From assembly GCF_001642935.1 (NCBI RefSeq), contig NZ_CP016761.1, positions 2,356,001-2,420,000 of the forward strand: a stretch of 64,000 nucleotides of DNA, written 5' to 3'. This document shows, in pieces, positions 1-64,000 of this stretch. This DNA is from Fictibacillus arsenicus (GTDB lineage Bacteria > Bacillota > Bacilli > Bacillales > Fictibacillaceae). The position numbers were made by a program, and so were the translations under genes. Under the pieces are notes generated by a model. That model was not told the DNA's origin. It did no database searches and saw only the letters and a list, made by a program, of their open reading frames with translations. How positions within the stretch are numbered: position 1 is the stretch's first letter; the number at the start of each line of letters is the position of its first letter.

Positions 1-690
1 GATAAGATCGTATTCGTCAGGTGAGACATTCATCTCTTTAAAATGGGCAGCAATCGTATCTGCCGCGGCAGGAGCCATAGCTGAACCCATATCAAAAGGA
101 TCTTTAATACCCAGATCTACAACCTTTCCTACTGTAGCTGAAGTAATCTTTATATCTGATACCTCTTTACTTACTAGTGCCGCACCTGCTCCAGTCACGG
201 TAAATGTTGCTGTATCTGGTTTTTGCCCGCCATATTCAGTTGGATATCTGAACTGCCTCTCAGCAGTTGCATTATGTGAACTGACCGCCGCAATAACTCT
301 GTTTGCATAACCGCCGTCTACCAGGGCGGCTCCAAGCGCAAGAGATTCCATAGAAGTAGAACAAGCTCCAAAAACCCCTAAAAAAGGGATACCGTTTCCT
401 CTGGCTGTATAATTTGAGGATACAATCTGATTTAAAAGATCTCCTGCAAGCAAAAAGTTAATGTCTTCAGGGTTTAGTTTTGATTTCTTTAAACAGAAAT
501 CAATTGCATCTTCCATCAGCTGCCGTTCAGCCAGCTCCCAATTTTTTTGACCGCAATGTAGATTGTTATAAGTCTTATCAAAATAGCTTCCGAGCGGTCC
601 TTCACTTTCCATTGGACCAACAGCAGTACCAGCAGCATTCAAATAGATGCTGTTTGCAAATTTCCATGTTTGTCTGCCTAATAAATTCAT
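1..690 (-). CDS. spoVAD: Stage V sporulation protein AD, N-terminal 230 residues (3' end outside window)
   Basis: SpoVAD is a thiolase-fold protein of the SpoVA channel that moves Ca-dipicolinate into the forespore and out again at germination; it sits at the inner spore membrane and binds DPA. The visible part opens MNLLGRQTWKF and carries the thiolase-like nucleophile region GACSTSMESLALG near residues 108-120, followed by conserved GYANRV and TVTGAGAA segments. The full protein is usually about 338 residues, so roughly a third lies beyond position 1. The ATG is preceded by a GGAGTGAG ribosome site, and the gene lies 11 nt after spoVAC, in the same operon. Family assignment is very secure. 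Confidence 0.96.
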   Translation of the reverse strand, partial: MNLLGRQTWKFANSIYLNAAGTAVGPMESEGPLGSYFDKTYNNLHCGQKNWELAERQLMEDAIDFCLKKSKLNPEDINFLLAGDLLNQIVSSNYTARGNGIPFLGVFGACSTSMESLALGAALVDGGYANRVIAAVSSHNATAERQFRYPTEYGGQKPDTATFTVTGAGAALVSKEVSDIKITSATVGKVVDLGIKDPFDMGSAMAPAAADTIAAHFKEMNVSPDEYDLI

Positions 691-701
691 GAGCTCACTC
701 C

Positions 702-1157
702 TCACATCACATGCTGAAATATATATCTGATCATTCCAAAAATGTAAGCTGCAACCGCTCCAAAAACAATAACGGCACCGGCTAGTTTGAACAGGTTTGT
801 TGCGACACCTAGTACTAGTCCTTCGCTTTTATGTTCTAGGGCAGCACTCGTTACAGCGTTAGCAAAACCCGTTACTGGTACAACTGATCCCGCTCCACCA
901 AATTGCCCGATCTTATCATAGACACCAAGACCTGTCAGAAGGGCAGCGATCAAAATCAGGGTTGCAACAGTTGGGTTACCTGCTGTTTCTTGTGAAAAAT
1001 TAAAGAACGTCATATAAAAATTTTGTATCGCTTGGCCGATTAAACAGATTAAACCGCCTACGAAAAATGCTTTTAAGCAATTGATCACATATGGAGGTTT
1101 AGGCTGTATTGGTTTAATTTTTTCAGCATAAGCTTGTTGTTCTTCTTTTGTTGCCAT
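702..1157 (-). CDS. spoVAC: Stage V sporulation protein AC
   Basis: A 151-residue polytopic membrane protein of the SpoVA complex. SpoVAC is the mechanosensitive-like DPA channel subunit in the forespore inner membrane. The sequence shows a hydrophilic N-terminus (KPIQPKPPYVINC) followed by about four hydrophobic segments and the motif GGAGSVVPVTGFANAV, typical of the SpoVAC/SpoVAE family. Length matches the B. subtilis protein. It sits between spoVAB and spoVAD with 10-20 nt gaps, so it is co-transcribed from the sigma-G-type promoter upstream of spoVAA. Confidence 0.96.
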   Translation of the reverse strand: MATKEEQQAYAEKIKPIQPKPPYVINCLKAFFVGGLICLIGQAIQNFYMTFFNFSQETAGNPTVATLILIAALLTGLGVYDKIGQFGGAGSVVPVTGFANAVTSAALEHKSEGLVLGVATNLFKLAGAVIVFGAVAAYIFGMIRYIFQHVM

Positions 1158-1175
1158 GTTGTTTCACTCCACTTC

Positions 1176-1598
1176 TTAATGATTGATATAATAGATCCAA
1201 TGAAACAAGGACCCCGAAATTTTTCCAAACACAATGGCCATTAATATAATGATAATTTTTTCACCAAAGCCCACACGCTTCGCTAAAATCGGCAAAACAT
1301 TTAATACCTCCGTTAATGCAGCGGCAAGCATTCCGACAAAAATACCAGCCAGTAAGCCGACCGGTGCAAGAATTATCGGAGAAAATGAAAATGAAGCATT
1401 TCTCAAGTTCATCCATCCCCCTAAAACCGCACCAAGTATAATGCTTAGCTCGTAACTTCTTATAAAGCTGTAGGTTTTTGAAAGCTGCATAAGCCTTGGT
1501 ACAATCCCCAGAACCGTTATCAATGCAACGAGACCTGAACCTACAGTTATACCTCCGCCAAATCCAATAAAGGCAATAAGCAAAACTTTAATCGTCAT
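1176..1598 (-). CDS. spoVAB: Stage V sporulation protein AB
   Basis: A hydrophobic protein of about 140 residues, member of the SpoVAB family required with the other SpoVA proteins for DPA uptake into the forespore. The start is taken as the ATG at 1598 (MTIKVLLIAFIGFGGG); a longer frame to 1628 exists but would place a run of Lys/Arg before the first membrane segment and lie further inside spoVAA. With this start the gene overlaps the end of spoVAA by 11 nt, consistent with translational coupling. Four to five membrane segments are visible with conserved GSGLVALITVLGIVPRL. Confidence 0.93.
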   Translation of the reverse strand: MTIKVLLIAFIGFGGGITVGSGLVALITVLGIVPRLMQLSKTYSFIRSYELSIILGAVLGGWMNLRNASFSFSPIILAPVGLLAGIFVGMLAAALTEVLNVLPILAKRVGFGEKIIIILMAIVFGKISGSLFHWIYYINH

Positions 1599-2208
1599 TG
1601 ATTTTCTTCTCTGTTTCTTTATTTTCATGGACGATTACATACTGATCGAGGTCTTGCTGGTAATTGAACATTTCTACTTCGAGCGGACTTGGTTCTTCAT
1701 TAAGCCTTTTTCGAAACAAATGATTAAAAAATAGAATCATTCCGAGCCCCAGGCCAAATGAATAAGGAATCTGCAACAGCAGTGGCTGCTCCTTATAATG
1801 CCCAGTAATCATGTAATAAATTTTCTGATGAACAAGCTGCATGCTGACATCTTCATGAAAATTCATAATGGCAAGAGCCGAACCCGTGAAGAGCAGAAGC
1901 CACACGAGTACAAAATATACTGGAGCTAATGTTTTTTGTTTCATCTGGATTTCCAAGATGGACTGGGCGGGTCCGATCGTCTGAACATCGATCTCTTGGT
2001 TATTCTTTTGAATCGTACCTATTACCCTCATTACATCGATAACAATTAAATGTTTATCTTCGGGGGTTACTTCATGAATGATATATTTTTTAATCTCCCT
2101 TTCTTTTTCATCTGATGCGACGATTTGCGCTACATCTTCAATCGTTACTTTCTGATGCTGAAGGACTTGAACGCGTTGCCGCATACGAAGGTATATTACT
2201 TTATCCAA
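1588..2208 (-). CDS. spoVAA: Stage V sporulation protein AA (TTG start)
   Basis: First gene of the spoVA operon. The protein has a soluble N-terminal domain of about 100 residues, then two membrane segments and the family signatures NFHEDVSMQ, PYSFGLGLGM and RLNEEPSPLEVEMFNYQ. The frame stays open to an ATG at 2271, but that ATG lies inside the -35 element of a near-perfect sigma-G/F promoter, so it cannot be on the mRNA. The TTG at 2208 has an AAGAGGCG ribosome site and gives 206 residues, equal to the B. subtilis protein. I therefore choose TTG 2208. Confidence 0.93.
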   Translation of the reverse strand: MDKVIYLRMRQRVQVLQHQKVTIEDVAQIVASDEKEREIKKYIIHEVTPEDKHLIVIDVMRVIGTIQKNNQEIDVQTIGPAQSILEIQMKQKTLAPVYFVLVWLLLFTGSALAIMNFHEDVSMQLVHQKIYYMITGHYKEQPLLLQIPYSFGLGLGMILFFNHLFRKRLNEEPSPLEVEMFNYQQDLDQYVIVHENKETEKKINDD

Positions 2209-2243
2209 TTTACTTCGCCTCTTTTCTTCAGCGCATTTGTGTT

Positions 2244-2273
2244 TAGTATGCGATTTGGCATTTCTAATCATGC
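2244..2273 (-). promoter_or_regulatory. Sigma-G/sigma-F-type promoter of the spoVA operon
   Basis: Read on the minus strand there is GCATG (-35, consensus gHATR) at 2273-2269, exactly 18 nt of spacer, and CATACTA (-10, consensus CATWHTA) at 2250-2244. Transcription would start a few bases before the AAGAGG ribosome site of spoVAA. This is what is expected for the spoVA operon, which sigma-G transcribes in the forespore. Confidence 0.8.
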
Positions 2274-2302
2274 TTTACAACAGAAAACAACCAAAAACTA
2301 CC

Positions 2303-2352
2303 ACTAAAAAAATAAAAAACCAGATAAGACTTATTAAGTCTCCATCTGGTTT
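2303..2352 (-). terminator. Rho-independent terminator after sigF
   Basis: On the minus strand AACCAGAT..AGACTT pairs with AAGTCT..ATCTGGTT around a short loop and is followed by a T-rich tract. The stem overlaps the last codons of sigF and separates the spoIIA operon from spoVA. Confidence 0.8.
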
Positions 2353-3092
2353 TTCATAAATAACAATATTTTCTTTTCGAGTCTCGATACTTGAACTTGT
2401 GAGATGGCAAGCCGTTCAGCTACTTCGGATTGGGTCTGGTCTTTAAAATATCGTAAATACACGATTAGACGCTCCCGCTCATCCAGCTTGTCCATAATAT
2501 CTTTTAAAGCAATTTTATCAAACCATTTACTTTCTGCATGATCTGAGATTTGGTCTAAAAGAGTTATTGGATCACCATCATTTTCATAAACAGTCTCATG
2601 TATAGACTGAGGTGCTCTTACAGCGTCCTGTGCCATAATAACATCTTCCACCGCTACTTCTAGATATTGAGCGACTTCATTAATCGTCGGTGTCCGTCCA
2701 AGAGATTTAGATAACTCGTCTTTAGCCTTCCGAACCTTGTTGCCAGTCTCTTTCAGAGAGCGGCTTACTTTTACTGTTCCGTCGTCACGTATAAAACGCT
2801 GAATCTCGCCGATAATCATCGGAACAGCGTAGGTCGAGAATCTTACATCGTAAGACAGATCAAATTTATCCACTGATTTTAACAGACCAATACTGCCGAT
2901 TTGGAAAAGGTCATCTGCTTCATAACCTCTGTTTAAAAAGCGCTGAACCACAGACCAGACAAGCCGCATATTTTTTTCAACAATCGTATCGCGGGCGTGC
3001 TGGTCTCCTTCCTGACTTTGTTTAATTAATAATTTTATCTCTTCATCCTTAAGAAACGGTTCGCTTTTGCTGCCTTTCACCTCGACATCCAT
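2334..3092 (-). CDS. sigF: Forespore RNA polymerase sigma factor SigF (SpoIIAC)
   Basis: Sigma-70 family factor that directs the first forespore-specific transcription. Region 2 is visible as RLVWSVVQRFLNRGYEADDL and the FSTYAVPMI segment; regions 3 and 4 follow, the latter with the recognition helix in SQVQVSRLEKK. The start is the ATG at 3092 (MDVEVKGSK, 252 residues): GGGAG sits 7 nt upstream, while the alternative ATG at 3098 is only 1 nt from it. The protein opens with MDVEV as in B. subtilis. It is held by SpoIIAB, encoded immediately upstream. Confidence 0.97.
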   Translation of the reverse strand: MDVEVKGSKSEPFLKDEEIKLLIKQSQEGDQHARDTIVEKNMRLVWSVVQRFLNRGYEADDLFQIGSIGLLKSVDKFDLSYDVRFSTYAVPMIIGEIQRFIRDDGTVKVSRSLKETGNKVRKAKDELSKSLGRTPTINEVAQYLEVAVEDVIMAQDAVRAPQSIHETVYENDGDPITLLDQISDHAESKWFDKIALKDIMDKLDERERLIVYLRYFKDQTQSEVAERLAISQVQVSRLEKKILLFMKNQMET

Positions 3093-3104
3093 AGGCATAC
3101 TCCC

Positions 3105-3545
3105 TTAATTACACATAGCTTTATTTTTGGTTAAGTATTTTGTCAAGTGAATCGTAGTTCCGTACGACGGTTCTGAGATGACTTCAACTTCGTCCATAAA
3201 ATTCTCCATGATCGTAAAGCCCATTCCTGAGCGTTCCAGCTCTGGCTTAGAAGTATATAGAGGCTGTCTCGCCTGATCTAGATCAGGTATCCCCAAACCT
3301 TCGTCACGTATCGTAAGGTGGATAGTGTCCTCTTCTATTGCTGCCTCAATGTAAACCATGCCGGTTGCTTTATTTTCATAACCATGGATAATTGCATTTG
3401 TAACGGCTTCAGAAACAACTGTTTTGATTTCAGTTAATTCGTCCACAGTAGGATCGACTTGGGCAATAAATGCTGCAACAGTCACACGGGCAAAGGATTC
3501 GTTTTGACTTAAAGCTGAAAACTGAATCTTCATTTCATTTCTCAT
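3105..3545 (-). CDS. spoIIAB: Anti-sigma-F factor / serine kinase SpoIIAB
   Basis: GHKL-family protein that binds sigma-F and phosphorylates SpoIIAA. Visible ATP-site motifs are the N-box (E46, N50 in [11 protein letters not shown]), DEGLGI (D81) and GMGF near residue 107. The start at 3545 ([12 protein letters not shown]) gives 146 residues, the standard length; the frame extends further upstream to 3626 but that part overlaps spoIIAA. Only one base separates the spoIIAA stop from this ATG, indicating tight coupling that keeps the partners in balance. Confidence 0.97.
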
Positions 3546-3546
3546 A

Positions 3547-3897
3547 TTAAGCCACCCCCAATGCCTGCAGTGCAAGCTCTTCATCTTCCTCAAGCCTGAT
3601 AATTTTAAATAAGCCTGACATTTCAAAAAGTCTTTTTACAGCAGGTGAAATAGCGCATACCACCATTTCTCCATCCTGATTCTTAATTTGTTTATAACGG
3701 CCTAAAATGACACCAAGACCAGAGCTATCCATAAAACTTAAACCTTCTAAATTAAGAATGATGTGGTTTACGGTATGCTTTTTCAAGTAATCTTCCACTT
3801 GTGATCTGAGCAAGTCTGCTGTATGGTGATCAAGTTCTCCGTCTAAGCGGATACACAAAACAGTGTGTTTAAGTTCCAGATTGACAGCTAATCCCAC
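3547..3897 (-). CDS. spoIIAA: Anti-anti-sigma factor SpoIIAA (GTG start)
   Basis: STAS-domain protein of 116 residues that, when unphosphorylated, binds SpoIIAB and frees sigma-F. The phosphorylation site is visible as [10 protein letters not shown], with Ser58 the target in the family. The GTG start is preceded by AAGGAGAGG. It is the first gene of the spoIIAA-spoIIAB-sigF operon, and the phosphatase SpoIIE that acts on it is not in this window. Confidence 0.97.
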
Positions 3898-3928
3898 GCT
3901 ATCCTCTCCTTCTTTTTTGGATAACGTG

Positions 3929-3955
3929 ATTTTCTATAAAAATAGACGAATTCCT
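3929..3955 (-). promoter_or_regulatory. Candidate sigma-H promoter of the spoIIA operon
   Basis: On the minus strand AGGAATT (-35 of sigma-H type) at 3955-3949 is followed after 14 nt by GAAAAT at 3934-3929, close to the sigma-H -10 core GAAT. The B. subtilis spoIIA operon is transcribed by sigma-H with Spo0A. The -35 match is good and the -10 is one base off. Confidence 0.5.
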
Positions 3956-4011
3956 TCACTGATGACAAAACTAGTGGGAATTCGCCTATAAATGTCAAGA
4001 ATAACAATGAT

Positions 4012-5178
4012 TTATAAAGATTTTGACATTTGCCCTGCTGTACGTTTAAATAATTTCCACCAGGAAGCTTTCTTTATCGTTTCTGAAGCTAATACCGGGC
4101 TTTCTGTAATGAGGTCTTTGCCGTTCCATATCTTCAAAGAACCTATCTGCTGCCCTTTTTTAACTGGCATTTTTAAATCTTTATCAACCGTGACCTCTGT
4201 TTTAATCTTTTTAACAGCTTCTCCTTTTTTCAATAAGAGAGAGATATTCTCAGAAGTTACGACTGGAAGTTTTGGTTTGTCCGCTTTCTGTACTTTTACT
4301 TCTTTTACGATTTCATGACGATCAAATAATTTTTTTGTTGAGAATTGAGTAAATGCATAATCGAGCATAGAAGTTACCTGGGCGTTTCGTTCTTTCGGCG
4401 TTGGTGCTCCCATTACAACAGCTATTACTCTCATTCCATTTTTATTCGCTGTAGCTGTCAAACAATATTTCGCTTCATTTGTAAATCCTGTTTTTAATCC
4501 ATCCACACCAGGATAAAACTTAACAAGACGGTTTGTGTTTACAAGCCAGAACTTCTTGTCTGTATCTTCACGCAAATAATCTTCATATAGTCCAGTAAAT
4601 TTAGTTACTTCTTCATGTTTAAGAAGCTCTTTCCCCATGATCGCCATATCATGTGCAGATGTATAATGACCGGCTGCCGGAAGACCTGTAGCATTCTTAA
4701 AGAAGGTATCTTTCAAACCTAATTTCTTAGCTTTATCGTTCATCAAACCTACGAATGAATCTGCAGATCCTGCAATATGTTCTGCCATTGCAACGGATGC
4801 ATCGTTTGCACTTCCAATCGCGATGCCTTTAACCATATCTTCTACTCGCATTTCTTCTCCAGGTTCCAGGAATATTTGCGATCCGCCCATGCTTGCTGCA
4901 TAATCACTTACACGAATTTTATCGTTCCAGCTGATCTTCCCTTTGTCAATCGCTTCCATTACTAAAATTAACGTCATAATTTTAGTCATACTTGCTGGCG
5001 GAAGCTTTTCGTGGCTGTTCTTTTCATATAATATACTTCCACTGTCTTGTTCCATTAATATAGCAGAATGACTTTTTTCAGCTAGTTGTACTTTTTCTTT
5101 TTCCGCAGCTTCCGCTTTCGGAACGGAAAATGACGCTAACAGACACAAACTCAATAAACCTGAAATCAAGGCTTTCAT
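4012..5178 (-). CDS. dacF: D-alanyl-D-alanine carboxypeptidase DacF (penicillin-binding protein)
   Basis: Serine DD-carboxypeptidase that trims pentapeptides in forespore peptidoglycan. The ATG at 5178 follows GGAGGG and gives 388 residues, the usual DacF length. A signal peptide covers residues 1-24 (ending PKAEA). Catalytic motifs are SxxK as SMTK at 63-66, SAN at 123-125 and KTG in DGLKTGFT. The C-terminal peptidase S11 tail with a membrane-anchoring amphipathic end (ASWWKLFKR) is present. It lies directly upstream of spoIIAA in the same direction, as in B. subtilis, where read-through joins the two units. Confidence 0.95.
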   Translation of the reverse strand: MKALISGLLSLCLLASFSVPKAEAAEKEKVQLAEKSHSAILMEQDSGSILYEKNSHEKLPPASMTKIMTLILVMEAIDKGKISWNDKIRVSDYAASMGGSQIFLEPGEEMRVEDMVKGIAIGSANDASVAMAEHIAGSADSFVGLMNDKAKKLGLKDTFFKNATGLPAAGHYTSAHDMAIMGKELLKHEEVTKFTGLYEDYLREDTDKKFWLVNTNRLVKFYPGVDGLKTGFTNEAKYCLTATANKNGMRVIAVVMGAPTPKERNAQVTSMLDYAFTQFSTKKLFDRHEIVKEVKVQKADKPKLPVVTSENISLLLKKGEAVKKIKTEVTVDKDLKMPVKKGQQIGSLKIWNGKDLITESPVLASETIKKASWWKLFKRTAGQMSKSL

Positions 5179-5202
5179 ACTTTTCCCTCCATTCATATAG
5201 CT

Positions 5203-5232
5203 TTATTTTTTCCATAATTTTTCACTTTATAC
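5203..5232 (-). promoter_or_regulatory. Candidate sigma-F promoter of dacF
   Basis: On the minus strand GTATA at 5232-5228 fits the sigma-F -35 (GYWTA) and GGAAAAAATA ending near 5203 fits the -10 (GGNRANAHTW). The spacer is 14 nt, slightly shorter than usual, so the call is tentative. Position, about 20 nt before the ribosome site, is right. Confidence 0.4.
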
Positions 5233-5340
5233 CGTATTTGCCATGTGTGATAGATAAGAAAAGTTTTGTTTTTGAAAGTATAACTATCGCGGAGTAACCG
5301 TAATCGTTACATAGCGTATCAATCTTGTCGAAAGTTCTAT

Positions 5341-5430
5341 ATATTAAAATTAACGTGCGATTTTTAGATTTAACGTGCGATTAATCAAAATAACGTGGGA
5401 TTTTTGTATTTAATGTGCGATTCTTCCGGA
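5341..5430. repeat. Tandem array 1: four copies of a 20-bp unit (TAACGTGCGA core)
   Basis: The core TAACGTGCGA occurs at 5351 and 5371, TAACGTGGGA at 5391 and TAATGTGCGA at 5411, an exact 20-bp spacing, with AT-rich sequence between. The unit read on the minus strand (TCGCACGTTAATTTTAATAT) matches 18 of 20 bases of a unit in array 2 near 37.8 kb. It lies about 170 bp upstream of dacF in the 5179-5732 gap. Function unknown. Confidence 0.85.
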
Positions 5431-5535
5431 TAGCGGTAATGAGGATGTTTAAAGTGTTCGTGGTGAGGACAAAACTCTTTAATATGTACTCCTCAAGAAC
5501 ACACTTAAGATTTGTATAAAGTATTTAATATTCAT

Positions 5536-5676
5536 AAAAAAGCTATTTCTTAAAGAATGTTGCTTTTGATTCGTTTTTGCGAAGGACCTTCATTGACAAG
5601 TTGATTGGAGTGCAAGGTGCGAGACTCCCGCGGAAAGCGAGCATCCTGGAGCGGAAATCAACCACTTCCAAAGAAA
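5536..5676 (+). repeat. MITE-like repeat element, copy 1 (short form)
   Basis: Contains the two conserved blocks of the family: AGTTGATTGGAGTGCAAGG...GAGACTCC and CGGAAAGCGAGCATCCTGGA followed by GCGGAAATCAACC. The middle module seen in other copies is missing. The left arm AAAGAATGTTGCTTTT is also shared. It fills the gap between dacF and pdp together with array 1; I see no gene here. Confidence 0.8.
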
Positions 5677-5730
5677 AAAAGAGGCATGAACTCAAAGGTT
5701 TAATCCTATTGAGCCAGCCTCTTTTTCTAT
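5677..5730 (-). terminator. Terminator downstream of pdp
   Basis: AAAGAGGC...TGAACTCA pairs with TGAGCCAGCCTCTTT, with T or A tracts on either side, so it can act in both directions. It ends three bases from the pdp stop codon. Confidence 0.75.
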
Positions 5731-5732
5731 AA

Positions 5733-7037
5733 TTATTGTTTAATTTCTTTATAAATTAAAGGTGGTGCATCAACAGCGTTTTTCGAAATTGTATAAGCGC
5801 TGCGGATTCTATTTTTAACATCTTCAACATTTTCAGTGTTGCTGTAGATGGTTACAAGAGAATCTCCTTTAGAAACTTGATCTCCAACTTTTTTGTTGAG
5901 CATCAATCCAACTGCCAAGTCGATTTCTGATTCCTTTGTTGCTCTTCCAGCACCTAAGATCATCGCTGCAGTTCCAATTTCATCCGCAATTATCTCAGAC
6001 ACATATCCGTCCTCATCTGCTGTTAACTCAAATGTATGTGCAGCTTGTGGGAGGTTTTCAGGATGATCAACGACTGAATCGTCGCCTCCTTGAGCTTTCA
6101 AGAATACTTTTAATGTTTCAAGTGCTTTTCCAGACGAAATCGCATCTTTTAACATTTCTCTTGCCTCTTCAAGTGAGCTTGCTTTTTTAGCCAAGTAAAC
6201 CATATGAGAACCTAATGTTAAGCAAAGCTCTTCAAGATCTTTTGGACCCTTCCCGTTAAGCGTATCAATTGCTTCCTTGATTTCAAGCGCATTACCGATT
6301 GCAAGTCCGAGAGGCTGGCTCATGTCTGAAATAACAGCCATTGTGTTTCTGCCTACAGCATTTCCGATCTTAACCATTGCATTCGCAAGCTCTTCCGCTT
6401 CTTCAGGTGTTTTCATGAACGCACCCGCACCTGTTTTAACATCAAGTACAATGGCATCTGCACCAGCTGCGATCTTCTTACTCATGATCGAACTCGCAAT
6501 CAGCGGGATTGAATTTACAGTTGCAGTTACATCCCGCAGACCGTACAGCTTTTTATCAGCTGGTGTAAGATTTCCGCTCTGACCGATAACAGCCAGTTTG
6601 TTTTTATTAACTAATTCAATAAATTGTTCATTGTCGATCTCTACGTGAAACCCTGGAACAGCTTCCAGCTTATCGATCGTACCTCCAGTATGACCTAACC
6701 CGCGTCCTGACATCTTCGCAACCGGTACACCGAGAGCTGCGACTAATGGAGCAAGTACAAGTGTTGTAGTATCACCAACACCGCCAGTTGAGTGCTTATC
6801 TACTTTAATGCCTTCAATTGCAGAAAGGTCAATCTGGTCCCCAGACTCCACCATAGCCATTGTGAAGTTAGCACGTTCTTCAGTTGTCATATCCTTAAAA
6901 TATACAGCCATCGCGAAAGCTGACATTTGATAATCAGGAATTTCGCCCTTCGTATAATTTTGAATAATATGATCGATCTCAGCTTTCGTCAGTTCTTTTC
7001 CATCACGTTTTTTTTGTATTAAATCAACCATTCTCAT
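5733..7037 (-). CDS. pdp: Pyrimidine-nucleoside phosphorylase
   Basis: Homodimeric enzyme that phosphorolyses uridine, thymidine and deoxyuridine to the base and (deoxy)ribose-1-phosphate. The 434-residue length and the opening [16 protein letters not shown] are those of the Bacillus Pdp family. The thymidine-phosphorylase signature [10 protein letters not shown] is present, with phosphate-binding [13 protein letters not shown] and [12 protein letters not shown] nearby. Third gene of a deoB-pupG-pdp nucleoside salvage operon, which channels the sugar phosphate to DeoB. Confidence 0.96.
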
Positions 7038-7118
7038 GTAAAAAACACCACTTTCTTATTACGATACATCTGATACGAATTTTTTTACCAGCTGTATAAT
7101 TTAGTTTTGCTTGATTAC

Positions 7119-7931
7119 TTAAATTTCTTTTACAATGCCTTTCACTAAAGAAAGGAAATTAGCTTTTACCATCTCTGTTGTTTCCATTACTTCATCGTGA
7201 GTAAGCGGCTGATCTAAGATTCCAGCTGCCATATTTGAGATACAAGAGATTCCGATTACCTTCATTCCCGCATGGCGAGCGATGATCACTTCAGGAACTG
7301 TAGACATTCCAACAGCATCTGCACCTAGAACACGCAGCATTCTAACTTCTGCCGGTGTTTCATATGAAGGACCGGTATTACCTGCGTAAACTCCTTCTTT
7401 CAGTTTGATGCCAAGTTCATTTGATACTTTTCTAGCTACTTCCTGCAATGAATTCGTATATGCTTCACTCATATCAGGAAAACGAACACCAAACGAATTA
7501 TCGTTTGCTCCTATTAAAGGGTTATCTCCCATATTGTTGATATGATCAGTAATAAGCATAAGATCACCAGCTTCGAAGTCTTTGTTTACCCCGCCTGCTG
7601 CATTCGTGACTACGATTGTTTCTACACCAATCAGCTTCATTACACGAACGGGAAACGTTACTTTTTCCATAGAATAGCCTTCATAATAATGAAACCGTCC
7701 CTGCATGGCTACTACTTGTTTTCCTGCAAGCTCACCAATCACAAGCTGGCCTGCATGTCCTTCAACTGTTGAAACAGGGAACTCAGGAATTTCTGAGTAA
7801 GGAATTACAACAGGATTTTTGATTTCTTCGGCTAAAATTCCTAATCCCGATCCTAGAATAAGTCCGATTTTAGGTGAAGAATCTAATTTTGATTGAATAA
7901 ATTCCGCTGATGTTTGTAATTTAGTTGACAT
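7119..7931 (-). CDS. pupG: Purine-nucleoside phosphorylase (guanosine/inosine type)
   Basis: Cleaves guanosine and inosine with phosphate to base and ribose-1-phosphate. The 270-residue protein is the trimeric class: GSGLG and the histidine in GRFHYYEGYSMEKVTFPVR for phosphate binding, TNAAGG, and the base-recognition segment GMSTVPEVIIARHAGM with SNMAAG. AAGGGGG precedes the ATG. It lies 12 nt downstream of deoB. A methylthioadenosine phosphorylase role is unlikely given the close match to Bacillus PupG. Confidence 0.95.
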   Translation of the reverse strand: MSTKLQTSAEFIQSKLDSSPKIGLILGSGLGILAEEIKNPVVIPYSEIPEFPVSTVEGHAGQLVIGELAGKQVVAMQGRFHYYEGYSMEKVTFPVRVMKLIGVETIVVTNAAGGVNKDFEAGDLMLITDHINNMGDNPLIGANDNSFGVRFPDMSEAYTNSLQEVARKVSNELGIKLKEGVYAGNTGPSYETPAEVRMLRVLGADAVGMSTVPEVIIARHAGMKVIGISCISNMAAGILDQPLTHDEVMETTEMVKANFLSLVKGIVKEI

Positions 7932-7943
7932 GTCTTTTCCCCC

Positions 7944-9128
7944 TTAAAGCTGGCTTAAAAAGCTTTTTCCGATCTCTGGTTTTTTTACATTATAATTTTC
8001 TGCGATTGTTGCACCTATATCTGCAAATGTATTTCCTATATTTAATTCTTTTCCTTTTTTAATTCCGTTGTGATAGACCAATAAAGGCACATATTCACGC
8101 GTATGATCAGTCCCATGATGAACTGGATCGTTTCCATGATCGGCTGTAATAATGAGAAGATCATCATCTTCTAACTTATTTAGGACTTCAGGCAGGCGAA
8201 GGTCGAACTCCTGAAGTGCTTCACCATATCCCTTCGGATCTCTTCTGTGGCCGTACAGTGCGTCAAAATCTACCAGATTCAAGAAATTAAGACCAGTGAA
8301 ATCTTCTTCCATGGATTGAACCAGCTTGTCCATCCCATCCATATTTGATTTCGTACGGATTGCTTTTGTTACTCCCTCACCATCAAAGATGTCTGAGATC
8401 TTACCTAAAGCGATGCTGTCAAAGCCGCCGTCTTGAAGTTCGTTCATTACAGTTCTGCCAAATGGTTTTAATGCATAATCATGGCGGTTTGCCGTTCTTT
8501 CAAACGCACCTGGTTTCCCTGTAAATGGACGAGCGATGATTCGTCCAAGCATATACTTGCCTTCTCGTGTCATTTCCCTTGCTGTTTCGCAGATTTCATA
8601 TAACTCTTCAATCGGTACGATATCTTCGTGAGCTGCAATCTGTAAAACTGAATCAGCAGATGTATAAACGATTAGTTTTCCAGTGTTCATATGTTCTTCT
8701 CCAAGCTCAGAAATAATCTCTGTTCCTGAAGCAGCTTTGTTTCCTAGAATGTCTCTTCCCCACTTTTCAGTCAATTGGTCTATTAACTCATCAGGGAATC
8801 CTTCAGGAAACGTTTGAAATGGTTCCTGAATGTGAAGACCCATGATCTCCCAGTGCCCTGTCATAGTATCTTTCCCATTTGATAGTTCAGGAAGCTTTGC
8901 AAAATGTGCAAGCGGGTTTTCTGTTTTTTCAATACCTTTCATTGTTGGATCAATATTTCCAAGACCCAATTTTTCTAAATTTGGCACCTGCAGTCCATTC
9001 ATATGTTCTGCAATATGACCGAGCGTATGAGCCCCTTTATCACCAAACTTGTCAGCATCAGGTGCTTCTCCGATACCCACAGAATCCATTACGATTAAAA
9101 ATGTGCGTTTAAAACGAGATTGTTCCAT
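7944..9128 (-). CDS. deoB: Phosphopentomutase
   Basis: Interconverts (deoxy)ribose-1-phosphate and 5-phosphate; cytosolic, Mn-dependent, alkaline-phosphatase superfamily. Metal ligands are visible in [11 protein letters not shown] at the N-terminus, the DYALKPFG and [15 protein letters not shown] segments, and ITADHGNDP near the C-terminus. Length 394 is typical. It is first in the salvage operon with pupG and pdp, and GGAGGAAAAA precedes the ATG. The B. subtilis name is drm. Confidence 0.96.
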
Positions 9129-9228
9129 TTTTTCCTCCTGAAATTCTTAACTACACTCTATTTACTATTTCCTTTTAAAGCGTACAACAAACAAATTCTC
9201 CATGATGTCGGAAGTCTGACAACCAAAA

Positions 9229-9280
9229 ACAAAAAAGATGCTCACGCCCTCGGGTGAAAGGCGGAGTAAACATCTTTTAA
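9229..9280 (-). terminator. Terminator after xerD
   Basis: AAGATG and CGCC/GGGCG segments pair across the xerD 3' end, followed on the minus strand by a run of T residues (9229-9240). The stem lies inside the last xerD codons. Confidence 0.7.
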
Positions 9281-10132
9281 TCTGGTTTTAGTGACATGGG
9301 TATAAATCTGTGTGGTTGAAATGTCAGCGTGGCCAAGCATTTCTTGTACTGCACGCAAATCTGCACCATTCTCTAAGAGATGTGTTGCGAAAGAATGACG
9401 AAGAGTGTGCGGCGTCAAATCTTTTTCTATTCTAGCCTTTTTCGCTAACTGTTTCAATATTTTCCAAAAGCCTTGCCTGGATAATCGATTACCATGGTGG
9501 TTCAGAAACAGTGCTTCCGTTTTCTTGCCTTTTAACATTTCCGATCGGCCGCTATTAATATATCGTTCTATCGCTGATTGAGCCATTTTTCCGAGCGGAA
9601 TGATTCTCTCCTTGCTGCCTTTACCCATACAGCGTATGAACCCCATATTAAGGTGGATATCACTTATGTTTAACTGAACTAATTCAGATACCCGAATACC
9701 TGTAGCATATAGAAGTTCGAGCATGGCTTTATCTCTTTGCGAGAAAGGATCGTTCGAAGCTGGTGTCTCGAGCAATGCCTCAACTTCTTGGGGAGACAGC
9801 ACTTTTGGCAGTTTTCTTTCTGTTTTTGGTGTTTCAATATGTACAGAAGGATCTTGAAGCGAAACCTTCTCTCTAAACAAAAACTGATGAAATGAACGTA
9901 TGGATGCAATGTTGCGTGCTAACGTTGTGGAAGCCTTACCATTTTCTTTTAAAAATAAAAGATATCCCATAATATTATTGCGTTCAATCTGATCAATTGT
10001 TTCTATTGATTCCACTTTTTCTAAAAAAAGAACATACTGAGTCAAGTCTCTTCTGTAAGAGTCTATCGTATTTTTTGAAAGGGCTCGTTCAACAATAATA
10101 TATTGAAGAAAATCCTGAACATGATCGTTCAC
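9242..10132 (-). CDS. xerD: Site-specific tyrosine recombinase XerD (GTG start)
   Basis: With XerC/CodV it resolves chromosome dimers at dif. The 296-residue protein has the SAM-like core-binding domain (residues 1-90) and the catalytic domain with R147 (ATGIRVSEL), K171 ([11 protein letters not shown]), H242 and R245 (HTLRHSF), H268 (LGHADIS) and nucleophile Y277 (TQIYTHVTK). The GTG start has GGAGGGG just upstream. Position beside the yqzK-like gene and fur matches the Bacillus order (ripX). All active-site residues are present, so it is expected to be functional. Confidence 0.96.
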
Positions 10133-10143
10133 TATACCCCTCC

Positions 10144-10371
10144 TTATTCACCCGTCTGATAGAAATAAAAAAGCCGTTTTATAATATTCGAATCTTTATC
10201 CGTACTTAAATTGAAAACTTTAACTGCTTTCCCTTTAGGTTCGTCATATTTATGATAATTTTCATATTCCTGGTTAATCCAAAGCAAACCAAAATAGAAA
10301 ACCAGCGTGCATAAAGAAAAGGCTAAAAAAACTTTCGCCGTATTCCAAACGATTTTCATCCAGGAAACCAT
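10144..10371 (-). CDS. yqzK: YqzK-like small membrane protein (DUF4227)
   Basis: A protein of about 75 residues with one N-terminal membrane segment ([19 protein letters not shown]) and a conserved tail ([15 protein letters not shown]) characteristic of the YqzK/DUF4227 family located between fur and xerD in bacilli. I use the ATG at 10371, 5 nt after GGGGTGG; the frame is open upstream to 10413 but without a ribosome site. Function unknown; only 11 nt from xerD, so likely co-transcribed. Confidence 0.85.
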
Positions 10372-10517
10372 CGTGTCCACCCCTGTCCCTCTAATAGTAC
10401 AGGTTATGCCCACATGCTCCCATATTATACGTAAAAGTTAAAACTACACCTCATACGTTACCTGATTCATAAACTTTTGTAAATATTTCTTTCCATTAGA
10501 AAAGTAATGAATAATGA

Positions 10518-10553
10518 TAAAAAAGGAAGCGCTACTCTCCGCTTCCTTCACCT
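10518..10553 (-). terminator. Terminator after fur
   Basis: GGAAGCG and GCGCTTCC on the minus strand pair around a loop of about seven bases and are followed by T residues; the stem overlaps the end of fur. Confidence 0.75.
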
Positions 10554-11002
10554 TCATTATTATCGGCTGGGTGACATCTGTGACAAATACCATGAAATGT
10601 CAGCCTATGATCTTTAATTTTAAAATTCCAGCCCTCTTCAACAACTTTTTCCACATCGCCAAGAAGGTCTTCTTGTATTTCATCAACAGCTCCACACTCA
10701 ATACAAACCAAATGGTGATGAAAGTGATCGGCACCTTCCGTTCTAAGATCATAACGGGAAACACCGTCACCAAAGTTTATTTTATCTACTACTTTAAGTT
10801 CTGTTAAAAGTTCCAGTGTACGGTAGACTGTTGCAAGACCAATCTCTGGCGCTTTTTCTTTGACGAGTAAATAGACGTCTTCCGCACTTAAATGATCTTC
10901 TTCATTTTCGAGGAGGACTCTCACGGTCGCCTCACGCTGTGGAGTCAGCTTATAACTTTGTGAATGCAGCTGTTTTTTGATACGGTCGATTCTGCTTTCC
11001 AT
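10532..11002 (-). CDS. fur: Ferric uptake regulator, Fur family
   Basis: Iron-responsive repressor of 156 residues. The N-terminal winged helix includes LTPQREATVRVL and GLATVYRTLELL; the metal domain has DHFHHHLVCIECG and the second zinc-knuckle pair CHRC. The start at 11002 (MESRIDRIK) follows AAGGAGG; the frame is open to 11062 but that stretch overlaps the promoter. The gene order spoIIM-fur-yqzK-xerD matches the B. subtilis fur (yqkL) locus rather than perR or zur, supporting Fur. Confidence 0.92.
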   Translation of the reverse strand: MESRIDRIKKQLHSQSYKLTPQREATVRVLLENEEDHLSAEDVYLLVKEKAPEIGLATVYRTLELLTELKVVDKINFGDGVSRYDLRTEGADHFHHHLVCIECGAVDEIQEDLLGDVEKVVEEGWNFKIKDHRLTFHGICHRCHPADNNEGEGSGE

Positions 11003-11033
11003 ACCCGTTTCCTCCTTATGTATACACAAGACA

Positions 11034-11062
11034 ATTATAAGCATGGAAAAAAAAGTTGTCAA
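11034..11062 (-). promoter_or_regulatory. Sigma-A promoter of fur
   Basis: On the minus strand TTGACA at 11062-11057 and TATAAT at 11039-11034 are separated by exactly 17 nt. Both hexamers are perfect. The start site falls about 25 nt before the fur ATG. Confidence 0.8.
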
Positions 11063-11119
11063 TTTAAAGTCATTTTAAATAACGATTTAAACTTATTATT
11101 AAAAAACAATTATTATCGC

Positions 11120-11758
11120 TTATTGTATCGACCACTTAATGACTTGTTCCATTAAGGACGGCGTAAAAAATGCTTCGAGAGTAGAAGCTAAAAATACCAT
11201 GATGCCAACCCCTGCTACCAGCAAGGAATAACGCAGCAACTGCGGCAAAAACGGAACATGATGTCTCTTGAAAGCAAGCTGACGGATCATTTTAATAGAA
11301 AAAGAAATCGCAGCTACTGAAACGATAATAAAAGCAGGTATTAAAAGCACGTTTTGCGGAAGCACCGACACAAAAGATAATAAAAAACCATACCAGCCCA
11401 TCTGATTAACTAAAAATCCTACAGTGAACCCGATAACTACACCTTTTAAAAATAACATGATCAAAATGACAGGCAGCCCGATCACTGATAAACCTAACAG
11501 CCACATAAGCCCCATATATTTTAAATAATGTCCAAAACTTTGAAAGAACATATCCGATCTACTAGTAAACCCGCCTTCTGAAGCTTGAATAAAAAAACGG
11601 GATAAATACGTATAGAGATCTTGTTTTTGATTAAGGCTTAAGGAATTAACGATGATTGCTCCAAATATTACTCCCATTAAAAATAAAACACCAACAAAAG
11701 CATACAGCGTTTTATTTTCCTGCAAGTGCTGATGCATATAGTAACGAAGATTATCCAT
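11120..11758 (-). CDS. spoIIM: Stage II sporulation protein M
   Basis: Polytopic membrane protein of the SpoIID-SpoIIM-SpoIIP engulfment machine, acting in the mother-cell membrane to localise the peptidoglycan hydrolases. The 212-residue protein has a short cytoplasmic N-terminus and five hydrophobic segments, with the family motif FLKGVVIGFTVGFLVNQMG in the middle. Its place upstream of fur is the conserved Bacillus order. It is the only member of the engulfment trio in the window. Confidence 0.93.
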   Translation of the reverse strand: MDNLRYYMHQHLQENKTLYAFVGVLFLMGVIFGAIIVNSLSLNQKQDLYTYLSRFFIQASEGGFTSRSDMFFQSFGHYLKYMGLMWLLGLSVIGLPVILIMLFLKGVVIGFTVGFLVNQMGWYGFLLSFVSVLPQNVLLIPAFIIVSVAAISFSIKMIRQLAFKRHHVPFLPQLLRYSLLVAGVGIMVFLASTLEAFFTPSLMEQVIKWSIQ

Positions 11759-11828
11759 GTGGCCCTGCCTCCTCTACCAAAACTCTTATTTCTATTCTAT
11801 GAATCAGCAGAAGAGGTATGTCTCTTTT

Positions 11829-12686
11829 TTATGAATTGATAGGTTTACCTGTTACTATCTTGCCGTATGTTCCCCCTCCGCCCCTCTGGATGGAAAGTTC
11901 TCCAGAACGCGCAGAAAGGATGTGATCAGCAAGTGATGGTTTTATGATTTTTTTTAACTGCTCTGCAGGTGCAGCATGAATAATATCCATATCTGTACCG
12001 AATGCTTCACGCAATTTAAGCAGTGTTTTAGGACCAAGACCTGGTATGAACTCCAATGGTATTTGGTGTACATATGGAGGACGGTTTATTGAATTTTGTT
12101 CTGAATTGCTTTTTAGCTCTTGTATTCTGTCATGAACTCCTTTTATAAACTTGCTGCTGCCGCATTTCCGGCAATTATTCATGTTTTTATAATCGAAAGT
12201 ATCCAAACATTTTTCACATACTGAGTTATAATACTTGCCCAGGTAAGGATTTAACCCGTAGTTAGCAATTATTCCCCTTCCTTCTTTTCCTTCTAAAGCC
12301 ATTTTGAATTCCTTGAAAGTAGGTACAGCTAGAGTAATCATCTGATACTCGCGGGCAATCTTTTCTAAAGAATGAGCATCTGAGTTTGATAAAAACGGAT
12401 AAGATGACAATTCATTTAACCGAGATGCCATCTCTGTGTTTGAGCTTAGTCCCAGCTCAACAGCGTCTATTAAATCTGGATCTAGAACTTCATAGATAGA
12501 AGATTTAACCCCTTTTCCATACAAACTTTTAAATGGAGTAAAAATATGAGCGGGGATAAATAATCCTCCTAATTGCTGAACTGTTTTTTGCAGCTCTTTT
12601 GCACTCCCGTACATTCGCTGTGAGCTCAAATTAATATTCTTCATCCGAGCACCCAGCCAGCTGCTCAATGTTTCCATTTTATCCAT
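11829..12686 (-). CDS. Endonuclease Q-like protein, C-terminal fragment (frameshifted)
   Basis: This is the downstream part of an EndoQ-family protein whose N-terminus is encoded just upstream in another frame. It holds the second half of the PHP metal site (FIPAHIF, SNSDAH), a Cys4 zinc finger (CEKC about residue 130, then CRKC) and a helix-hairpin-helix (FIPGLGPKTLLKLREAFG) near the C-terminus. EndoQ cuts DNA 5' of deaminated bases. The local ATG at 12686 overlaps the upstream stop as ATGGATAA, so re-initiation is possible, but a frameshift mutation or sequencing error is the simpler explanation. Confidence 0.8.
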   Translation of the reverse strand: MDKMETLSSWLGARMKNINLSSQRMYGSAKELQKTVQQLGGLFIPAHIFTPFKSLYGKGVKSSIYEVLDPDLIDAVELGLSSNTEMASRLNELSSYPFLSNSDAHSLEKIAREYQMITLAVPTFKEFKMALEGKEGRGIIANYGLNPYLGKYYNSVCEKCLDTFDYKNMNNCRKCGSSKFIKGVHDRIQELKSNSEQNSINRPPYVHQIPLEFIPGLGPKTLLKLREAFGTDMDIIHAAPAEQLKKIIKPSLADHILSARSGELSIQRGGGGTYGKIVTGKPINS

Positions 12687-13032
12687 CTGGCATATATACT
12701 AGGACATGGAGAGGACCTTGGCAGTTTTCATCATTAATTTCAATTTCTGTTCCTGGAATCAGAGTGAGTCCATTTACTTCTAATCCACCGTCTTTATGTT
12801 CATTTAACTGCCCGTTTTCCTTCATTTCTTTCAATTCATCTAAAACTTCAGGTGCATGACAATCTATAATTCCGATGATATCCATACCTTTTTTGTATTT
12901 CGCTTCATATAAAATATTCGAAAGTGTTAAAGTACGAGAACCTGTTATCTTAACTGGTCTTCCTGTTCGTGATGCACCAATATGAATATGCATATCGGCA
13001 AAAAAAGGACGAAGATTATCTGCCTGCTGCAC
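12679..13032 (-). CDS. Endonuclease Q-like protein, N-terminal fragment (frameshifted)
   Basis: N-terminal 117 residues of a PHP-domain EndoQ homologue. Metal-ligand motifs DMHIHIG, DCHAPEV and GTEIEI are present, and the frame ends at MPDG followed by TAA exactly where homologues continue into the LSSWLGARMKNINLSSQR region found in the next frame. A shift of one base joins the two. The start is taken as GTG 13032, 7 nt after a GGAG; an upstream TTG at 13038 is too close. The gene overlaps the end of nudF by 17 nt. As it stands neither fragment has a complete metal site. Confidence 0.8.
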   Translation of the reverse strand: MQQADNLRPFFADMHIHIGASRTGRPVKITGSRTLTLSNILYEAKYKKGMDIIGIIDCHAPEVLDELKEMKENGQLNEHKDGGLEVNGLTLIPGTEIEINDENCQGPLHVLVYMPDG

Positions 13033-13564
13033 GAGCAAGCTCCATATACATTACACCGTAGGCGGTTTTCGCATCATGAATTCTTTCGTCTTTCACCATT
13101 TGTCTTGCTTCGTCAACACTTATTTCCATAGCATTTAAGAATTCATCTTCGTCTGTCATCTGAGCACCTTTTTTTATTAGTGAATCCGTAAAAAATAAAT
13201 GAATCAGCTCATCAGCAAAACCTGGGGAAGTGTAAAAAGAACCGATCGGCTCCATTTTTTCGCAGCTGTACCCTGTCTCTTCAAGCAGCTCCCGTTTTGC
13301 ACATTCCAGCGGGTCTTCTCCCTTTTCGAGCTTGCCTGCAGGAATCTCAATGATGGTTTTCTCTAGAGGTTTGCGAAATTGTTCCACCATGAGGATTTTC
13401 CCTTCATCTGTAACAGCTAGTATTGCTACAGCCCCTGGATGCTTAACAATCTCACGTTTTCCGATCTTTTTGTTAGGCAGTTCCACTTCTTCTACATATA
13501 AATCTATAATCTTTCCATTATATATCTGTTCCTTGGTTATCGTTTTTTCTGTCAAATTTTCCAT
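13016..13564 (-). CDS. nudF: ADP-ribose pyrophosphatase, Nudix family
   Basis: Hydrolyses ADP-ribose to AMP and ribose-5-phosphate. The Nudix box is complete: GKLEKGEDP, then REL and EETGY with the spacing GX5EX7REUXEEXGU, near residues 84-107. Flanking signatures VEQFRKPLE and YTSPGFADE identify the NudF subfamily. ATG 13564 lies 8 nt after GGAG; the GTG at 13573 touches that site and is rejected. 182 residues. It is the first gene of the transcript leading into the broken endoQ, and mciZ starts divergently 99 nt away. Confidence 0.94.
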   Translation of the reverse strand: MENLTEKTITKEQIYNGKIIDLYVEEVELPNKKIGKREIVKHPGAVAILAVTDEGKILMVEQFRKPLEKTIIEIPAGKLEKGEDPLECAKRELLEETGYSCEKMEPIGSFYTSPGFADELIHLFFTDSLIKKGAQMTDEDEFLNAMEISVDEARQMVKDERIHDAKTAYGVMYMELARAAGR

Positions 13565-13662
13565 TTTACACACTCCAATGGTCTATTTATTTCTTTCACT
13601 ACATAAAGTCTATCATACTTTGGAATACTTCCATTACTTGCAAGTAAAAGGGGGGGTTATTA

Positions 13663-13797
13663 ATGAAGATCTATTTGCAGCCAAAAGGGATTACATTAGT
13701 AGGCAAAGCATGGCAGATTAAATATATGTTAAGAAACTATATGCGCCAGCACGAGCTCGTTCAAGACTGGATTGATGCAACAGCACCTAAAAAGTAG
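13663..13797 (+). CDS. mciZ: Mother-cell inhibitor of FtsZ (MciZ), 44 residues
   Basis: A very short gene encoding MKIYLQPKGITLVGKAWQ, then IKYMLRNYMRQHELVQDWID and a TAPKK tail. B. subtilis MciZ (40 residues) has the same MPKG-VVLVGKAWEI core and a C-terminal VKDWI, and lies next to nudF as here. MciZ caps the minus end of FtsZ filaments and stops Z-ring assembly in the sporulating mother cell. The AAGGGGGGG ribosome site is 5 nt from the ATG. No convincing sigma-H promoter was found by eye. Confidence 0.9.
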   Translation: MKIYLQPKGITLVGKAWQIKYMLRNYMRQHELVQDWIDATAPKK

Positions 13798-13828
13798 CTT
13801 CCCAGAAATCGGGGAGTTTTTATTTTTG
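13796..13828 (+). terminator. Weak terminator after mciZ
   Basis: CTTCCC and GGGGAG form a short stem followed by TTTTTATTTTT. The stem is short and has a G-T pair, so strength is doubtful. Confidence 0.5.
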
Positions 13829-13892
13829 TCTATTTATGTGATACGTTTAATAAAAATAAATTCCGGTAAAATACCATTTGGAGGTGAAAAAA

Positions 13893-14810
13893 ATGATTAA
13901 CAAAAGAAGGATTGGTACTTCTGAACTTTATGCAGGTGAACTTGGACTTGGCTGCATGTCCCTTTCTCCTGACCTTGGAAAGGAAAACGAGAGCATTGTG
14001 AAGACAGCTCTCGATCATGGTATTAACTATTTTGACACAGCTGATCTATACAATTTTGGCTGGAATGAAGAATTAATAGGAAAGCTTTTAAAAGATGTAA
14101 GGCATGATATTATCCTAGCAACTAAAGGCGGAAATGACTGGAATGAAGCTAAAGATAGCTGGAATTGGAATCCGTCTAAAAAGTACATAAAATCTGCTCT
14201 TAAAGAAAGCCTGCGTCGCTTGCAAACGGATTATATCGATCTTTATCAGCTGCATGGCGGAACTATCGAAGACCCGATGGACGAAACGATTGAAGCTTTT
14301 GAAGAACTGGTATCTGAAGGATTGATCCGTTATTACGGCATATCGTCAATTCGTCCGAACACAATCCAATATTATGCTGAGCATTCTAACATCCAAAGCG
14401 TAATGATGCAGTACAGCCTTCTTGACAGAAGGCCTGAAGAACTTTTCCCTTATTTAAAATCCAAAGAAATCAGTGTTGTAGCACGGGGACCTGTCGCAAA
14501 AGGATGGCTTAGCGAGAAGGCATTTGTGAAGAATCACGACGAAATGTTTCTATCTTTTAATGGAAAAGATATTCAACAGAAGTTAGAAAAGGTTAAAACG
14601 ATCATCCCGCAAGACGAAAAACTTACTCAAACGGCATTAAAATTCATTCTCAGTCACTCAGTTGTAGCAACCGCTGCAGCTGGAGCAAGTTCGATTGAAC
14701 AGCTGTTAGAAAATATCAATACCTTTAAATCTCCTGGGCTGACTGAAAGTGAAAGAAAAGAACTTGAGGCTTTGTTTCCAGCAGAAACTTATGAAGCTCA
14801 CCGGAAATAA
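13893..14810 (+). CDS. yqkF: Aldo/keto reductase (YqkF-like)
   Basis: NADPH-dependent oxidoreductase with an (alpha/beta)8 barrel, 305 residues. Visible catalytic tetrad elements: DTADLYNFGWNEELIG (Asp, Tyr), the lysine in LATKGGND, and the histidine in LYQLHGG. The cofactor-binding C-terminus includes GASSIEQLLENI. The ATG at 13893 follows GGAGGTG with 7 nt spacing. B. subtilis yqkF is also an aldo/keto reductase beside nudF. Substrate unknown. Confidence 0.88.
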   Translation: MINKRRIGTSELYAGELGLGCMSLSPDLGKENESIVKTALDHGINYFDTADLYNFGWNEELIGKLLKDVRHDIILATKGGNDWNEAKDSWNWNPSKKYIKSALKESLRRLQTDYIDLYQLHGGTIEDPMDETIEAFEELVSEGLIRYYGISSIRPNTIQYYAEHSNIQSVMMQYSLLDRRPEELFPYLKSKEISVVARGPVAKGWLSEKAFVKNHDEMFLSFNGKDIQQKLEKVKTIIPQDEKLTQTALKFILSHSVVATAAAGASSIEQLLENINTFKSPGLTESERKELEALFPAETYEAHRK

Positions 14811-14868
14811 GAAATTCGGGGCTGCCTAAAGTAAGTTCCCCTTACTTTTTTGGACAGCCCCGAATTTT
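14811..14868. terminator. Bidirectional terminator between yqkF and the thiolase
   Basis: AATTCGGGGCTG...CAGCCCCGAATT forms a long stem with a T tract on the right and A-rich sequence on the left. It lies between convergent genes and can serve both. Confidence 0.85.
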
Positions 14869-16040
14869 TATTTTGCCAATTTCAAAATCATTGCAATCCC
14901 CTGGCCACCGCCGATACATAGACTCGCGGCGCCGTATGTTTCATTCCGCTTCTTCATTTCGTATGCAAGTGTTAATAGGAGCCTCGCACCGCTTGCTCCA
15001 ACAGGATGTCCTAATGCAATAGCTCCTCCATTTACATTTGTTCGGCCGCGGTCAAGCTTTAGCTCTTTTTCCACAGCTAAGTACTGGGAGCTGAATGCTT
15101 CATTTATTTCAAATAAGCCAATATCATCAATAGACAATTCCGCTCTATCCAAAGCCATCCTGATCGCAGGAACTGGACCGATACCCATGACATTAGGATC
15201 AACTCCTGTAACAGCCCATGAAACAATTTCTGCTAGAGGATTTAGTTTCTTTTCTTTTATATCTTTCTCATGAGCAAGAATTAAAGAAACAGCTCCGTCA
15301 TTTATAGATGAAGAGTTTCCTGCAGTTACTGTTCCATCTTTTTGGAAAGAAGGACGCAGCTGGCCAAGTTTTGAAGAGGTTGTCTGCGGTTTAATTCCTT
15401 CATCTTCTGTAAAAAACTCATCATTTTTTAAAGGTACCGACACGATCTCATCTTTAAATCTTCCGCTTTCACTTGCTGCTGCAGCTTTTTGATGACTATG
15501 GCTTGCATATTCATCTTGTTCTTCTCTCGAGATGTTATACTGTTTTGCTAAATTTTCTGCAGTAATTCCCATCCCGCATCCTATATACTCATCACTAAGT
15601 GTTTGAAGCAGCATATCCTCAAAAGAGATTGCACCGAATTTTTGATTGTGAAACCGGTGAGTAAATGAAGCATGAGGAGACTGTGACATGTTTTCAATTC
15701 CACCGCATAATGCTATGCCGCCTTCATGATCTCGTAGATTCTGCATGGCAGAGACAACAGCTTGCAGTCCCGATCCGCATAGCCTGTTGACCAGCATTGC
15801 AGGAACACTTGAAGGAACACCTGCCTTTAGCGCTGTATGACGCGCAACATAAGCAGCATTTTTACTAGAGTGAATAACATTTCCGTATACCACATCTGTT
15901 ACATCCGAGGGAGTTATGTTGGCACGCTTCATCGCTTCGATTGCTGTTGTTTCTCCAAGCTGTGTCGGGGATATATCTGTTAATGATTTTCCAAAAGAAC
16001 CAAATGCCGTTCTGGCACCATCAATTAAGTAGATACTCAT
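14868..16040 (-). CDS. Acetyl-CoA C-acyltransferase (thiolase), last gene of the ato/sco cluster
   Basis: Thiolase of 390 residues. Nucleophilic Cys in VNRLCGSGLQAVVSA, His in [14 protein letters not shown] and the second Cys in LCIGGGQG are all present. The ATG at 16040 is preceded by AGAGGTG; the frame is open to 16196 but that part overlaps the carrier gene. It probably cleaves acetoacetyl-CoA or a related 3-ketoacyl-CoA. A second thiolase starts the same gene cluster, so the two may differ in chain-length preference. Final gene of a five-gene run. Confidence 0.9.
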   Translation of the reverse strand: MSIYLIDGARTAFGSFGKSLTDISPTQLGETTAIEAMKRANITPSDVTDVVYGNVIHSSKNAAYVARHTALKAGVPSSVPAMLVNRLCGSGLQAVVSAMQNLRDHEGGIALCGGIENMSQSPHASFTHRFHNQKFGAISFEDMLLQTLSDEYIGCGMGITAENLAKQYNISREEQDEYASHSHQKAAAASESGRFKDEIVSVPLKNDEFFTEDEGIKPQTTSSKLGQLRPSFQKDGTVTAGNSSSINDGAVSLILAHEKDIKEKKLNPLAEIVSWAVTGVDPNVMGIGPVPAIRMALDRAELSIDDIGLFEINEAFSSQYLAVEKELKLDRGRTNVNGGAIALGHPVGASGARLLLTLAYEMKKRNETYGAASLCIGGGQGIAMILKLAK

Positions 16041-16054
16041 ATACTGCACCTCTT

Positions 16055-17371
16055 TTAAAAGATTAAGAACCCTGCACAAATGATGATTCCGCTGACAAAA
16101 AGGGCTATTAAGCAGAATCCCATAATATCCTTTGCTTTTAAGCCTGCAATCGCAAGCGCAGGAAGTGCCCAGAATGGCTGGATCAAGTTCGTCCAAGCAT
16201 CACCCCATGCCACAGCCATAGCAGTCTTAGCATGAGATACTCCAAGTGCATCTGCTGCATCAAGGACTACATGCGCCTGAACAGCCCACTGTCCTCCGCC
16301 TGACGGGACAAAAATATTAACGATTCCAGCACTTAAAAACGTAAATAAAGGCAGTGTGTATTCGTTTGAAATAGCTACGAACCATTGAGACATCTCTGTA
16401 ACAAGACCTGAGCCAACCATCATCCCCATGATACCTGCATAAAAAGGAAACTGAATGATTATTCCGCTAGCCCCTTTAACCGCTTCTGCCACACTATTAA
16501 TATAGTTTCTTGGTGTTTTATGAAGAAGAATACCTAAAAATAAAAAGAGAAAATTAACAAAATTGATATTTAAATTGAAGCCGCTTGTTGCGAAGAAATA
16601 AACCATATAAGCAATACCTAAAATACCGACTATCATCGAAAGCCACATGCTGTTTTCAAGCTTTTCAGCAGGTGTATCGGCTTCAGCTAAGGTTGCAGCT
16701 TCAACACTGTCATCCAGCAATGAAGGGTCAATTTGATAGGCTTGTTCTTTACTCATCATGAGCCTGTTCGTTATCGGTAAAATGATAAACAATGCACCAA
16801 CAATAAATAGATTAAAAGGGGCAAATAACGTTTCACTTGTCGAAATGATACCCATCGATTCTTCCATAAAGTGTCCTGGAGTGGCAATCGTAAGCGGGAT
16901 CGATCCTGACAATCCAGCATGCCATACAACGAACCCGCTGTATGCACTCGCAATCAGCAGGCGATAATCCGTGTTCTTTACCTGCCGCGCAAGCTCTTTA
17001 GAAAAAATAGCTCCAATTACTAAGCCAAATCCCCAATTGATCCAGCTCGCTAATAGTGCTACAAGTGTAACGCTGATAATGGCCTGTCCTGGTGTGCGTG
17101 CGAATGAAGCAAGTTTTCTTAACATCTTTTTGAAGAATGGAGAACTCGCCAAGACATATCCTGTCACTAAAATAAGCACCATCTGCATCGAAAATTCTAG
17201 AAGTTTCCAAAACCCGTCTCCCCAGAAAGAAACCATTTTTACCGGGGACTGGCCGGTTATGGCCAGTCCAAGTAAAAATACAACTCCTGTCAGTATTATC
17301 ACGAATATAAAAGGGTCGGGTAAATACCGCTGCATCATTTTATTTGAAGCACGGGTTAATGCTTGGAACAT
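16055..17371 (-). CDS. AtoE-family short-chain fatty acid carrier
   Basis: Integral membrane protein of 438 residues with about 10-12 hydrophobic segments, matching the AtoE/short-chain fatty acid transporter family. Conserved parts include YLPDPFIFVIILTG near the N-terminus, SWINWGFGLVIGA, and VPSGGGQWAVQ near residue 350. In E. coli AtoE accompanies the acetoacetate-activating CoA-transferase, and here scoB and scoA directly precede it, so uptake of acetoacetate or butyrate is the likely role. AGGAGGGTGTCCA precedes the ATG. Confidence 0.9.
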   Translation of the reverse strand: MFQALTRASNKMMQRYLPDPFIFVIILTGVVFLLGLAITGQSPVKMVSFWGDGFWKLLEFSMQMVLILVTGYVLASSPFFKKMLRKLASFARTPGQAIISVTLVALLASWINWGFGLVIGAIFSKELARQVKNTDYRLLIASAYSGFVVWHAGLSGSIPLTIATPGHFMEESMGIISTSETLFAPFNLFIVGALFIILPITNRLMMSKEQAYQIDPSLLDDSVEAATLAEADTPAEKLENSMWLSMIVGILGIAYMVYFFATSGFNLNINFVNFLFLFLGILLHKTPRNYINSVAEAVKGASGIIIQFPFYAGIMGMMVGSGLVTEMSQWFVAISNEYTLPLFTFLSAGIVNIFVPSGGGQWAVQAHVVLDAADALGVSHAKTAMAVAWGDAWTNLIQPFWALPALAIAGLKAKDIMGFCLIALFVSGIIICAGFLIF

Positions 17372-17385
17372 TGGACACCCTCCTT

Positions 17386-18039
17386 TTAATATGCGTTTAG
17401 TTTAATATCATCTGAGACTGTGAGTTTAGCTTCTGTTGAATTTAGAACATCATCAACGGAGTATCCTTCTGCAACTTCTTTTAAAACAAGACCATTTTCG
17501 GATACATCCATTACAGCCCGGTCAGTAATGATTCGCTCAACTACTCCTTTTCCTGTCAAAGGAAGCTGGCAGCTCTTTAAGATTTTGCTTTCTCCTGCTT
17601 TATTTACATGTTCCATGATTACGATGATTTTTTTCGCGCCATGAACAAGGTCCATCGCCCCGCCCATTCCTTTGATCATCTTGCCTGGAATCATCCAGTT
17701 AGCAAGGTCGCCATCCTCTGAAACTTCCATTCCGCCTAAGATAGCAATGTCAATATGACCGCCGCGGATCATAGCAAAAGATTCAGAGCTGTCAAAATAA
17801 GATGCGCCTTTAATTGCCGTTACTGTCTCTTTCCCAGCATTGATCAGATCAGGATCTACTTCGCTTTCAAGAGGATACGGTCCTATGCCGAGGAGCCCGT
17901 TCTCCGATTGCAGTACAACCTCCTTATTATCCGAAATGAAGTTGGCTACCATCGTTGGCATTCCGATTCCCAAGTTTACATAAAAGCCTGATTCAATCTC
18001 TTTTTCTGCACGCTTCGCGATTCTTTCTCTGATATTCAT
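17386..18039 (-). CDS. scoB: 3-oxoacid CoA-transferase subunit B
   Basis: Beta subunit (217 residues) of a family I CoA-transferase that activates acetoacetate using succinyl-CoA or acetyl-CoA. The catalytic glutamate is in [12 protein letters not shown], and GMPTMVANF and [14 protein letters not shown] are typical subunit B motifs. Start ATG follows GGAGGGGG. The stop of scoA is 17 nt upstream. Whether the donor is succinyl-CoA (Sco) or acetyl-CoA (Ato) cannot be told from the sequence. Confidence 0.94.
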
Positions 18040-18056
18040 AACGGTTCCCCCTCCTC

Positions 18057-18749
18057 TTAGCCTTGTTTTACTGTTAAGCGTTCAATGCGCTTTTCTTGAG
18101 TTCCTACGATTAACTTTTGTACGTACACACCAGGTGTATGTATGTGATCCGGATAAAGATCTCCGATTTCAACAAGCTCTTCTACCTCTGCAATTGTTAC
18201 TTTACCTGCAGCAGCAATCATCGGGTTGAAGTTACGAGCTGTTTTGTTATAGATCAGATTTCCTGCTTTGTCTCCTTTTGCAGCACGAATTAAGCTGAAA
18301 TCTGCAACAATTCCTTCTTCAAGCAGATATTCTTTTCCGTTGAACGTACGTGTTTCTTTTCCTTCTGCGATCGGTGTTCCAACTCCAGCGGGTGTATAGA
18401 AAGCTGGAATTCCAGCACCACCTGCACGAATTCTTTCAGCAAGCGTTCCCTGCGGGATAAGTTCTACTTCAATTTCACCTGATAAAACTTGTCTTTCAAA
18501 CTCTTTATTCTCACCAACGTAAGACCCTACCATTTTCTTAATCTGTTTGTTTTTAAGAAGCAGACCTAATCCCCAGTCATCTACTCCGCAGTTGTTGGAA
18601 ATCACGGTAAGATCTTTTGTTCCTTTTTCGACTAAAGCAAGAATTAAATTTTCGGGAATGCCTACTAATCCAAAACCGCCTACTAAAAGAGTTGATCCAT
18701 CTTTAATGTCTGCTACAGCTTCTAGAGCTGAATTCAATATTGGTTTCAT
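18057..18749 (-). CDS. scoA: 3-oxoacid CoA-transferase subunit A
   Basis: Alpha subunit, 230 residues, with the CoA-binding glycine loop [13 protein letters not shown] near residues 23-35 and the [11 protein letters not shown] segment. Later signatures [19 protein letters not shown] and KAAGNL-type [10 protein letters not shown] are visible. It forms a heterotetramer with ScoB. AAAGGAGAGACAGGGC precedes the ATG. It lies between the first thiolase and scoB, giving the order thiolase-scoA-scoB-carrier-thiolase. Confidence 0.94.
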
Positions 18750-18811
18750 GCCCTGTCTCTCCTTTTTTAATGTTTTATAAGTGCCGAATCTCTTTTTCCC
18801 CTTCTAAAACA

Positions 18812-20011
18812 TTAATTTTCTTCGTTTTCAAAGATAGAGGCTACTCCCTGGCCTCCGCCGATACAAAGCGTTGCTAAACCGCTTTTGGATTTTCTTCTTT
18901 TCATCTCGTGAAGCAATGTAACAACAATTCTTGCACCGCTTGCTCCAATCGGATGTCCAAGTGCAATTGCTCCGCCATTTACGTTTAATTTCTCTTTATC
19001 AAAACCAAGATCTTTTCCTACAGCAAGTGACTGACTCGCAAAAGCTTCGTTTGCCTCGACAAGATCAATATCATCCATTTTCATGTTAGTTTTCTTCAGG
19101 ACTTTTTGCACCGCTTCAACAGGTCCTATGCCCATTACTTCTGGAGCTACACCTGCACTAGCGTTCGCCTTTACGACTGCGAGTGGTTTTAATCCAAGTT
19201 CTTCTGCCTTTTTTCTGCTCATTACAACAAGCGCAGCTGCACCATCATTGATCCCTGAAGCATTTCCTGCTGTAACCATTCCGTCTTTCTTAAAGGCTGG
19301 TCTTAATTTGGCAAGCTTTTCACTTGTAGAGCCTGCTTTCGGATATTCATCCTTATCTATGATCAATGGATCTCCTTTTCTTTGAGGAATCTCCACTGCT
19401 GTAATTTCATCGTTAAACTTTCCTTGTTCTTGAGCTTCAGCACACTTTCTTTGACTTTCAGCTGCGAATTCATCCAGTTCCTCACGGGAAAGCGAATGCG
19501 TTTCACATAGATTTTCAGCTGTAATTCCCATATGATAATCGCCAAATGCGCACCATAAGCCGTCATTAATCATAGAGTCGACCATAGGGGCATTGCCCAT
19601 GCGCAATCCATCTCTAGCTCCGTTCAGCAAATAAGGAGCCTGGCTCATATTTTCCATACCGCCGCAGACGATTACATCAGCCTCATCCAGCCAAATTGCC
19701 TGGCAAGCAAGATGAAGTGCTTTTAACCCAGAACCGCAAACTTTATTGATTGTCATACTTGATACACCAATTGGCAGTCCTGCTTTTATCGCTGCTTGAC
19801 GAGCCGGATTCTGTCCCAATCCTGCTTGGAGAACATTCCCCATGATGACTTCATCTACTGCATCATGCGGGATCCCTACTTTTTTTAAAGAGTCTTTGAT
19901 TGCAATTGCTCCTAATTCTGTCGCTGCTACCGTTTTTAAACTTCCCATGAAGCTTCCAATCGGCGTTCTGACAGCGCTTACAATGACAGCTTCTCTCTCT
20001 CTTGAAACCAT
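18812..20011 (-). CDS. Acetyl-CoA C-acetyltransferase
   Basis: Thiolase of 399 residues, first gene of the ketone-body cluster. Motifs: [14 protein letters not shown] with the acyl-accepting Cys near 90, [30 protein letters not shown] with the catalytic His and CIGGGQG with the second Cys. It most resembles biosynthetic/degradative acetoacetyl-CoA thiolases, giving two acetyl-CoA from the CoA-transferase product. A CodY-like box lies 29 nt upstream of the start codon, suggesting nutritional repression. Confidence 0.93.
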
Positions 20012-20039
20012 TTGTAGTCTCCTCCTCTTTAAAACGTAA

Positions 20040-20054
20040 AAATTTCTGAAAATT
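20040..20054. promoter_or_regulatory. CodY-like box between the thiolase operon and mvaB
   Basis: AAATTTCTGAAAATT matches 14 of 15 positions of the CodY consensus AATTTTCWGAAAATT. It lies just upstream of the thiolase start, where CodY, which senses branched-chain amino acids and GTP, would be expected to act. Not tested. Confidence 0.6.
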
Positions 20055-20123
20055 CCTTTATATCATACCATAACAATTCAAAAGTATTGCAACCAACGAT
20101 TTTTTACAGTTAAAATAAAAACA

Positions 20124-20137
20124 AGAAAACGGTTTCA
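20124..20137 (+). promoter_or_regulatory. Candidate CcpA cre site before mvaB
   Basis: AGAAAACGGTTTCA matches 13 of 14 positions of the cre consensus TGWAANCGNTNWCA. It lies 20 nt before the mvaB start and just ahead of the ribosome site, a roadblock-type position. Confidence 0.55.
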
Positions 20138-20156
20138 AGGAGGGGTTTTTACAAAG

Positions 20157-21062
20157 ATGGAATTACCCGAGAGAGTCACTCTGATCGAAGTCGGCCCGCG
20201 GGACGGACTTCAAAACGAGAAAAATTTTATTAATGCAAAAGATAAGATTCATTTTATATCCCTATTAAAAAATGCTGGCTTTCAAGAGATGGAGCTTACC
20301 TCTTTCGTTTCACCGAAGTGGGTCCCTCAGATGCAGGACGCTGGTACAGTTATTGAACATTGCATGGATGACCTGCGTAACTTTGTTCTGGCACCGAATA
20401 AAAAAGGAATTGATATGGCAATTGAAGCTGGCGTGAAGCACATTGCTGTTTTTGTAGGTGTAAGTGATTCATTTAACAAAAAAAATATCAATAAGACAAC
20501 AGAAGAAAGTATGAACGAGTTAAGACCGCTGATCGAGGATCTGAAACGCAGAGGTTATTTTGTAAGAGCTTGTATCTCTACCAGCTTTTATTGTCCATTT
20601 GAGGGAAAGATAGATGAGCATGCTGTTCTAAAGGTTTGCCAGGACTTTGAGGAAATGGGTGTTGATGAACTCAGCGTGGCTGATACGATTGGAATGGCAA
20701 ATCCTATTGAATGCTTTGATTTGTTTACTTTATTAAAGCATCACCTGCGCTCTACTACACTTATAACAGGACATTTTCATGACACGCGCGGTATGGCACT
20801 TGCGAATATTTTCGCGAGTATGCAAGCTGGCATAGACCGCTTTGACACATCTGCAGGAGGACTTGGAGGATGCCCATTCGCACCTGGCGCCTCAGGAAAC
20901 GTCGCCTCAGAAGATGTAGTCTACATGCTGTCCCAGATGGGAATCTCTACAGGCATACAGCTTGATAAACTCTTAGAGGCATCTGCGTTTATCTCACCGC
21001 TTCTTTCAAAACCAGTTTCAAGCAAACAGTTCGGTCTTCTGAAAAATGTTCTTCAAGGGTAA
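20157..21062 (+). CDS. mvaB: Hydroxymethylglutaryl-CoA lyase
   Basis: Splits HMG-CoA to acetoacetate and acetyl-CoA, the last step of leucine breakdown. TIM-barrel HMGL family, 301 residues: EVGPRDGLQNE with metal/substrate residues at the N-terminus, GHFHDTRG with two metal-binding His, and the active-site loop GGLGGCPFAPGASGN with the catalytic Cys. It is divergent from the thiolase-CoA-transferase cluster, which would take its acetoacetate product onwards. AAGGAGGGG precedes the ATG at a long spacing. The B. subtilis homologue is yngG. Confidence 0.94.
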   Translation: MELPERVTLIEVGPRDGLQNEKNFINAKDKIHFISLLKNAGFQEMELTSFVSPKWVPQMQDAGTVIEHCMDDLRNFVLAPNKKGIDMAIEAGVKHIAVFVGVSDSFNKKNINKTTEESMNELRPLIEDLKRRGYFVRACISTSFYCPFEGKIDEHAVLKVCQDFEEMGVDELSVADTIGMANPIECFDLFTLLKHHLRSTTLITGHFHDTRGMALANIFASMQAGIDRFDTSAGGLGGCPFAPGASGNVASEDVVYMLSQMGISTGIQLDKLLEASAFISPLLSKPVSSKQFGLLKNVLQG

Positions 21063-21285
21063 AACAATAAAGGTTTATCTCTAATAATTTGTTGCTTTAG
21101 AGTTTTTTATTTCATTCTCTTCATTGACAAGTTGATTGGAGAGCACGGTGCGAGACTCCTACGGGATCAGTGGGACAGGTGAGACTCCTAATGGTGCAAC
21201 GCACCAAGGAGGCTCACCGCCCACCCCGTGGAAAGCGAGTACCTGGAGCGGAAATCAACCACTTACAAGAACTACAATGTTTGAC
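21062..21285 (+). repeat. MITE-like repeat element, copy 2
   Basis: Standard form: left arm with TTTGTTGCTTTAGAG, then AGTTGATTGGAGAGCACGG, a central hairpin around GGACAGGTGAGACTCC and GGAGGCTCACCGCC, then GCGGAAATCAACCACTT. Occupies the gap between mvaB and the HesB-like gene; no gene is visible in it. Confidence 0.85.
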
Positions 21286-21298
21286 TAAGAAGACAAAT

Positions 21299-21332
21299 AA
21301 AACACGGGCTTATTAGCTGCCCGTGTTTTGCT
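21299..21332 (-). terminator. Terminator after the HesB-like gene
   Basis: AAAACACGGGC and GCCCGTGTTTT pair almost perfectly around a loop of about ten bases; the stem overlaps the end of the reading frame. Confidence 0.8.
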
Positions 21333-21651
21333 CTGTTTTATCGTAATATTTCATCGCAGGGTTTAAGATCTCGCTTGGACTTTTTAAGGAAAAATGATTG
21401 CCTGCCCGTGCATCGATCGTCATCTTTTCATCGAAGAAAACCTCCGTGTTGTAATCCAAATAAAGATCAGGTCCGTTGGTCAAGATTCTCGTATCATTAT
21501 CCTCTGGTTTATCAACCAGCCATAATGCTGCAACACCGCTCACAACACACCCGCATCCTTCTGTATCATGCTTCAGTTTTAGGAATCCCTTTTTACCTTG
21601 CATTCTATTTTGCAGTCTTTCCAGCGCTGCATCAGTAAACACGATTTCCAT
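21313..21651 (-). CDS. yqkB: HesB-like/iron-sulfur biosynthesis-domain protein (YqkB-like)
   Basis: A 112-residue protein of the HesB/YadR/YfhF superfamily. The fold core MEIVFTDAALERL and a single cysteine cluster DTEGCGCVVSG are visible, but the C-terminal CxC of true A-type Fe-S carriers is absent, so an Fe-S carrier role is not assured. ATG 21651 lies four bases after the padR stop, within AAAGGTGAG spacing; the upstream GTG at 21666 overlaps padR. Co-transcription with padR looks certain, but the connection is unclear. Confidence 0.82.
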   Translation of the reverse strand: MEIVFTDAALERLQNRMQGKKGFLKLKHDTEGCGCVVSGVAALWLVDKPEDNDTRILTNGPDLYLDYNTEVFFDEKMTIDARAGNHFSLKSPSEILNPAMKYYDKTEQNTGS

Positions 21652-21655
21652 AAAA

Positions 21656-22201
21656 TTAAAACTCACCTTTCTTTTTTAAAACGTCTATCGCCCAGTCGCA
21701 CCAGGACAACCAGCTCTCCATATACCGAATGCCAAATTCGCTCGTCAAATATTCTCCAAGTTCCTTTTCTTTATAAATACCCTTTGGAAAATTTTCATCT
21801 TGCCATTTTTTCGTCATCATGAGTCCCATCTGATGATGTTCTTTGCTTTTTTCCAGAAAAGCTATTGCCTGTTCAACCGGAATAAAATGAAACATCGAAA
21901 CTCTTAAGAGCAGATCATCCTTCAGCTTAGGAACATTTACAGGCTTATTCAGCATCCATTCGAGCAGCTGTTCAAATCCCTTGTCAGTAATTTTATATAT
22001 TTTCTTATCTGGATAATCAGTTTGTTGAATGATTTTAGATTCTGCCAGTCCCTCATCTTCCATTTTAAGAAGTTCACGGTAAATCTGAGTATGATGGGCT
22101 GTCCAAAAATGGATAACTGTTTCTTTAAATTGCTGTGTAAGCTCATAACCTGTTGCTTCATTTTTTGCTAATAAACCTAACAGCGCATACCTTAACGCCA
22201 T
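21656..22201 (-). CDS. PadR-family transcriptional regulator
   Basis: A 181-residue repressor-type protein. The N-terminal winged helix shows ALLGLLAKNEATGYELTQQF and IYRELLKMEDEGLAESK with the wing TDYPDKKIYKITDKG, followed by a long helical C-terminal dimerisation domain (Vir_act_alpha type). It is divergent from the RND pump gene, and a palindrome in the shared intergenic region is a plausible operator. PadR regulators often control an adjacent efflux gene, so control of the pump is a reasonable inference. Confidence 0.9.
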   Translation of the reverse strand: MALRYALLGLLAKNEATGYELTQQFKETVIHFWTAHHTQIYRELLKMEDEGLAESKIIQQTDYPDKKIYKITDKGFEQLLEWMLNKPVNVPKLKDDLLLRVSMFHFIPVEQAIAFLEKSKEHHQMGLMMTKKWQDENFPKGIYKEKELGEYLTSEFGIRYMESWLSWCDWAIDVLKKKGEF

Positions 22202-22273
22202 TTGTTACCCTTCTTTCTCAATGTACTGAATTGAATTGTAACATACTTTTCACAAATTCTTTATTCAATTTAC

Positions 22274-22303
22274 TTGATATAAAACTGATACTTTTATTAT
22301 ATT
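22274..22303 (+). promoter_or_regulatory. Candidate sigma-A promoter of the RND pump
   Basis: TTGATA at 22274 and an AT-rich -10 (TTATAT or TATATT) starting at 22297-22298 are 17-18 nt apart, just upstream of the palindrome. Confidence 0.5.
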
Positions 22304-22313
22304 ATAGTTATAC

Positions 22314-22333
22314 ATATGTGAAAATACACATAT
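22314..22333. promoter_or_regulatory. Palindromic candidate operator for the PadR regulator
   Basis: ATATGTG and CACATAT form a perfect 7-bp inverted repeat around AAAATA. It sits over the expected transcription start of the pump gene and 112 bp from padR. The ATGT-N8-ACAT pattern fits known PadR operators. Confidence 0.55.
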
Positions 22334-22358
22334 CAATCTAAACGTAGGAGAGGAATCT

Positions 22359-25300
22359 ATGAACTGGCTGACAAAATTTAGTTTGAAAAACCCGGTAGCA
22401 ATATTTATCTTTTCTTTTTTATTGATTGTGAGCGGTGTTTTTTCGTTTACAAATTTAAAAGTGGATTTGCTTCCTAATGTTGAGTTTCCCCAGTTAACGA
22501 TCCAGACGGTATACCCTGGAGCTTCACCTGAGGATGTAAATAAGCAAGTTACCGACAAGCTTGAGACTCAATTAAAACAAGTAAAAGATGTAAAGTCTGT
22601 GAAGAGTTCTTCACTAGAAAGTGTTTCGATCATCAGTATGGATTTTCCTTTTTCTGCAAACATGGATGATGTTGAAGATCAAGTGAAATCCATTATTTCA
22701 GAAACTGATCTGCCAGACTCTGTTGAGCCAGATGTCAGCCGCTTTTCTTTCGGTACAATTCCGATCTATAACATCTCCTTGTTCCCTGAAAAAGAAGGCG
22801 AAGATATTCAAGCCTTTGTTGACAGCGAACTCGTACCTGAACTAAAGAAGATTCAAGGTGTAAATAACGTATCTGTCGGCGGTGTAAAAGAAACATTCGT
22901 ATCCATTACACTCGATCGTGAAAAAGCAAAGCAAGCTGGTGTTACACTTAACGCTGTCAAAGACTCCATTAAAGGCCGAGATCTCTCATTCCCGGCAGGA
23001 ACCGTTACAGATGATTCTATTACTGTTCCTGTTCGTGTAGAAGAAACCGTTGATACAATTGCAGAATTAAAACAAATTACGATCTCGGGTGCTGCTGCAG
23101 CTCCATCAGGAAGCCAAGGCGGAGCAGACGCCCCTGGAGAAAGCGGCGGACCTCCTTCTGCCGGCGGCCAAGAATCTCCTGCGCAAGCACAGGCACCTGG
23201 ATCATCTCCTGGCTTTAAGCTTGGAGATATTGCTGAGATTAAAGAAACTGAAGATGTAAATGAAATTACACGCTTCAATCAAAAATCTTCTCTATCTATG
23301 GCTGTTACGAAAAAACAAGATGCAAATACGGTTGAGATAGCAGAAAAAGTTATAGAAGTTCTTAACAAAGAAAAATATGATGATAAATTAAATTATGCAA
23401 TTGGATTCGGACAGGCAGAAGGCATTAAAGATTCTGTAAATACACTCGTTAAAGAAGGTCTTTTCGGTGCCATATTCGCTTCACTTGCTGTACTCATCTT
23501 CTTAAGAAACTTCCGTGCAACAATTATTGCGATTATATCTATCCCGCTCTCATTGTTAGTATCGGCAATTTTCTTAGACCGCCTTGATATTACGCTTAAC
23601 ATTATGACTCTTGGCGGAATGGCCGTAGCTGTCGGCCGTGTAGTAGATGATAGTATCGTAGTTATCGAAAATATTTTCAGACGGATCAGGAAAGCTGATG
23701 GTGCGTTTGACCGTGATGAATTGATCATTGATTCTACTCGGGAAATTTTAAAAGCGATCGTGTCTTCAACCATTACAACAGTAGTAGTTTTCTTACCGCT
23801 TGGACTTGTTGGCGGTGTCACGGGAGAATTCTTCCTTCCATTTGCATTAACCGTTGTTTTTGCTTTATTAGCGTCACTGATTGTAGCCGTTACAATCGTA
23901 CCTATCCTTGCAAAATATGCATTTAAAAAGGTAAAGCCTGAAAAAAATGACGGTCCTATGCAGCGCGGATACGAAAAACTGATTAAAGCATCACTGAATC
24001 ATAAGATTATCGTTCTGTTAACGTCCTTTATTCTCCTTGGAGGATCATTCTTCCTTGCTACAAAACTAGGAATGGTATTCCTTCCAAACGAAGAGCAAAA
24101 AACATTGACAGTCAATGTTGAACTTCCTGCGAGTACGAATGTTTCTAAAACGAATGAAATTTCCCTGGAAGTAGAAAAATATTTAGCTGGACGCGATACG
24201 ATTAAAGATGTTACTGCAGGTATCGGTTCACGTGATTTCCAAACCGGTCTTAAACGGCAGAACGTAGCAAACTATTTTATTAATCTTAAAAAAGAAACAA
24301 ACGTTGAAAAAGAACTTAAAGAATTAGAATCCGGAATAAAAGAAATTACAGACGAAAAAGCAAAAGGAACAGTTCTTAGCTTACAAGAGGTTTCAAGCGG
24401 AGGACCTCCTTCTAACAATGAAGTAAACATCGATCTTTATTCCAATGATTTGGATGATCTTCAAAAAGCAGCAGCTCAAGTTGAAGAGTATATGAAGACA
24501 CTTGATTCTATCAAATATGTGTCAAATAACTTCAAAGATACACAAAAGCAATGGGCTGTTGATATCGATACTGAAAAAGCAGCTGAAAAAGGTGTCTCAG
24601 GATTAGCTGTCCTTGGTGCAGTCTCTGATGTTACGAAGCCAGTTGAAGTTGGGGAATTGACACTTGATGGCGACGAAAAGAATGTAAGAGTTGAATATGA
24701 TGAAGCTGTAAAAACTCTTGATGAGATTAAAGATCTCACTGTCTTTGGAACCTCAGGCCCAGTAAAGATTTCTGAGGTTGCAGAGGTATCTGAAAAAGAA
24801 ACGGTAACTGCCATCCAAAAGCTTGATGGCAAAGTCTATGCGCAAGTTTCTGCACAAGTAAAAGGTGATAATGTTCAAAAAGTAACGCAAGAAGTAATAA
24901 AAGGTGTAGAAGATAATGTTGATCTGCCATCATCTGTATCAACAGAAGGCGGCGGCGGAAGCGAAGAGACAATGGATACGTTTAAAGATCTCGGTCTGGC
25001 AATGCTTGTTGCAATCGGTCTCGTATACTTAACGATGCTGATTACGTTTGGCCGTGCACGTATACCGTTTATTATTCTTTCTTCTCTATTATTTGTTCCC
25101 GTCGGGGCAATCGGAGGATTATTCTTAATCAATGAACCGCTATCTGTGAGTGCTATGATTGGAATATTGATGCTTATCGGTATTGTAACAACGAACGCGA
25201 TCGTACTAGTTGACCGTATTGGACAGAACAGAGAGGTCAAGGGCATGCCAGTTCGTGAAGCACTTCTTGAAGCAGGAAAAACTCGTCTAAGACCGATCTT

Positions 25301-25508
25301 AATGACGGCCTTTGCTACAATTGCGGCACTTATACCGCTCGCATTGACTACTTCATCTGGAACATTAATCTCTAAAGGATTGGCAATTGTAGTCATTGGA
25401 GGACTCACTACTTCCACTCTGCTAACTTTAATTATTGTCCCAGTGCTGTACGAACTATTCTTTCGAAGGCAGGCAAAACGCGAAAAAGCAAAGACTTCAA
25501 TTAATTGA
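22359..25508 (+). CDS. swrC: RND-family efflux transporter (SwrC/AcrB type)
   Basis: A 1049-residue pump with the RND layout: TM1 at residues 10-30, a large extracytoplasmic domain, a bundle of TMs near 370-540, a second extracytoplasmic domain, and final TMs near 870-1035. Conserved proton-relay motif GGMAVAVGRVVDDSIVVIEN is present. B. subtilis SwrC (YerP) exports surfactin and aids swarming. Residues about 242-287 form an unusual Gly/Pro/Ala/Ser-rich insert inside the first periplasmic-type domain. As in other Gram-positives, no adaptor or outer-membrane partner is nearby. Regulated probably by the divergent PadR protein. Confidence 0.92.
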   Translation: MNWLTKFSLKNPVAIFIFSFLLIVSGVFSFTNLKVDLLPNVEFPQLTIQTVYPGASPEDVNKQVTDKLETQLKQVKDVKSVKSSSLESVSIISMDFPFSANMDDVEDQVKSIISETDLPDSVEPDVSRFSFGTIPIYNISLFPEKEGEDIQAFVDSELVPELKKIQGVNNVSVGGVKETFVSITLDREKAKQAGVTLNAVKDSIKGRDLSFPAGTVTDDSITVPVRVEETVDTIAELKQITISGAAAAPSGSQGGADAPGESGGPPSAGGQESPAQAQAPGSSPGFKLGDIAEIKETEDVNEITRFNQKSSLSMAVTKKQDANTVEIAEKVIEVLNKEKYDDKLNYAIGFGQAEGIKDSVNTLVKEGLFGAIFASLAVLIFLRNFRATIIAIISIPLSLLVSAIFLDRLDITLNIMTLGGMAVAVGRVVDDSIVVIENIFRRIRKADGAFDRDELIIDSTREILKAIVSSTITTVVVFLPLGLVGGVTGEFFLPFALTVVFALLASLIVAVTIVPILAKYAFKKVKPEKNDGPMQRGYEKLIKASLNHKIIVLLTSFILLGGSFFLATKLGMVFLPNEEQKTLTVNVELPASTNVSKTNEISLEVEKYLAGRDTIKDVTAGIGSRDFQTGLKRQNVANYFINLKKETNVEKELKELESGIKEITDEKAKGTVLSLQEVSSGGPPSNNEVNIDLYSNDLDDLQKAAAQVEEYMKTLDSIKYVSNNFKDTQKQWAVDIDTEKAAEKGVSGLAVLGAVSDVTKPVEVGELTLDGDEKNVRVEYDEAVKTLDEIKDLTVFGTSGPVKISEVAEVSEKETVTAIQKLDGKVYAQVSAQVKGDNVQKVTQEVIKGVEDNVDLPSSVSTEGGGGSEETMDTFKDLGLAMLVAIGLVYLTMLITFGRARIPFIILSSLLFVPVGAIGGLFLINEPLSVSAMIGILMLIGIVTTNAIVLVDRIGQNREVKGMPVREALLEAGKTRLRPILMTAFATIAALIPLALTTSSGTLISKGLAIVVIGGLTTSTLLTLIIVPVLYELFFRRQAKREKAKTSIN

Positions 25509-25799
25509 AAAGGCTGCTTTTTTTGCTTTACTGCCATTAGAAGTGGTTGATTTCCACTCCAGGATGCTCGCTTTCCGCGGGGCGTGCGGTGAGCCTCCCT
25601 ATCGCTTCGCGCTGGCGGGGTCTCACCTGTCCCACTGCTCCCGCAGGACAAGGAAGGCTTAGACAGCGTTACATCGCACGAAGAAAATGTGATTTTTCAT
25701 TTTCGAGGAGTCTCGTACCTTACACTCCTATCAACAAGCAACGAAGGAGCTCCACAAAAACGATCCAAGACAACAACCTTTTAAAAAAAAGAGCCATTT
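25507..25799 (-). repeat. MITE-like repeat element, copy 3 (with an inner insert)
   Basis: Reverse orientation. Starts at the swrC stop codon with GAAAAGGCTGCTTTTTT and ends AAAAAAGAGCCATTTG, an imperfect terminal inverted repeat. The core has GTGGTTGATTTCCACTCCAG and TCTCACCTGTCCCACT; about 65 extra bases separate the latter from GGAGTCTCGTACC. No gene seen. Confidence 0.85.
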
Positions 25800-25800
25800 G

Positions 25801-25842
25801 AAAAGAGTACCGCCTCTCTCTGAAGAGGCGGTACTCTTTTTA
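25801..25842 (+). terminator. Strong terminator after the RND pump region
   Basis: AAAAGAGTACCGCCTC and GAGGCGGTACTCTTTT form a perfect 16-bp stem with an 8-base loop and a T tract. Confidence 0.9.
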
Positions 25843-25962
25843 TATGAGCCAAATTGCTGTAATTTTTATTATAAGAAAAAAATTCGGGACTATAGGCCAT
25901 GTTTCACTTTTAAAATTAATGGGAAATATATCAGCAATTCAAAATCTCAGGAGGCTATAAAA

Positions 25963-26223
25963 ATGAAACAGATTTGTTCAAAAAAAGTTAAAGTTACAGC
26001 TAAATATACCGTAAATAAAGCACTTGAAATTATGCAAGCTGCTAAATCTATTAACAGCCAGCTTTTTTTGTCCAAAAACGGCCATACCGTTCAAGCATCA
26101 GGACTTTCCCAGCTCGTATCATTTTTCCTTACTTTAAAAGAAGGCGATTCTTTTCTGTATATCGTTGAAGGAGCAGATGCTGAATCAGCTTTAAATGTCA
26201 TTACAAAAGATACAGCTTTTTAA
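25963..26223 (+). CDS. HPr-fold protein lacking both phosphorylation sites
   Basis: An 86-residue protein that aligns without gaps to HPr/Crh over residues 6-80: KVKVTAKYTVNKALEIMQ, then LFLSKNGHTVQASGL and the C-terminal GADAESALNVI. The position of HPr His15 is Thr here, Arg17 is Asn, and the Ser46 position is Gly, so neither PTS phosphotransfer nor HPr kinase control is possible by the known route. Start ATG follows GGAGG with 7 nt spacing; a longer open frame to 25798 runs through the terminator and is rejected. A second HPr-like gene lies 760 bp downstream. Function unknown. Confidence 0.75.
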   Translation: MKQICSKKVKVTAKYTVNKALEIMQAAKSINSQLFLSKNGHTVQASGLSQLVSFFLTLKEGDSFLYIVEGADAESALNVITKDTAF

Positions 26224-26237
26224 GCATTTAGACTTAT

Positions 26238-26891
26238 TTATAATCCAATCCTTGCTTTCATTTTCTTTTTAAATATCAGGGGTAATCCAACAATAACAAA
26301 AAGCAAGGTTGTTCCGATCCAGATGACTTCCTTGCTTTGAGATGTCATAGAAGTACCAAGATAGGTATAAGCTATCGTTCCGGGAATTATCCCGATTGCT
26401 GTTGCAATTGCGTAATCTTTAAATTTCACTTTAGTAATTGAAGTTAAATAGCTTACAAGATCATAATTTAATACAGGAAGCAGCCTCAGCAGCAGTACAT
26501 AACGAAATCCTTCTCTCTCAATATTGCTGCGTATTTTATTATACCTTTCATTTTTCCATTGCTTACTTTTCTTAAATCGGCCTAACCGGTTAACAGCATA
26601 ATAAGTGACTAGCCCTCCTCCAAGCGAGCCGAGATATGTATATAAACAACCCCAGTAGAAACCAAAAGAAAGACCGCTTGTTATTGCAAATATAGACGAT
26701 GGAAATAAAACAAACGGCCTCACCGTATAGAGCAATATAAAGAGAAACGGTGCCAGCAGCCCCCATTGCATGATCCAATTTCTAAATTCTTCAGGACTAA
26801 ACCCTTTATAATTTTTTTGCAGCCACAAAACTAATAAGACTAAAATAGCCGCACTTAACATGATGATCAGCCATTTTTTTGTGATTTTCAT
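26238..26891 (-). CDS. TVP38/TMEM64-family membrane protein
   Basis: A 217-residue DedA/VTT-superfamily protein with about five to six hydrophobic segments. The VTT signature is visible as FPSSIFAITSGLSFGFYWGCLYTYLGS near residues 62-90 and LLRLLPVLNYDLVSYL near 135. Such proteins may act as lipid scramblases or proton-coupled transporters, but none is proven here. ATG preceded by GGAGGAATT. It is encoded opposite to, and between, the two HPr-like genes. Confidence 0.88.
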   Translation of the reverse strand: MKITKKWLIIMLSAAILVLLVLWLQKNYKGFSPEEFRNWIMQWGLLAPFLFILLYTVRPFVLFPSSIFAITSGLSFGFYWGCLYTYLGSLGGGLVTYYAVNRLGRFKKSKQWKNERYNKIRSNIEREGFRYVLLLRLLPVLNYDLVSYLTSITKVKFKDYAIATAIGIIPGTIAYTYLGTSMTSQSKEVIWIGTTLLFVIVGLPLIFKKKMKARIGL

Positions 26892-26982
26892 AATTCCTCC
26901 ATGAGAAATCTAATTTAGTAAGCATTTTTCCTTCTTCTGCACATATCCATACATATGTGTGATTGGCAAAGGAGGTTATATT

Positions 26983-27231
26983 GTGATTGTAAAAGCTACT
27001 GCGCCCATTTTTGCAGACCGTGCTGCGAAACTTGTGGAGCTTACAGGCAGTTTTCAAGAATCTATTTATATTAAAAAAGGAGACCGCACAGCTGATGGAA
27101 AGAGTTTCTTAGGTATTATTGCTCTATCCATCTATCCAGATGATCCGATTGAAATTATTTGTGATCCACCCAGTACTCACCTGAAAGATAAGATTCTCTC
27201 ATCAGGGCTTTTTGCTTCTTGTAACGCTTAA
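26983..27231 (+). CDS. Crh-like HPr paralogue (His15 replaced, Ser46 kept), GTG start
   Basis: An 82-residue HPr-fold protein. Against B. subtilis HPr it aligns gap-free as IFADRAAKLVELTGSF then DGKSFLGIIALSI: the active His15 is Phe and Arg17 is Asp, but Ser46 in the KSxxG motif is preserved. This is the pattern of Crh (Gln15, Ser46), a CcpA cofactor, although the rest is diverged. The GTG at 26983 follows AAAGGAGG with 7 nt; the GTG at 26959 has no ribosome site. Whether HPrK phosphorylates it is unknown. Confidence 0.72.
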   Translation: MIVKATAPIFADRAAKLVELTGSFQESIYIKKGDRTADGKSFLGIIALSIYPDDPIEIICDPPSTHLKDKILSSGLFASCNA

Positions 27232-27299
27232 CATCAATATCGGATTCAGCAATTTCTATTATATAATCTTCCCAATTTCTTGGCTAATTTTTCCTATAA

Positions 27300-27330
27300 G
27301 TAAAAAAGCCGGGAAATAACCCGGCTTTAT
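27300..27330 (-). terminator. Terminator after the amidase/glucosaminidase gene
   Basis: AAAGCCGGG and CCCGGCTTT pair around TTATTT and are followed on the minus strand by T residues. Confidence 0.85.
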
Positions 27331-28721
27331 ATTCCTTTTAGTTGCTTGTCTATCTGATTTACTCTTTCTTGCAAAGTTACTTTTGTTTCATTGAGCATTA
27401 ATTTATAGATTTCGAGAATCATATTGCTGTAATTTGTACCCGGAACCGCCCATTTTCCGTTTAATTGGTTCCATGCCGTTGCACTTCCCCTTTGGACGAG
27501 ACCGAACCTTGGGTCAACCAAAGGATATTGCGGAGGTAAAGGCTCTGTGGAACTATATGCATACAGATGCTGTATATGAGCCAATACACCTTCTTCTGGT
27601 GTTTTAAATGTTGCTCCTTCTGTCTTCCCGGTTGCGCCAATTCCAGCAAAATTATTTTGAGATGCTTTTACACTGCCCTGAAAGCGGAAATATCCAGTTT
27701 CATGAACAGCTTGTGCATATGCCGTGTCTCCTCTGATCCCGTATACTTGTCCGATCTGAACATATAATGCAGCTAATTCTGGCGCATTCGGATTTACTTT
27801 ACGAACAAATCTTTCTATTTCATAGGCAGAAAGCAATGTTGTTCCTTGTATTGTTAGGCCAGCTGGAGGTGTTGGCTTTGGAGGTTCCGGTTTTGGAGGC
27901 TCTGGAGCAGGTGCTTGCCCATTATCTTCTCCTTTTACTATTACATAGGCATCCTTTATTCCTAAAGCGCGTATCTTCATGACGTGAGCTTCAGCATTGT
28001 CTCTTTTTTGAAAAGCTCCAGCTTGTACTCTGTAATATTTTTTATTGCTTATTGTCTCTTCGTCAATAAATGCTGAAATCTTCTTATCTGCTAAAAACCG
28101 AACTCTTACTTCAGCATTTTCTTTTTGTTCAAAGGCACCAGCTATCGCGATAAAAAGATCTTTCGTTTCCTGCTGTTTTTGTTTTAATGAAAGCCCCACA
28201 GCAGCCCCTGATGCAATGGCAGCAGACACTTCATTTTGGAAATCCTGTCTGTTTAATAGAGCAAGGTTCGCAGCGTTATCGATAAACAAAACTTCCAGTA
28301 GCACAGCTGGCATCTTCGTTTCACGCAGAACATGAAAATCCGCCTGCTTCTGCCCTCTATTTCGAGCTCCGTATTTATTCATTACTGCTGCAGTGCGAGC
28401 ATGTATTGCATTTTGTATTTTTTTTGTTTCAGCCCCGACGTATACATATACATAACTTTCGAAACCTTCCCCGCCACCACTGTTTTGGTGAATGGATAAA
28501 TAAAAATCTGCCTTTTGCTTGTTAGCAAAATCAGTTCTGTCATCTAATGAAATAGTTGTATCTGAGCTGCGAGTCAGTAATACTTTCACTTCATAATTAT
28601 TCTGCAGATACGACTGTATTTTCTTGGCGATCGCCAGGTTAAATGTTTTTTCAAATCTGCTCTTATTTACCGCGCCTGAATCATTTCCTCCATGGCCCGG
28701 ATCAATAATAATGACTTTCAA
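27327..28721 (-). CDS. Two-headed cell-wall hydrolase: amidase_3 + SPOR repeats + glucosaminidase (TTG start)
   Basis: 464 residues. Residues 1-180 are an N-acetylmuramoyl-L-alanine amidase (zinc ligands in DPGHGGNDSG, SIHQNSG and LLEVLFIDN). Two SPOR-like repeats follow (FIAIAGAFEQKENAEV and YYRVQAGAFQKRDNAEA), then a Pro-rich linker and a glucosaminidase domain with the catalytic Glu in AVHETGYFRF. There is no signal peptide, as in CwlC, the sporulation mother-cell lysis amidase, so release of spores by mother-cell lysis is the likely role. The TTG start has AGAAGGTGA upstream. The added glucosaminidase is not found in B. subtilis CwlC. Confidence 0.85.
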   Translation of the reverse strand: MKVIIIDPGHGGNDSGAVNKSRFEKTFNLAIAKKIQSYLQNNYEVKVLLTRSSDTTISLDDRTDFANKQKADFYLSIHQNSGGGEGFESYVYVYVGAETKKIQNAIHARTAAVMNKYGARNRGQKQADFHVLRETKMPAVLLEVLFIDNAANLALLNRQDFQNEVSAAIASGAAVGLSLKQKQQETKDLFIAIAGAFEQKENAEVRVRFLADKKISAFIDEETISNKKYYRVQAGAFQKRDNAEAHVMKIRALGIKDAYVIVKGEDNGQAPAPEPPKPEPPKPTPPAGLTIQGTTLLSAYEIERFVRKVNPNAPELAALYVQIGQVYGIRGDTAYAQAVHETGYFRFQGSVKASQNNFAGIGATGKTEGATFKTPEEGVLAHIQHLYAYSSTEPLPPQYPLVDPRFGLVQRGSATAWNQLNGKWAVPGTNYSNMILEIYKLMLNETKVTLQERVNQIDKQLKGI

Positions 28722-28855
28722 AGTGTCACCTTCTTTTAATCCATTTCAAAAGCTTGAGTGCGCTTACTTCTATTAAAAATGAAAAGAAGGTATACTAAAA
28801 GAGCCATATGACTATTTTCATCAAAAATGGATAATTGACTAAGGTGGGTAACTGA

Positions 28856-29587
28856 ATGGAAGCTGCTTTATTTGGAAGTGTTTTATCTGCATTAGCAACC
28901 GGCTTTGGTGCATTACCTGTTCTTTTCTGGTCTCAGGTGACACACCGGTTCCGCGATATACTGCTTGCTCTTACCGCAGGTATCATGGTCGCTGCATCAA
29001 CTTTTAGTTTAATACCTCAAGCGCTCGAACTATCAAACTTAACTGTGCTTACAATCGGTATTACTCTTGGCACATTGACACTGATGATCTTAGAAAGATT
29101 CGTCCCGCATGTAGACTTAGATCATACTAGAATCCTTAAAGGCATTGATGCGAAAGCAGCTTTAGTTATTGCTGCTATTACACTTCATAACCTTCCTGAA
29201 GGGCTATCAGTAGGTGTAAGCTATGCGAGTGATGATGCTGGCCTTGGAGGATTGATCGCGTTTGCGATCGGTTTGCAGAATGCTCCTGAAGGATTGCTGG
29301 TTGCACTCTTTTTAATACATCAAAAGATGAATAGACTAAAAGCCTTTTTTATTGCCACTTTAACTGGAGCTGTTGAAATCGTTACGGCTATGCTTGGTTA
29401 TGCTCTAACTTCATACGTTGAAAACCTTGTTCCTTATGGGCTCTCTTTTGCTGCGGGGGCAATGCTGTTTATTGTTTATAAAGAACTTATTCCGGAAAGC
29501 CACGGGGACGGACATGCCCGTTCAGCAACGTTATCCTTTATTGCAGGACTTTTAATCATGATTTATTTAACACAGATTTTCGGCTGA
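28856..29587 (+). CDS. ZIP-family divalent metal transporter
   Basis: A 243-residue membrane protein with about eight hydrophobic segments. The metal-binding helices are visible as HNLPEGLSVGVSYA near residue 102 and QNAPEGLLVALFL near 141, the ZIP/GufA signature. A cytosolic HVDLDH segment precedes them. It likely imports Zn, Fe or Mn. AAGGTGGG lies before the ATG. No metal-responsive operator could be recognised upstream. Confidence 0.9.
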   Translation: MEAALFGSVLSALATGFGALPVLFWSQVTHRFRDILLALTAGIMVAASTFSLIPQALELSNLTVLTIGITLGTLTLMILERFVPHVDLDHTRILKGIDAKAALVIAAITLHNLPEGLSVGVSYASDDAGLGGLIAFAIGLQNAPEGLLVALFLIHQKMNRLKAFFIATLTGAVEIVTAMLGYALTSYVENLVPYGLSFAAGAMLFIVYKELIPESHGDGHARSATLSFIAGLLIMIYLTQIFG

Positions 29588-29635
29588 TGCACAAGAAAGA
29601 AGCTGGCTCAGAATTTTGAGCCAGCTTCTTTCAAT
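29588..29635. terminator. Bidirectional terminator between ZIP and yolD genes
   Basis: GAAAGAAGCTGGCTCA and TGAGCCAGCTTCTTTC form a perfect 16-bp stem with a short loop, flanked by A/T-rich sequence. Confidence 0.88.
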
Positions 29636-29963
29636 ATGTGTATTCTATATCCACGATGTCCATCACTTTTAGAAGATGCATCGTGTTTATTTTATCCATT
29701 ACGCGCAGTTCTTTTTTTATTTCATCCACATAATGAACATGGCCGATGAGCTCGGCTATCTTTCTTTTTTGATAATACTTGAATTTCAGTTCCCGGTTCT
29801 CCTCCATTGCCACACAGATGATTTCATTAAATTCTTCATATTTTTGTTCATCAAGCTCTGGTTTTCTTCCATAATCCAGACCATCCTGATGTTCTCTTAA
29901 CATTTTCACATGCTCTGGAAGCATCATAGCAGTCCATTTTATCGTTCCTCTGTCACGAATCAC
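29631..29963 (-). CDS. YolD-like family protein (GTG start)
   Basis: A 110-residue protein of the YolD-like family (DUF1795-type name YolD), marked by IRDRGTIKWTAMMLPEHV at the N-terminus. In bacilli these genes accompany UvrX/YqjW-type Y-family polymerases, as here, where it lies 13 nt downstream of one and ahead of a terminator. It belongs to the same SOS-controlled transcript. A role as a polymerase accessory is only inferred. GTG start with GGAGGGAG. Confidence 0.88.
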   Translation of the reverse strand: MIRDRGTIKWTAMMLPEHVKMLREHQDGLDYGRKPELDEQKYEEFNEIICVAMEENRELKFKYYQKRKIAELIGHVHYVDEIKKELRVMDKINTMHLLKVMDIVDIEYTY

Positions 29964-29976
29964 CGTTTCTCCCTCC

Positions 29977-31233
29977 CTATGCCTTATGTCCGCCTAAGAG
30001 ACGGCTTCTGTATAGAGCAGTCCCTCCTTTTGTATAAGAAACAGCCCGCAAGAGAGAATTTGAACCATATTTTTGTCTGATCTCGTCCATGACATAGCCG
30101 ATTTGTCTTTTTTTCGGATGATCTAAAGAAAAGAGAGTGAGCTGTGTTTCCGTATCCTCACACACGTTTGACAAAGCAATCGATATTTTGCGTACAGTCT
30201 GCCCCTGATAAAAGGTGCGAAACAATTCCAGACAAACTTGATAAAGCTCCATCGTAATATTAGACGGCTGCTCGATCGTCTTAGAGCGATAAAAGCCTCC
30301 GCCTCCTTCATCTTTGCTGTACCCTACTCCAAAACTTATCGTCCTCCCTGCTTTTCCTGCTCTTCTTGCACGTCTTGCCACCTCTTCACACATCTCTAAA
30401 ATGACATGTTTGATCTCGGTAATATCTGTATAGTCTCTAAGCAAAATCTGGCTTTTCCCATAACTGATCTGTCCCTGCATGATGGGAGCACCGATTTCGG
30501 ATAAATCGATCCCCCATGCATGATAGTAAAGCTGATTGCCCATGATGCCGAATTTTTTCTCTAAAAGTTCGAGCGGATAATGCGCCAGGTCACCCACTGT
30601 CACAATCCCCATCCTGTTTAAGGTCCGCTCCACTCTTGACCCGATTCCCCACATTTTGCTTAAAGGAGATAGAGGCCAGAGTTTCGTTTCAACATCTTCA
30701 TACCCCCACTCGGCAACACCTTTTTTCTTCGCTTCAAGATCTAAGCAAAGCTTTGACATCAGCATGTTCGGTCCAATTCCGATCGCACACGGCAATCCAA
30801 ATTCCCTCCAGATATCCCGGCGGATTTTTTCAGCTAATTCCTGAGGACTTCCCCATAACTTTTCCGTTCCGTCTGCTTGAAGAAAACTTTCATCCACACT
30901 GTATGTGTGAATGGATTCAGGCGGGACATAACGGTGCAGCAGCTTTGTAATTTCCATTGACCTCTCGAGAAAAAAGGACATTTGGGCGTTCACTACAATG
31001 ATGTCTTTATTTTTAGGAATTTCAAACAAGCGGTTTCCAGTGCGGATGCCGAAATCTGCTTTCAATTGCGGAGAGGCAGCAAGAACGACACTCCCCTGCC
31101 GTTCTGTATCTCCCACCACTGCTAAATAACATGTGAGCGGGTTTAACCCTAAGCGAACAGCAGCACAGCTGGCGTAAAAGCTTTTCATATCCATACACAA
31201 AATGGTACGCTCAGGCATATCTTCATAGTTCAT
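29977..31233 (-). CDS. Y-family DNA polymerase, UvrX/YqjW (PolY2) type
   Basis: 418-residue translesion polymerase. Catalytic motifs CMDMKSFYASC (first Asp) and TYSVDESFL (second Asp-Glu) are intact, and a helix-hairpin-helix segment GIGSRVERTLNRMG follows in the thumb, with a little-finger domain to the end. It differs from the second Y-family enzyme (dinB at 38.6 kb) in lacking a short beta-clamp-type LDLFS tail, having LTLFS within the C-terminal part. Two LexA boxes upstream and yolD downstream indicate an SOS operon like B. subtilis yqjW-yqjX. Confidence 0.93.
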   Translation of the reverse strand: MNYEDMPERTILCMDMKSFYASCAAVRLGLNPLTCYLAVVGDTERQGSVVLAASPQLKADFGIRTGNRLFEIPKNKDIIVVNAQMSFFLERSMEITKLLHRYVPPESIHTYSVDESFLQADGTEKLWGSPQELAEKIRRDIWREFGLPCAIGIGPNMLMSKLCLDLEAKKKGVAEWGYEDVETKLWPLSPLSKMWGIGSRVERTLNRMGIVTVGDLAHYPLELLEKKFGIMGNQLYYHAWGIDLSEIGAPIMQGQISYGKSQILLRDYTDITEIKHVILEMCEEVARRARRAGKAGRTISFGVGYSKDEGGGGFYRSKTIEQPSNITMELYQVCLELFRTFYQGQTVRKISIALSNVCEDTETQLTLFSLDHPKKRQIGYVMDEIRQKYGSNSLLRAVSYTKGGTALYRSRLLGGHKA

Positions 31234-31259
31234 TTGTCACAAGCCCCCTTATCACAATA

Positions 31260-31273
31260 CGAACATCTGTTCT
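31260..31273. promoter_or_regulatory. LexA (SOS) box 1
   Basis: CGAACATCTGTTCT fits the Gram-positive LexA consensus CGAACRNRYGTTYC at all but the last one or two positions. It lies 27 nt upstream of the Y-polymerase start codon. Confidence 0.85.
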
Positions 31274-31295
31274 TTATATGTATACCCATTTTAAC

Positions 31296-31309
31296 CGAAT
31301 GTATGTTCT
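31296..31309. promoter_or_regulatory. LexA (SOS) box 2
   Basis: CGAATGTATGTTCT is a second match to the LexA consensus with a weaker left half, centred 36 bp from box 1. Together they could control both the polymerase and the divergent yqzH-like gene. Confidence 0.7.
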
Positions 31310-31400
31310 TATAACAATGGTAATTTTTTCAGCATTTTTTGCAGATTGACGTTTTGGGCTCATAAGTCTAGGATTTATAAAGGAAAGGCAGGTGAAAAAA

Positions 31401-31601
31401 ATGAATCGCTTATTGCTTCGCAAAATGATTTTACGGGCATTAAAGGATTATTTATGGGAGGAAGAGGATTGCATGCTGACCGAACAAGAATGGAGTCAGC
31501 TGGAAATGAAAATAATGAAGCAAATCAAAGAGGAAGATCAGGAAGAAGCGATGTACGCTATAATTCAAGACGTTGTTTATGACTATTTTACAAATAAATA
31601 A
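31401..31601 (+). CDS. yqzH: YqzH-like small acidic protein
   Basis: A 66-residue acidic, helical protein: MNRLLLRKMILRALKDYLW, then TEQEWSQLEMKIM and a tail AIIQDVVYDYFTNK. It resembles the YqzH family that is encoded beside the yqjW polymerase in B. subtilis, divergent as here. AGGTG precedes the ATG by 7 nt. The LexA boxes lie in the common promoter region, so damage induction is possible. Function unknown. Confidence 0.75.
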   Translation: MNRLLLRKMILRALKDYLWEEEDCMLTEQEWSQLEMKIMKQIKEEDQEEAMYAIIQDVVYDYFTNK

Positions 31602-31671
31602 CAGGCCTGCTTCAGCAAACAGAACCTGCCAGTATGTGAGGAATTCTGGACCGTTTCCCAGAGGATTTGAA

Positions 31672-31802
31672 CCTTAATCAACGAGTTTTGGATGCCAATC
31701 CAAAAATTTCGGGCTTCAATCCACAAGTTTTAGACCTCAATCCAAAAATTTCGGGTCTCAATCCACGAGTTTTGGTTTTGAATCCACAAATCTTAGTTTT
31801 AG
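31672..31802. repeat. Tandem array 3: about six copies of a 21-bp unit (AATCCACGAGTTTTGG type)
   Basis: Units begin CAATCC at 21-bp steps and alternate between AATCCAAAAATTTCGGG and AATCCACGAGTTTTGG forms. It lies between the convergent yqzH-like and SDR genes. Because 21 is a multiple of three, the array yields an open frame of heptapeptides (LNPKISG, LNPRVLV) without a usable ribosome site. The unit is distantly like arrays 1 and 2. Confidence 0.85.
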
Positions 31803-31857
31803 GCCAGAATCGACATACAATTCACTCTTCCTGTTTACATAACAAAATTACGGTAGC

Positions 31858-32649
31858 CTACTTTTGCCGGAATGATTTTCCCCCGAGTTTTTCCACTAAT
31901 CTCGGCATGACTTGATAGGCTGTACTGCCAATATTCATCCACCATGGCAGATTAATCTCACGTACAGGACGCTGCATAGCCTCTAAGATCTTTTGTGAAA
32001 CGTGAGAAGGCTGAAGCATAAACTTTTGAATATTTTTTACATAGTTGCCCGATTTGTCAGCAAGCGTGAAAAAATCTGTAGCGATCGGGCCTGGATTAAC
32101 TGTTGTTACATGGACACCTTTATGCGCTACTTCAAGCCGCAGTCCGTTGGAGAAACCCAGAACGGCATGTTTTGTTGCTGCATACACACTTGATTTTGGT
32201 GTAGAAATTTTCCCAGCTTGTGATGCGATATTGATGATGTGCCCGCTGCCTCTCTCGAGCATATGCGGCAGAACCGCACGAGTACATGCCATCAAGCCTA
32301 AGACATTTGTAGAGAACATCCCCTCAATATTCTCCCAGGGAGCATCTGCAAATTCCTCAAAGACTCCAAAGCCAGCATTATTTACTAAAATATGTACGTT
32401 CTTTTGATCAATTAAAACTTGGGTAAAAACTTGCTCAACGCTATCAGGGTCTGAAACATCCAATGTATAGAAAGGGGCTTTAATTCCAGTTTCATTAAGG
32501 ATTGTATCCTGAACGATTTTCAACTGGTCTTCCCTTCTTGCGAACAAGACTGGCAAAGCCCCTTTTTTCGCAGCATCCAGCGCAAGATGTGCTCCGAGTC
32601 CTCCAGAAGCTCCTGTAATCGCAACCACTTTATTTTTTAGTGTACTCAT
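31858..32649 (-). CDS. yqjQ: Short-chain dehydrogenase/reductase (YqjQ-like)
   Basis: A 263-residue SDR with the NAD(P) loop TGASGGLGAH near residues 12-21, NNAGFG, and the catalytic Ser...Tyr-x-x-x-Lys as SSVYAATKHAV near 155. The C-terminus is extended and hydrophobic, as in DltE/YqjQ proteins. Its ATG overlaps the stop of the MBL hydrolase gene as ATGA, so they form one operon like B. subtilis yqjP-yqjQ. Substrate unknown. Confidence 0.9.
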   Translation of the reverse strand: MSTLKNKVVAITGASGGLGAHLALDAAKKGALPVLFARREDQLKIVQDTILNETGIKAPFYTLDVSDPDSVEQVFTQVLIDQKNVHILVNNAGFGVFEEFADAPWENIEGMFSTNVLGLMACTRAVLPHMLERGSGHIINIASQAGKISTPKSSVYAATKHAVLGFSNGLRLEVAHKGVHVTTVNPGPIATDFFTLADKSGNYVKNIQKFMLQPSHVSQKILEAMQRPVREINLPWWMNIGSTAYQVMPRLVEKLGGKSFRQK

Positions 32650-33623
32650 CGAACTGCTCCTGTCTGCCTAAAATAAAATAGCCCTTCTTCTTCTGCTTTT
32701 ATAATTCTGCCCTCTTCTTGAAGAAGGTCTAGATGGCCTGATACTTCAGATACGACTAAACCAAGCTGCTTTTCATACAGCTTTGGAAAAAGACGGACAC
32801 ACAATTCAAATACAGTTAATGGCTCATCATTTAACAGCTTTTCAATGGCTTTTGCGCGCTCGTTCTGATCATGCAGCCTTTTACGTATTAACTCATGTGC
32901 ATTTTCAAAAGGCTCACCATGCCCAGGATAAACCGTTTGAAGATTTAACGTTAATAGATTTTGAAGTGTCTCACGATACTGAAGCAAAGTTTTTGGCCGG
33001 TCTTTTTCATGAAGTACCGGCGGCTCTAAGAGTGCATTTGATGAAATATGCGGCAAAAGAACATCTCCTCCAATAAAAACACCTTGCACCTCATTGTAAA
33101 GAGATAAATGATCAGGAGCATGTCCCGGCGTTTTTAAGAAAACAAAACCTTCATGTCCAGGAACACTTTCCCCAGGCAATGGTGTCAGATCAGGCATGAA
33201 AGGAGTAATAAACTCACGGTATTTTTTCAGTTTCAATAGTTCCAGCCTTCCTAATGAATCTGGCACACCAAAAGAACGATAAAGATCTATATAGAATGAA
33301 TCAGCCCATTTCAAAAAATCGCTGTCGCCGCTGACATAAGGAACAGCTTCTTTGAGCATCAGTGTATCCACACCTGCCTGCTGAATTTCTTTAGAGAGAC
33401 CAGCATGATCAGGATGATAATGTGTGCATATGTATTGATCCAGATCTTTAAATGAGAGTCTGTTTTCTGTTAAAGAAGATAGAAGGACCTCTCTTGCTTC
33501 ATCGGTTCTTGGACCAGAATCGATAAGAGTAACCGCATCACCAATAAGGAGGCAGCAATTGACAGGACCTACATCAAATGGTGTAGGCAGGGTAATCGGA
33601 ATAATAGTTGCAGCTTTTGTCAT
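32646..33623 (-). CDS. yqjP: MBL-fold metallohydrolase (YqjP-like)
   Basis: A 325-residue metallo-beta-lactamase-fold protein with the zinc motif THYHPDHAG near residue 79, GGDVLLPH and PGHGEPF later, and a C-terminal winged-helix-like region (LNDEPLTVFELCVRLFP) seen in the LACTB2-type subgroup. ATG 33623 follows GGAGGAAATC. The frame is open to 33866 but that part is antisense to the T-box leader and is not coding. Coupled to the downstream SDR gene. Substrate unknown. Confidence 0.9.
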   Translation of the reverse strand: MTKAATIIPITLPTPFDVGPVNCCLLIGDAVTLIDSGPRTDEAREVLLSSLTENRLSFKDLDQYICTHYHPDHAGLSKEIQQAGVDTLMLKEAVPYVSGDSDFLKWADSFYIDLYRSFGVPDSLGRLELLKLKKYREFITPFMPDLTPLPGESVPGHEGFVFLKTPGHAPDHLSLYNEVQGVFIGGDVLLPHISSNALLEPPVLHEKDRPKTLLQYRETLQNLLTLNLQTVYPGHGEPFENAHELIRKRLHDQNERAKAIEKLLNDEPLTVFELCVRLFPKLYEKQLGLVVSEVSGHLDLLQEEGRIIKAEEEGLFYFRQTGAVR

Positions 33624-33714
33624 GATTTCCTCCAAATAATTACTTGTTGACATACATATAGAAATCATAGCATAATGTTTTTTAAAATATAAAAGATTTG
33701 GATAATATAATTTG

Positions 33715-33940
33715 CGTTGAAAGGGATCACTAAGTATTCTCCCCCGATCAGAGAGTGGAATCCGAAGGCTGCAAGATTTCATCGGAAAAGGAAATGCTGA
33801 ACCTGCCCTTAGAGCATCTGGAGAAATCCAGCGCAGTTCTGCGATACAGGCGTTTCGAGCGGGCAAGAACTTTTGCCAATAAAGGTGGTACCACGGATTA
33901 CTCCCATCCGTCCTTTAAACAGGACATGGGAGTTTTTTTA
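33715..33940 (+). ncRNA. T-box leader, proline-type, controlling proI
   Basis: Stem I begins with AGAGAGTGGA; the specifier loop shows GAA-CCT-G with CCU (Pro) at 33802-33804. The T-box sequence AGGTGGTACCACGG lies at 33883-33896 and is followed by the terminator hairpin ACTCCCATCCGTCC...GGACATGGGAGT and a T run (33900-33939). The downstream gene is pyrroline-5-carboxylate reductase, so uncharged tRNA-Pro would switch on proline synthesis. Confidence 0.95.
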
Positions 33941-33968
33941 TACTCAAAAATTGAGGGAGGGATCTGTC

Positions 33969-34787
33969 GTGAAAAAAGAAAAAATCACATTTATTGGTGC
34001 AGGAGCTATGGCGGAAGCGATCATGGAAGGGGTTATTAAAACAAATAAATGGCAAGCAAATCTTATCACGATTAAAAACCGCAGCAATTCTGGAAGGCTT
34101 AAAGAGCTTCAGACAAAGTACGGTGTAATCCCTGCTCCAACTATAAAGAAAGCAGTATCAGATGCTGAAATTATCATTTTAGCTGTTAAGCCAAAGGATG
34201 CTTCGCAAGCTGTCAAAAGTCTTGAACCTTTTATACAGAAAGAGCAGCTCATTATTTCTGTTATGGCAGGAATATCAACAGGAACAATTACAGAATGGAC
34301 GAATAATGAAAATCCTGTACTTCGGGCAATGCCTAATACATCAGCATCAATCGGATATTCTGCAACCGCTCTTTCCAAAGGTATATCTGCTTCAGATGTT
34401 CATGTACAAAAAGCAGTTGAGCTTTTTGAAACGATCGGAACCGTAACACTTGTGCCAGAGGATAAGCTTCATATCGTTACAGGGCTCTCTGGCAGCGGTC
34501 CTGCTTATATTTATTATATTGCAGAAGCGATGCAAAAAGCAGCTGAAGAATTAAGTCTGTCCCATGAAGAGGCTAAAACATTAATTTCTCAAACTCTCCT
34601 CGGCGCCTCTCTTATGTTAAAGAACACATCAGAATCTCCAATAGAACTCCGAAAAAAAGTAACAAGTCCTGGCGGAACAACTGAAGCGGGTATAGGAAAG
34701 CTGGATCAATACCAAGTACATGATGCTTTCATAGCTTGTATTAAGAAAGCAGTAAGACGATCTGAAGAATTAGGTAATATTAAATAA
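33969..34787 (+). CDS. proI: Pyrroline-5-carboxylate reductase (GTG start)
   Basis: Last step of proline synthesis: reduces pyrroline-5-carboxylate with NAD(P)H. 272 residues, with the Rossmann loop FIGAGAMAEAI at 7-17, the MPNTSA segment, and the C-terminal substrate site LSGSGPAY and TSPGGTTEAGI. The GTG 33969 has GGGAGG 7 nt upstream and lies just after the T-box terminator; in-frame codons further up fall inside the leader. The gene occupies the place of B. subtilis proI (yqjO). Confidence 0.95.
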   Translation: MKKEKITFIGAGAMAEAIMEGVIKTNKWQANLITIKNRSNSGRLKELQTKYGVIPAPTIKKAVSDAEIIILAVKPKDASQAVKSLEPFIQKEQLIISVMAGISTGTITEWTNNENPVLRAMPNTSASIGYSATALSKGISASDVHVQKAVELFETIGTVTLVPEDKLHIVTGLSGSGPAYIYYIAEAMQKAAEELSLSHEEAKTLISQTLLGASLMLKNTSESPIELRKKVTSPGGTTEAGIGKLDQYQVHDAFIACIKKAVRRSEELGNIK

Positions 34788-34789
34788 AT

Positions 34790-35128
34790 TTAACGGTCAG
34801 TTTCTTGAAAGGCTATTGTTTTAAATACACCATTAGGGGTCAGTGTAATGGTTATAATAACTCCTTTTTCAGTTGAACCTTTTTTGAGCCACAGCTTAAA
34901 CTTTTCGACAATATCTTCGTTTTGAGCTAAATTTCGACCCATATATAAATAATCAACGATATCGTAATCCGGATACCGTTTTCCGGTTTCGAAAACAGCC
35001 AGTCTTCCCCATTTTGCATAGGCTGGCTCCTGCATGCCAGGATATGCCGCGTGTACAGCGGGTTGAACATACGAAGATACTAGAACCCCGGCTAGCAGCA
35101 GTGGAAATATTTTAAGAAAAATTTTCAT
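34790..35128 (-). CDS. yqzG: Secreted YqzG-like protein (DUF3889)
   Basis: A 112-residue protein with an N-terminal signal peptide (MKIFLKIFPLLLAGVLVSS to about AVHAA) and a DUF3889 body showing YAKWGRLAVFETGKRYP, VDYLYMGRN and the beta-rich VIITITLTPNG end. Homologous to B. subtilis YqzG, which also lies by proI. Likely exported; function unknown. GGAGATGATGAA before the ATG. Confidence 0.82.
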   Translation of the reverse strand: MKIFLKIFPLLLAGVLVSSYVQPAVHAAYPGMQEPAYAKWGRLAVFETGKRYPDYDIVDYLYMGRNLAQNEDIVEKFKLWLKKGSTEKGVIITITLTPNGVFKTIAFQETDR

Positions 35129-35263
35129 TTCATCATCTCCTTTCGTTTATTTTGTTCAAAATTCCTTATTTTTTCTGCGAAAATTGCCGATTAGAAAAAA
35201 TTGACAAGCCCAGTCCCTGACTCTTATCATTTAAAGAAGAGCTAGATTTAGGGAGGGATTTAA

Positions 35264-35443
35264 GTGATAGAAACAGAAATTTCCCAAAGATACCTTGAAT
35301 TGCGCATTCAGTTTGAAAAGTTCACGAAACGATCTCTTACTGAAAAAGAGCTGGTTTTTATTCGCTGGCTTACTGAAAAAGGTGCCAACGTTGAAGAACA
35401 TAAAAGAGAAGAAACAAAAAAACGGTCAAAACGCCGAAAATAA
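35264..35443 (+). CDS. Small basic hypothetical protein, 59 residues (GTG start)
   Basis: Short frame with a strong ribosome site (GGGAGGGATTTAA then GTG) and a terminator just after the stop, so probably real. The protein starts MIETEISQRYLELRIQFEKF, has a helical middle and a very basic tail (EETKKRSKRRK). I do not recognise the family with certainty. The tail might bind nucleic acid or ribosomes, which is speculation. Confidence 0.65.
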   Translation: MIETEISQRYLELRIQFEKFTKRSLTEKELVFIRWLTEKGANVEEHKREETKKRSKRRK

Positions 35444-35447
35444 CCAT

Positions 35448-35485
35448 CTCCCCTCCTTGCAGCAGGAGGGGTTTATTTTATTTCC
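35448..35485 (+). terminator. Terminator after the small basic protein gene
   Basis: CCCCTCCTTGC and GCAGGAGGGG pair as a tight hairpin followed by TTTATTTTATTT. Confidence 0.85.
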
Positions 35486-35552
35486 CTTGCCAATTATTTT
35501 CGCCTATACTATCTATAACTAAAATGAACTGTCGAGGAAGGTGCTCATTTAA

Positions 35553-36317
35553 ATGACTTATATTTTTGCCCATAGAGGCTCAAGCAAAGATTGTCCTGAG
35601 AACACGATGGCAGCATTTAAAAAAGCTTTTGAAGACGGCGCAGATGGCATCGAACTCGATGTACAGCTCTCAAAAGACGGTGTTCCTGTTATTATTCATG
35701 ATGAAAAACTCGATCGGACTACCAATACAAAAGGCAATGTTGCAGATTTTACATATGAAGAACTTACAAAGATTGATGCGGGAAGCTGGTTTTCAAAGAA
35801 GTTTGGCAGTGAACATGTTCCATCACTGCAAATGTTTTTAGAGTGGATCGCTCCCCTGCCTATCCTTCTTAATATAGAGTTGAAAAATAATGTGATAGAA
35901 TACAGCGGTCTTGAAGATAAGACATTGCAGCTCCTGCACCAATATGGAATGGAGAAACGGACGGTCATTTCCTCGTTTAATCATTACAGCCTGGTGAAAA
36001 TCAGGAAGATGAATCCGTACATAGAAACAGCACCGCTTTATTCTTCGGGTATTTTTGAACCTTGGGAGTATGTTAGAGCGGTGTGTTCTCAATCCGCTCA
36101 TCCCAATTACAAGTCACTTCATCCATACATTTTGGAAGGATTTAAACGACATAATATACCGATACGTCCTTATACAGTGAACAGCCAAAAGTGGATGGCA
36201 TACCTGTTTGAATGGGGGATCGAAGCAATTATTACAGATTATCCAATAATCGCAAGAAATGTACGGAATGGCGATGGACCGGCTCCAAAAGGCAGATTTC
36301 TTCAAAAATGGTGGTAA
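35553..36317 (+). CDS. Glycerophosphodiester phosphodiesterase (YqiK-like)
   Basis: Cleaves glycerophosphodiesters to glycerol-3-phosphate and alcohol. 254-residue GDPD barrel: FAHRGSSKDCPENTMAAF with the first catalytic His, GIELDVQLSKDG with the metal Glu and Asp, and VIIHDEKLDRTT with the second His; the end IEAIITDYP is typical. No signal peptide, so cytosolic. GAGGAAGGTG before the ATG. Likely the yqiK counterpart. Confidence 0.92.
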   Translation: MTYIFAHRGSSKDCPENTMAAFKKAFEDGADGIELDVQLSKDGVPVIIHDEKLDRTTNTKGNVADFTYEELTKIDAGSWFSKKFGSEHVPSLQMFLEWIAPLPILLNIELKNNVIEYSGLEDKTLQLLHQYGMEKRTVISSFNHYSLVKIRKMNPYIETAPLYSSGIFEPWEYVRAVCSQSAHPNYKSLHPYILEGFKRHNIPIRPYTVNSQKWMAYLFEWGIEAIITDYPIIARNVRNGDGPAPKGRFLQKWW

Positions 36318-36367
36318 TTCGTTTTACAATGAATGAAACTAAAGTTTCTCTTTAGCAGATAAAGGAG

Positions 36368-37393
36368 ATGTTTATTATTCAACCGTTATTATTTGAACCA
36401 TATTCGATCCGGGGTGTTACTTTAAAAAATCGTATCGTTATGTCACCTATGTGTATGTATTCATGCTACGAACAAGATGGAATGGTAACACCCTGGCATA
36501 TGACTCATTACACGTCTAGAGCAGTTGGACAGACCGGTCTAATCATGACTGAAGCAGCAGCGGTAAGTCCTAAAGGGAGAATCAGTCCGGAAGACCTCGG
36601 TATCTGGGATGACAGTCATATTGAAGGGCTGTCTGGTCTTGTTAAGTCCATTCACGAAAATGGCTCTAAAGCTGCCATTCAAATTGCGCATGCTGGCCGT
36701 AAAGCAATGATTGACGGACCGATTATCGCCCCTTCAGCTATTTCGTTTTCGGATAAGATGAAAACTCCGGAAGAAATGACTTTGGAGCAAATCGAAGAAA
36801 CTGTAAATCAATTTAGAGCTGCAGCAAAAAGAGCTAAGACTGCAGGATTTGATGTCATAGAGATCCACGGAGCTCACGGATATTTGATTAACGAATTCCT
36901 GTCTCCGCTATCTAATAGAAGAACAGATTCTTATGGCGGGAATCAGCAAAAAAGATACCGTTTCCTGCAGGAAATCATTGCTGCGATAAGACTTGAATGG
37001 AACGGACCGCTATTTGTAAGGATTTCAGCGAATGATTATCATCCTGAAGGAAACTCCCCAGAAGATTATGTAACCTATGCTTCATGGATGAAAGAGGATG
37101 GAATCGATTTGATCGACTGCAGCTCCGGCGCAGTTGTTCCAGCAAAGATTAATGTATACCCAGGCTATCAAGTACCTTTTGCAGAAAAGATCAGGAACTC
37201 TGCAGATATCGCTACAGCTGCTGTTGGATTAATTACAACAGGACGCCAAGCAGAAGAGATTCTGCAGAACCAGAGAGCAGACTTAATCTTTATCGGCCGT
37301 GAGTTTTTAAGAGATCCTTATTGGCCTCGATCTGCAGCCGAAGATCTAGGAATCAACATCCAGAGCCCTAAACAGTATGAGCGCGGCTGGTAA
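36368..37393 (+). CDS. namA: NADPH dehydrogenase, old yellow enzyme family (NamA/YqjM)
   Basis: FMN-dependent ene-reductase, about 340 residues, TIM barrel. Signatures: [14 protein letters not shown] with the Cys that tunes FMN, the substrate pair His-x-x-His in QIAHAGRKA and [16 protein letters not shown], and [13 protein letters not shown]. The ATG used touches its GGAG; ATT codons at 36374 or 36377 have proper spacing, and the latter gives a protein aligning from residue 1 with YqjM. The exact start is therefore open. Confidence 0.93.
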
Positions 37394-37407
37394 AAGAGTG
37401 TATGAAG

Positions 37408-37464
37408 ATAAAAAAACTGGCATCCACACCGAGTTAGCAGGTAGAGATGCCAGTTTTTTGTGAG
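37408..37464 (+). terminator. Terminator after namA
   Basis: AAAAAACTGGCATC and GATGCCAGTTTTTT form a perfect 14-bp stem around a loop of about 22 bases. Confidence 0.85.
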
Positions 37465-37745
37465 GTTATTTTCTAAAAGATTGTTGCTTTTGGTGGGGTT
37501 TTTGTAATTTGCCTCCATTGGCAGGTTGATTGGAGTGTAAGGTGCGAGACTCCTGCGGGATTAGCGTGCCATCTACTTGACTAATCTTCTCGAAAGGCAT
37601 GCGACGAGGAAGCTAGCTACGGTGAGATTTTCATGTAGACGCAGGAGCAGCGTTTCATATATCTTTCGCTGTGGCTCACCGCACGTCCCGCGGAAAGCGA
37701 GCATCCTGAAACGGAGATCAACTACCTTCAAAAACAACGAAGTTT
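37464..37745 (+). repeat. MITE-like repeat element, copy 4 (long form)
   Basis: Left arm TTTTCTAAAAGATTGTTGCT, core AGGTTGATTGGAGTGTAAGG and GAGACTCCTGCGGGA, right core CGGAAAGCGAGCATCCTGAA. The middle carries a module with GCGACGAGGAA and TGTAGACGCAGGAGCAG that recurs in copy 5. No gene is visible. Confidence 0.85.
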
Positions 37746-37784
37746 ATGAAAACAGATTTTGTGTAAGATGCCCTAAATTTCATT

Positions 37785-37875
37785 AATCCCACGGTTATTG
37801 CAAATAATCCCACGTTAATTTTAATAATCCCACGGGAAATAAACATAATCCCTCTGGAAAATCCTAAAAAACCAC
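37785..37875. repeat. Tandem array 2: four units of 20-21 bp (TAATCCCACG core)
   Basis: TAATCCCACG at 37785, 37806 and 37826 and a decayed TAATCCCTCT at 37847, with a trailing CCACGAG near 37872. The unit TCCCACGTTAATTTTAATAA differs at only two bases from a unit of array 1 read on the other strand. Lies between the convergent namA and PAP2 genes, beside element copy 4. Confidence 0.85.
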
Positions 37876-37919
37876 GAGTCGACAAAGTTCGGTATGTAGC
37901 AGCATCGAGCTCTTCAATT

Positions 37920-38564
37920 TCAGCTGCTCCATCTCATCTTTAACCATTTATAGAGCAAAACACATACAAGCAGCCACGTCCCGCCTGCAAGAAAACCTCC
38001 AAACACATCGGTTGGATAGTGGACACCTAAATATACACGGCTGAATCCCACCATAAAAATAAATAAGCTCGTAATGATATAAATTATTTTTTTATAGGGT
38101 TGCAGAAATGAATAATTTTGAACGAGTAAGTATGATAGCAATCCAAAAAAAGCGAGGGAGATCATCGCATGGCCGCTTGGGAAGCTGTAGCCTGTTATTT
38201 CGATCACACGGTCAAATTCGGGTCTGATCCTCTCAAACGATATCTTTAACCAATGGTTTCCGTATCTTACCCCAATTAAACATATCCCCAACACTAGTGG
38301 CTCTCTCCATTTTCTTTCAGCCAATAGCCAAATCACTGAAAAGAAAATCAAGACTCCATATTGGTACGGCCGGGAAGCTGCATCAGTAATAAATATAAAG
38401 AATGAATTTAATCGAGATTGATGCAAGTCTGATACATTCTTCATCGACCACACATCCACAGCTTCTATAAAGGGCTTGTGATACAGATAGGCGAACATCA
38501 TAAATAAAACCATAAAAACTGTAATTAAAATGAATGTTCTTTTCACGCTGTTATTTAGGGTCAT
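37920..38564 (-). CDS. PAP2-family membrane phosphatase
   Basis: A 214-residue membrane protein with about six hydrophobic segments and a complete phosphatidic-acid-phosphatase signature: KISFERIRP (KX6RP), PSGHAM, and SRVYLGVHYPTD (SRX5HX3D). It probably dephosphorylates lipid phosphates such as undecaprenyl-PP or phosphatidylglycerol phosphate. AGGAG precedes the ATG. It lies 15 nt downstream of dinB in the same direction, so it may be co-transcribed. Substrate not determined. Confidence 0.9.
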   Translation of the reverse strand: MTLNNSVKRTFILITVFMVLFMMFAYLYHKPFIEAVDVWSMKNVSDLHQSRLNSFFIFITDAASRPYQYGVLIFFSVIWLLAERKWREPLVLGICLIGVRYGNHWLKISFERIRPEFDRVIEITGYSFPSGHAMISLAFFGLLSYLLVQNYSFLQPYKKIIYIITSLFIFMVGFSRVYLGVHYPTDVFGGFLAGGTWLLVCVLLYKWLKMRWSS

Positions 38565-38579
38565 TAAAATTTCCAGCTC

Positions 38580-39758
38580 CTATTTATTTTTTCCCCTCTT
38601 GATTATTCCTTCACCATGTTTTCTTTCGATAGATGAAAGCACGTCATGCAATAAAGCTTCTTTTTCATTTTTTTCAACAGAGAATAGATCGAGCTGATAA
38701 GTAGCATTCTCTCTTTCCACAACCTCTGTTGCGGTTATTCCTAATAGTCTTACCGGTTCTCTGTTCCAGTGCTGCTTAAACAAATGCAAGGCTGTTTTTG
38801 AAATTTCATGTTGATCTTGAGTTGCATTTAGAAGCATCTTGCTGCGTGTAATTGTTTTCCTGTCGCTGTATCTAATAGTGATGGCAATAGTTAATGCCAC
38901 ATATCCTTTTGTCTTTAGACGTGTCATTACTTTTTCAGCGAGTCTTTTAAAAACCGGTTCTGCTTCACCTGTGCTTATAATATCCTCACTTAATGTTGTA
39001 GAACTTCCGATTGAACGATAATCACTTGCAGAGCTTGGATCGACGGGCCGCGAATCAATGCCGTTGGCTCTTTCCTTCATTTTTAAACCATTGATGCCAA
39101 AACGCTGTTTAAGTTCATAATCTGCCGCTTCCGCTAAGTCTTTAACAGTAATAATTCCGTACTTATTTAGTTTTTCTTCTGTTTTTTTTCCGATGCCATG
39201 CAGATCTCCTACTTTTAAAGGCCATAGATTTTGAGCAAGATCTCTTTTTCTTAGAACGGTGATGCCTAGCGGCTTTTTCATATCGGAAGCCATCTTAGCA
39301 AGAAATTTATTAGGTCCGATACCAATCGAGCAAGGAAGATTCAACTCATTCAAAAGCCTGTTCTGAATTTCTTCAGCTGTCTCCAAAGGCTGTTTGCATT
39401 CAGTCACATCCATATAGCCTTCATCAATTGAAACAGGTTCAACCCATTCTGTATATTCTTGCAGAAGCTGGAACATTCTCGAGGAATAACTTTTATAAGT
39501 TTCAAAGTCAGGCGGAACAACAATCAAGTTTGGACATAGCTTTCTAGCCTGCCAAAGCGGCATCGTCGTCTTGACTCCTTTTTCTCTTGCTTCATAGCTG
39601 CAGGTTACGATAATCCCTTTACGTTCCTCCACATTACCTGCCACAGCAAGCGGTTTTCCACGCAGATCTGGATTTTCTGCTATTTCAACGGATGCATAGA
39701 AGCTGTTCATGTCAACATGAAAAATGATTCTTCTTTTTGGCGTGGGGGATTGATACAA
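38580..39758 (-). CDS. dinB: DNA polymerase IV (DinB/PolY1), TTG start
   Basis: Y-family translesion polymerase of 392 residues. Motifs FHVDMNSFYASVE and SIDEGYMDVT give the three acidic active-site residues; HhH LHGIGKKTEEKLNKYG follows, and the C-terminus bears a clamp-binding peptide YQLDLFS. The TTG at 39758 has AAAGGAG 8 nt upstream. The only space for its promoter is the repeat element lying between it and the MarR gene. B. subtilis equivalent is yqjH. Confidence 0.94.
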   Translation of the reverse strand: MYQSPTPKRRIIFHVDMNSFYASVEIAENPDLRGKPLAVAGNVEERKGIIVTCSYEAREKGVKTTMPLWQARKLCPNLIVVPPDFETYKSYSSRMFQLLQEYTEWVEPVSIDEGYMDVTECKQPLETAEEIQNRLLNELNLPCSIGIGPNKFLAKMASDMKKPLGITVLRKRDLAQNLWPLKVGDLHGIGKKTEEKLNKYGIITVKDLAEAADYELKQRFGINGLKMKERANGIDSRPVDPSSASDYRSIGSSTTLSEDIISTGEAEPVFKRLAEKVMTRLKTKGYVALTIAITIRYSDRKTITRSKMLLNATQDQHEISKTALHLFKQHWNREPVRLLGITATEVVERENATYQLDLFSVEKNEKEALLHDVLSSIERKHGEGIIKRGKNK

Positions 39759-39770
39759 AATGAAAACTCC

Positions 39771-40100
39771 TTTTTTTAAAAGGCTGTTTTGGCAAACTTT
39801 GCAGCTCTTGAAAGTGGTTGATTTCCGTTACAGCATGCTCGCTTTCCGCGGGGCGTGCTGTGAGCCTCCTAGGCGCTTTGCACCCTTAGGAGTCTCACAT
39901 TTAAGGAGGTTCGTGTGCTTCTGCGTCTACAAGCAAAACAGCATCGAAGCGTGTTCCTCGTCGCTGCCTTGCAAGAAGCATATTCAGGTGGCTGGCACGC
40001 AGGAGTCTCGCACCTTACACTCCATCAACAAGTCAATGAAGAGAATGATTTAAATGAGCCAAAACCAACAATCTTTAGAGAAGAGCCTTTTAAAACTTAT
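39771..40100 (-). repeat. MITE-like repeat element, copy 5 (long form)
   Basis: Ends TTTTAAAAGGCTGTTTT and AAGAGCCTTTTAAAA make a clear terminal inverted repeat. Core GTGGTTGATTTCCGTTACAG and GGAGTCTCGCACC are conserved, and the inner module TGCTTCTGCGTCTACA with TTCCTCGTCGC is shared with copy 4. One end is within about 10 bases of the dinB ribosome site. No gene is seen in 39759-40155. Confidence 0.88.
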
Positions 40101-40143
40101 TTATTAGTATATGTTAGCGAATGAGCTTTAAAAACAAAAGAAA

Positions 40144-40175
40144 AAGACAAGGTATCTACCTTGCCTCATGCAGTC
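40144..40175 (-). terminator. Terminator after the MarR-family gene
   Basis: GCAAGGTA and TACCTTG pair on the minus strand and are followed by TCTTTTTCTTTTG. Confidence 0.7.
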
Positions 40176-40653
40176 TTTTTCCAGTATCCTCAACCCAATC
40201 AACAAATTCTTCGCCATGAAAATGCTTATTTAAATCCTTATGTAATTGAATAAGATCCCGATAAAATTCTCGTTTATCTCCATCTTCGAGCCACTTTTGC
40301 AGGAATCCATATATTTGGCAGTTGAAGCTTGTTGATTCCTTATGTTTTTCAATACCTTTTTCAGTTAAATAAACATAAGAGATACGGCGGTCATCATTCT
40401 TTTTCTCTAGTGTGACGAGACCTTTGTCTTTTAACCGTTTAAGCACCTGCATTACAGTGGAGACATCCCATAAACCGAAATAGGCGATCTTAGAGATTGT
40501 AATATCCTCTTCAAGAGAAACAATCCATAAAATATGCTGTTCTGCTTGTGTTAATCCGATTGCTTTTGCGGATTTCTGCCAGTCCTCTTCCAGGACTTTA
40601 TACACACCACGCATATAATTAACCATCATATGCATGTCCGATAACTGACTCAT
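40156..40653 (-). CDS. MarR-family regulator, Hpr/ScoC-like
   Basis: A 165-residue winged-helix regulator. The region LEEDWQKSAKAIGLTQAEQH, ILWIVSLEEDITISKIAYFG and the DDRRISYVYLTEKG wing resemble B. subtilis Hpr (ScoC), which represses protease and sporulation genes, but the long Hpr C-terminus is shorter here. GGGGGAGGAAATGGG precedes the ATG. It is transcribed towards dinB but ends at its own terminator. Targets unknown; calling it true ScoC needs phylogeny. Confidence 0.82.
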   Translation of the reverse strand: MSQLSDMHMMVNYMRGVYKVLEEDWQKSAKAIGLTQAEQHILWIVSLEEDITISKIAYFGLWDVSTVMQVLKRLKDKGLVTLEKKNDDRRISYVYLTEKGIEKHKESTSFNCQIYGFLQKWLEDGDKREFYRDLIQLHKDLNKHFHGEEFVDWVEDTGKRLHEAR

Positions 40654-40805
40654 CCCATTTCCTCCCCCGAAATAAGATTTTTAAAAATTACCAATATTTT
40701 CTTTTACATGATAAAAACATCTTACATAATGCTTAAATAGACTGTCAACTTTAAAAGATAAATTTGTTAATTTTTATGACAAAAACAGGCATCCTGACCT
40801 ATATA

Positions 40806-40842
40806 AAAACAAAAACTTGGCGAAAATTCGCCAAGTTTCGTC
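40806..40842 (-). terminator. Terminator after the YqjE-like peptidase
   Basis: AAACTTGGCGAA and TTCGCCAAGTTT form a perfect 12-bp stem with T-rich sequence following on the minus strand. Confidence 0.88.
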
Positions 40843-40850
40843 AATGTCAT

Positions 40851-41981
40851 TTAATTTCCAGAAGCAACTTCAATTACTGCCAGCACCATTTCTGCAGTTT
40901 TTGTCAGTTCTTCAAGAGGCATTCTTTCATTTGTTGTATGAATTTCCTCGTAGCCAACAGCAAGGTTTACAGTTGGGATCCCGTGACCTGCGATTATGTT
41001 AGCATCACTTCCGCCTCCGCTATGAAGAAGCCTGTGTGGACGACCAATCTTTTCAGCTGCTTTTTTAGCAATTTCAACAACATGGTCTCCATCACTAAAC
41101 TTAAATCCAGGGTACATCACTTCAACCTTTACGTCCGCACGTCCGCCCAGTTCAGCCGCAGCAGATTCATAGGCTTCTTTCATCTTTTGAGTTTGGGCTT
41201 CCATCTTTTCATGAATTAAAGAGCGAGCTTCTGCTAACACAAATACAGTGTCGCAAACGATATTTGTTTGTTCACCGTGACCTCCGCCATGGAAGTGTCC
41301 GATGTTTGCTGTTGTTTCCTCATCAATTCTGCCAAGGGGCATGCGTGAAATCGCTTTGGCCGCAATTGTTATAGCTGAGACACCTTTTTCAGGCGCTACA
41401 CCAGCATGTGCAGATTTACCGTAGATCGTTGCTCGTACTTTTGCCTGTGTAGGAGCTGCTACAATAATATCTCCAACAGGTCCGTCACTGTCTAATGCAA
41501 ACCCGTATTTTGCTGTGATTTTTGAAGCGTCCATTGCTTTTGCTCCGACTAGGCCGGATTCCTCACCAACTGTGATGATGAACTGAATATCGCCATGAGA
41601 AATATTTTTTTCTTTTAGTACTTTAATCGCTTCAAACATAGCAGCAAGACCCGCTTTATCATCTGCGCCAAGGATCGTTGTACCGTCTGTTACAACATAG
41701 CCGTCTTTAATAGAAGGCTTGATTCCTTTACCTGGAGTTACCGTGTCCATATGAGAAGTGAAATAAATTGTATCTACTTCCTTTTTGTTGCCTTTTAAAG
41801 TACAGATTAAATTTCCTGCTGCATGATCTGTTTTAGATTCAGCATTATCTTCATATACTTCGACTCCAAGCTCTTCAAACTTCTTCTTAAGTACGATTGA
41901 AATTTCTTTTTCATATCTTGTCTCAGAATCAATTTGAACAAGCTCTAAAAACTCGTTTAATAAACGATCAGCGTTTACCAT
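40851..41981 (-). CDS. yqjE: M20-family metallopeptidase, peptidase T-like (YqjE)
   Basis: A 376-residue zinc exopeptidase. Metal site residues lie in FTSHMDTVTPG, LGADDKAGLAA and TVGEESGLVGA, with LHSGGGSDANI near the C-terminus; a dimerisation domain sits between (GKSAHAGVAPEKGVSA). Likely a tripeptidase or aminopeptidase in the cytosol. ATG 41981 follows GAGGG; the longer frame to 42077 overlaps the carboxyltransferase gene. Downstream of the carboxyltransferase by 17 nt, as yqjE follows yqjD in B. subtilis. Confidence 0.9.
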   Translation of the reverse strand: MVNADRLLNEFLELVQIDSETRYEKEISIVLKKKFEELGVEVYEDNAESKTDHAAGNLICTLKGNKKEVDTIYFTSHMDTVTPGKGIKPSIKDGYVVTDGTTILGADDKAGLAAMFEAIKVLKEKNISHGDIQFIITVGEESGLVGAKAMDASKITAKYGFALDSDGPVGDIIVAAPTQAKVRATIYGKSAHAGVAPEKGVSAITIAAKAISRMPLGRIDEETTANIGHFHGGGHGEQTNIVCDTVFVLAEARSLIHEKMEAQTQKMKEAYESAAAELGGRADVKVEVMYPGFKFSDGDHVVEIAKKAAEKIGRPHRLLHSGGGSDANIIAGHGIPTVNLAVGYEEIHTTNERMPLEELTKTAEMVLAVIEVASGN

Positions 41982-41998
41982 ATGTATTCCCTCGTTTC

Positions 41999-43546
41999 TT
42001 ATAGTGGTATATTTCCATGCTTTTTGTATGGTCTGTCTTCTTTCTTGTTGCGCAGCATGTCCAACGCCTGAATACACTTGATTCTTGTTTCTCTTGGATC
42101 AATTACATCATCAACCATCCCATTTGCAGCTGCAATATAAGGGTTAGCAAACTTCGTGCGATACTCTTCAATTTTTGCTGCTCTCGTTTTCTCAGGGTCT
42201 TCACTGTTTTCTATTTCTTTAGCGAAGATAATATTAGCAGCTCCCTGAGGTCCCATTACTGCAATCTCAGCGTTAGGCCAAGCGAAGACTATATCTGCAC
42301 CGATAGATTTACTATTGAGCGCAACATATGCTCCGCCATATGCTTTACGAAGAATAATTGTGATCTTAGGTACAGTAGCTTCCGAATACGCGTATAAAAT
42401 TTTTGCACCGTGCCGTATTATTCCACCATGTTCTTGTTTAACTCCAGGGAAAAATCCGGTCACATCTTCAAATGTGATGATCGGAATGTTAAATGAATCA
42501 CATAACCGTATAAAACGGGATGCTTTATCAGATGAATCAATATCAAGTCCTCCAGCCATGACTTTTGGCTGATTACATACTAATCCTATCACTTCACCCT
42601 TGATTCTTGCAAAACCTACAACTATATTTCTTGCGAATTGAGCGTGGACTTCCATAAACGAATCTTTATCTACAACTTCATTTATGACCGTTCTGACATC
42701 ATAAGGTCTTGTTGAATCAAATGGAATGATTTCAGTAAGTTCCGGACGGTAATCTTTTTCATCGCCCCAAGGCAATACAGGCGTCTTCTCATTATTATTC
42801 TGCGGAAGATATGAAATTAATCTTCTAACATCTTCTAGTACTTCAGCTTCAGATGGTGCTGTAAAGTGCGCGTTACCGCTTTTAGATCCATGGACTTCAG
42901 CACCGCCCAAATCCTCAGAAGAGATTTTCTCTCCTGTTACCGTTTCAATTACCTTTGGGCCGGTGATAAACATCTGACTTGTCTTTTCAACCATGAAAAC
43001 AAAATCGGTAATCGCAGGTGAATATACTGCGCCCCCTGCACAAGGTCCCATAATAACGGAAATCTGCGGAATTACTCCTGAGTAGATGCTGTTTCTATAA
43101 AAGATATGCCCATAGCCATCAAGTGACATAACACCTTCCTGTATTCGTGCACCGCCAGAATCATTTAGACCGATAAAAGGAGTACCGTTCTTAGCTGCAA
43201 GGTCCATTACGGCGGCTATTTTTTTGGCATGCATCTCACCTAGCGCACCGCCAAACACGGTAAAATCCTGTGCGAATAAGTAAACAGGACGGCCATGTAT
43301 TTTTCCATAACCTGTTACAACCCCTTCGCCTGGTGCTTTCATACCGGAAAGCCCGAAGTCATGAGTGCGGTGTTCCATAAAAGGGTTGAGTTCAACAAAG
43401 GTATCTTCATCCAATAAAAGATCGATCCGTTCACGTGCTGTCAGTTTTCCCCGCTCATGCTGCTTATCAATGCGGTCATCTCCCCCGCCTAGTTCAATCT
43501 CAGTCTTCTTTTCGTAAAGTTCATTTATCTTTTCATAGATGTCCAT
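41999..43546 (-). CDS. yqjD: Acyl-CoA (propionyl-CoA) carboxylase carboxyltransferase subunit, YqjD-like
   Basis: A 515-residue carboxyltransferase with both crotonase-fold halves: ARERIDLLLDEDTF and the first acyl-CoA/oxyanion region GGALGEMHAKKI, SGGARIQEG, then the biotin half with GFFPGVKQEHGGIIRHGAKI and RKAYGGAYVAL. Best fit is a propionyl-CoA carboxylase beta chain producing methylmalonyl-CoA for the epimerase and mutase genes just upstream; biotin carboxylase is not in the window. Methylmalonyl-CoA decarboxylase alpha is an alternative. GGAGGAAGC before the ATG. Confidence 0.9.
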   Translation of the reverse strand: MDIYEKINELYEKKTEIELGGGDDRIDKQHERGKLTARERIDLLLDEDTFVELNPFMEHRTHDFGLSGMKAPGEGVVTGYGKIHGRPVYLFAQDFTVFGGALGEMHAKKIAAVMDLAAKNGTPFIGLNDSGGARIQEGVMSLDGYGHIFYRNSIYSGVIPQISVIMGPCAGGAVYSPAITDFVFMVEKTSQMFITGPKVIETVTGEKISSEDLGGAEVHGSKSGNAHFTAPSEAEVLEDVRRLISYLPQNNNEKTPVLPWGDEKDYRPELTEIIPFDSTRPYDVRTVINEVVDKDSFMEVHAQFARNIVVGFARIKGEVIGLVCNQPKVMAGGLDIDSSDKASRFIRLCDSFNIPIITFEDVTGFFPGVKQEHGGIIRHGAKILYAYSEATVPKITIILRKAYGGAYVALNSKSIGADIVFAWPNAEIAVMGPQGAANIIFAKEIENSEDPEKTRAAKIEEYRTKFANPYIAAANGMVDDVIDPRETRIKCIQALDMLRNKKEDRPYKKHGNIPL

Positions 43547-43548
43547 TT

Positions 43549-44394
43549 TTAAGCTTCCTCCTTTTTACTCTTTTCACAAAGTTCGAACAACACTTTATGG
43601 GAAGAAGAAGGATGCATAAATGCAACTTGAGCCCCTCCTGCACCAATAACAGGAGCTTCATTAATCATTTTGATGCCATTAGATTTCAATTCCTCTATAC
43701 GGCTTTGAATATTTGAAACTCCTAAAGCGACATGGTGTACTCCCTGACCACGCTTCTCAATAAATTGAGCGATCGGGCTGTCATCAGACATTGCTTCTAA
43801 TAATTCAAGCCGTGTTTCCCCAATTTTAATAAAAGCCACCTTTACTCTTTGTGAAGGAACCTCTTCGATCGCTTCAAGAGTAAGTCCTAATTGGTTCACA
43901 TAAAAAGGCAGTGTTTCGTCTAGTGAAGATACAGCAATGCCTATATGATCGATTCTTTCAGGCGGTGTTGCGGAAACTTTAGAAGAAGATATCCCATCGC
44001 GTTCAAAAACCGTTTTCTCAATAAATTCAGCCGTTTCTATAGTCGGTGTTCCAGGGGTAAATACTTTTTTAATTCCCTTTGACTCTAAGAAAGGAATGTC
44101 TTCCCATGGAATGACACCTCCGCCCACGACAATGATATCATCTGCTCCTCTCTCTTGAAGAAGACGCATCACTTCTGGAAAGAGTTCGTTATGTGCACCA
44201 GAAAGACAAGACAACCCAATCGCATCCACATCTTCTTGTATAGCAGCAGATGCAATCTGTTCTGGTGTTTGTCTTAAGCCTGTATAGATAACTTCCATTC
44301 CGTAATCTCTAAGTGCCTGAGATATTACGAGGGCACCTCGGTCATGACCATCCAGTCCTGGTTTCGCAATTAATACACGGATTGTTTTTTTCAT
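43549..44394 (-). CDS. Fusion protein: methylmalonyl-CoA mutase B12-binding domain + methylmalonyl-CoA epimerase
   Basis: 281 residues. Residues 1-135 form a cobalamin-binding domain with the DxHxxG motif as [13 protein letters not shown] and the later [11 protein letters not shown] and VVGGGVIP segments. A short linker leads to a glyoxalase-fold epimerase (residues 146-275) with [12 protein letters not shown], a metal His there and another in [11 protein letters not shown], and the final Glu in KVLFELCE. It would supply both the mutase B12 subunit and the racemase. It lies between the catalytic mutase chain and the carboxyltransferase, with 2 nt to the latter. Confidence 0.9.
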
Positions 44395-44416
44395 CTCTCT
44401 CCACTCCTCCTATTTC

Positions 44417-46057
44417 TTAGACTCCGGTATATTCTCCAAATTCCTCACGAAGCACACCGCATATTTCTCCCACTGTACAATAGGATTTTACACACTCTAA
44501 AATGACAGGCATTAAATTCTCTTGACCTTTTGCGGCCGATCGCAGCTTTTCCAACTGAGCGCTCACTCGGTCCTTGTCTCTATCAGACTTTAATGTTTTA
44601 AGTTTTTCTTTCTGTTTTTCACCTAATTCAGGATCAACCCTTAAAAGCTCTGGCTGAGGCTCATTATCAATCGTGAATTTGTTCATGCCAACAATAATTT
44701 CCTGGCCATTTTCAATTTTCTTCTGGGTTTCATAGGAAGTGTGGTGAATCTCACGCTGCATATATCCTTGTTCAACAGCTGAAACTGCTCCGCCCATCTG
44801 CTCAATCTTATTCAGATACTCGTTTGCTTTGCTTTCCAGTTCATCTGTAAGGCTTTCCACATAATACGAACCAGCAAGAGGATCTACCGTATCTGCCACA
44901 CCTGTTTCATGTGCTAGAATCTGCTGTGTCCGAAGAGCTATTCTTGCTGATTCTTCTGTTGGAAGGGCAAGCGCCTCATCTCTTGAATTGGTATGCAGAC
45001 TTTGCGTTCCACCAAGTACGGCAGACAATGCCTGTGTCGTAACTCTGACAATATTATTATCGGGCTGCTGAGCTGTTAGAGTGGAGCCGCCTGTTTGTGT
45101 ATGAAACCGAAGCTGCCATGATTTCGGATTTTTTGCTCCATAACGTTCTTTCATTAATTTTGCCCACATTCTTCGTGCTGCTCTGAATTTTGCAGCCTCT
45201 TCAAAAAATTGATTATGAGCGTTAAAGAAGAATGCTAAACGCGGTGCAAAGTCATCGATCTTTAGACCAGCTTCCAGTGCTGCATCGACATATGCAAGAC
45301 CATTAGCGATCGTAAACGCCAGCTCCTGAGCCGCATTGGCTCCTGCTTCTCGTATATGATAGCCAGATATGCTGATCGTGTTCCATTTTGGTACATGTGA
45401 TTGACAATAGGCAAAAATATCAGTAATTAAGCGCATTGACGGCTTTGGCGGAAATATGTAAGTCCCGCGGGCAATATACTCTTTTAAAATGTCATTTTGA
45501 ATGGTTCCAGATAGCTTATCTGCTTCTACTCCTTGCTTTTGGGCGACTGCTATATACATGGCGAGCAGTACTGAGGCAGGCGCGTTGATCGTCATGGAAG
45601 TACTGACTTTATCAAGCGGTATATCTTTTAATAGAGCTTCCATATCCTCTAATGAGTCGATAGCCACACCTACTTTACCAACTTCACCGCGTGCCATCGG
45701 ATGATCTGAGTCATAGCCGATCTGGGTAGGCAGATCAAAAGCAACAGAAAGACCTGTCTGACCTTGCTCTAACAAATAGCGAAATCGTTTATTCGTCTCT
45801 TCTGCAGAACCGAATCCTGCATATTGTCTCATTGTCCAAAAACGAGCTCGATACATTGTAGATTGTGAGCCGCGTGTATATGGATATTCTCCAGGGAGCC
45901 CTAAAGTATCAAAAGGATAGTTTTCTTCCTCAGCACCATAAAGGCGTTTAATTTCAATATCAGATGATGTATGAAATCGTTCTTTTCGTTCGGGAAATCT
46001 ATTCATTGACTGCTCCGTTTTTTCTTGCCAGTTCTTTAAACGCTGTTGTTTATCCAT
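44417..46057 (-). CDS. Methylmalonyl-CoA mutase, catalytic (large-chain type) subunit without B12 domain
   Basis: A 546-residue acyl-CoA mutase domain: [18 protein letters not shown] at the N-terminus with the substrate Tyr, [32 protein letters not shown], and [12 protein letters not shown]-type [12 protein letters not shown]. The C-terminal B12 domain is absent and is encoded by the next gene. Interconverts succinyl-CoA and (R)-methylmalonyl-CoA. ATG 46057 follows CAGGAGG; the longer frame to 46141 covers a cre-like site and is rejected. No MeaB GTPase gene is near. Confidence 0.92.
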
Positions 46058-46110
46058 TAGAAGCCTCCTGTTAACAAAGAAAAATATTCTCAACATAACA
46101 TCTTTCGTTT

Positions 46111-46124
46111 TGAAAGCGCTTTTT
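46111..46124. promoter_or_regulatory. Candidate cre site upstream of the mutase operon
   Basis: TGAAAGCGCTTTTT fits the CcpA cre consensus TGWAANCGNTNWCA at 12 of 14 positions, 54 nt before the mutase start. It would make propionate/valine catabolism glucose-repressed. Confidence 0.5.
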
Positions 46125-46241
46125 CCTGCTTGAATCCGCAAATTTTCGACGAAAATTGCAAGTATCTGCTTATAGAATTCTTGTTTCTCATTTGCAAAAA
46201 CGATACAATTGAATAGGAAAAGCTATAGGAGGGAATCTGCT

Positions 46242-46334
46242 GTGTCTCAAAAAATGATGAAAACGATAGTATATGTTATGATTATTTCTCTTGTATTAAG
46301 CAGTCTGCTTACTGGAGTAGCATTGTTCTTATAA
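46242..46334 (+). CDS. prli42: Prli42-like stressosome-associated miniprotein, 30 residues
   Basis: Tiny single-pass membrane protein: a basic N-terminus (MSQKMMKTIVY), then one hydrophobic helix (VMIISLVLSSLLTGVALFL). Prli42 of Listeria (31 residues) anchors the stressosome and has the same K-x-VVY-L-lead and SxLLxG-xxFL end. GTG start with GGAGGG 8 nt upstream; a terminator follows the stop. It stands alone and divergent from the mutase operon. Confidence 0.82.
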   Translation: MSQKMMKTIVYVMIISLVLSSLLTGVALFL

Positions 46335-46351
46335 TTAAAACATAAAATAAA

Positions 46352-46392
46352 ATTTAAACCCCAGTCTCAGCTGACTGGGGTTTGTTCGTTTT
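46352..46392 (+). terminator. Terminator after prli42
   Basis: AAACCCCAGTC and GACTGGGGTTT pair around CAGCT-type loop sequence; TTCGTTTTTTATT follows. Confidence 0.87.
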
Positions 46393-46893
46393 TTATTCCG
46401 AGCGTTCTTTCATATATTCTTGAAAGCTCTTTTCGATTGAAATGACTTTAATCTTTGTTCCTATTTTAATTTTGCTGTAAATTTTTTGTACGTCTTTTTC
46501 ATACATCCTGATACAGCCGGCCGTTACAAACCTTCCGATGGATGAAGGGTTATTGTTTCCGTGAATCCCAAATGTACGTCCGTCTGTGTTATTTGCATCA
46601 AATCCAATCCAACGAGTTCCGAGCGGATTGGATTTGTCTCCTCCAGGAATATCTTTTTTGCGATAATAAGGATCTACAGCCTTTACTGTGATCGTAAATT
46701 GCCCCTCTGGTGTCAATTCACTCGACTTACCCGTCGCCACTTTATAGACTTCTGTAACTTTTCCTTCTTCTATAAAAGCCAATCTGTTACTGGCTTTGTT
46801 AACAATAACATATGGGTCACCAAGGTCTTCGGCATTTCCTAATGGCCACATAGGTGATAAAAACAAAAGAAAAGCAATTTTGAAGTTTATCAT
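46393..46893 (-). CDS. Secreted L,D-transpeptidase (YkuD domain)
   Basis: A 166-residue protein with an N-terminal signal peptide (INFKIAFLLFLSPMWPLGNA) and a YkuD catalytic domain. The catalytic motif is visible as FGIHGNNNP and FVTAGCIRMYEKD, with the active Cys near residue 132. It forms 3-3 peptidoglycan cross-links or attaches proteins, outside the membrane. ATG 46893 is used; an ATG three codons upstream touches the ribosome site. No LysM domain is present. Confidence 0.9.
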   Translation of the reverse strand: MINFKIAFLLFLSPMWPLGNAEDLGDPYVIVNKASNRLAFIEEGKVTEVYKVATGKSSELTPEGQFTITVKAVDPYYRKKDIPGGDKSNPLGTRWIGFDANNTDGRTFGIHGNNNPSSIGRFVTAGCIRMYEKDVQKIYSKIKIGTKIKVISIEKSFQEYMKERSE

Positions 46894-46941
46894 GGCATCC
46901 ACCCTGTCTTTTTTACTTAGTATTTGTTATTACAGGGTTTC

Positions 46942-47907
46942 TCATGAATTTGTACCGCCATTTATTTTGAACCTTTTTTTGATGAGCAAATAATCTTCAA
47001 TATCTTGAAGCAATTGATACAATTTAGAACGTGTTTCAAATTCCTGTCTGTCTTTTGGCAGATGCATCTCCCGAAATTCCTGCCGCATTTTTTCAAGTTC
47101 ATCTAAAAATAATGCTGCCGTATTGCCTGGATGGACCGCTGCGCCAAGACGCTCGAAGAACTCTCCTAATTTTTCTCCTTGGATATACGATTTATCAATT
47201 GAAGAAAGGATAGGAAGCATTCGCTGAATGATCTCAAATTGTTTCTCTCTCATTTTAAAATAGTGGTAATACTGATTTTCATAACGTAAAAAATGGTTCT
47301 CAACATCACGAAACGCAAGACTTTTCGCATTGGAGATTAAATCTGCACATTCTGTAATTTCTTTCCCGTCCCATTCATGGTTGTTATGAGCGAGATAAAG
47401 ATGAAATTCATGAAAAATTTTCTTATATCTGTTCTCCAACTCTTTCTGCATGTTTAAAAGTGTCTTCTCCATTGAAGGCATGTATAAATTCATAATGAGA
47501 CCCATTCCAATTCCAATGACTATAATACTTACTTCGTTTAGAACAATAGACCAGGAGATTTTCTGCAGAGTATACAGATGCAAAATGATGACTGAAGAAG
47601 TGATTATACCTTCTTTCAGGTTTAAAGCTACGATTGTTGGTATAAATAAGATCAGCAGTAAAGTTAAAGCATAAAAATGATAGCCTATCAGAGTAAAAAA
47701 GCCAGCAGCAAACAAGATACCTAAAAGACATGCCGCAAACCGTTCCCATGAACTGATCACGGAGCGTTTTTTTGTAATTTTAATACAAAGAATCGTTAAT
47801 ATACCGGCTGAAGTGTAAAAGTCGAGCTTTAGCCATTCTGCAATAGCAATTGCAAGACCTGCACCAATTGCAGTTTTTAAAGTCCGGTATCCAATCGTAA
47901 ATTTCAT
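46942..47907 (-). CDS. yqjA: YqjA-like aromatic acid exporter-family membrane protein
   Basis: About 321 residues. Four to five hydrophobic segments in the first 145 residues (TAIGAGLAIAIAEWL, LTLLLILFIPTIVA and others) are followed by a long helical cytoplasmic domain rich in charged residues, the layout of the aromatic acid exporter/DUF939 family that includes B. subtilis YqjA. Substrate unknown. Start 47907 follows AAAGGGCG; in-frame ATGs at 47925 and 47949 are alternatives. Confidence 0.82.
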   Translation of the reverse strand: MKFTIGYRTLKTAIGAGLAIAIAEWLKLDFYTSAGILTILCIKITKKRSVISSWERFAACLLGILFAAGFFTLIGYHFYALTLLLILFIPTIVALNLKEGIITSSVIILHLYTLQKISWSIVLNEVSIIVIGIGMGLIMNLYMPSMEKTLLNMQKELENRYKKIFHEFHLYLAHNNHEWDGKEITECADLISNAKSLAFRDVENHFLRYENQYYHYFKMREKQFEIIQRMLPILSSIDKSYIQGEKLGEFFERLGAAVHPGNTAALFLDELEKMRQEFREMHLPKDRQEFETRSKLYQLLQDIEDYLLIKKRFKINGGTNS

Positions 47908-47970
47908 GAATAGACGCCCTTTCATGCTACTTTCTTCATCTTTTCCCACATTTAAAAAATCTAATAAAAT

Positions 47971-48203
47971 AACAGGCTGTTTTCGAAAACCTTGTTGCTT
48001 TTGAAAGAGGTTAATTTCCGTTGAAGGACTCGCTTACCGCAGGTGTGCGGTGAGCCCATTCGTCGCCTTGCGACATTGAATGGTCTCACCTGTCCCACTC
48101 ATCCTGCAGGAGTCTCGCCCTTCCACTCCAATTAACTTTTCATAGAAGCACGTTGTCAAAATCTCTCAGTAGCAACCATCTTTTAGAAAAGAGCGTTTTG
48201 GAA
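47971..48203 (-). repeat. MITE-like repeat element, copy 6
   Basis: Ends AACAGGCTGTTTTCGAAAAC and TTTTAGAAAAGAGCGTTTT form an imperfect terminal inverted repeat, with TTGTTGCT and AGCAACCATC just inside. Core GAGGTTAATTTCCGTTGAAG, TCTCACCTGTCCCACTC and GGAGTCTCGCCC are present. Fills the gap between yqjA and artR; no gene seen. Confidence 0.87.
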
Positions 48204-48214
48204 TCAGCCAAATT

Positions 48215-48245
48215 AAAAAAAGGACCTCGAGTTGAAGTCCTTTCG
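48215..48245 (-). terminator. Terminator after artR
   Basis: AAAGGAC and GTCCTTT pair around TTCAACTCGAG, followed on the minus strand by a run of T residues. Confidence 0.8.
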
Positions 48246-48248
48246 TTA

Positions 48249-48962
48249 TTATAGCACTTTTTCTAAGAAAACTTGAGCTCTCTTTGTTTTCGGATTTTCA
48301 AAAAATATCGCCGGCTGTTCATCTTCTACCAATCTTCCGTCATCCATGAATAGAACACGGTCTGCTACTTCTTTGGCAAATCCCATTTCATGCGTAACGA
48401 TAACCATCGTCATGCCGGTTTTCACAAGGTTCTTCATTACCTGCAGCACTTCTTTTACCATCTCAGGATCCAAAGCGGAAGTCGGTTCATCGAAGAGCAT
48501 AATATCCGGATTCATGGCTAAGGCTCGCGCAATAGCAACACGCTGTTTCTGCCCGCCTGACAGCCTTGATGGGTAAGCATTCGCTTTATCAGAAAGTCCG
48601 ACAGCTTGGAGCAGTTCAAGTGCATTTTTCTCAGCTTCTTTTTTGCTGGTTTTCAAAACTTGCTGAGGTGCAAAAGTGATATTTTCTAAAACCGTTAGAT
48701 GAGGAAAGAGGTTAAAATGCTGAAATACCATTCCTATCTTTTTACGGAGATTATTTTCCAGCTGTCCAATCTCTTTTCCGTCAATTTTGATTGAACCGGC
48801 ATTATGTGTTTCAAGCAGATTCAAACAGCGAAGGAAGGTTGATTTCCCAGAACCAGAAGGACCGATTACAGCAATTACTTCACCCTTGCTGATCTTAGTA
48901 GTAATGCCTTTTAAAACTTCATTGTTCCCAAAGCTTTTTCTTAATCCATTAACATCAATCAC
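48249..48962 (-). CDS. artR: Amino-acid ABC transporter ATP-binding protein (ArtR/GlnQ type), GTG start
   Basis: A 237-residue ATPase with Walker [10 protein letters not shown], signature [17 protein letters not shown], Walker [15 protein letters not shown] and the switch His in VTHEMGF. Highest similarity is to polar amino-acid importers. It overlaps the permease gene by 8 nt and completes the substrate-binding protein-permease-ATPase operon, like B. subtilis artPQR (yqiXYZ), an arginine importer. Substrate specificity is inferred from the locus. Confidence 0.92.
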
Positions 48963-49614
48963 TTTTTGCGAGCCTCCTCTCCATCACACGTCCTGCTAAG
49001 GTTAACAGCATAACTAGCAGATAGTAAATCAATCCTGCAAGTAGCAATGGTTCAAAAAAGCGATAGTTGCTTGCTCCAACGATTTGAGCACGTCTCATAA
49101 TATCGAGCGCTCCAATGACGGATACAATCGCAGATTCTTTAGTCAATGTAATAAATTCATTCATAAGTGCAGGTAAAATATTTTTCATCGCCTGAGGCAG
49201 AATAATTTTCAGCATCATAGAACGGTATGGAACACCTAAAGCGATCGCCGCTTCTTTTTGTCCCTTATCAACAGCATTGATCCCTGCTCGAATGATTTCT
49301 GAAATATAAGCCGCAGAATTTAATGCAAATGTGAGTACCCCTGCTGTAAAAGCGCCTATATCCATTCCTGTCAGCTGCGGGACTGCATAATAGATGATCA
49401 GCATTTGTAAAATTAAAGGCGTTCCTCTGAATACTGATGTGTAAGCATCTGCAAACCACCGCAGTATAGTTACTTTTCCAATCTTAAATAAGGAAAGAAC
49501 TGTTCCCCATAAGAAACCGAGTACTAATGAAACCGCCACAAACTGCAACGTAACCCATATTCCATACAATATATAAGGAATAGAAGGCACGAGCTGGGCA
49601 AAATCCAAGTTCAT
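48955..49614 (-). CDS. artQ: Amino-acid ABC transporter permease (ArtQ type)
   Basis: A 219-residue HisM-type permease with five membrane segments. Conserved parts are [15 protein letters not shown], the EAA loop [21 protein letters not shown], and [11 protein letters not shown] near the end. I use ATG 49614 ([10 protein letters not shown]), which opens like ArtQ; a GTG nine bases upstream is also possible. It ends inside the artR start region. Confidence 0.92.
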
Positions 49615-49635
49615 GCCTATCACTCTCTCTCTCTT

Positions 49636-50421
49636 CTATTTTTTCACTCCGAACCATTTTTCAACGAGTTTGTCCAAAGTACCGTCTTCTTTCATCTTCT
49701 TTAACTCTTTGTTAAATTTGCTAGTCAGTTCACTATCTTTCGGGAATGCGATAGCGGAACCTGCTGCATCGGTATTCGGCAAAGCAAATGATGAAAGTTC
49801 TTTGTTTTTCTTTAAAAACTCATACGCTACTGCATCTTCAATAATAGCTGCATCAACACGATTAGATTTCATTTCTTGTACCAATTCAGTTACTTTGTTT
49901 CGTTGTACTACTTCGAAATTATGTTCTTTCAATAGCTTGTCCGCTTCTTTTTCTTGAATGGAAGCTAGTTGGACTCCAAGTGTTTTACCTTCAAGATCTT
50001 CAATAGACTTGATTGATTTGTCTTTTGTTACGATTAATTGCTGTGCTGCATAATATTCATCTGAGAAATCAACTGTTTTTTTCCGCTCTTCATTAGGTGT
50101 CATTCCTGCAATGACAAAGTCTGCTTTTCCGCTGTCCAAAGCTGGAATAAGCCCGTTAAAGTCCATATCCTTAATCTCTATTTCATAACCTAATTCTTTC
50201 GCAATATGATTAGCTACATCAATATCAAACCCTACAACATCCCCGCCTTTAGCTGTATCAACAAATTCATACGGCGGATAATCTGCAGAAGTAGCCATGA
50301 TCAATTTTTTTCCAGAAGAATCACTTCCTGTGTCCGATGAACTTTTTTCTTCTACTGCACCACATCCCGCTAGAAAAGCGATGATTATGATAAAATAAAT
50401 GCTTAAGAAATTGCGTTTCAT
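49636..50421 (-). CDS. artP: Amino-acid ABC transporter substrate-binding lipoprotein (ArtP type)
   Basis: A 261-residue extracellular binding protein. The signal ends in a lipobox (AFLAGCG), so the mature protein is lipid-anchored at Cys near residue 20. Family 3 signatures follow: TSADYPPYEFVD, GFDIDVANHIAKELG and DFVIAGMTPNEERKKTVDFSD. The ATG 50421 lies 9 nt after AAGGGG. First gene of the operon; likely arginine or another polar amino acid. Confidence 0.92.
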   Translation of the reverse strand: MKRNFLSIYFIIIIAFLAGCGAVEEKSSSDTGSDSSGKKLIMATSADYPPYEFVDTAKGGDVVGFDIDVANHIAKELGYEIEIKDMDFNGLIPALDSGKADFVIAGMTPNEERKKTVDFSDEYYAAQQLIVTKDKSIKSIEDLEGKTLGVQLASIQEKEADKLLKEHNFEVVQRNKVTELVQEMKSNRVDAAIIEDAVAYEFLKKNKELSSFALPNTDAAGSAIAFPKDSELTSKFNKELKKMKEDGTLDKLVEKWFGVKK

Positions 50422-50547
50422 TTTGCATGTCCCCTTATACAATGTAGTTATATTTATTCGTTAAAATGAATATTAACACATAAATAATCAAAAATAAGTA
50501 TTTTAATAATTCTGAATGTATTTTTATTCAATGGAGGTGGATTCACT

Positions 50548-50976
50548 ATGAACTTTGGAGAAGTTATTCCCGGTGTCGACTATCGAAAAAGAGATGCCGT
50601 TTATGCTGTTATTCTGGATTCTGAGGGAGAAAAAGTCGCTATAATGGTACAGAACGGAAAAGGTTTTCTGCCTGGCGGCGGAATAGAAAAATCTGAAGAA
50701 CAACAGTTGTGTCTTATGAGAGAATGTGTAGAAGAAACAGGATTTAATATAAATATTGAACGCTACATCGGAAATGAAAAACAATATTTTCAATCAAGGC
50801 AAAATGAGTACATAATGAATAATGGGTATTTTTATGCAGGTGATTTCGGAGAATATGTAAAACCACCAATAGAGGATGATCATGAACTTGTGTGGATGGA
50901 GCTTGATGAAGCGAAACGAATGCTTTTTCATGAGTCACACCTCTGGGCTGTAAAGAAAACATTAATTAAGGAATAG
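50548..50976 (+). CDS. Nudix hydrolase
   Basis: A 142-residue protein with a full Nudix box: GGGIEKSEE, then RECVEETGF in the GX5EX7REUXEEXGU spacing near residues 47-70. The strong ribosome site TGGAGGTG precedes the ATG. Substrate cannot be told; such stand-alone small Nudix proteins may hydrolyse NTPs. Divergent from the artPQR operon. Confidence 0.85.
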   Translation: MNFGEVIPGVDYRKRDAVYAVILDSEGEKVAIMVQNGKGFLPGGGIEKSEEQQLCLMRECVEETGFNINIERYIGNEKQYFQSRQNEYIMNNGYFYAGDFGEYVKPPIEDDHELVWMELDEAKRMLFHESHLWAVKKTLIKE

Positions 50977-50985
50977 TTTTAATTT

Positions 50986-51040
50986 CTCATAAATCTCTGC
51001 GAACGCTCATAAATCCTCGGCTGCGCCTTGATTTATGAGC
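50986..51040 (+). repeat. Palindromic element with a CTCATAAATC motif
   Basis: CTCATAAATC occurs at 50986-50995 and again as GCTCATAAATC at 51005-51015, the latter pairing perfectly (11 bp) with GATTTATGAGC at 51030-51040 around a GC-rich loop. It lies after the Nudix gene and might act as a terminator, though no T run follows. Confidence 0.65.
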
Positions 51041-51051
51041 TCTAAATAAAA

Positions 51052-51090
51052 AAAATAAGCTGCCTCTTTTATAAGAGACAGCTTATCACC
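51052..51090 (-). terminator. Terminator after brxB
   Basis: GATAAGCTGTCTCTT and AAGAGGCAGCTTATT pair with one mismatch and are followed on the minus strand by T residues. Confidence 0.85.
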
Positions 51091-51094
51091 GTTT

Positions 51095-51532
51095 TTACGC
51101 TTCCTTTTTGCAATACTCTTCAAAAGCGCTTCTTAATTTATTTACTACTTCCATTGGTTCGTGTCCTTCGATCTCATGGCGTTCAACCATCATTTGAATC
51201 TCTCCGTCTTTTAATAGAGCAAATGAAGGCGAAGAAGGAGGATACCCAGTAAAGTAAGAGCGTGCTTTTTCAGTTGCTTCTTTATCCTGACCAGCAAAAA
51301 CGGTAACGAGTTGGTCTGGACGTACATCTTGTTTTACTGAATATGAAGCCGCTGGACGTGCGATTCCTCCTGCACATCCGCAAACGGAATTAATCATCAC
51401 AAGTGTTGTACCTTTTCTACTAAATGCTTCTTCTACATCCTCCGGCTTAAAAAGCTGAGTATAGCCAGCTTCGGCCATTTCTTTACGAGCCGTTTCTACT
51501 ACATCATTAAATAAATTGAATTGAAAGTTCAT
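51095..51532 (-). CDS. brxB: Bacilliredoxin BrxB (YqiW)
   Basis: A 145-residue thioredoxin-fold protein of the BrxA/BrxB family that removes bacillithiol from thiolated proteins. The CGC active site is present in [14 protein letters not shown] near residue 52, and the conserved [13 protein letters not shown] and [11 protein letters not shown] segments follow. ATG 51532 has AAGGAG upstream; the frame is open to 51565. It lies downstream of the bkd operon terminator, as yqiW does in B. subtilis. Confidence 0.95.
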
Positions 51533-51577
51533 TTCGTCAGCTCCTTTCCTTCTTATTGTACTCAATAAAAGGAATAT

Positions 51578-51616
51578 AAAAAAGAAAAATGCCGTAACAT
51601 TTACGGCACTTTTCTT
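51578..51616 (-). terminator. Terminator of the bkd operon
   Basis: On the minus strand GTGCCGTAA and TTACGGCA pair tightly around a four-base loop, with TTTTTCTTTTTT after it. Confidence 0.8.
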
Positions 51617-51696
51617 AGGGGGTTATGGGGTTTGGAGGTGTTGATGTTAAACTCTACCCCGTTTCAAACCGGCATAAACCACTTTCTAAAATTTTT

Positions 51697-53013
51697 TTAA
51701 TAAATCGATGTGTTTTCTTTCGTCATGTTTTCAAGACGTTCTTTTACTCGTGCTAAGAAACGGCCGCAAACAAGTCCGTCAAGTACACGGTGATCAAGTG
51801 ATAAGCAAAGGTTTACCATATCACGTACTGCAATCATCCCATTATTCATTACTACTGGACGCTTCACAATGGATTCAACAGAAAGAATGGCAGCTTGCGG
51901 GTAGTTAATGATAGGCGTTGACATAACAGATCCAAAAGAGCCTGTGTTGTTTACTGTAAATGTGCCGCCTTTCATATCATCGCCTGAAAGTTTATTCGTT
52001 CTTACTTTATCAGCAAGCTCTTTAACATCACGAGCGATTCCCTTGATCGACTTCTCATCTGCATTCTTGATTACCGGCACATACAATGCATCATCAGTAG
52101 CTACAGCGATAGAGATATTAATATCTTTCTTCTGAATGATCTTATCTCCAGCCCACATAGAATTTAATTGCGGGAATTCTTTTAACGATTCAACAACTGC
52201 TTTAATAAAGAATGGCAAGAAAGTAATGTTATAGCCTTCTTTTGATTTAAAATCACCTTTAACAGAATTACGGTATTCCACAAGATTTGTAACATCTACT
52301 TCAACCATCGTCCAAGCATGCGGAGCTTCGTGTTTTGAACGTACCATGTTTTGAGCGATCGCTTTACGGATACCTGTAACAGGGATTTCCACATCGCCAG
52401 GCATAGATTCAAAAGTGATTGGCTTTAAGCCTGATGCAGTTTCTTTTGACTGTGAAACAGTTTCTTGTTTAATTTCAGAAACTGCTGGAGCAGATGCAGC
52501 TGCTGGTTTGTTGTCTGCAGTTGGAATCTGACCAGAATCAATAATCTGCTGCAGATCTTTTCTTGTAATTCTTCCGCTTTGGCCTGTTCCTTCAACTTGG
52601 CTCAAGTCAATTCCGTGCTCAGACGCCATTCGGACAACAGCTGGTGAGTAACGGCCTCTTGCAGCTGTATCTTTTTTAGGAGCAGCAGATGCATTGCTCA
52701 CTGGAGAGGGCGCTGTTTCAGCCTTTTTTTCTTCTTTTTTAGCAGGAGCGGATTCAGCGGAACTGCTTCCTTCTTCTGTATCAATATAACAGATCAGTTC
52801 ACCTACAGAAAGTGTATCGCCTTCTCCAGCAACAAGTTCTTTAATTGTTCCGCTAAATGATGAAGGGACTTCTGCGTTTACTTTATCAGTCATCACTTCA
52901 GCTAGAGGATCATATTTCTTTACTGTATCACCAGGTTGTACGAGCCATTTACTGATCGTTCCTTCTGTTACACTTTCCCCGAGTTGAGGCATTGTAATTT
53001 GTTCTGTAGCCAT
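51697..53013 (-). CDS. bkdB: Branched-chain alpha-keto acid dehydrogenase E2 (lipoamide acyltransferase)
   Basis: A 438-residue E2 with three parts: one lipoyl domain (residues 1-80, lysine in EVMTDKVNAEVPS), a peripheral subunit-binding domain near 120-155 (YSPAVVRMASEHGIDL) after a Lys/Ala/Pro-rich linker, and a catalytic domain with the active His in SLDHRVLDG near the end. Transfers branched acyl groups to CoA for fatty-acid priming and catabolism. Last gene of the bkd operon. Confidence 0.96.
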   Translation of the reverse strand: MATEQITMPQLGESVTEGTISKWLVQPGDTVKKYDPLAEVMTDKVNAEVPSSFSGTIKELVAGEGDTLSVGELICYIDTEEGSSSAESAPAKKEEKKAETAPSPVSNASAAPKKDTAARGRYSPAVVRMASEHGIDLSQVEGTGQSGRITRKDLQQIIDSGQIPTADNKPAAASAPAVSEIKQETVSQSKETASGLKPITFESMPGDVEIPVTGIRKAIAQNMVRSKHEAPHAWTMVEVDVTNLVEYRNSVKGDFKSKEGYNITFLPFFIKAVVESLKEFPQLNSMWAGDKIIQKKDINISIAVATDDALYVPVIKNADEKSIKGIARDVKELADKVRTNKLSGDDMKGGTFTVNNTGSFGSVMSTPIINYPQAAILSVESIVKRPVVMNNGMIAVRDMVNLCLSLDHRVLDGLVCGRFLARVKERLENMTKENTSIY

Positions 53014-53032
53014 TTAAGTTCCCTCCTTTTTG

Positions 53033-54016
53033 TTAAAATGCCGCAAGATCTCTCATGGCTTTTTCTACCTTATCAGGATTCACCATAAAGTGTTTTTCCA
53101 TAGTCGGTGCATATGGCATTGCTGGAACATCTGGACCTGCAAGGCGCTGAATTGGAGCATCTAGTTCAAACAAGCAGTTTTCAGCAATAATCGCTGCAAC
53201 CTCACTCATGATGCTTCCTTCTTTGTTATCTTCTGTAACAAGAAGTACTTTACCCGTCTTAGATGCAGCTTCAATGATTGCTTCTTTATCCAATGGATAC
53301 ACAGTACGAAGATCTAGAATATGAGCAGAGATTCCGTCTTTTTCTAACTTTTCAGCAGCTTGTAGTGCAAAATGAACACAAAGTCCATATGTAATTACGG
53401 TAATGTCATCACCTTCACGTTTAACATCTGCTTTTCCGATCTCCAATGTATATTCTTCTTCTGGAACTTCCCCTTTAATTAAGCGATATGCACGCTTATG
53501 TTCAAAGAATAATACAGGGTCTTCATCACGAATTGCTGCCTTTAAAAGACCTTTTACGTCATATGGTGTTGAAGGCATAACAATCTTTAAACCTGGAACA
53601 TTAGCAAACAGCGCTTCAACTGACTGCGAATGGTAGAGTGCACCATGTACACCGCCGCCATAAGGAGCGCGGATCGTAATAGGACAAGACCAGTCATTAT
53701 TTGAACGATAACGGATTTTAGCAGCTTCCGAAACAATTTGGTTTACAGCTGGCATGATGAAATCAGCAAATTGCATTTCTGCGATAGGACGCATGCCATA
53801 CATAGCTGCACCAATTCCTACACCAGCGATTGCAGATTCTGCAAGCGGCGCATCGATAACTCTTTCCTCACCAAATTCTTCGATCAAACCAGTAGTTGCA
53901 CGGAAAACTCCTCCGCGTACTCCAACATCTTCTCCTACAACGAAAACTTTTTTATCACGCTGCATCTCTTCGCGGATCGCTTGTGTTACAGCATCAATAT
54001 ATGAAATTACCGGCAT
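53033..54016 (-). CDS. bkdAB: Branched-chain alpha-keto acid dehydrogenase E1 beta
   Basis: A 327-residue transketolase-type beta chain with EDVGVRGGVFRATTGL, PIAEMQFADFIMPA, and the VTEDNKEGSIMSEV and VPAMPYAPTMEKHF C-terminal segments of branched-chain E1b. With E1 alpha it decarboxylates 2-oxoisovalerate, 2-oxoisocaproate and 3-methyl-2-oxovalerate. AAGGGGG precedes the ATG, 14 nt after bkdAA. Confidence 0.96.
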   Translation of the reverse strand: MPVISYIDAVTQAIREEMQRDKKVFVVGEDVGVRGGVFRATTGLIEEFGEERVIDAPLAESAIAGVGIGAAMYGMRPIAEMQFADFIMPAVNQIVSEAAKIRYRSNNDWSCPITIRAPYGGGVHGALYHSQSVEALFANVPGLKIVMPSTPYDVKGLLKAAIRDEDPVLFFEHKRAYRLIKGEVPEEEYTLEIGKADVKREGDDITVITYGLCVHFALQAAEKLEKDGISAHILDLRTVYPLDKEAIIEAASKTGKVLLVTEDNKEGSIMSEVAAIIAENCLFELDAPIQRLAGPDVPAMPYAPTMEKHFMVNPDKVEKAMRDLAAF

Positions 54017-54030
54017 CTTGTTTTCCCCCT

Positions 54031-55023
54031 TTACTCTGCGTAAACATGCAGAAGCGCAGTTTCAGCATCAGCGTATTTTGCGTTCTCTGCGTATTCTGTA
54101 GCTTCATCCACTTCTTTTTGAATATCTTCAGTGATTTGTTTCTCTAACTCTTCAGTTAAGATTCCATTCTCTCTCAAGTATGCAGCAAAAGTATGAATCG
54201 GATCTTTTGCTTTTGCTTCCTCTACTTCTTCACGTGTTCTGTATGCACGATCATCGTCATCAGAAGAGTGAGGTGTTAAACGATAAGCAACCGTTTCAAT
54301 AAGTGTAGGACCTTCCCCTCGTCTGCCGCGATCAGCTGCTTCTTTTACAGCTTCATAAACAGCCAATGGATCGTTTCCGTCAACTGTTACACCTGGCATA
54401 CCATAGCCGATCGCACGGTCAGAAACGTTTACACACGCCAATTGTTTTGAAATCGGAACTGAAATCGCATACTTATTGTTTTCGCACATAAAGATTACAG
54501 GCAATTTATGAACTGAAGCAAAGTTCGCTCCTTCATGAAAATCTCCTTGATTAGAAGAACCTTCTCCAAATGTTGTGAACGTTACAATATCTTTACCTTC
54601 CATTCTTCCGCCTAATGCAATACCTACTGCGTGAGGAACTTGTGTAGTTACAGGAGACGAACCTGTCGCAATACGAAGCTTTTTTGATCCAAAGTGACCT
54701 GGCATCTGACGCCCGCCGCTGTTTGGGTCTTCCGCTTTTGCAAATCCGGAAAGCATTAGATCTTTTGCAGTCATTCCAAACTGCAATACTACACCCATAT
54801 CACGATAGTAAGGCAACACATAGTCTTTTTCGTTATCCAGTGCCATTGCAGCACCCACTTGTGCAGCTTCCTGGCCTTGGCATGAGATTACAAAAGGAAT
54901 TTTACCAGCGCGGTTCAATAACCACATGCGCTCATCAATCTTTCTTGCTAAAAGCATTGTTTTAAACATATGGATAACATCTTCGTTCGTTAAACCTAAT
55001 TGTTCATGACGTGTTTCTGCCAT
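54031..55023 (-). CDS. bkdAA: Branched-chain alpha-keto acid dehydrogenase E1 alpha
   Basis: A 330-residue ThDP-binding chain. The ThDP/Mg motif is visible as FGEGSSNQGDFHEGANFA with CENNKYAIS following, and the conserved phosphorylation-loop-like region YRLTPHSSDDDD is present. N-terminal CQGQEAAQVGAAMAL is family-typical. Spacing of 14 nt on both sides ties it to lpdV and bkdAB. AAGGAGG before the ATG. Confidence 0.96.
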   Translation of the reverse strand: MAETRHEQLGLTNEDVIHMFKTMLLARKIDERMWLLNRAGKIPFVISCQGQEAAQVGAAMALDNEKDYVLPYYRDMGVVLQFGMTAKDLMLSGFAKAEDPNSGGRQMPGHFGSKKLRIATGSSPVTTQVPHAVGIALGGRMEGKDIVTFTTFGEGSSNQGDFHEGANFASVHKLPVIFMCENNKYAISVPISKQLACVNVSDRAIGYGMPGVTVDGNDPLAVYEAVKEAADRGRRGEGPTLIETVAYRLTPHSSDDDDRAYRTREEVEEAKAKDPIHTFAAYLRENGILTEELEKQITEDIQKEVDEATEYAENAKYADAETALLHVYAE

Positions 55024-55037
55024 TGTTTTTTACCTCC

Positions 55038-56459
55038 TTAAAAATGAATTGCTTTTCCTTCAACTGCTAATCCCGCTTCACCAAAAACTTCTGAAAGAGA
55101 AGGATGCGGATGGATAGTATGTGCAATCTCCCATGGTGTTGCATCAAGTACTTTCGCCAGTCCTGCTTCAGAGATCATATCTGTAACATGAGGACCAATC
55201 ATATGTACCCCGAGAAGATCTTCTGTATCTTTGTCTGCTACGATTTTTACAAATCCGTCGCTTTCTCCGTATACAAGCGCTTTGCCTATTGCTTTAAATG
55301 GAAACTTTCCAACTTTAACATTGAAGCCCTGATCTTTAGCTTGTTTTTCTGTCAGACCTACGCTAGCCATTTCAGGACTCGAGTAAATACACTTTGAGAT
55401 ATTGTCGTAATTAATCGGCTCCGGCTTTAAATTACAAAGGTGTTCTACAGCTGTTATTCCTTCATGTGAAGCTACATGTGCCAGCTGAAGGCCACCAATA
55501 ACATCTCCAATGGCATAAATATGACTTTCAGCAGTTTGGAAATACTCATTCGTCTGAATGTATCCGTTTTCAATTTTTATGGTGGTGTTTTCTAAGCCAA
55601 TTCCTTCTGTATTCGCTTGTCGGCCAACAGAAACGAGCATTTTTTCAGCTGAAAACTGTTTAGTTTCCCCTTTATGTTCCGCAGAGATCAAAACGCCATT
55701 TCCTGTTTCTAACGTATCAGGAAGTACTTTTGCAGATGTAACAAGTTTAATGCCTTTTTTCTTTAACACACGAGCCGCTTCTTTAGAGATTTCTTCGTCT
55801 TCGGTAGGTACAATTCTGTCTGCATATTCTAATACAGTTACTTCAACCCCAAGGTCATTAAGCATGGAAGCCCATTCGATCCCAATGACTCCGCCTCCAA
55901 CAATAATGATAGAAGCAGGAAGCGTTTCCATCTCAAGAGCCTCATCACTTGACATAACATAATTACCGTCAATCTCTAGCCCGGGTAAAGAACGTGGTCT
56001 AGAACCTGTGGCAACGATTACATTTTGCGGGATTAAAATTTCATTCTCTGTGCCGTCATTAAATTCTACTGACACCGTTCCTGGCATTGGAGAAAAGATA
56101 GAAGGACCGAGAATGCGTCCTGTTCCCTCGTAAATTTCTATTTTACCTTTTTTCATAAGGCTCTGGACGCCCATATGAAGCTGATTGACAATCGACTGCT
56201 TTCGTTCTTGCATTTTTGAAAAATTAAGACCTAATCCTTCTATATCTACACCAAAGTCAGCAGCTTTTTTAGCTGTTTTGTACACTTCAGCACTTCTCAA
56301 CAATGCTTTACTAGGTATACAGCCTCTATGAAGGCATGTTCCGCCAAGCTTTCCTTTTTCAACAACTGCAACCGTTTTACCTAATTGAGCAGCACGGATG
56401 GCGGCTACATAGCCGCCTGTTCCTCCGCCCATTATGACCAAATCGAAATCTTTTGACAT
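55038..56459 (-). CDS. lpdV: Dihydrolipoyl dehydrogenase (E3) of the branched-chain complex
   Basis: A 473-residue flavoprotein with the FAD loop GGGTGGYVAAIRAAQLG at 11-27, redox disulfide GGTCLHRGCIPSKAL near 40-53, NAD loop VGGGVIGIEWA near 180 and the C-terminal catalytic HPHPSLSEVFGEA. Re-oxidises lipoamide on BkdB. Its placement in the bkd operon identifies it as LpdV rather than the pyruvate dehydrogenase E3. Confidence 0.96.
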   Translation of the reverse strand: MSKDFDLVIMGGGTGGYVAAIRAAQLGKTVAVVEKGKLGGTCLHRGCIPSKALLRSAEVYKTAKKAADFGVDIEGLGLNFSKMQERKQSIVNQLHMGVQSLMKKGKIEIYEGTGRILGPSIFSPMPGTVSVEFNDGTENEILIPQNVIVATGSRPRSLPGLEIDGNYVMSSDEALEMETLPASIIIVGGGVIGIEWASMLNDLGVEVTVLEYADRIVPTEDEEISKEAARVLKKKGIKLVTSAKVLPDTLETGNGVLISAEHKGETKQFSAEKMLVSVGRQANTEGIGLENTTIKIENGYIQTNEYFQTAESHIYAIGDVIGGLQLAHVASHEGITAVEHLCNLKPEPINYDNISKCIYSSPEMASVGLTEKQAKDQGFNVKVGKFPFKAIGKALVYGESDGFVKIVADKDTEDLLGVHMIGPHVTDMISEAGLAKVLDATPWEIAHTIHPHPSLSEVFGEAGLAVEGKAIHF

Positions 56460-56480
56460 CGCTCATATCTCCTTTTGCTG

Positions 56481-57593
56481 TTAATCCAGCGGCAATTCTG
56501 CAGGAGTCTTCCCTCCTGGATATTCCTTCGCCTGTTCTTCATTTCTTAAAACGCGAAGTCCACCTTCTGCTAACGCTTGAAGTTCATTCTCTCCAGGCTG
56601 AATGATACAATCTGAAATCCACTCAACACGATCTGTTATTTTTTTGACAAATTCTTTGCCAAAAGCTAGTCCGCCTGTTAGAACGATCGCATCAACTTGA
56701 CCGTGAAGGACCGTACTTGCTGATCCGATTTCTTTAGCGACTTGATAAGCCATTGCATCATATACAAGTGCTGCTCTTTCATCGCCGTTCTCAATTTTCT
56801 CTTCCACTGTTCTTGCATCATTTGTTCCAAGGTAAGCAACAAGTCCCCCTTGTCCCACGAGCTTTTTCATCACTTCATCTGCGTAATATTCTCCAGAGAA
56901 GCAAAGAGAGACTAAGTCACCGATTGGAACTGTACCTGCACGTTCAGGGGAAAATGGCCCTTCACCATGCAGCCCATTATTTACATCGATTACACGTCCG
57001 TCCTTATGAACCCCTACCGTAATTCCTCCGCCCATATGAACAACAATGAGACGAAGTGATTCGTAGGATTTATCGAGCATTTTTGACACTCTTCTTGCTA
57101 CTGCTTTTTGATTTAAAGCATGAAATATACTTTTTCGTTCGATATCAGGTACACCTGATATACGTGCAATCTCATCCATTTCATCAACTACAACAGGGTC
57201 TACAATAAAGGAGGGAATATTTAATCCTTCTGCTATTTCATAAGCAAGGATACCGCCTAAATTTGATGCATGTTCACCTGCAAACCCCGTTTTTAAATCT
57301 TGCAGCATTGGTTCGTTTACGCTGTAAGTTCCGCCTTCGATCGGTCTTAATAATCCCCCGCGGCCAACCACACAGCTTAATTTTGAAATGTTTATTCCCT
57401 CATAATCCAATGCCTCTAGAATGGTTTCTTTTCTGAATGAATATTGATCAATGACAGAATCAAATTGATTAATGGTATCTATATCATGCCTGATTGTTTT
57501 TTCAAAAACAGGCCTTTCGTTATCAAAAATACCTATCTTGGTAGAGGTTGAGCCCGGATTGATCACTAGTATGCGAAGTTCTTTTTGATGCAC
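56481..57593 (-). CDS. buk: Butyrate kinase (branched-chain acid kinase), GTG start
   Basis: A 370-residue acetokinase-family enzyme. N-terminal [17 protein letters not shown] carries the phosphate-1 site, [21 protein letters not shown] the phosphate-2 region, and [13 protein letters not shown] the adenosine site. It makes ATP from isobutyryl-, isovaleryl- or butyryl-phosphate formed by Ptb. GGAGG precedes the GTG. Lies between bcd and lpdV. Confidence 0.95.
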
Positions 57594-57620
57594 GTTTCAA
57601 ACCTCCATTAATACAAACTC

Positions 57621-58721
57621 TTAGCGAGTTCGGCTTGACAGAATGTGTCGTTCATTTAATAAAAATTGACTTCTTGATTTTCTCATTCGCTCGATACGCT
57701 CTTCAGCAAGACGGTCAGCTGCAAGGTAAGTAGGAATGTTATCACGCTTAGAAATTTCAATAACACTAGCAATATTGTCATAAATTGTTTCCACTTTTTT
57801 AATTGCTCTCTCACGGTTGTAGCCATTAAGTTCGTCAGCAACATTTATTACTCCGCCTGCATTGATTACATAATCTGGAGCATAGACAATACCCATTTCA
57901 TGGAGAGCATCACCATGTCTAGTTTCTTTTAGCTGGTTGTTTGCAGCACCTGCAATAACCTTCGCTTTAATCTTTGAAATTGTATCATCATTAATAATCG
58001 CACCAAGTGCACATGGAGCAAAGATATCGCAGTCAACACTATAAATATCGTCTATGTCTACAGCTTTAGCACCGAAATCTTCAACAGCACGCTGTACAGC
58101 TTCTTTGTTGATATCTGTTACGATTAGTGAAGCTCCTTCTTCATGAAGGTGTTTACAAAGTGTATAAGCAACATGCCCTACACCTTGAACGGCAATCACT
58201 TTTCCTTCTAAAGAATCTGTTCCAAACGCTTCCATAGCTGCTGCCTTCATACCGCGGTAAACACCATAAGCTGTAACTGGAGAAGGATTTCCGCTTGAAC
58301 CAAACGCTGGTGAAACGCCAGTTACAAATGGTGTTTCCTGATAGATTAAATCCATATCTTCAACTGTTGTACCAACATCTTCTGCTGTAATATAACGGCC
58401 GTTTAGACCTTGGATGTAGCGTCCGAATGCACGGAACATTTCTTCGTTTTTATCTTTCTTAGGGTCTCCAATGATAACTGTTTTACCGCCTCCAAGGTTC
58501 AATCCAGCTGCAGCATTTTTGTAAGTCATCCCTCTTGCAAGTCTCAATGCATCTTCAATTGCTGCATCTTCAGAATCATATGTCCACATTCTTGTTCCGC
58601 CTAGAGCAGGACCTAATGTCGTATCATGAATACAGATGATAGCTTTTAAACCAGATTGTTTATCTTGGCAGATCACCATTTGTTCGTAATCGTAAGTCTC
58701 CATATATTTGAAAATTTCCAT
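57621..58721 (-). CDS. bcd: Leucine dehydrogenase
   Basis: A 366-residue Glu/Leu/Phe/Val dehydrogenase. The catalytic lysine motif [13 protein letters not shown] lies near residue 77, another lysine in [10 protein letters not shown], and the NAD loop [12 protein letters not shown] near 183. It deaminates Leu, Val and Ile to the keto acids used by the bkd complex. Second gene of the operon, 13 nt after ptb. GGAGGAATACAAA before the ATG. B. subtilis name yqiT. Confidence 0.95.
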
Positions 58722-58733
58722 TTTGTATTCCTC

Positions 58734-59645
58734 CTAAAGTTTCTTATCAGTGATGACAGATTTTACAGCCAAAGCAATTGAGAGGTATTTACTCTCAGAA
58801 GAATCAGCTCTTGAAGTTAACACAATTGGCGCTTTAGCACCGCAAATGACTGCACCAACTTTTGCACGGGCAAAATATATGAGTGACTTGTATAGAATGT
58901 TCCCCGTTTCAATTGTCGGAACTAGCAAGATATCTGCTTTTCCTGCTACTTTTCCTGCAATTCCTTTATGTGCTGCCGCTTCCATCGAGATGGCATTATC
59001 GAGAGCTAAAGGACCTTCCACAATTCCGCCAGTTATTTGATTTCTTAAATTCATTACAGTGAGACTGGCAGCATCAAGAGTTGCCTGCATGGCAGGGTTT
59101 ACATTTTCTACTGCAGCTAAAACGGCAGTTTTAGGCTGATCAACACCAGTTTGCTGAACAAAATCTATTGCATTTTGCAATATTTGACTTTTCTGGTTAA
59201 GGTCAGGATTTATATTCATCGCTGCATCTGTAACAAATATCAGTCTGTTATACCCCTTGACCTCAAACGCAGCTACGTGTGACAAAACTTTCCCTGTTCT
59301 TAAACCAAATTCTTTATTTAATACAGCTTTTAAGAGTACGGAGGTTGAAACGAGTCCCTTCATCAAGATATCCGCTTTCCCCTCATGGACTGCTTTTACA
59401 GCTTCTATTGCGGCTGTTGCTGTATTAGTTGGAACAATCTCAATCCCAGGTGTAGGATCGTTTGTATTCTTTTCTAGCCAGTCAGAAATCACTTGTTCAT
59501 TTCCAAATAATATAAAATGGGCAATGCCCTCTTTATAAGCCCGCAAAACGCTTTCCATAACTTCTTGATCGCCTGCTTCTGCCACTGCGATTACTGGTTT
59601 CACTTGCTGATTTTTGGCTTGGCTGACCAAGTCTTCCAAAAGCAT
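58734..59645 (-). CDS. ptb: Phosphate butyryltransferase (branched-acyl phosphotransferase)
   Basis: A 303-residue phosphate acetyl/butyryl transferase-family protein: KADILMKGLVSTSVLLKAVL, FVTDAAMNINPDLNQK, and the conserved end AKAPIVLTSRADSSESK. Converts acyl-CoA and phosphate to acyl-phosphate for butyrate kinase. First gene of the operon, directly behind the sigma-54 promoter, with AAGGGGGG before the ATG. B. subtilis name yqiS. Confidence 0.95.
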   Translation of the reverse strand: MLLEDLVSQAKNQQVKPVIAVAEAGDQEVMESVLRAYKEGIAHFILFGNEQVISDWLEKNTNDPTPGIEIVPTNTATAAIEAVKAVHEGKADILMKGLVSTSVLLKAVLNKEFGLRTGKVLSHVAAFEVKGYNRLIFVTDAAMNINPDLNQKSQILQNAIDFVQQTGVDQPKTAVLAAVENVNPAMQATLDAASLTVMNLRNQITGGIVEGPLALDNAISMEAAAHKGIAGKVAGKADILLVPTIETGNILYKSLIYFARAKVGAVICGAKAPIVLTSRADSSESKYLSIALAVKSVITDKKL

Positions 59646-59678
59646 GTTATCCCCCCTTGTTAATCACAACTATAGATA

Positions 59679-59694
59679 TGCAAGTTTCATGCCA
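59679..59694 (-). promoter_or_regulatory. Sigma-54 (-24/-12) promoter of the ptb-bkd operon
   Basis: On the minus strand TGGCATGAAACTTGCA is a perfect match to TGGCAY-N5-TTGCA, 34 nt before the ptb start. B. subtilis bkd is SigL-dependent, and the sigma-54 activator BkdR is encoded just upstream. Confidence 0.93.
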
Positions 59695-59733
59695 AACAAA
59701 TTTATAAAGATTTTTAATGTATCGCTATCGCTT

Positions 59734-59775
59734 TTGCAATACTTTGCAATAAACACGCAATTTTTTGCATGAAAT
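59734..59775. promoter_or_regulatory. Candidate BkdR upstream activating sequence
   Basis: TTGCAATACTTTGCAA holds two palindromic TTGCAA units 10 bp apart, followed by CGCAATTTTTTGCAT, which repeats the TTGCA-like pattern. It lies 40-80 bp upstream of the -24 box and overlaps the end of bkdR, a normal enhancer position for this class of activator. Confidence 0.6.
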
Positions 59776-61829
59776 TATTTGCGCACCTTATCATCTAAGC
59801 CATATTTTTCAAGCTTATAATAAAAATTACGCAAGGAAATACCTAAAGCTTTGGCTGTTTTCGTTTTATTTCCTTTATATCTGTTTATAGCATCTGTTAA
59901 AATGTTTTTTTCAAACTCGTCCATTTGTTCTGCTAAAGTGATTTCTTCCCTTAATTCGTTAAAAGAACGGTCCGTGTCTGAATCCGGCTTTTTATGATCA
60001 ATTTGCTGAAGCAAAGAAATATGTTCCCGGTTAATTTTAGAATCCGTATGACTCATATGGATGATAGCCCGGCCCAATACATTTTCAAGTTCTCTAACAT
60101 TTCCCGGCCAATGATATTTAAGCAGGAAATCTTCCGCGTCACTGCTTATGATATCAATATTTCGTCCGTAGTCCTGATTCAATTTTTGCAGAAGGTGATT
60201 TGCCAGCATTAAAATATCACTGTTCCTTGCTCTAAGTGGAGGAATATAAATCGGCATACGGTTTAAACGGTAATACAAATCCTGCCTGAAAGTGCCATCA
60301 GCTATCATCTTTTCAAGGTTAACGTTTGTGGCGGCGATAACTCTCACATTTATGGGAATCGCTTTTGTGCCTCCCACTCGTCTGATTTCATTTTCTTGTA
60401 ATACACGCAGCAGTTTAGCCTGTGTATTCTGCGAAAGCTCTCCCACTTCATCTAAAAAGATACTTCCACCGTTCGCTTCCTCAAAAAGGCCTCTTTTACC
60501 GCCTCTTAAAGCACCTGAAAATGCGCCTTCAACATAGCCGAAGAGTTCACTTTCTAAAAGTGATTCTGAGAGTGCCGCACAATTAACCCTTATAAATTTA
60601 TTGAACTTCCGGTCGCTTGCGTTGTGGATCGCATGAGCAAAAAGTTCTTTTCCCGTACCGGATTCACCGCGCAGAAGAACAGTTGCCGGCGTTGAAGCTG
60701 CAAGCTTAGCTTGATCAACCGCAAACCTCATCTCATCTGATTCACCAATAATGTCTTCAAAAGAATATTTAGCTTCAAGTGTACGTATAATCTGTCTGGC
60801 GCGATTCAATTCTTCAGTTAAGCCTTTAATCTCAGAAACGTCATGAATGACACCAACGCTTCCTTTTAATAAACCATCAACGATAATCGGCGCGACATTA
60901 ACGATCACATCTTTTCTTTTCGGACCAACTCGCAGCCTTGCTCCCCTGACTGGTTTCCTCGTTTTCAAAACTTGCATATGAATACTTTCACCCTCAGAAA
61001 TATCTGTTGTTGCGGGCTTGCCTATTACCTGCTCTGCTGAATAGCCAGTAAGTTTTGTGTACGCAGGATTTATCATAATCCCTTTTCCTTCTTCATCTAC
61101 AACAGATATAGCTTCTTCCGATGAATTAATGATAGAACTAAGCATGATTTGTATACTTTTTAAGTTTGTGACTTCTTCTGCAAGATCTACGATTTCAGTT
61201 ATATCCTTAAAAACAGCAAATGCACCAAGTTTCCGTCCAGATTGATCTAAAATAGGCGTTCTTGTTGTATAAATTTTTGTCCCGTTCGCAAGTATCTGTT
61301 CTTGGTTTACTTCCTCAATCCCTGAATCCAGGACCCTTGGAAGCTGACTGTTTGGCATTACTTCCAGAATAGATCTGCCTAATGCTTCAACAGCTGAAAG
61401 ACCTGTCATTCTTTCGGCGCTTTTATTAAAAATGGTGATGTTCAGCCTTTGATCAATAACAATCATACCGTCATGAGTATTATCTAGAATCGTTTTGAAC
61501 TGCTGAAGATTAGCTTCGGCAGCCTTAGATTGTTTAAGGTGATCTGCTAACTTATAAAATTGAGAATCTGAAATAATGTCTGATTCATGATAAACATCTT
61601 CCTGCAGCTGATTGGCTAATTTTTTATTTGTAGGTGAATACACCAAATAGTCTGGCTCAAGCTGAGGTGGAGATGAATATGAAAAAACCGGCACATCATC
61701 ATGCGTTTTTTCCGCACCCATTTCAAGCACAAAAACTCCGATTGGTTCAAAAAAAGATGAAGACCTGATTAAACGAAGAATCTTTTTTGTTTCTTCAGGG
61801 GCGGTCATTAACAATACAGTTTGCAACAT
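59775..61829 (-). CDS. bkdR: Sigma-54-dependent transcriptional activator BkdR
   Basis: 684 residues. Two PAS-like domains ([13 protein letters not shown] region and [16 protein letters not shown] region) precede an AAA+ domain with Walker [13 protein letters not shown], Walker [13 protein letters not shown] and a C-terminal Fis-type helix-turn-helix ([20 protein letters not shown]). The sigma-54 contact loop is GAFSGA rather than GAFTGA. ATG 61829 follows GGAGGGG; the frame is open to 62054 through the divergent promoter. It controls the sigma-54 promoter just downstream. Confidence 0.95.
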
Positions 61830-61880
61830 TACCCCTCCAAATTCTATGTAAAGTGAATGTGCAATATTTTTCACACATTT

Positions 61881-61909
61881 ATCATACCGTAGCATGAAAG
61901 GGTTTGCAA
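61881..61909 (-). promoter_or_regulatory. Sigma-A promoter of bkdR
   Basis: On the minus strand TTGCAA at 61909-61904 and TATGAT at 61886-61881 are 17 nt apart, about 50 nt before the bkdR start. Confidence 0.6.
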
Positions 61910-61921
61910 ACTGTAATATCA

Positions 61922-61950
61922 TCGACAATAAAATAAACTTTAGGTACAAT
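61922..61950 (+). promoter_or_regulatory. Sigma-A promoter of the yqzF-like gene
   Basis: TCGACA and TACAAT are separated by 17 nt, ending 24 nt before the ATG at 61975. Confidence 0.6.
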
Positions 61951-61974
61951 ACATGTAGAGGAGTGAATGCAATC

Positions 61975-62211
61975 ATGAGCAGGTATGCAGCATTAGTAAT
62001 TGTTTTAATTCCTGGAATTATGGCCGTAATGGGCATAAAATGGATGAGGGACACATTATTTGGAGTATTGCAATTTCCTTTCCCTTTCTTGTGGCTCCAG
62101 TTTATCGCAGGATTTGTTAGTTTTTCAGCTGGACTTGCCTTTGTGGGAGGATTTATATTTTACCGTGATCGAAAAAGAAATAAAGTACAGTTAAAGTATA
62201 AGAAAAAATAA
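61975..62211 (+). CDS. yqzF: Small membrane protein, DUF2627 (YqzF-like)
   Basis: A 78-residue protein with two hydrophobic helices ([20 protein letters not shown] and a second at [19 protein letters not shown]) and a basic tail [16 protein letters not shown]. It matches the DUF2627 family found next to bkdR/spo0A in bacilli. ATG 61975 follows GAGGAGTG; the longer frame to 61894 covers the promoter. Function unknown. Confidence 0.85.
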
Positions 62212-62247
62212 CCAGACCAATAAAAAAATTGGCTGGTTATTTTTAAC
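62211..62247 (+). terminator. Terminator after the yqzF-like gene
   Basis: AATAACCAG(ACC)AA and TTGGCTGGTTATT pair around A-rich loop sequence and end in TTTTT. Confidence 0.8.
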
Positions 62248-62294
62248 CTGAGCGAAGCGGCACGCAGAATGAGCGTAACTCAAGGGTTTTGAGT

Positions 62295-62323
62295 GTACGT
62301 GTAACAATTAAAAGAACACGTAC
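62295..62323. repeat. Short inverted repeat GTACGTGT/ACACGTAC
   Basis: A perfect 8-bp inverted repeat with a 13-base AT-rich loop between the yqzF-like and spo0A genes. Role unknown. Confidence 0.5.
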
Positions 62324-62332
62324 CGTAAAAAT

Positions 62333-62373
62333 AAAAAGGAACTAACTCAAATGAGTCAGCCCTTTTTATTTTT
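62333..62373 (-). terminator. Terminator after spo0A
   Basis: AAAAAGGGCTGACTCA and TGAGTTAGTTCCTTTTT pair with a few mismatches and are followed by T residues on the minus strand. Confidence 0.8.
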
Positions 62374-63170
62374 TATCCAGCTTTATGTTCGATGCGAAGT
62401 TTATCAGCGACCATCGCAATGAATTCACTGTTGGTTGGTTTTGCTTTGGACATAGAAACTGTGTAGCCGAATAGAGAAGAGATGCTGTCGATATTTCCAC
62501 GGCTCCAAGCAACTTCGATCGCATGGCGGATCGCGCGTTCAACACGGCTTGAAGTGGTATTAAACTTTTTAGCGATATCAGGATACAATACTTTTGTAAT
62601 TGATCCTAATAGTTCAATATCGTTATATACCATAGAAATCGCTTCTCGTAAGTACATATAGCCTTTTATATGAGCAGGGACTCCAATTTCGTGGATGATG
62701 CTCGTAATACTTGCGTCTAGATTACGCGGTTTATTTATAGATTGGAAACTGCTTCGATTATTTCCGGATGCACGCTGAACTGTTGTTTTTTCTGATCCGC
62801 AAATTTGGCGGATCTGACTAGCTAAATTATCCATATCAAATGGCTTTAAGATAAAATAAGAAGCTCCAAGATCAACAGCTTTTTTCGTTACATCTTCTTG
62901 TCCAAAAGCAGTTAGCATAATTACATTAGGCTGAGGCAGATCATCACTTGATCTGATTTTTTCTAAAACAGCTAATCCGTCTAAATGCGGCATGATAATA
63001 TCGAGTACGAGTACATCAGGATTTTTATTTTCTAAAACGGAAAGACATTCTTGACCGTTATAAGCTACCCCAATTACTTCCATGTCTTCTTGACTTGAAA
63101 GATATTCCCTCAAAAGACTAATTAGTTCACGATTATCATCAGCTAGACACACTTTAACTTTTTGCACCAT
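62373..63170 (-). CDS. spo0A: Sporulation master regulator Spo0A
   Basis: A 265-residue response regulator. The receiver has the acidic pair in CLADDNREL, the phosphorylated Asp in [13 protein letters not shown] near residue 56 and the conserved Lys in YFILKPFD. After a linker (residues 128-148, SGNNRSSF), the Spo0A-specific DNA-binding domain has [17 protein letters not shown] as recognition region and ends HKAG. ATG 63170 follows GGGGAGGAATTA. It sits downstream of spoIVB as in other endospore formers. Confidence 0.98.
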
Positions 63171-63317
63171 TAATTCCTCCCCATCCAACAATTTCTTGTT
63201 TTTCCCATTGTAAGATTTTCAACAATAAATCTTAAATCCCTTTATTTTGTTTTAAATTTTTTAAAATTATTTTATTTTTGTTGTAGAAAAAGCTGTTTTC
63301 TTCAATTTACTTCGAAT

Positions 63318-63324
63318 TTCGACA
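63318..63324 (-). promoter_or_regulatory. 0A box 1 upstream of spo0A
   Basis: TGTCGAA on the minus strand, the exact core Spo0A-binding heptamer, 148 nt upstream of the spo0A start. Confidence 0.7.
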
Positions 63325-63350
63325 GTTATTAGTATGTAAACATATATATT

Positions 63351-63357
63351 TGTCGAA
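63351..63357 (+). promoter_or_regulatory. 0A box 2 upstream of spo0A
   Basis: TGTCGAA on the plus strand, 27 bp from box 1 and facing it. Two opposed 0A boxes in the spo0A promoter region fit known autoregulation. Confidence 0.65.
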
Positions 63358-63434
63358 TTTTCTTTACTACCATTATACAAAATTTTCTTAAAGATGTCTA
63401 AACAATAAAGAAAACCTTTTCATTAGATATTATT

Positions 63435-63828
63435 AACAGGCTTTAAAAGCTTCTTTTCTGAAGGTTGTTGGCTACTAAGAGATTCTCAAGAGTTCTTCTT
63501 TGAATAGTTAATTGGAGCAGAAGGGCATGACTCCTGCAGGACGAGCGGGACAGGTGAGACCACTCAATGTTCGCAGTACGGAAGGGCTTAAAAGCGAGCC
63601 ACTGCAGAGAAATTTAACCACTTTCAAAAGATTGTTGTTTTTGTTAATTATCTTCGTAGAAAAAGTTGATTGGAGTGCAAGGTGCGAGACTCCTGTGGGA
63701 CGAGTGTGACAGGTGAGACTCCTGAAGGCGCAAAGCGCCAGGAGGCTCACCGCACGCCCCACGGAAAGCGAGCGACCTGGAACGGAAATCAACTACTTTC
63801 AAAAATCAACCACTTCTAATAGCAACAA
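63435..63828 (+). repeat. MITE-like repeat element, copy 7 (two cores in tandem)
   Basis: Begins AACAGGCTTTAAAAGC and ends near TAATAGCAACAAATAA. The first core is decayed (AGTTAATTGGAGCAGAAGGG, then GGACAGGTGAGACCAC) and runs into a second intact core (AGTTGATTGGAGTGCAAGG, GGACAGGTGAGACTCCTG, AGGAGGCTCACCGCACGCCC, CGGAAATCAACTACTTTC). With the 0A-box region this accounts for the gap 63171-63849; no gene is visible. Confidence 0.87.
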
Positions 63829-63872
63829 ATAAAAAAACAGGCAACTGTGTCAGCTCGCCTGTCTTCTTTCTT
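63829..63872 (-). terminator. Terminator after spoIVB
   Basis: On the minus strand ACAGGCGAGCTGACAC...TTGCCTGT forms an ACAGGC/GCCTGT stem followed by TTTTTTTATT. It overlaps the spoIVB stop. Confidence 0.7.
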
Positions 63873-64000
63873 CGTATATATTTATACCAGCTTCATCCAG
63901 CATCCACTCAATATGAACACCATATCCTGAAGTCGGGTCATTTACAAACACATGTGTTACTGCACCAATAATTCTTCCGTTTTGAATGATTGGACTTCCG
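63850..64000 (-). CDS. spoIVB: SpoIVB peptidase, C-terminal 49 residues (5' end outside window)
   Basis: SpoIVB is the serine peptidase (family S55) that the forespore secretes into the intermembrane space to start pro-sigma-K processing. The visible end reads [18 protein letters not shown] then [19 protein letters not shown] and stops at IYEERRQAS. The GSP at the very edge belongs to the SGSP active-site Ser motif. Location directly upstream of spo0A is conserved. The rest, including the PDZ domain, is outside the window. Confidence 0.93.

Follow-up and report, generated by a model that had tools for sequence, protein, structure and literature searches.

The window analysed here, the whole stretch of 64,000 nucleotides at positions 2,356,001-2,420,000 of the single 4,055,461-bp contig of the soil bacterium Fictibacillus arsenicus, contains three arrays of short direct repeats, one of which lies between two convergent genes. 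The features of this locus and the two other arrays are as follows, spacings being counted from the preceding unit.

36368..37393, plus strand: FMN oxidoreductase gene, left convergent neighbour
37785..37793, plus strand: unit 1, core AATCCCACG, found by sequence and pattern match
37806..37814, plus strand: unit 2, core AATCCCACG, spacing 21
37826..37834, plus strand: unit 3, core AATCCCACG, spacing 20
37847..37855, plus strand: unit 4, degenerate core AATCCCTCT, spacing 21
37868..37884, plus strand: terminal unit AAAACCACGAGTCGACA (a ACCACGAGTCGACA unit), in phase, spacing 21
37920..38564, minus strand: PAP2 phosphatase gene, right convergent neighbour
5325..5422, minus strand: array 1, four cores AATC(G/C)CAC(G/A), all 20 bp apart, followed by TTTCGACAA
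31672..31815, plus strand: third array, AATCCA-type units with a 21 bp period, ending in ..AATCGACA

The initial annotation correctly gave the period of the array at 37785 as 20-21 bp, the identity between one of its units and a unit of array 1 as 18 of 20 bases, and the orientation of the flanking genes, both of which face the array; the start that it assigned (37785) stands, and the end (37875) has to be moved, since the array reaches about 37884. In the relatives G014 and G006, the unit aligned with the degenerate unit 4 reads AATCCCACG, and the terminal unit carries an end motif that is common to many arrays. All three arrays of the window are also picked up by TRF, which places the third, absent from the initial annotation, at 31672-31800, and a weak 129-bp ORF (37718-37846) called over the array by our own gene finder was taken as spurious. 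The 16-base sequence CACGTTAATTTTAATA matches exactly at 37811 (plus strand) and 5342 (minus strand); with up to two mismatches, it has three matches in the window against 0.13 expected, a number reached in none of 100 shuffles.

The repeats are dispersed through the whole genome. Pairs of the form AATCCCACG-N12-AATCCCACG with up to two mismatches have 34 genome matches and none in the reversed control, so that the absence of further arrays, which the initial annotation had named as evidence against a dispersed and phased family, is not what the genome displays; such a family, beyond chance, is upheld in this genome and in part of the genus Fictibacillus. Pairs of AATCNCACG with up to three mismatches give 81 matches (6 in the reversed control), and the AATCCA, ATCACATAA and TTTGAGCG pairs give 58, 43 and 48, respectively, with none in the reversed controls, while the end motif AACCACGAGTCGACA has 31 matches (6 in the control). 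A catalogue compiled by hand comprises at least 115 arrays of six families; it leaves out chance- or coding-looking matches of AACCACGAGTCGACA and AATCNCACG, relies on manual assignment of the others, and undercounts the ATCACATAA and TTTGAGCG families, which were taken from among the matches listed. Many arrays end in TCGACA, and the order of units recurs at different loci, as judged by eye. The family labels cluster along the chromosome through the B type only (p 0.02 with B, 0.35 without). Arrays of AATCTCACG are clustered at 3,285-3,365 kb (L154-L157), with eight in about 70 kb, and a similar cluster is present in G003 at 2,705-2,786 kb; inspection by eye of the genes flanking the AATCTCACG arrays revealed no shared regulator.

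One feature was out of reach of the initial annotation: unit families of unrelated sequence have a common period. When exact cores were collected without any spacing requirement, 112 of the 113 distances below 40 bp were 20 or 21 bp and the remaining one was 33 bp (two overlapping J patterns are both included in this count), and the longer distances fell at 40-42 and 61-63 bp, with one each at 57 and 83 bp. Because the loci of the own genome had partly been picked by a 21-bp pattern, arbitrarily placed stretches were also scanned at lags of 13-60 bp. In 23 stretches of other Fictibacillus species, ten arrays were detected, two with a period of 20 bp, seven of 21 bp and one of 22 bp; the last is an 11-bp repeat, and the nine at 20-21 bp come from nine separate stretches. 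In 29 stretches of other Bacillales, thirteen arrays were detected, with periods of 20 (two), 21 (four), 42, 43, 45 and 51 (one each) and 52 bp (three). The six at 20-21 bp derive from just 4 of the 29 stretches, a single stretch contributing three, and two of the six are at the lowest score counted. The scan of 18 stretches of other Bacillota, one of which was too short to scan, found no arrays in 41 kb of gaps, and the shuffles of the three scans yielded 0, 1 and 0 arrays. Altogether, 19 of the 23 intergenic arrays from arbitrary stretches have periods of 20-21, 42 or 52 bp (p 7e-12, with whole-turn bins chosen after the data had been seen). Extension of the lags to 130 bp at a higher threshold added nine single matches at 66-123 bp in the arbitrary stretches, with no helical preference, and scattered further matches in the own stretches, several of them in tRNA or rRNA. 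A lag scan of called genes gave 7 matches at 21 bp and 5 at 42 bp, besides other multiples of three.

Intergenic repeats of 20-21 bp are present in several genera of Bacillales, with widely differing unit sequences, such as GAATCGCTCATAAAAGTCTG, TTTTGACCGATAGAA and GATTGTAACTAT. One intergenic gap of G016 (L188:9037-9504) holds 23 perfect copies of the 20-mer GAATCGCTCATAAAAGTCTG. The 52-bp intergenic arrays, equivalent to five turns, occur in three other Bacillales (L224:966-1388, L228:9132-9563 and L231:9846-10178) and are unrelated in sequence.

The arrays favour convergent gaps and avoid divergent ones, where promoters lie. A lag scan of the window and 40 stretches of the own genome chosen around A-, B- and C-type arrays (about 860 kb) detected 49 arrays and none in shuffles; 47 of them are intergenic, counting the coding-looking array at 168137, and two lie inside called genes. 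The 47 intergenic arrays, with a median length of 81 bp, comprise 21 in convergent gaps (one coding-looking), 24 in tandem gaps and 2 in divergent gaps, to be compared with 60 convergent, 224 tandem and 108 divergent among all gaps of at least 100 bp (Fisher p 1.8e-7 for the convergent excess and 3.6e-5 for the divergent depletion). Genes were called by a simple codon-usage finder, so single gene assignments can be wrong. Pattern search for AATCNC-type arrays in the own genome gave 16 convergent, 17 tandem and 3 divergent locations, with 3 more in called genes, and other Fictibacillus loci, partly chosen for arrays, gave 18, 14 and 2, respectively.

An orientation bias with respect to transcription or replication had been put forward in the initial annotation as worth checking. 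The AATCNC-type arrays in tandem gaps display none with respect to transcription, 15 being sense and 16 antisense. Relative to replication, the terminus being placed between 2.18 and 2.30 Mb by gene direction together with GC skew, only slight tendencies are seen: 27 of 72 arrays of the AATC-type families are on the leading strand (p 0.044, uncorrected) and, among the matches listed, 20 of 26 of the TTTGAGCG family (p 0.009, uncorrected).

A subset of the arrays is embedded in a more complex structure. Twelve aligned loci have in common much of one extended layout, in which a hairpin AGTTTCGG..CCGAAACT (hairpin 1, not clear in all twelve), a hairpin ATACC..GGTATT, the array, CCACGAGTCGACA, GACAAATTTCGC and ATACCC follow each other, the array inside consisting of either A- or C-type units; many other arrays lack the 5' part of this composite. 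A sigma-B-like GGGTAT noticed by eye in the subset was dropped as a candidate, since the -35 part does not recur. An element that acts in transcripts, as a terminator, decoy or processing site, would agree with the location of arrays at 3' ends and with a compensating change in hairpin 1 that is seen by eye at one composite locus. It is nevertheless highly improbable in our judgement: the arrays have no strand preference, RNA folding of the three window arrays on both strands gave no signal (z from -1.3 to +1.8), an Rfam search over the window and five array loci found no match except a distant T-box, and a spacing of 20-21 bp fits B-DNA.

Comparison of orthologous arrays indicates that the cores are constrained. 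In 24 pairwise alignments, some of which have one own array in common, identity amounts to 744 of 821 positions in cores, 876 of 1135 in spacers and 1377 of 1841 in flanks. Since loci had been chosen for containing cores, a stricter set was compiled by dropping the two best units of each array, and here, too, cores (191 of 215) are more conserved than spacers (457 of 572; p 0.003); this set holds 15 locus pairs, which yielded alignments of 13 distinct own arrays. The core is more conserved than the spacer in 13 of these 13, and position 5, the free base of the core, is the least conserved core base of the stricter set. Gap openings inside arrays number 10 per 644 bp and those outside 79 per 2895 bp (9 arrays), a deficit that is not significant (p 0.09). 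The majority of the loci compared had been chosen for carrying arrays.

These data bear on the notion that the arrays are neutral minisatellites, generated by replication slippage and kept because they are harmless in gaps. Some arrays are indeed perfect tandem repeats, as in the case of the 23 copies in G016, avoidance of promoters alone would deplete divergent gaps, and the single matches at 66-123 bp follow no helical preference. Slippage, however, predicts many unit lengths, whereas lengths of 20-21 bp dominate below 60 bp, and it accounts neither for cores that are more conserved than spacers nor for the same core at dozens of places, which makes it a distinctly unlikely source of the arrays.

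The distribution of the unit families among relatives is patchy. Of the 53 stretches of named genomes that match an exact three-unit pattern, 22 belong to Fictibacillus (11), Planomicrobium/Planococcus (5), Pontibacillus (4), Sporosarcina (1) and Bacillus (1); the remaining 31, of which 3 were inspected, are from other groups outside the named Bacillales. The AATCNCACG pair occurs in 13 of 60 genomes (the own genome and 59 relatives), with 0 in the reversed control throughout and with at least one single match, in G042, that looks coding. For the TTTGAGCG family, searched with up to two mismatches, 13 of the 120 genomes from the order are positive, including four of Fictibacillus; in four genomes there is just one match, and the reversed controls total 5. 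The ATCACATAA family was found in 0 of 100 other Bacillota genomes, a sample without any Fictibacillus. A superstructure was observed at L051 and at G052:C18:64967-65532, where blocks of AATCCC(A/G)CG units recur, partly about every 104 bp.

At the 37785 locus itself, compared across 18 members of the genus, the AATCNCACG type is present in 4 (G000, G014, G006 and G009), an unrelated 21-bp array of ATCACATAAAAA occupies the site in 3 (G001, G011 and G016), a terminator alone lies between the genes in 8, and the remaining 3 (G010, G012 and G017) were ambiguous or gave no information.

The core also varies by genus: among the matches listed, those of the TTTGAGCG family read TTTGAGCG in Fictibacillus, TTTAAGCG in G204 and G235, TTTGCGCG in G247 and TTGGAGCG in G048, and they are mostly homogeneous inside one genome. 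In one orthologous array, core base 5 has changed in concert between two species (L095 and L090). Both observations would be expected of operators of one or more sequence-specific regulators, phased for cooperativity, where protein specificity and cores change together between species. Against such operators stand the location of the arrays away from promoters, with divergent gaps accounting for 2 of 47 by the lag scan and 3 of 36 by pattern, and the coexistence of many core families in one genome, and we deem them an improbable explanation.

Arrays keep their place between species at the orthologous loci compared. One apparent absence turned out to be a deletion in the relative, comparison of the relatives' loci found no clean empty site, and collections of viruses, plasmids and phages gave no array match beyond one coding-looking viral match. 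Non-autonomous mobile repeats of the BOX/MITE kind, copied as whole elements by a transposase in trans, with phased transposase sites as in Tn7-like ends, could explain the composite layout of the twelve loci, with their A- or C-type units, as well as the recurrent unit order and the frequent TCGACA ends. This possibility is nonetheless unlikely, in view of the fixed positions, the deletion and the lack of phage or plasmid matches in the collections searched, and one period across unrelated unit families would be left unexplained. Ends of Tn7-like transposons (TGTCGA at one end) were considered specifically and set aside, with no empty site in their support.

The arrays also have a common base composition pattern. 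Each array was folded at its own period and compared with permuted unit columns, which keeps period and composition; the test is not circular, as arrays had been picked by period and not by GC pattern. In 41 arrays, five of them from other genomes, the second harmonic (about 10.3 bp) is the most raised (Fisher 4e-16), the first is weakly raised (0.001), and the third and fourth are null. With one array per family label (n=14, including three B variants and the coding-looking array at 168137), the second harmonic gives a Fisher p of 6.7e-6 and harmonics 3-5 are null, single arrays often being not significant (harmonic 2 below 0.05 in 3 of the 14 labels); after two B duplicates and the coding-looking array are dropped, the 11 labels give 1.1e-5 for the second harmonic and 0.049 for the first. 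As controls, 8 percent of 965 other intergenic segments (median p 0.43) and 3 percent of 232 coding segments fall below 0.05. The signal extends to 22 arrays of other genomes (second harmonic 7e-7, with 6 of 22 below 0.05; harmonic 3, 0.999), a set in which some arrays belong to the same families, seven named loci have coordinates set by eye and the segment coordinates of L067 are wrong. Of three 52-bp arrays that come from different genera, two have their peak at 10.4 bp (p 0.031 and 0.029; the third, 0.31), each array having been tested for ten harmonics. The 42- and 43-bp arrays have no peak at 10.5 bp, and the GC-rich arrays of Pontibacillus and Sporosarcina display neither alternation nor clear predicted curvature.

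By prediction, the arrays qualify as curved DNA. Predicted curvature over 73 bp is 43.0 for 33 arrays and 15.9 for 1169 other intergenic segments, and a second parameter set gives 76.4 and 41.2, both being sets of dinucleotide parameters that were entered by hand; the array at 168137 is excluded from the curvature tests. Since repetition alone gives part of this excess, the arrays were compared with period-preserving permutations, relative to which predicted curvature is 2.05 times higher (35 arrays; p 1.7e-5 with one value per family, n=12), or 1.42 times higher with the second set (p 0.018); for the 22 arrays of other genomes, the Fisher p values with the two sets are 3e-6 and 8e-5. The idea in the initial annotation that the unit corresponds to two helical turns is thus supported by three features: the spacing, a GC/AT alternation whose period is half the unit length, and the predicted curvature.

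The known systems closest to the arrays include the REP and BIME elements. According to PMC3733652, REPs occur mainly between convergent and unidirectional (co-directional) genes; our arrays, likewise dispersed, short and intergenic, have 45 of 47 members in convergent or co-directional gaps. The two differ in structure, REP units being palindromes of 20-40 bp, whereas the arrays consist of direct repeats with a 20-21 bp spacing, and one genome has several unrelated cores. The arrays thus lack the REP hairpin unit, in agreement with the fold z-scores of the three window arrays, the only ones covered by RNA folding; some B- and D-type units hold the short dyad AATCTCACGAGATT. The BIME-2 elements of E. 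coli are gyrase sites and are cut by gyrase, as described in PMC6379681, which gives a gyrase motif with helically phased alternation of AT and GC, AT facing the protein. The pooled arrays resemble gyrase-preferred sites in alternating GC and AT at helical phase, which makes gyrase a candidate link. We know of no tandem core sequence at gyrase-preferred sites.

RemA is proposed in PMC8481266 to wrap poorly conserved repetitive DNA, with a footprint of at least six periodic 7-bp protections 3 bp apart; the RemA sites of that paper are located upstream of promoters. The own genome carries two RemA-family genes. Unlike RemA sites, the arrays avoid divergent gaps. In plectoneme-pinning DNA, curvature over about 70 bp pins plectoneme tips, and the predicted pinning sites lie upstream of promoters, as given in PMC6301789; the arrays are alike in length but unlike in sitting at gene ends. 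Pneumococcal BOX elements are built of tandem internal modules enclosed by end modules, as outlined in PMC3049150. A BOX-like composite of end modules and a variable tandem array is found here in the twelve aligned loci only. The boxB module is about 45 bp long and, unlike the present units, is not a helical-turn repeat. Two further candidates were rejected. CRISPR arrays have repeats of about 23 bp or more and longer unique spacers, whereas the arrays have a 9-bp core and a spacer of 11-12 bp. DnaA boxes have the sequence TTATCCACA; a DnaA-box cluster or titration site was dropped, since the AATCNCACG, ATCACATAA and TTTGAGCG cores, inspected by eye, do not match such a box. By the same inspection, TATCCACGAG, the terminal unit, and some units of AATCCACG are near a DnaA box.

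With moderate confidence, we regard the arrays as sites at gene ends that act at the level of DNA, through bending or wrapping in phase with the helix, and that are probably bound by protein. Because the unit is two helical turns (20-21 bp), every core would face the same side of the duplex; patches of GC and of AT tend to follow each other with a period of about 10.4 bp, and curvature or anisotropic bendability is predicted for roughly 80-100 bp of DNA. In the most likely case, a wrapping or array-binding protein would wrap the array, or the array would pin the tip of a supercoil, candidate binders being gyrase, RemA, LrpC or a core-specific protein. The array may then absorb or localise supercoiling at the ends of transcription units or where they converge. 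Such a supercoiling role has been proposed for the E. coli REP/BIME elements together with gyrase. A purely transcription-driven role fits poorly, since the gyrase signal at E. coli BIME-2 rises under a transcription block (PMC6379681).

Helical phase is common to the unrelated families, as are, on average, GC/AT alternation and a predicted bend. Phase, alternation and bend are what DNA-wrapping proteins read. The same spacing with different repeat sequences in relatives suggests that the geometry of bending or binding matters more than the letters. At the same time, cores that are common to loci and species point to a putative sequence reader and not to bending alone, and since they are common within a genome and change together between species, some arrays may also have a sequence-specific reader. 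As a more tentative extension, which we consider possible though rather doubtful, the arrays could represent a Bacillales-wide class of intergenic elements in which helical phase and curvature, not sequence, are conserved, and in which families turn over even at one site while the whole-turn length stays. In bacteria, such elements would play the part of nucleosome-positioning DNA at gene ends, with a wrapping protein or supercoiling itself as the reader. Among the listed matches of an open-access literature search, we found no description of such arrays in Bacillales. If the main interpretation is correct, the arrays would be natural markers of the position of supercoils or wrapping proteins on bacterial chromosomes, which is hard to read from sequence, and the presence of intergenic repeats of 20-21 bp in several Bacillales genera would be accounted for.

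Other features of the window were recorded along the way. A T-box leader (Rfam RF00230) lies at 33708-33918, upstream of a plus-strand gene that starts at 33969 according to our own gene finder. Two genes for Y-family DNA polymerases (29977-31233 and 38580-39758) are each beside or near an array, probably by chance. A second dispersed repeat, of the GTTGATTGGAGTG..GGAAATCAAC type, is found at 37525-37735 and 5600-5670, and also at 21131, 25718, 48119 and 63665; it adjoins both AATCNCACG arrays of the window, and with up to two mismatches it has six window matches against 0.01 expected.
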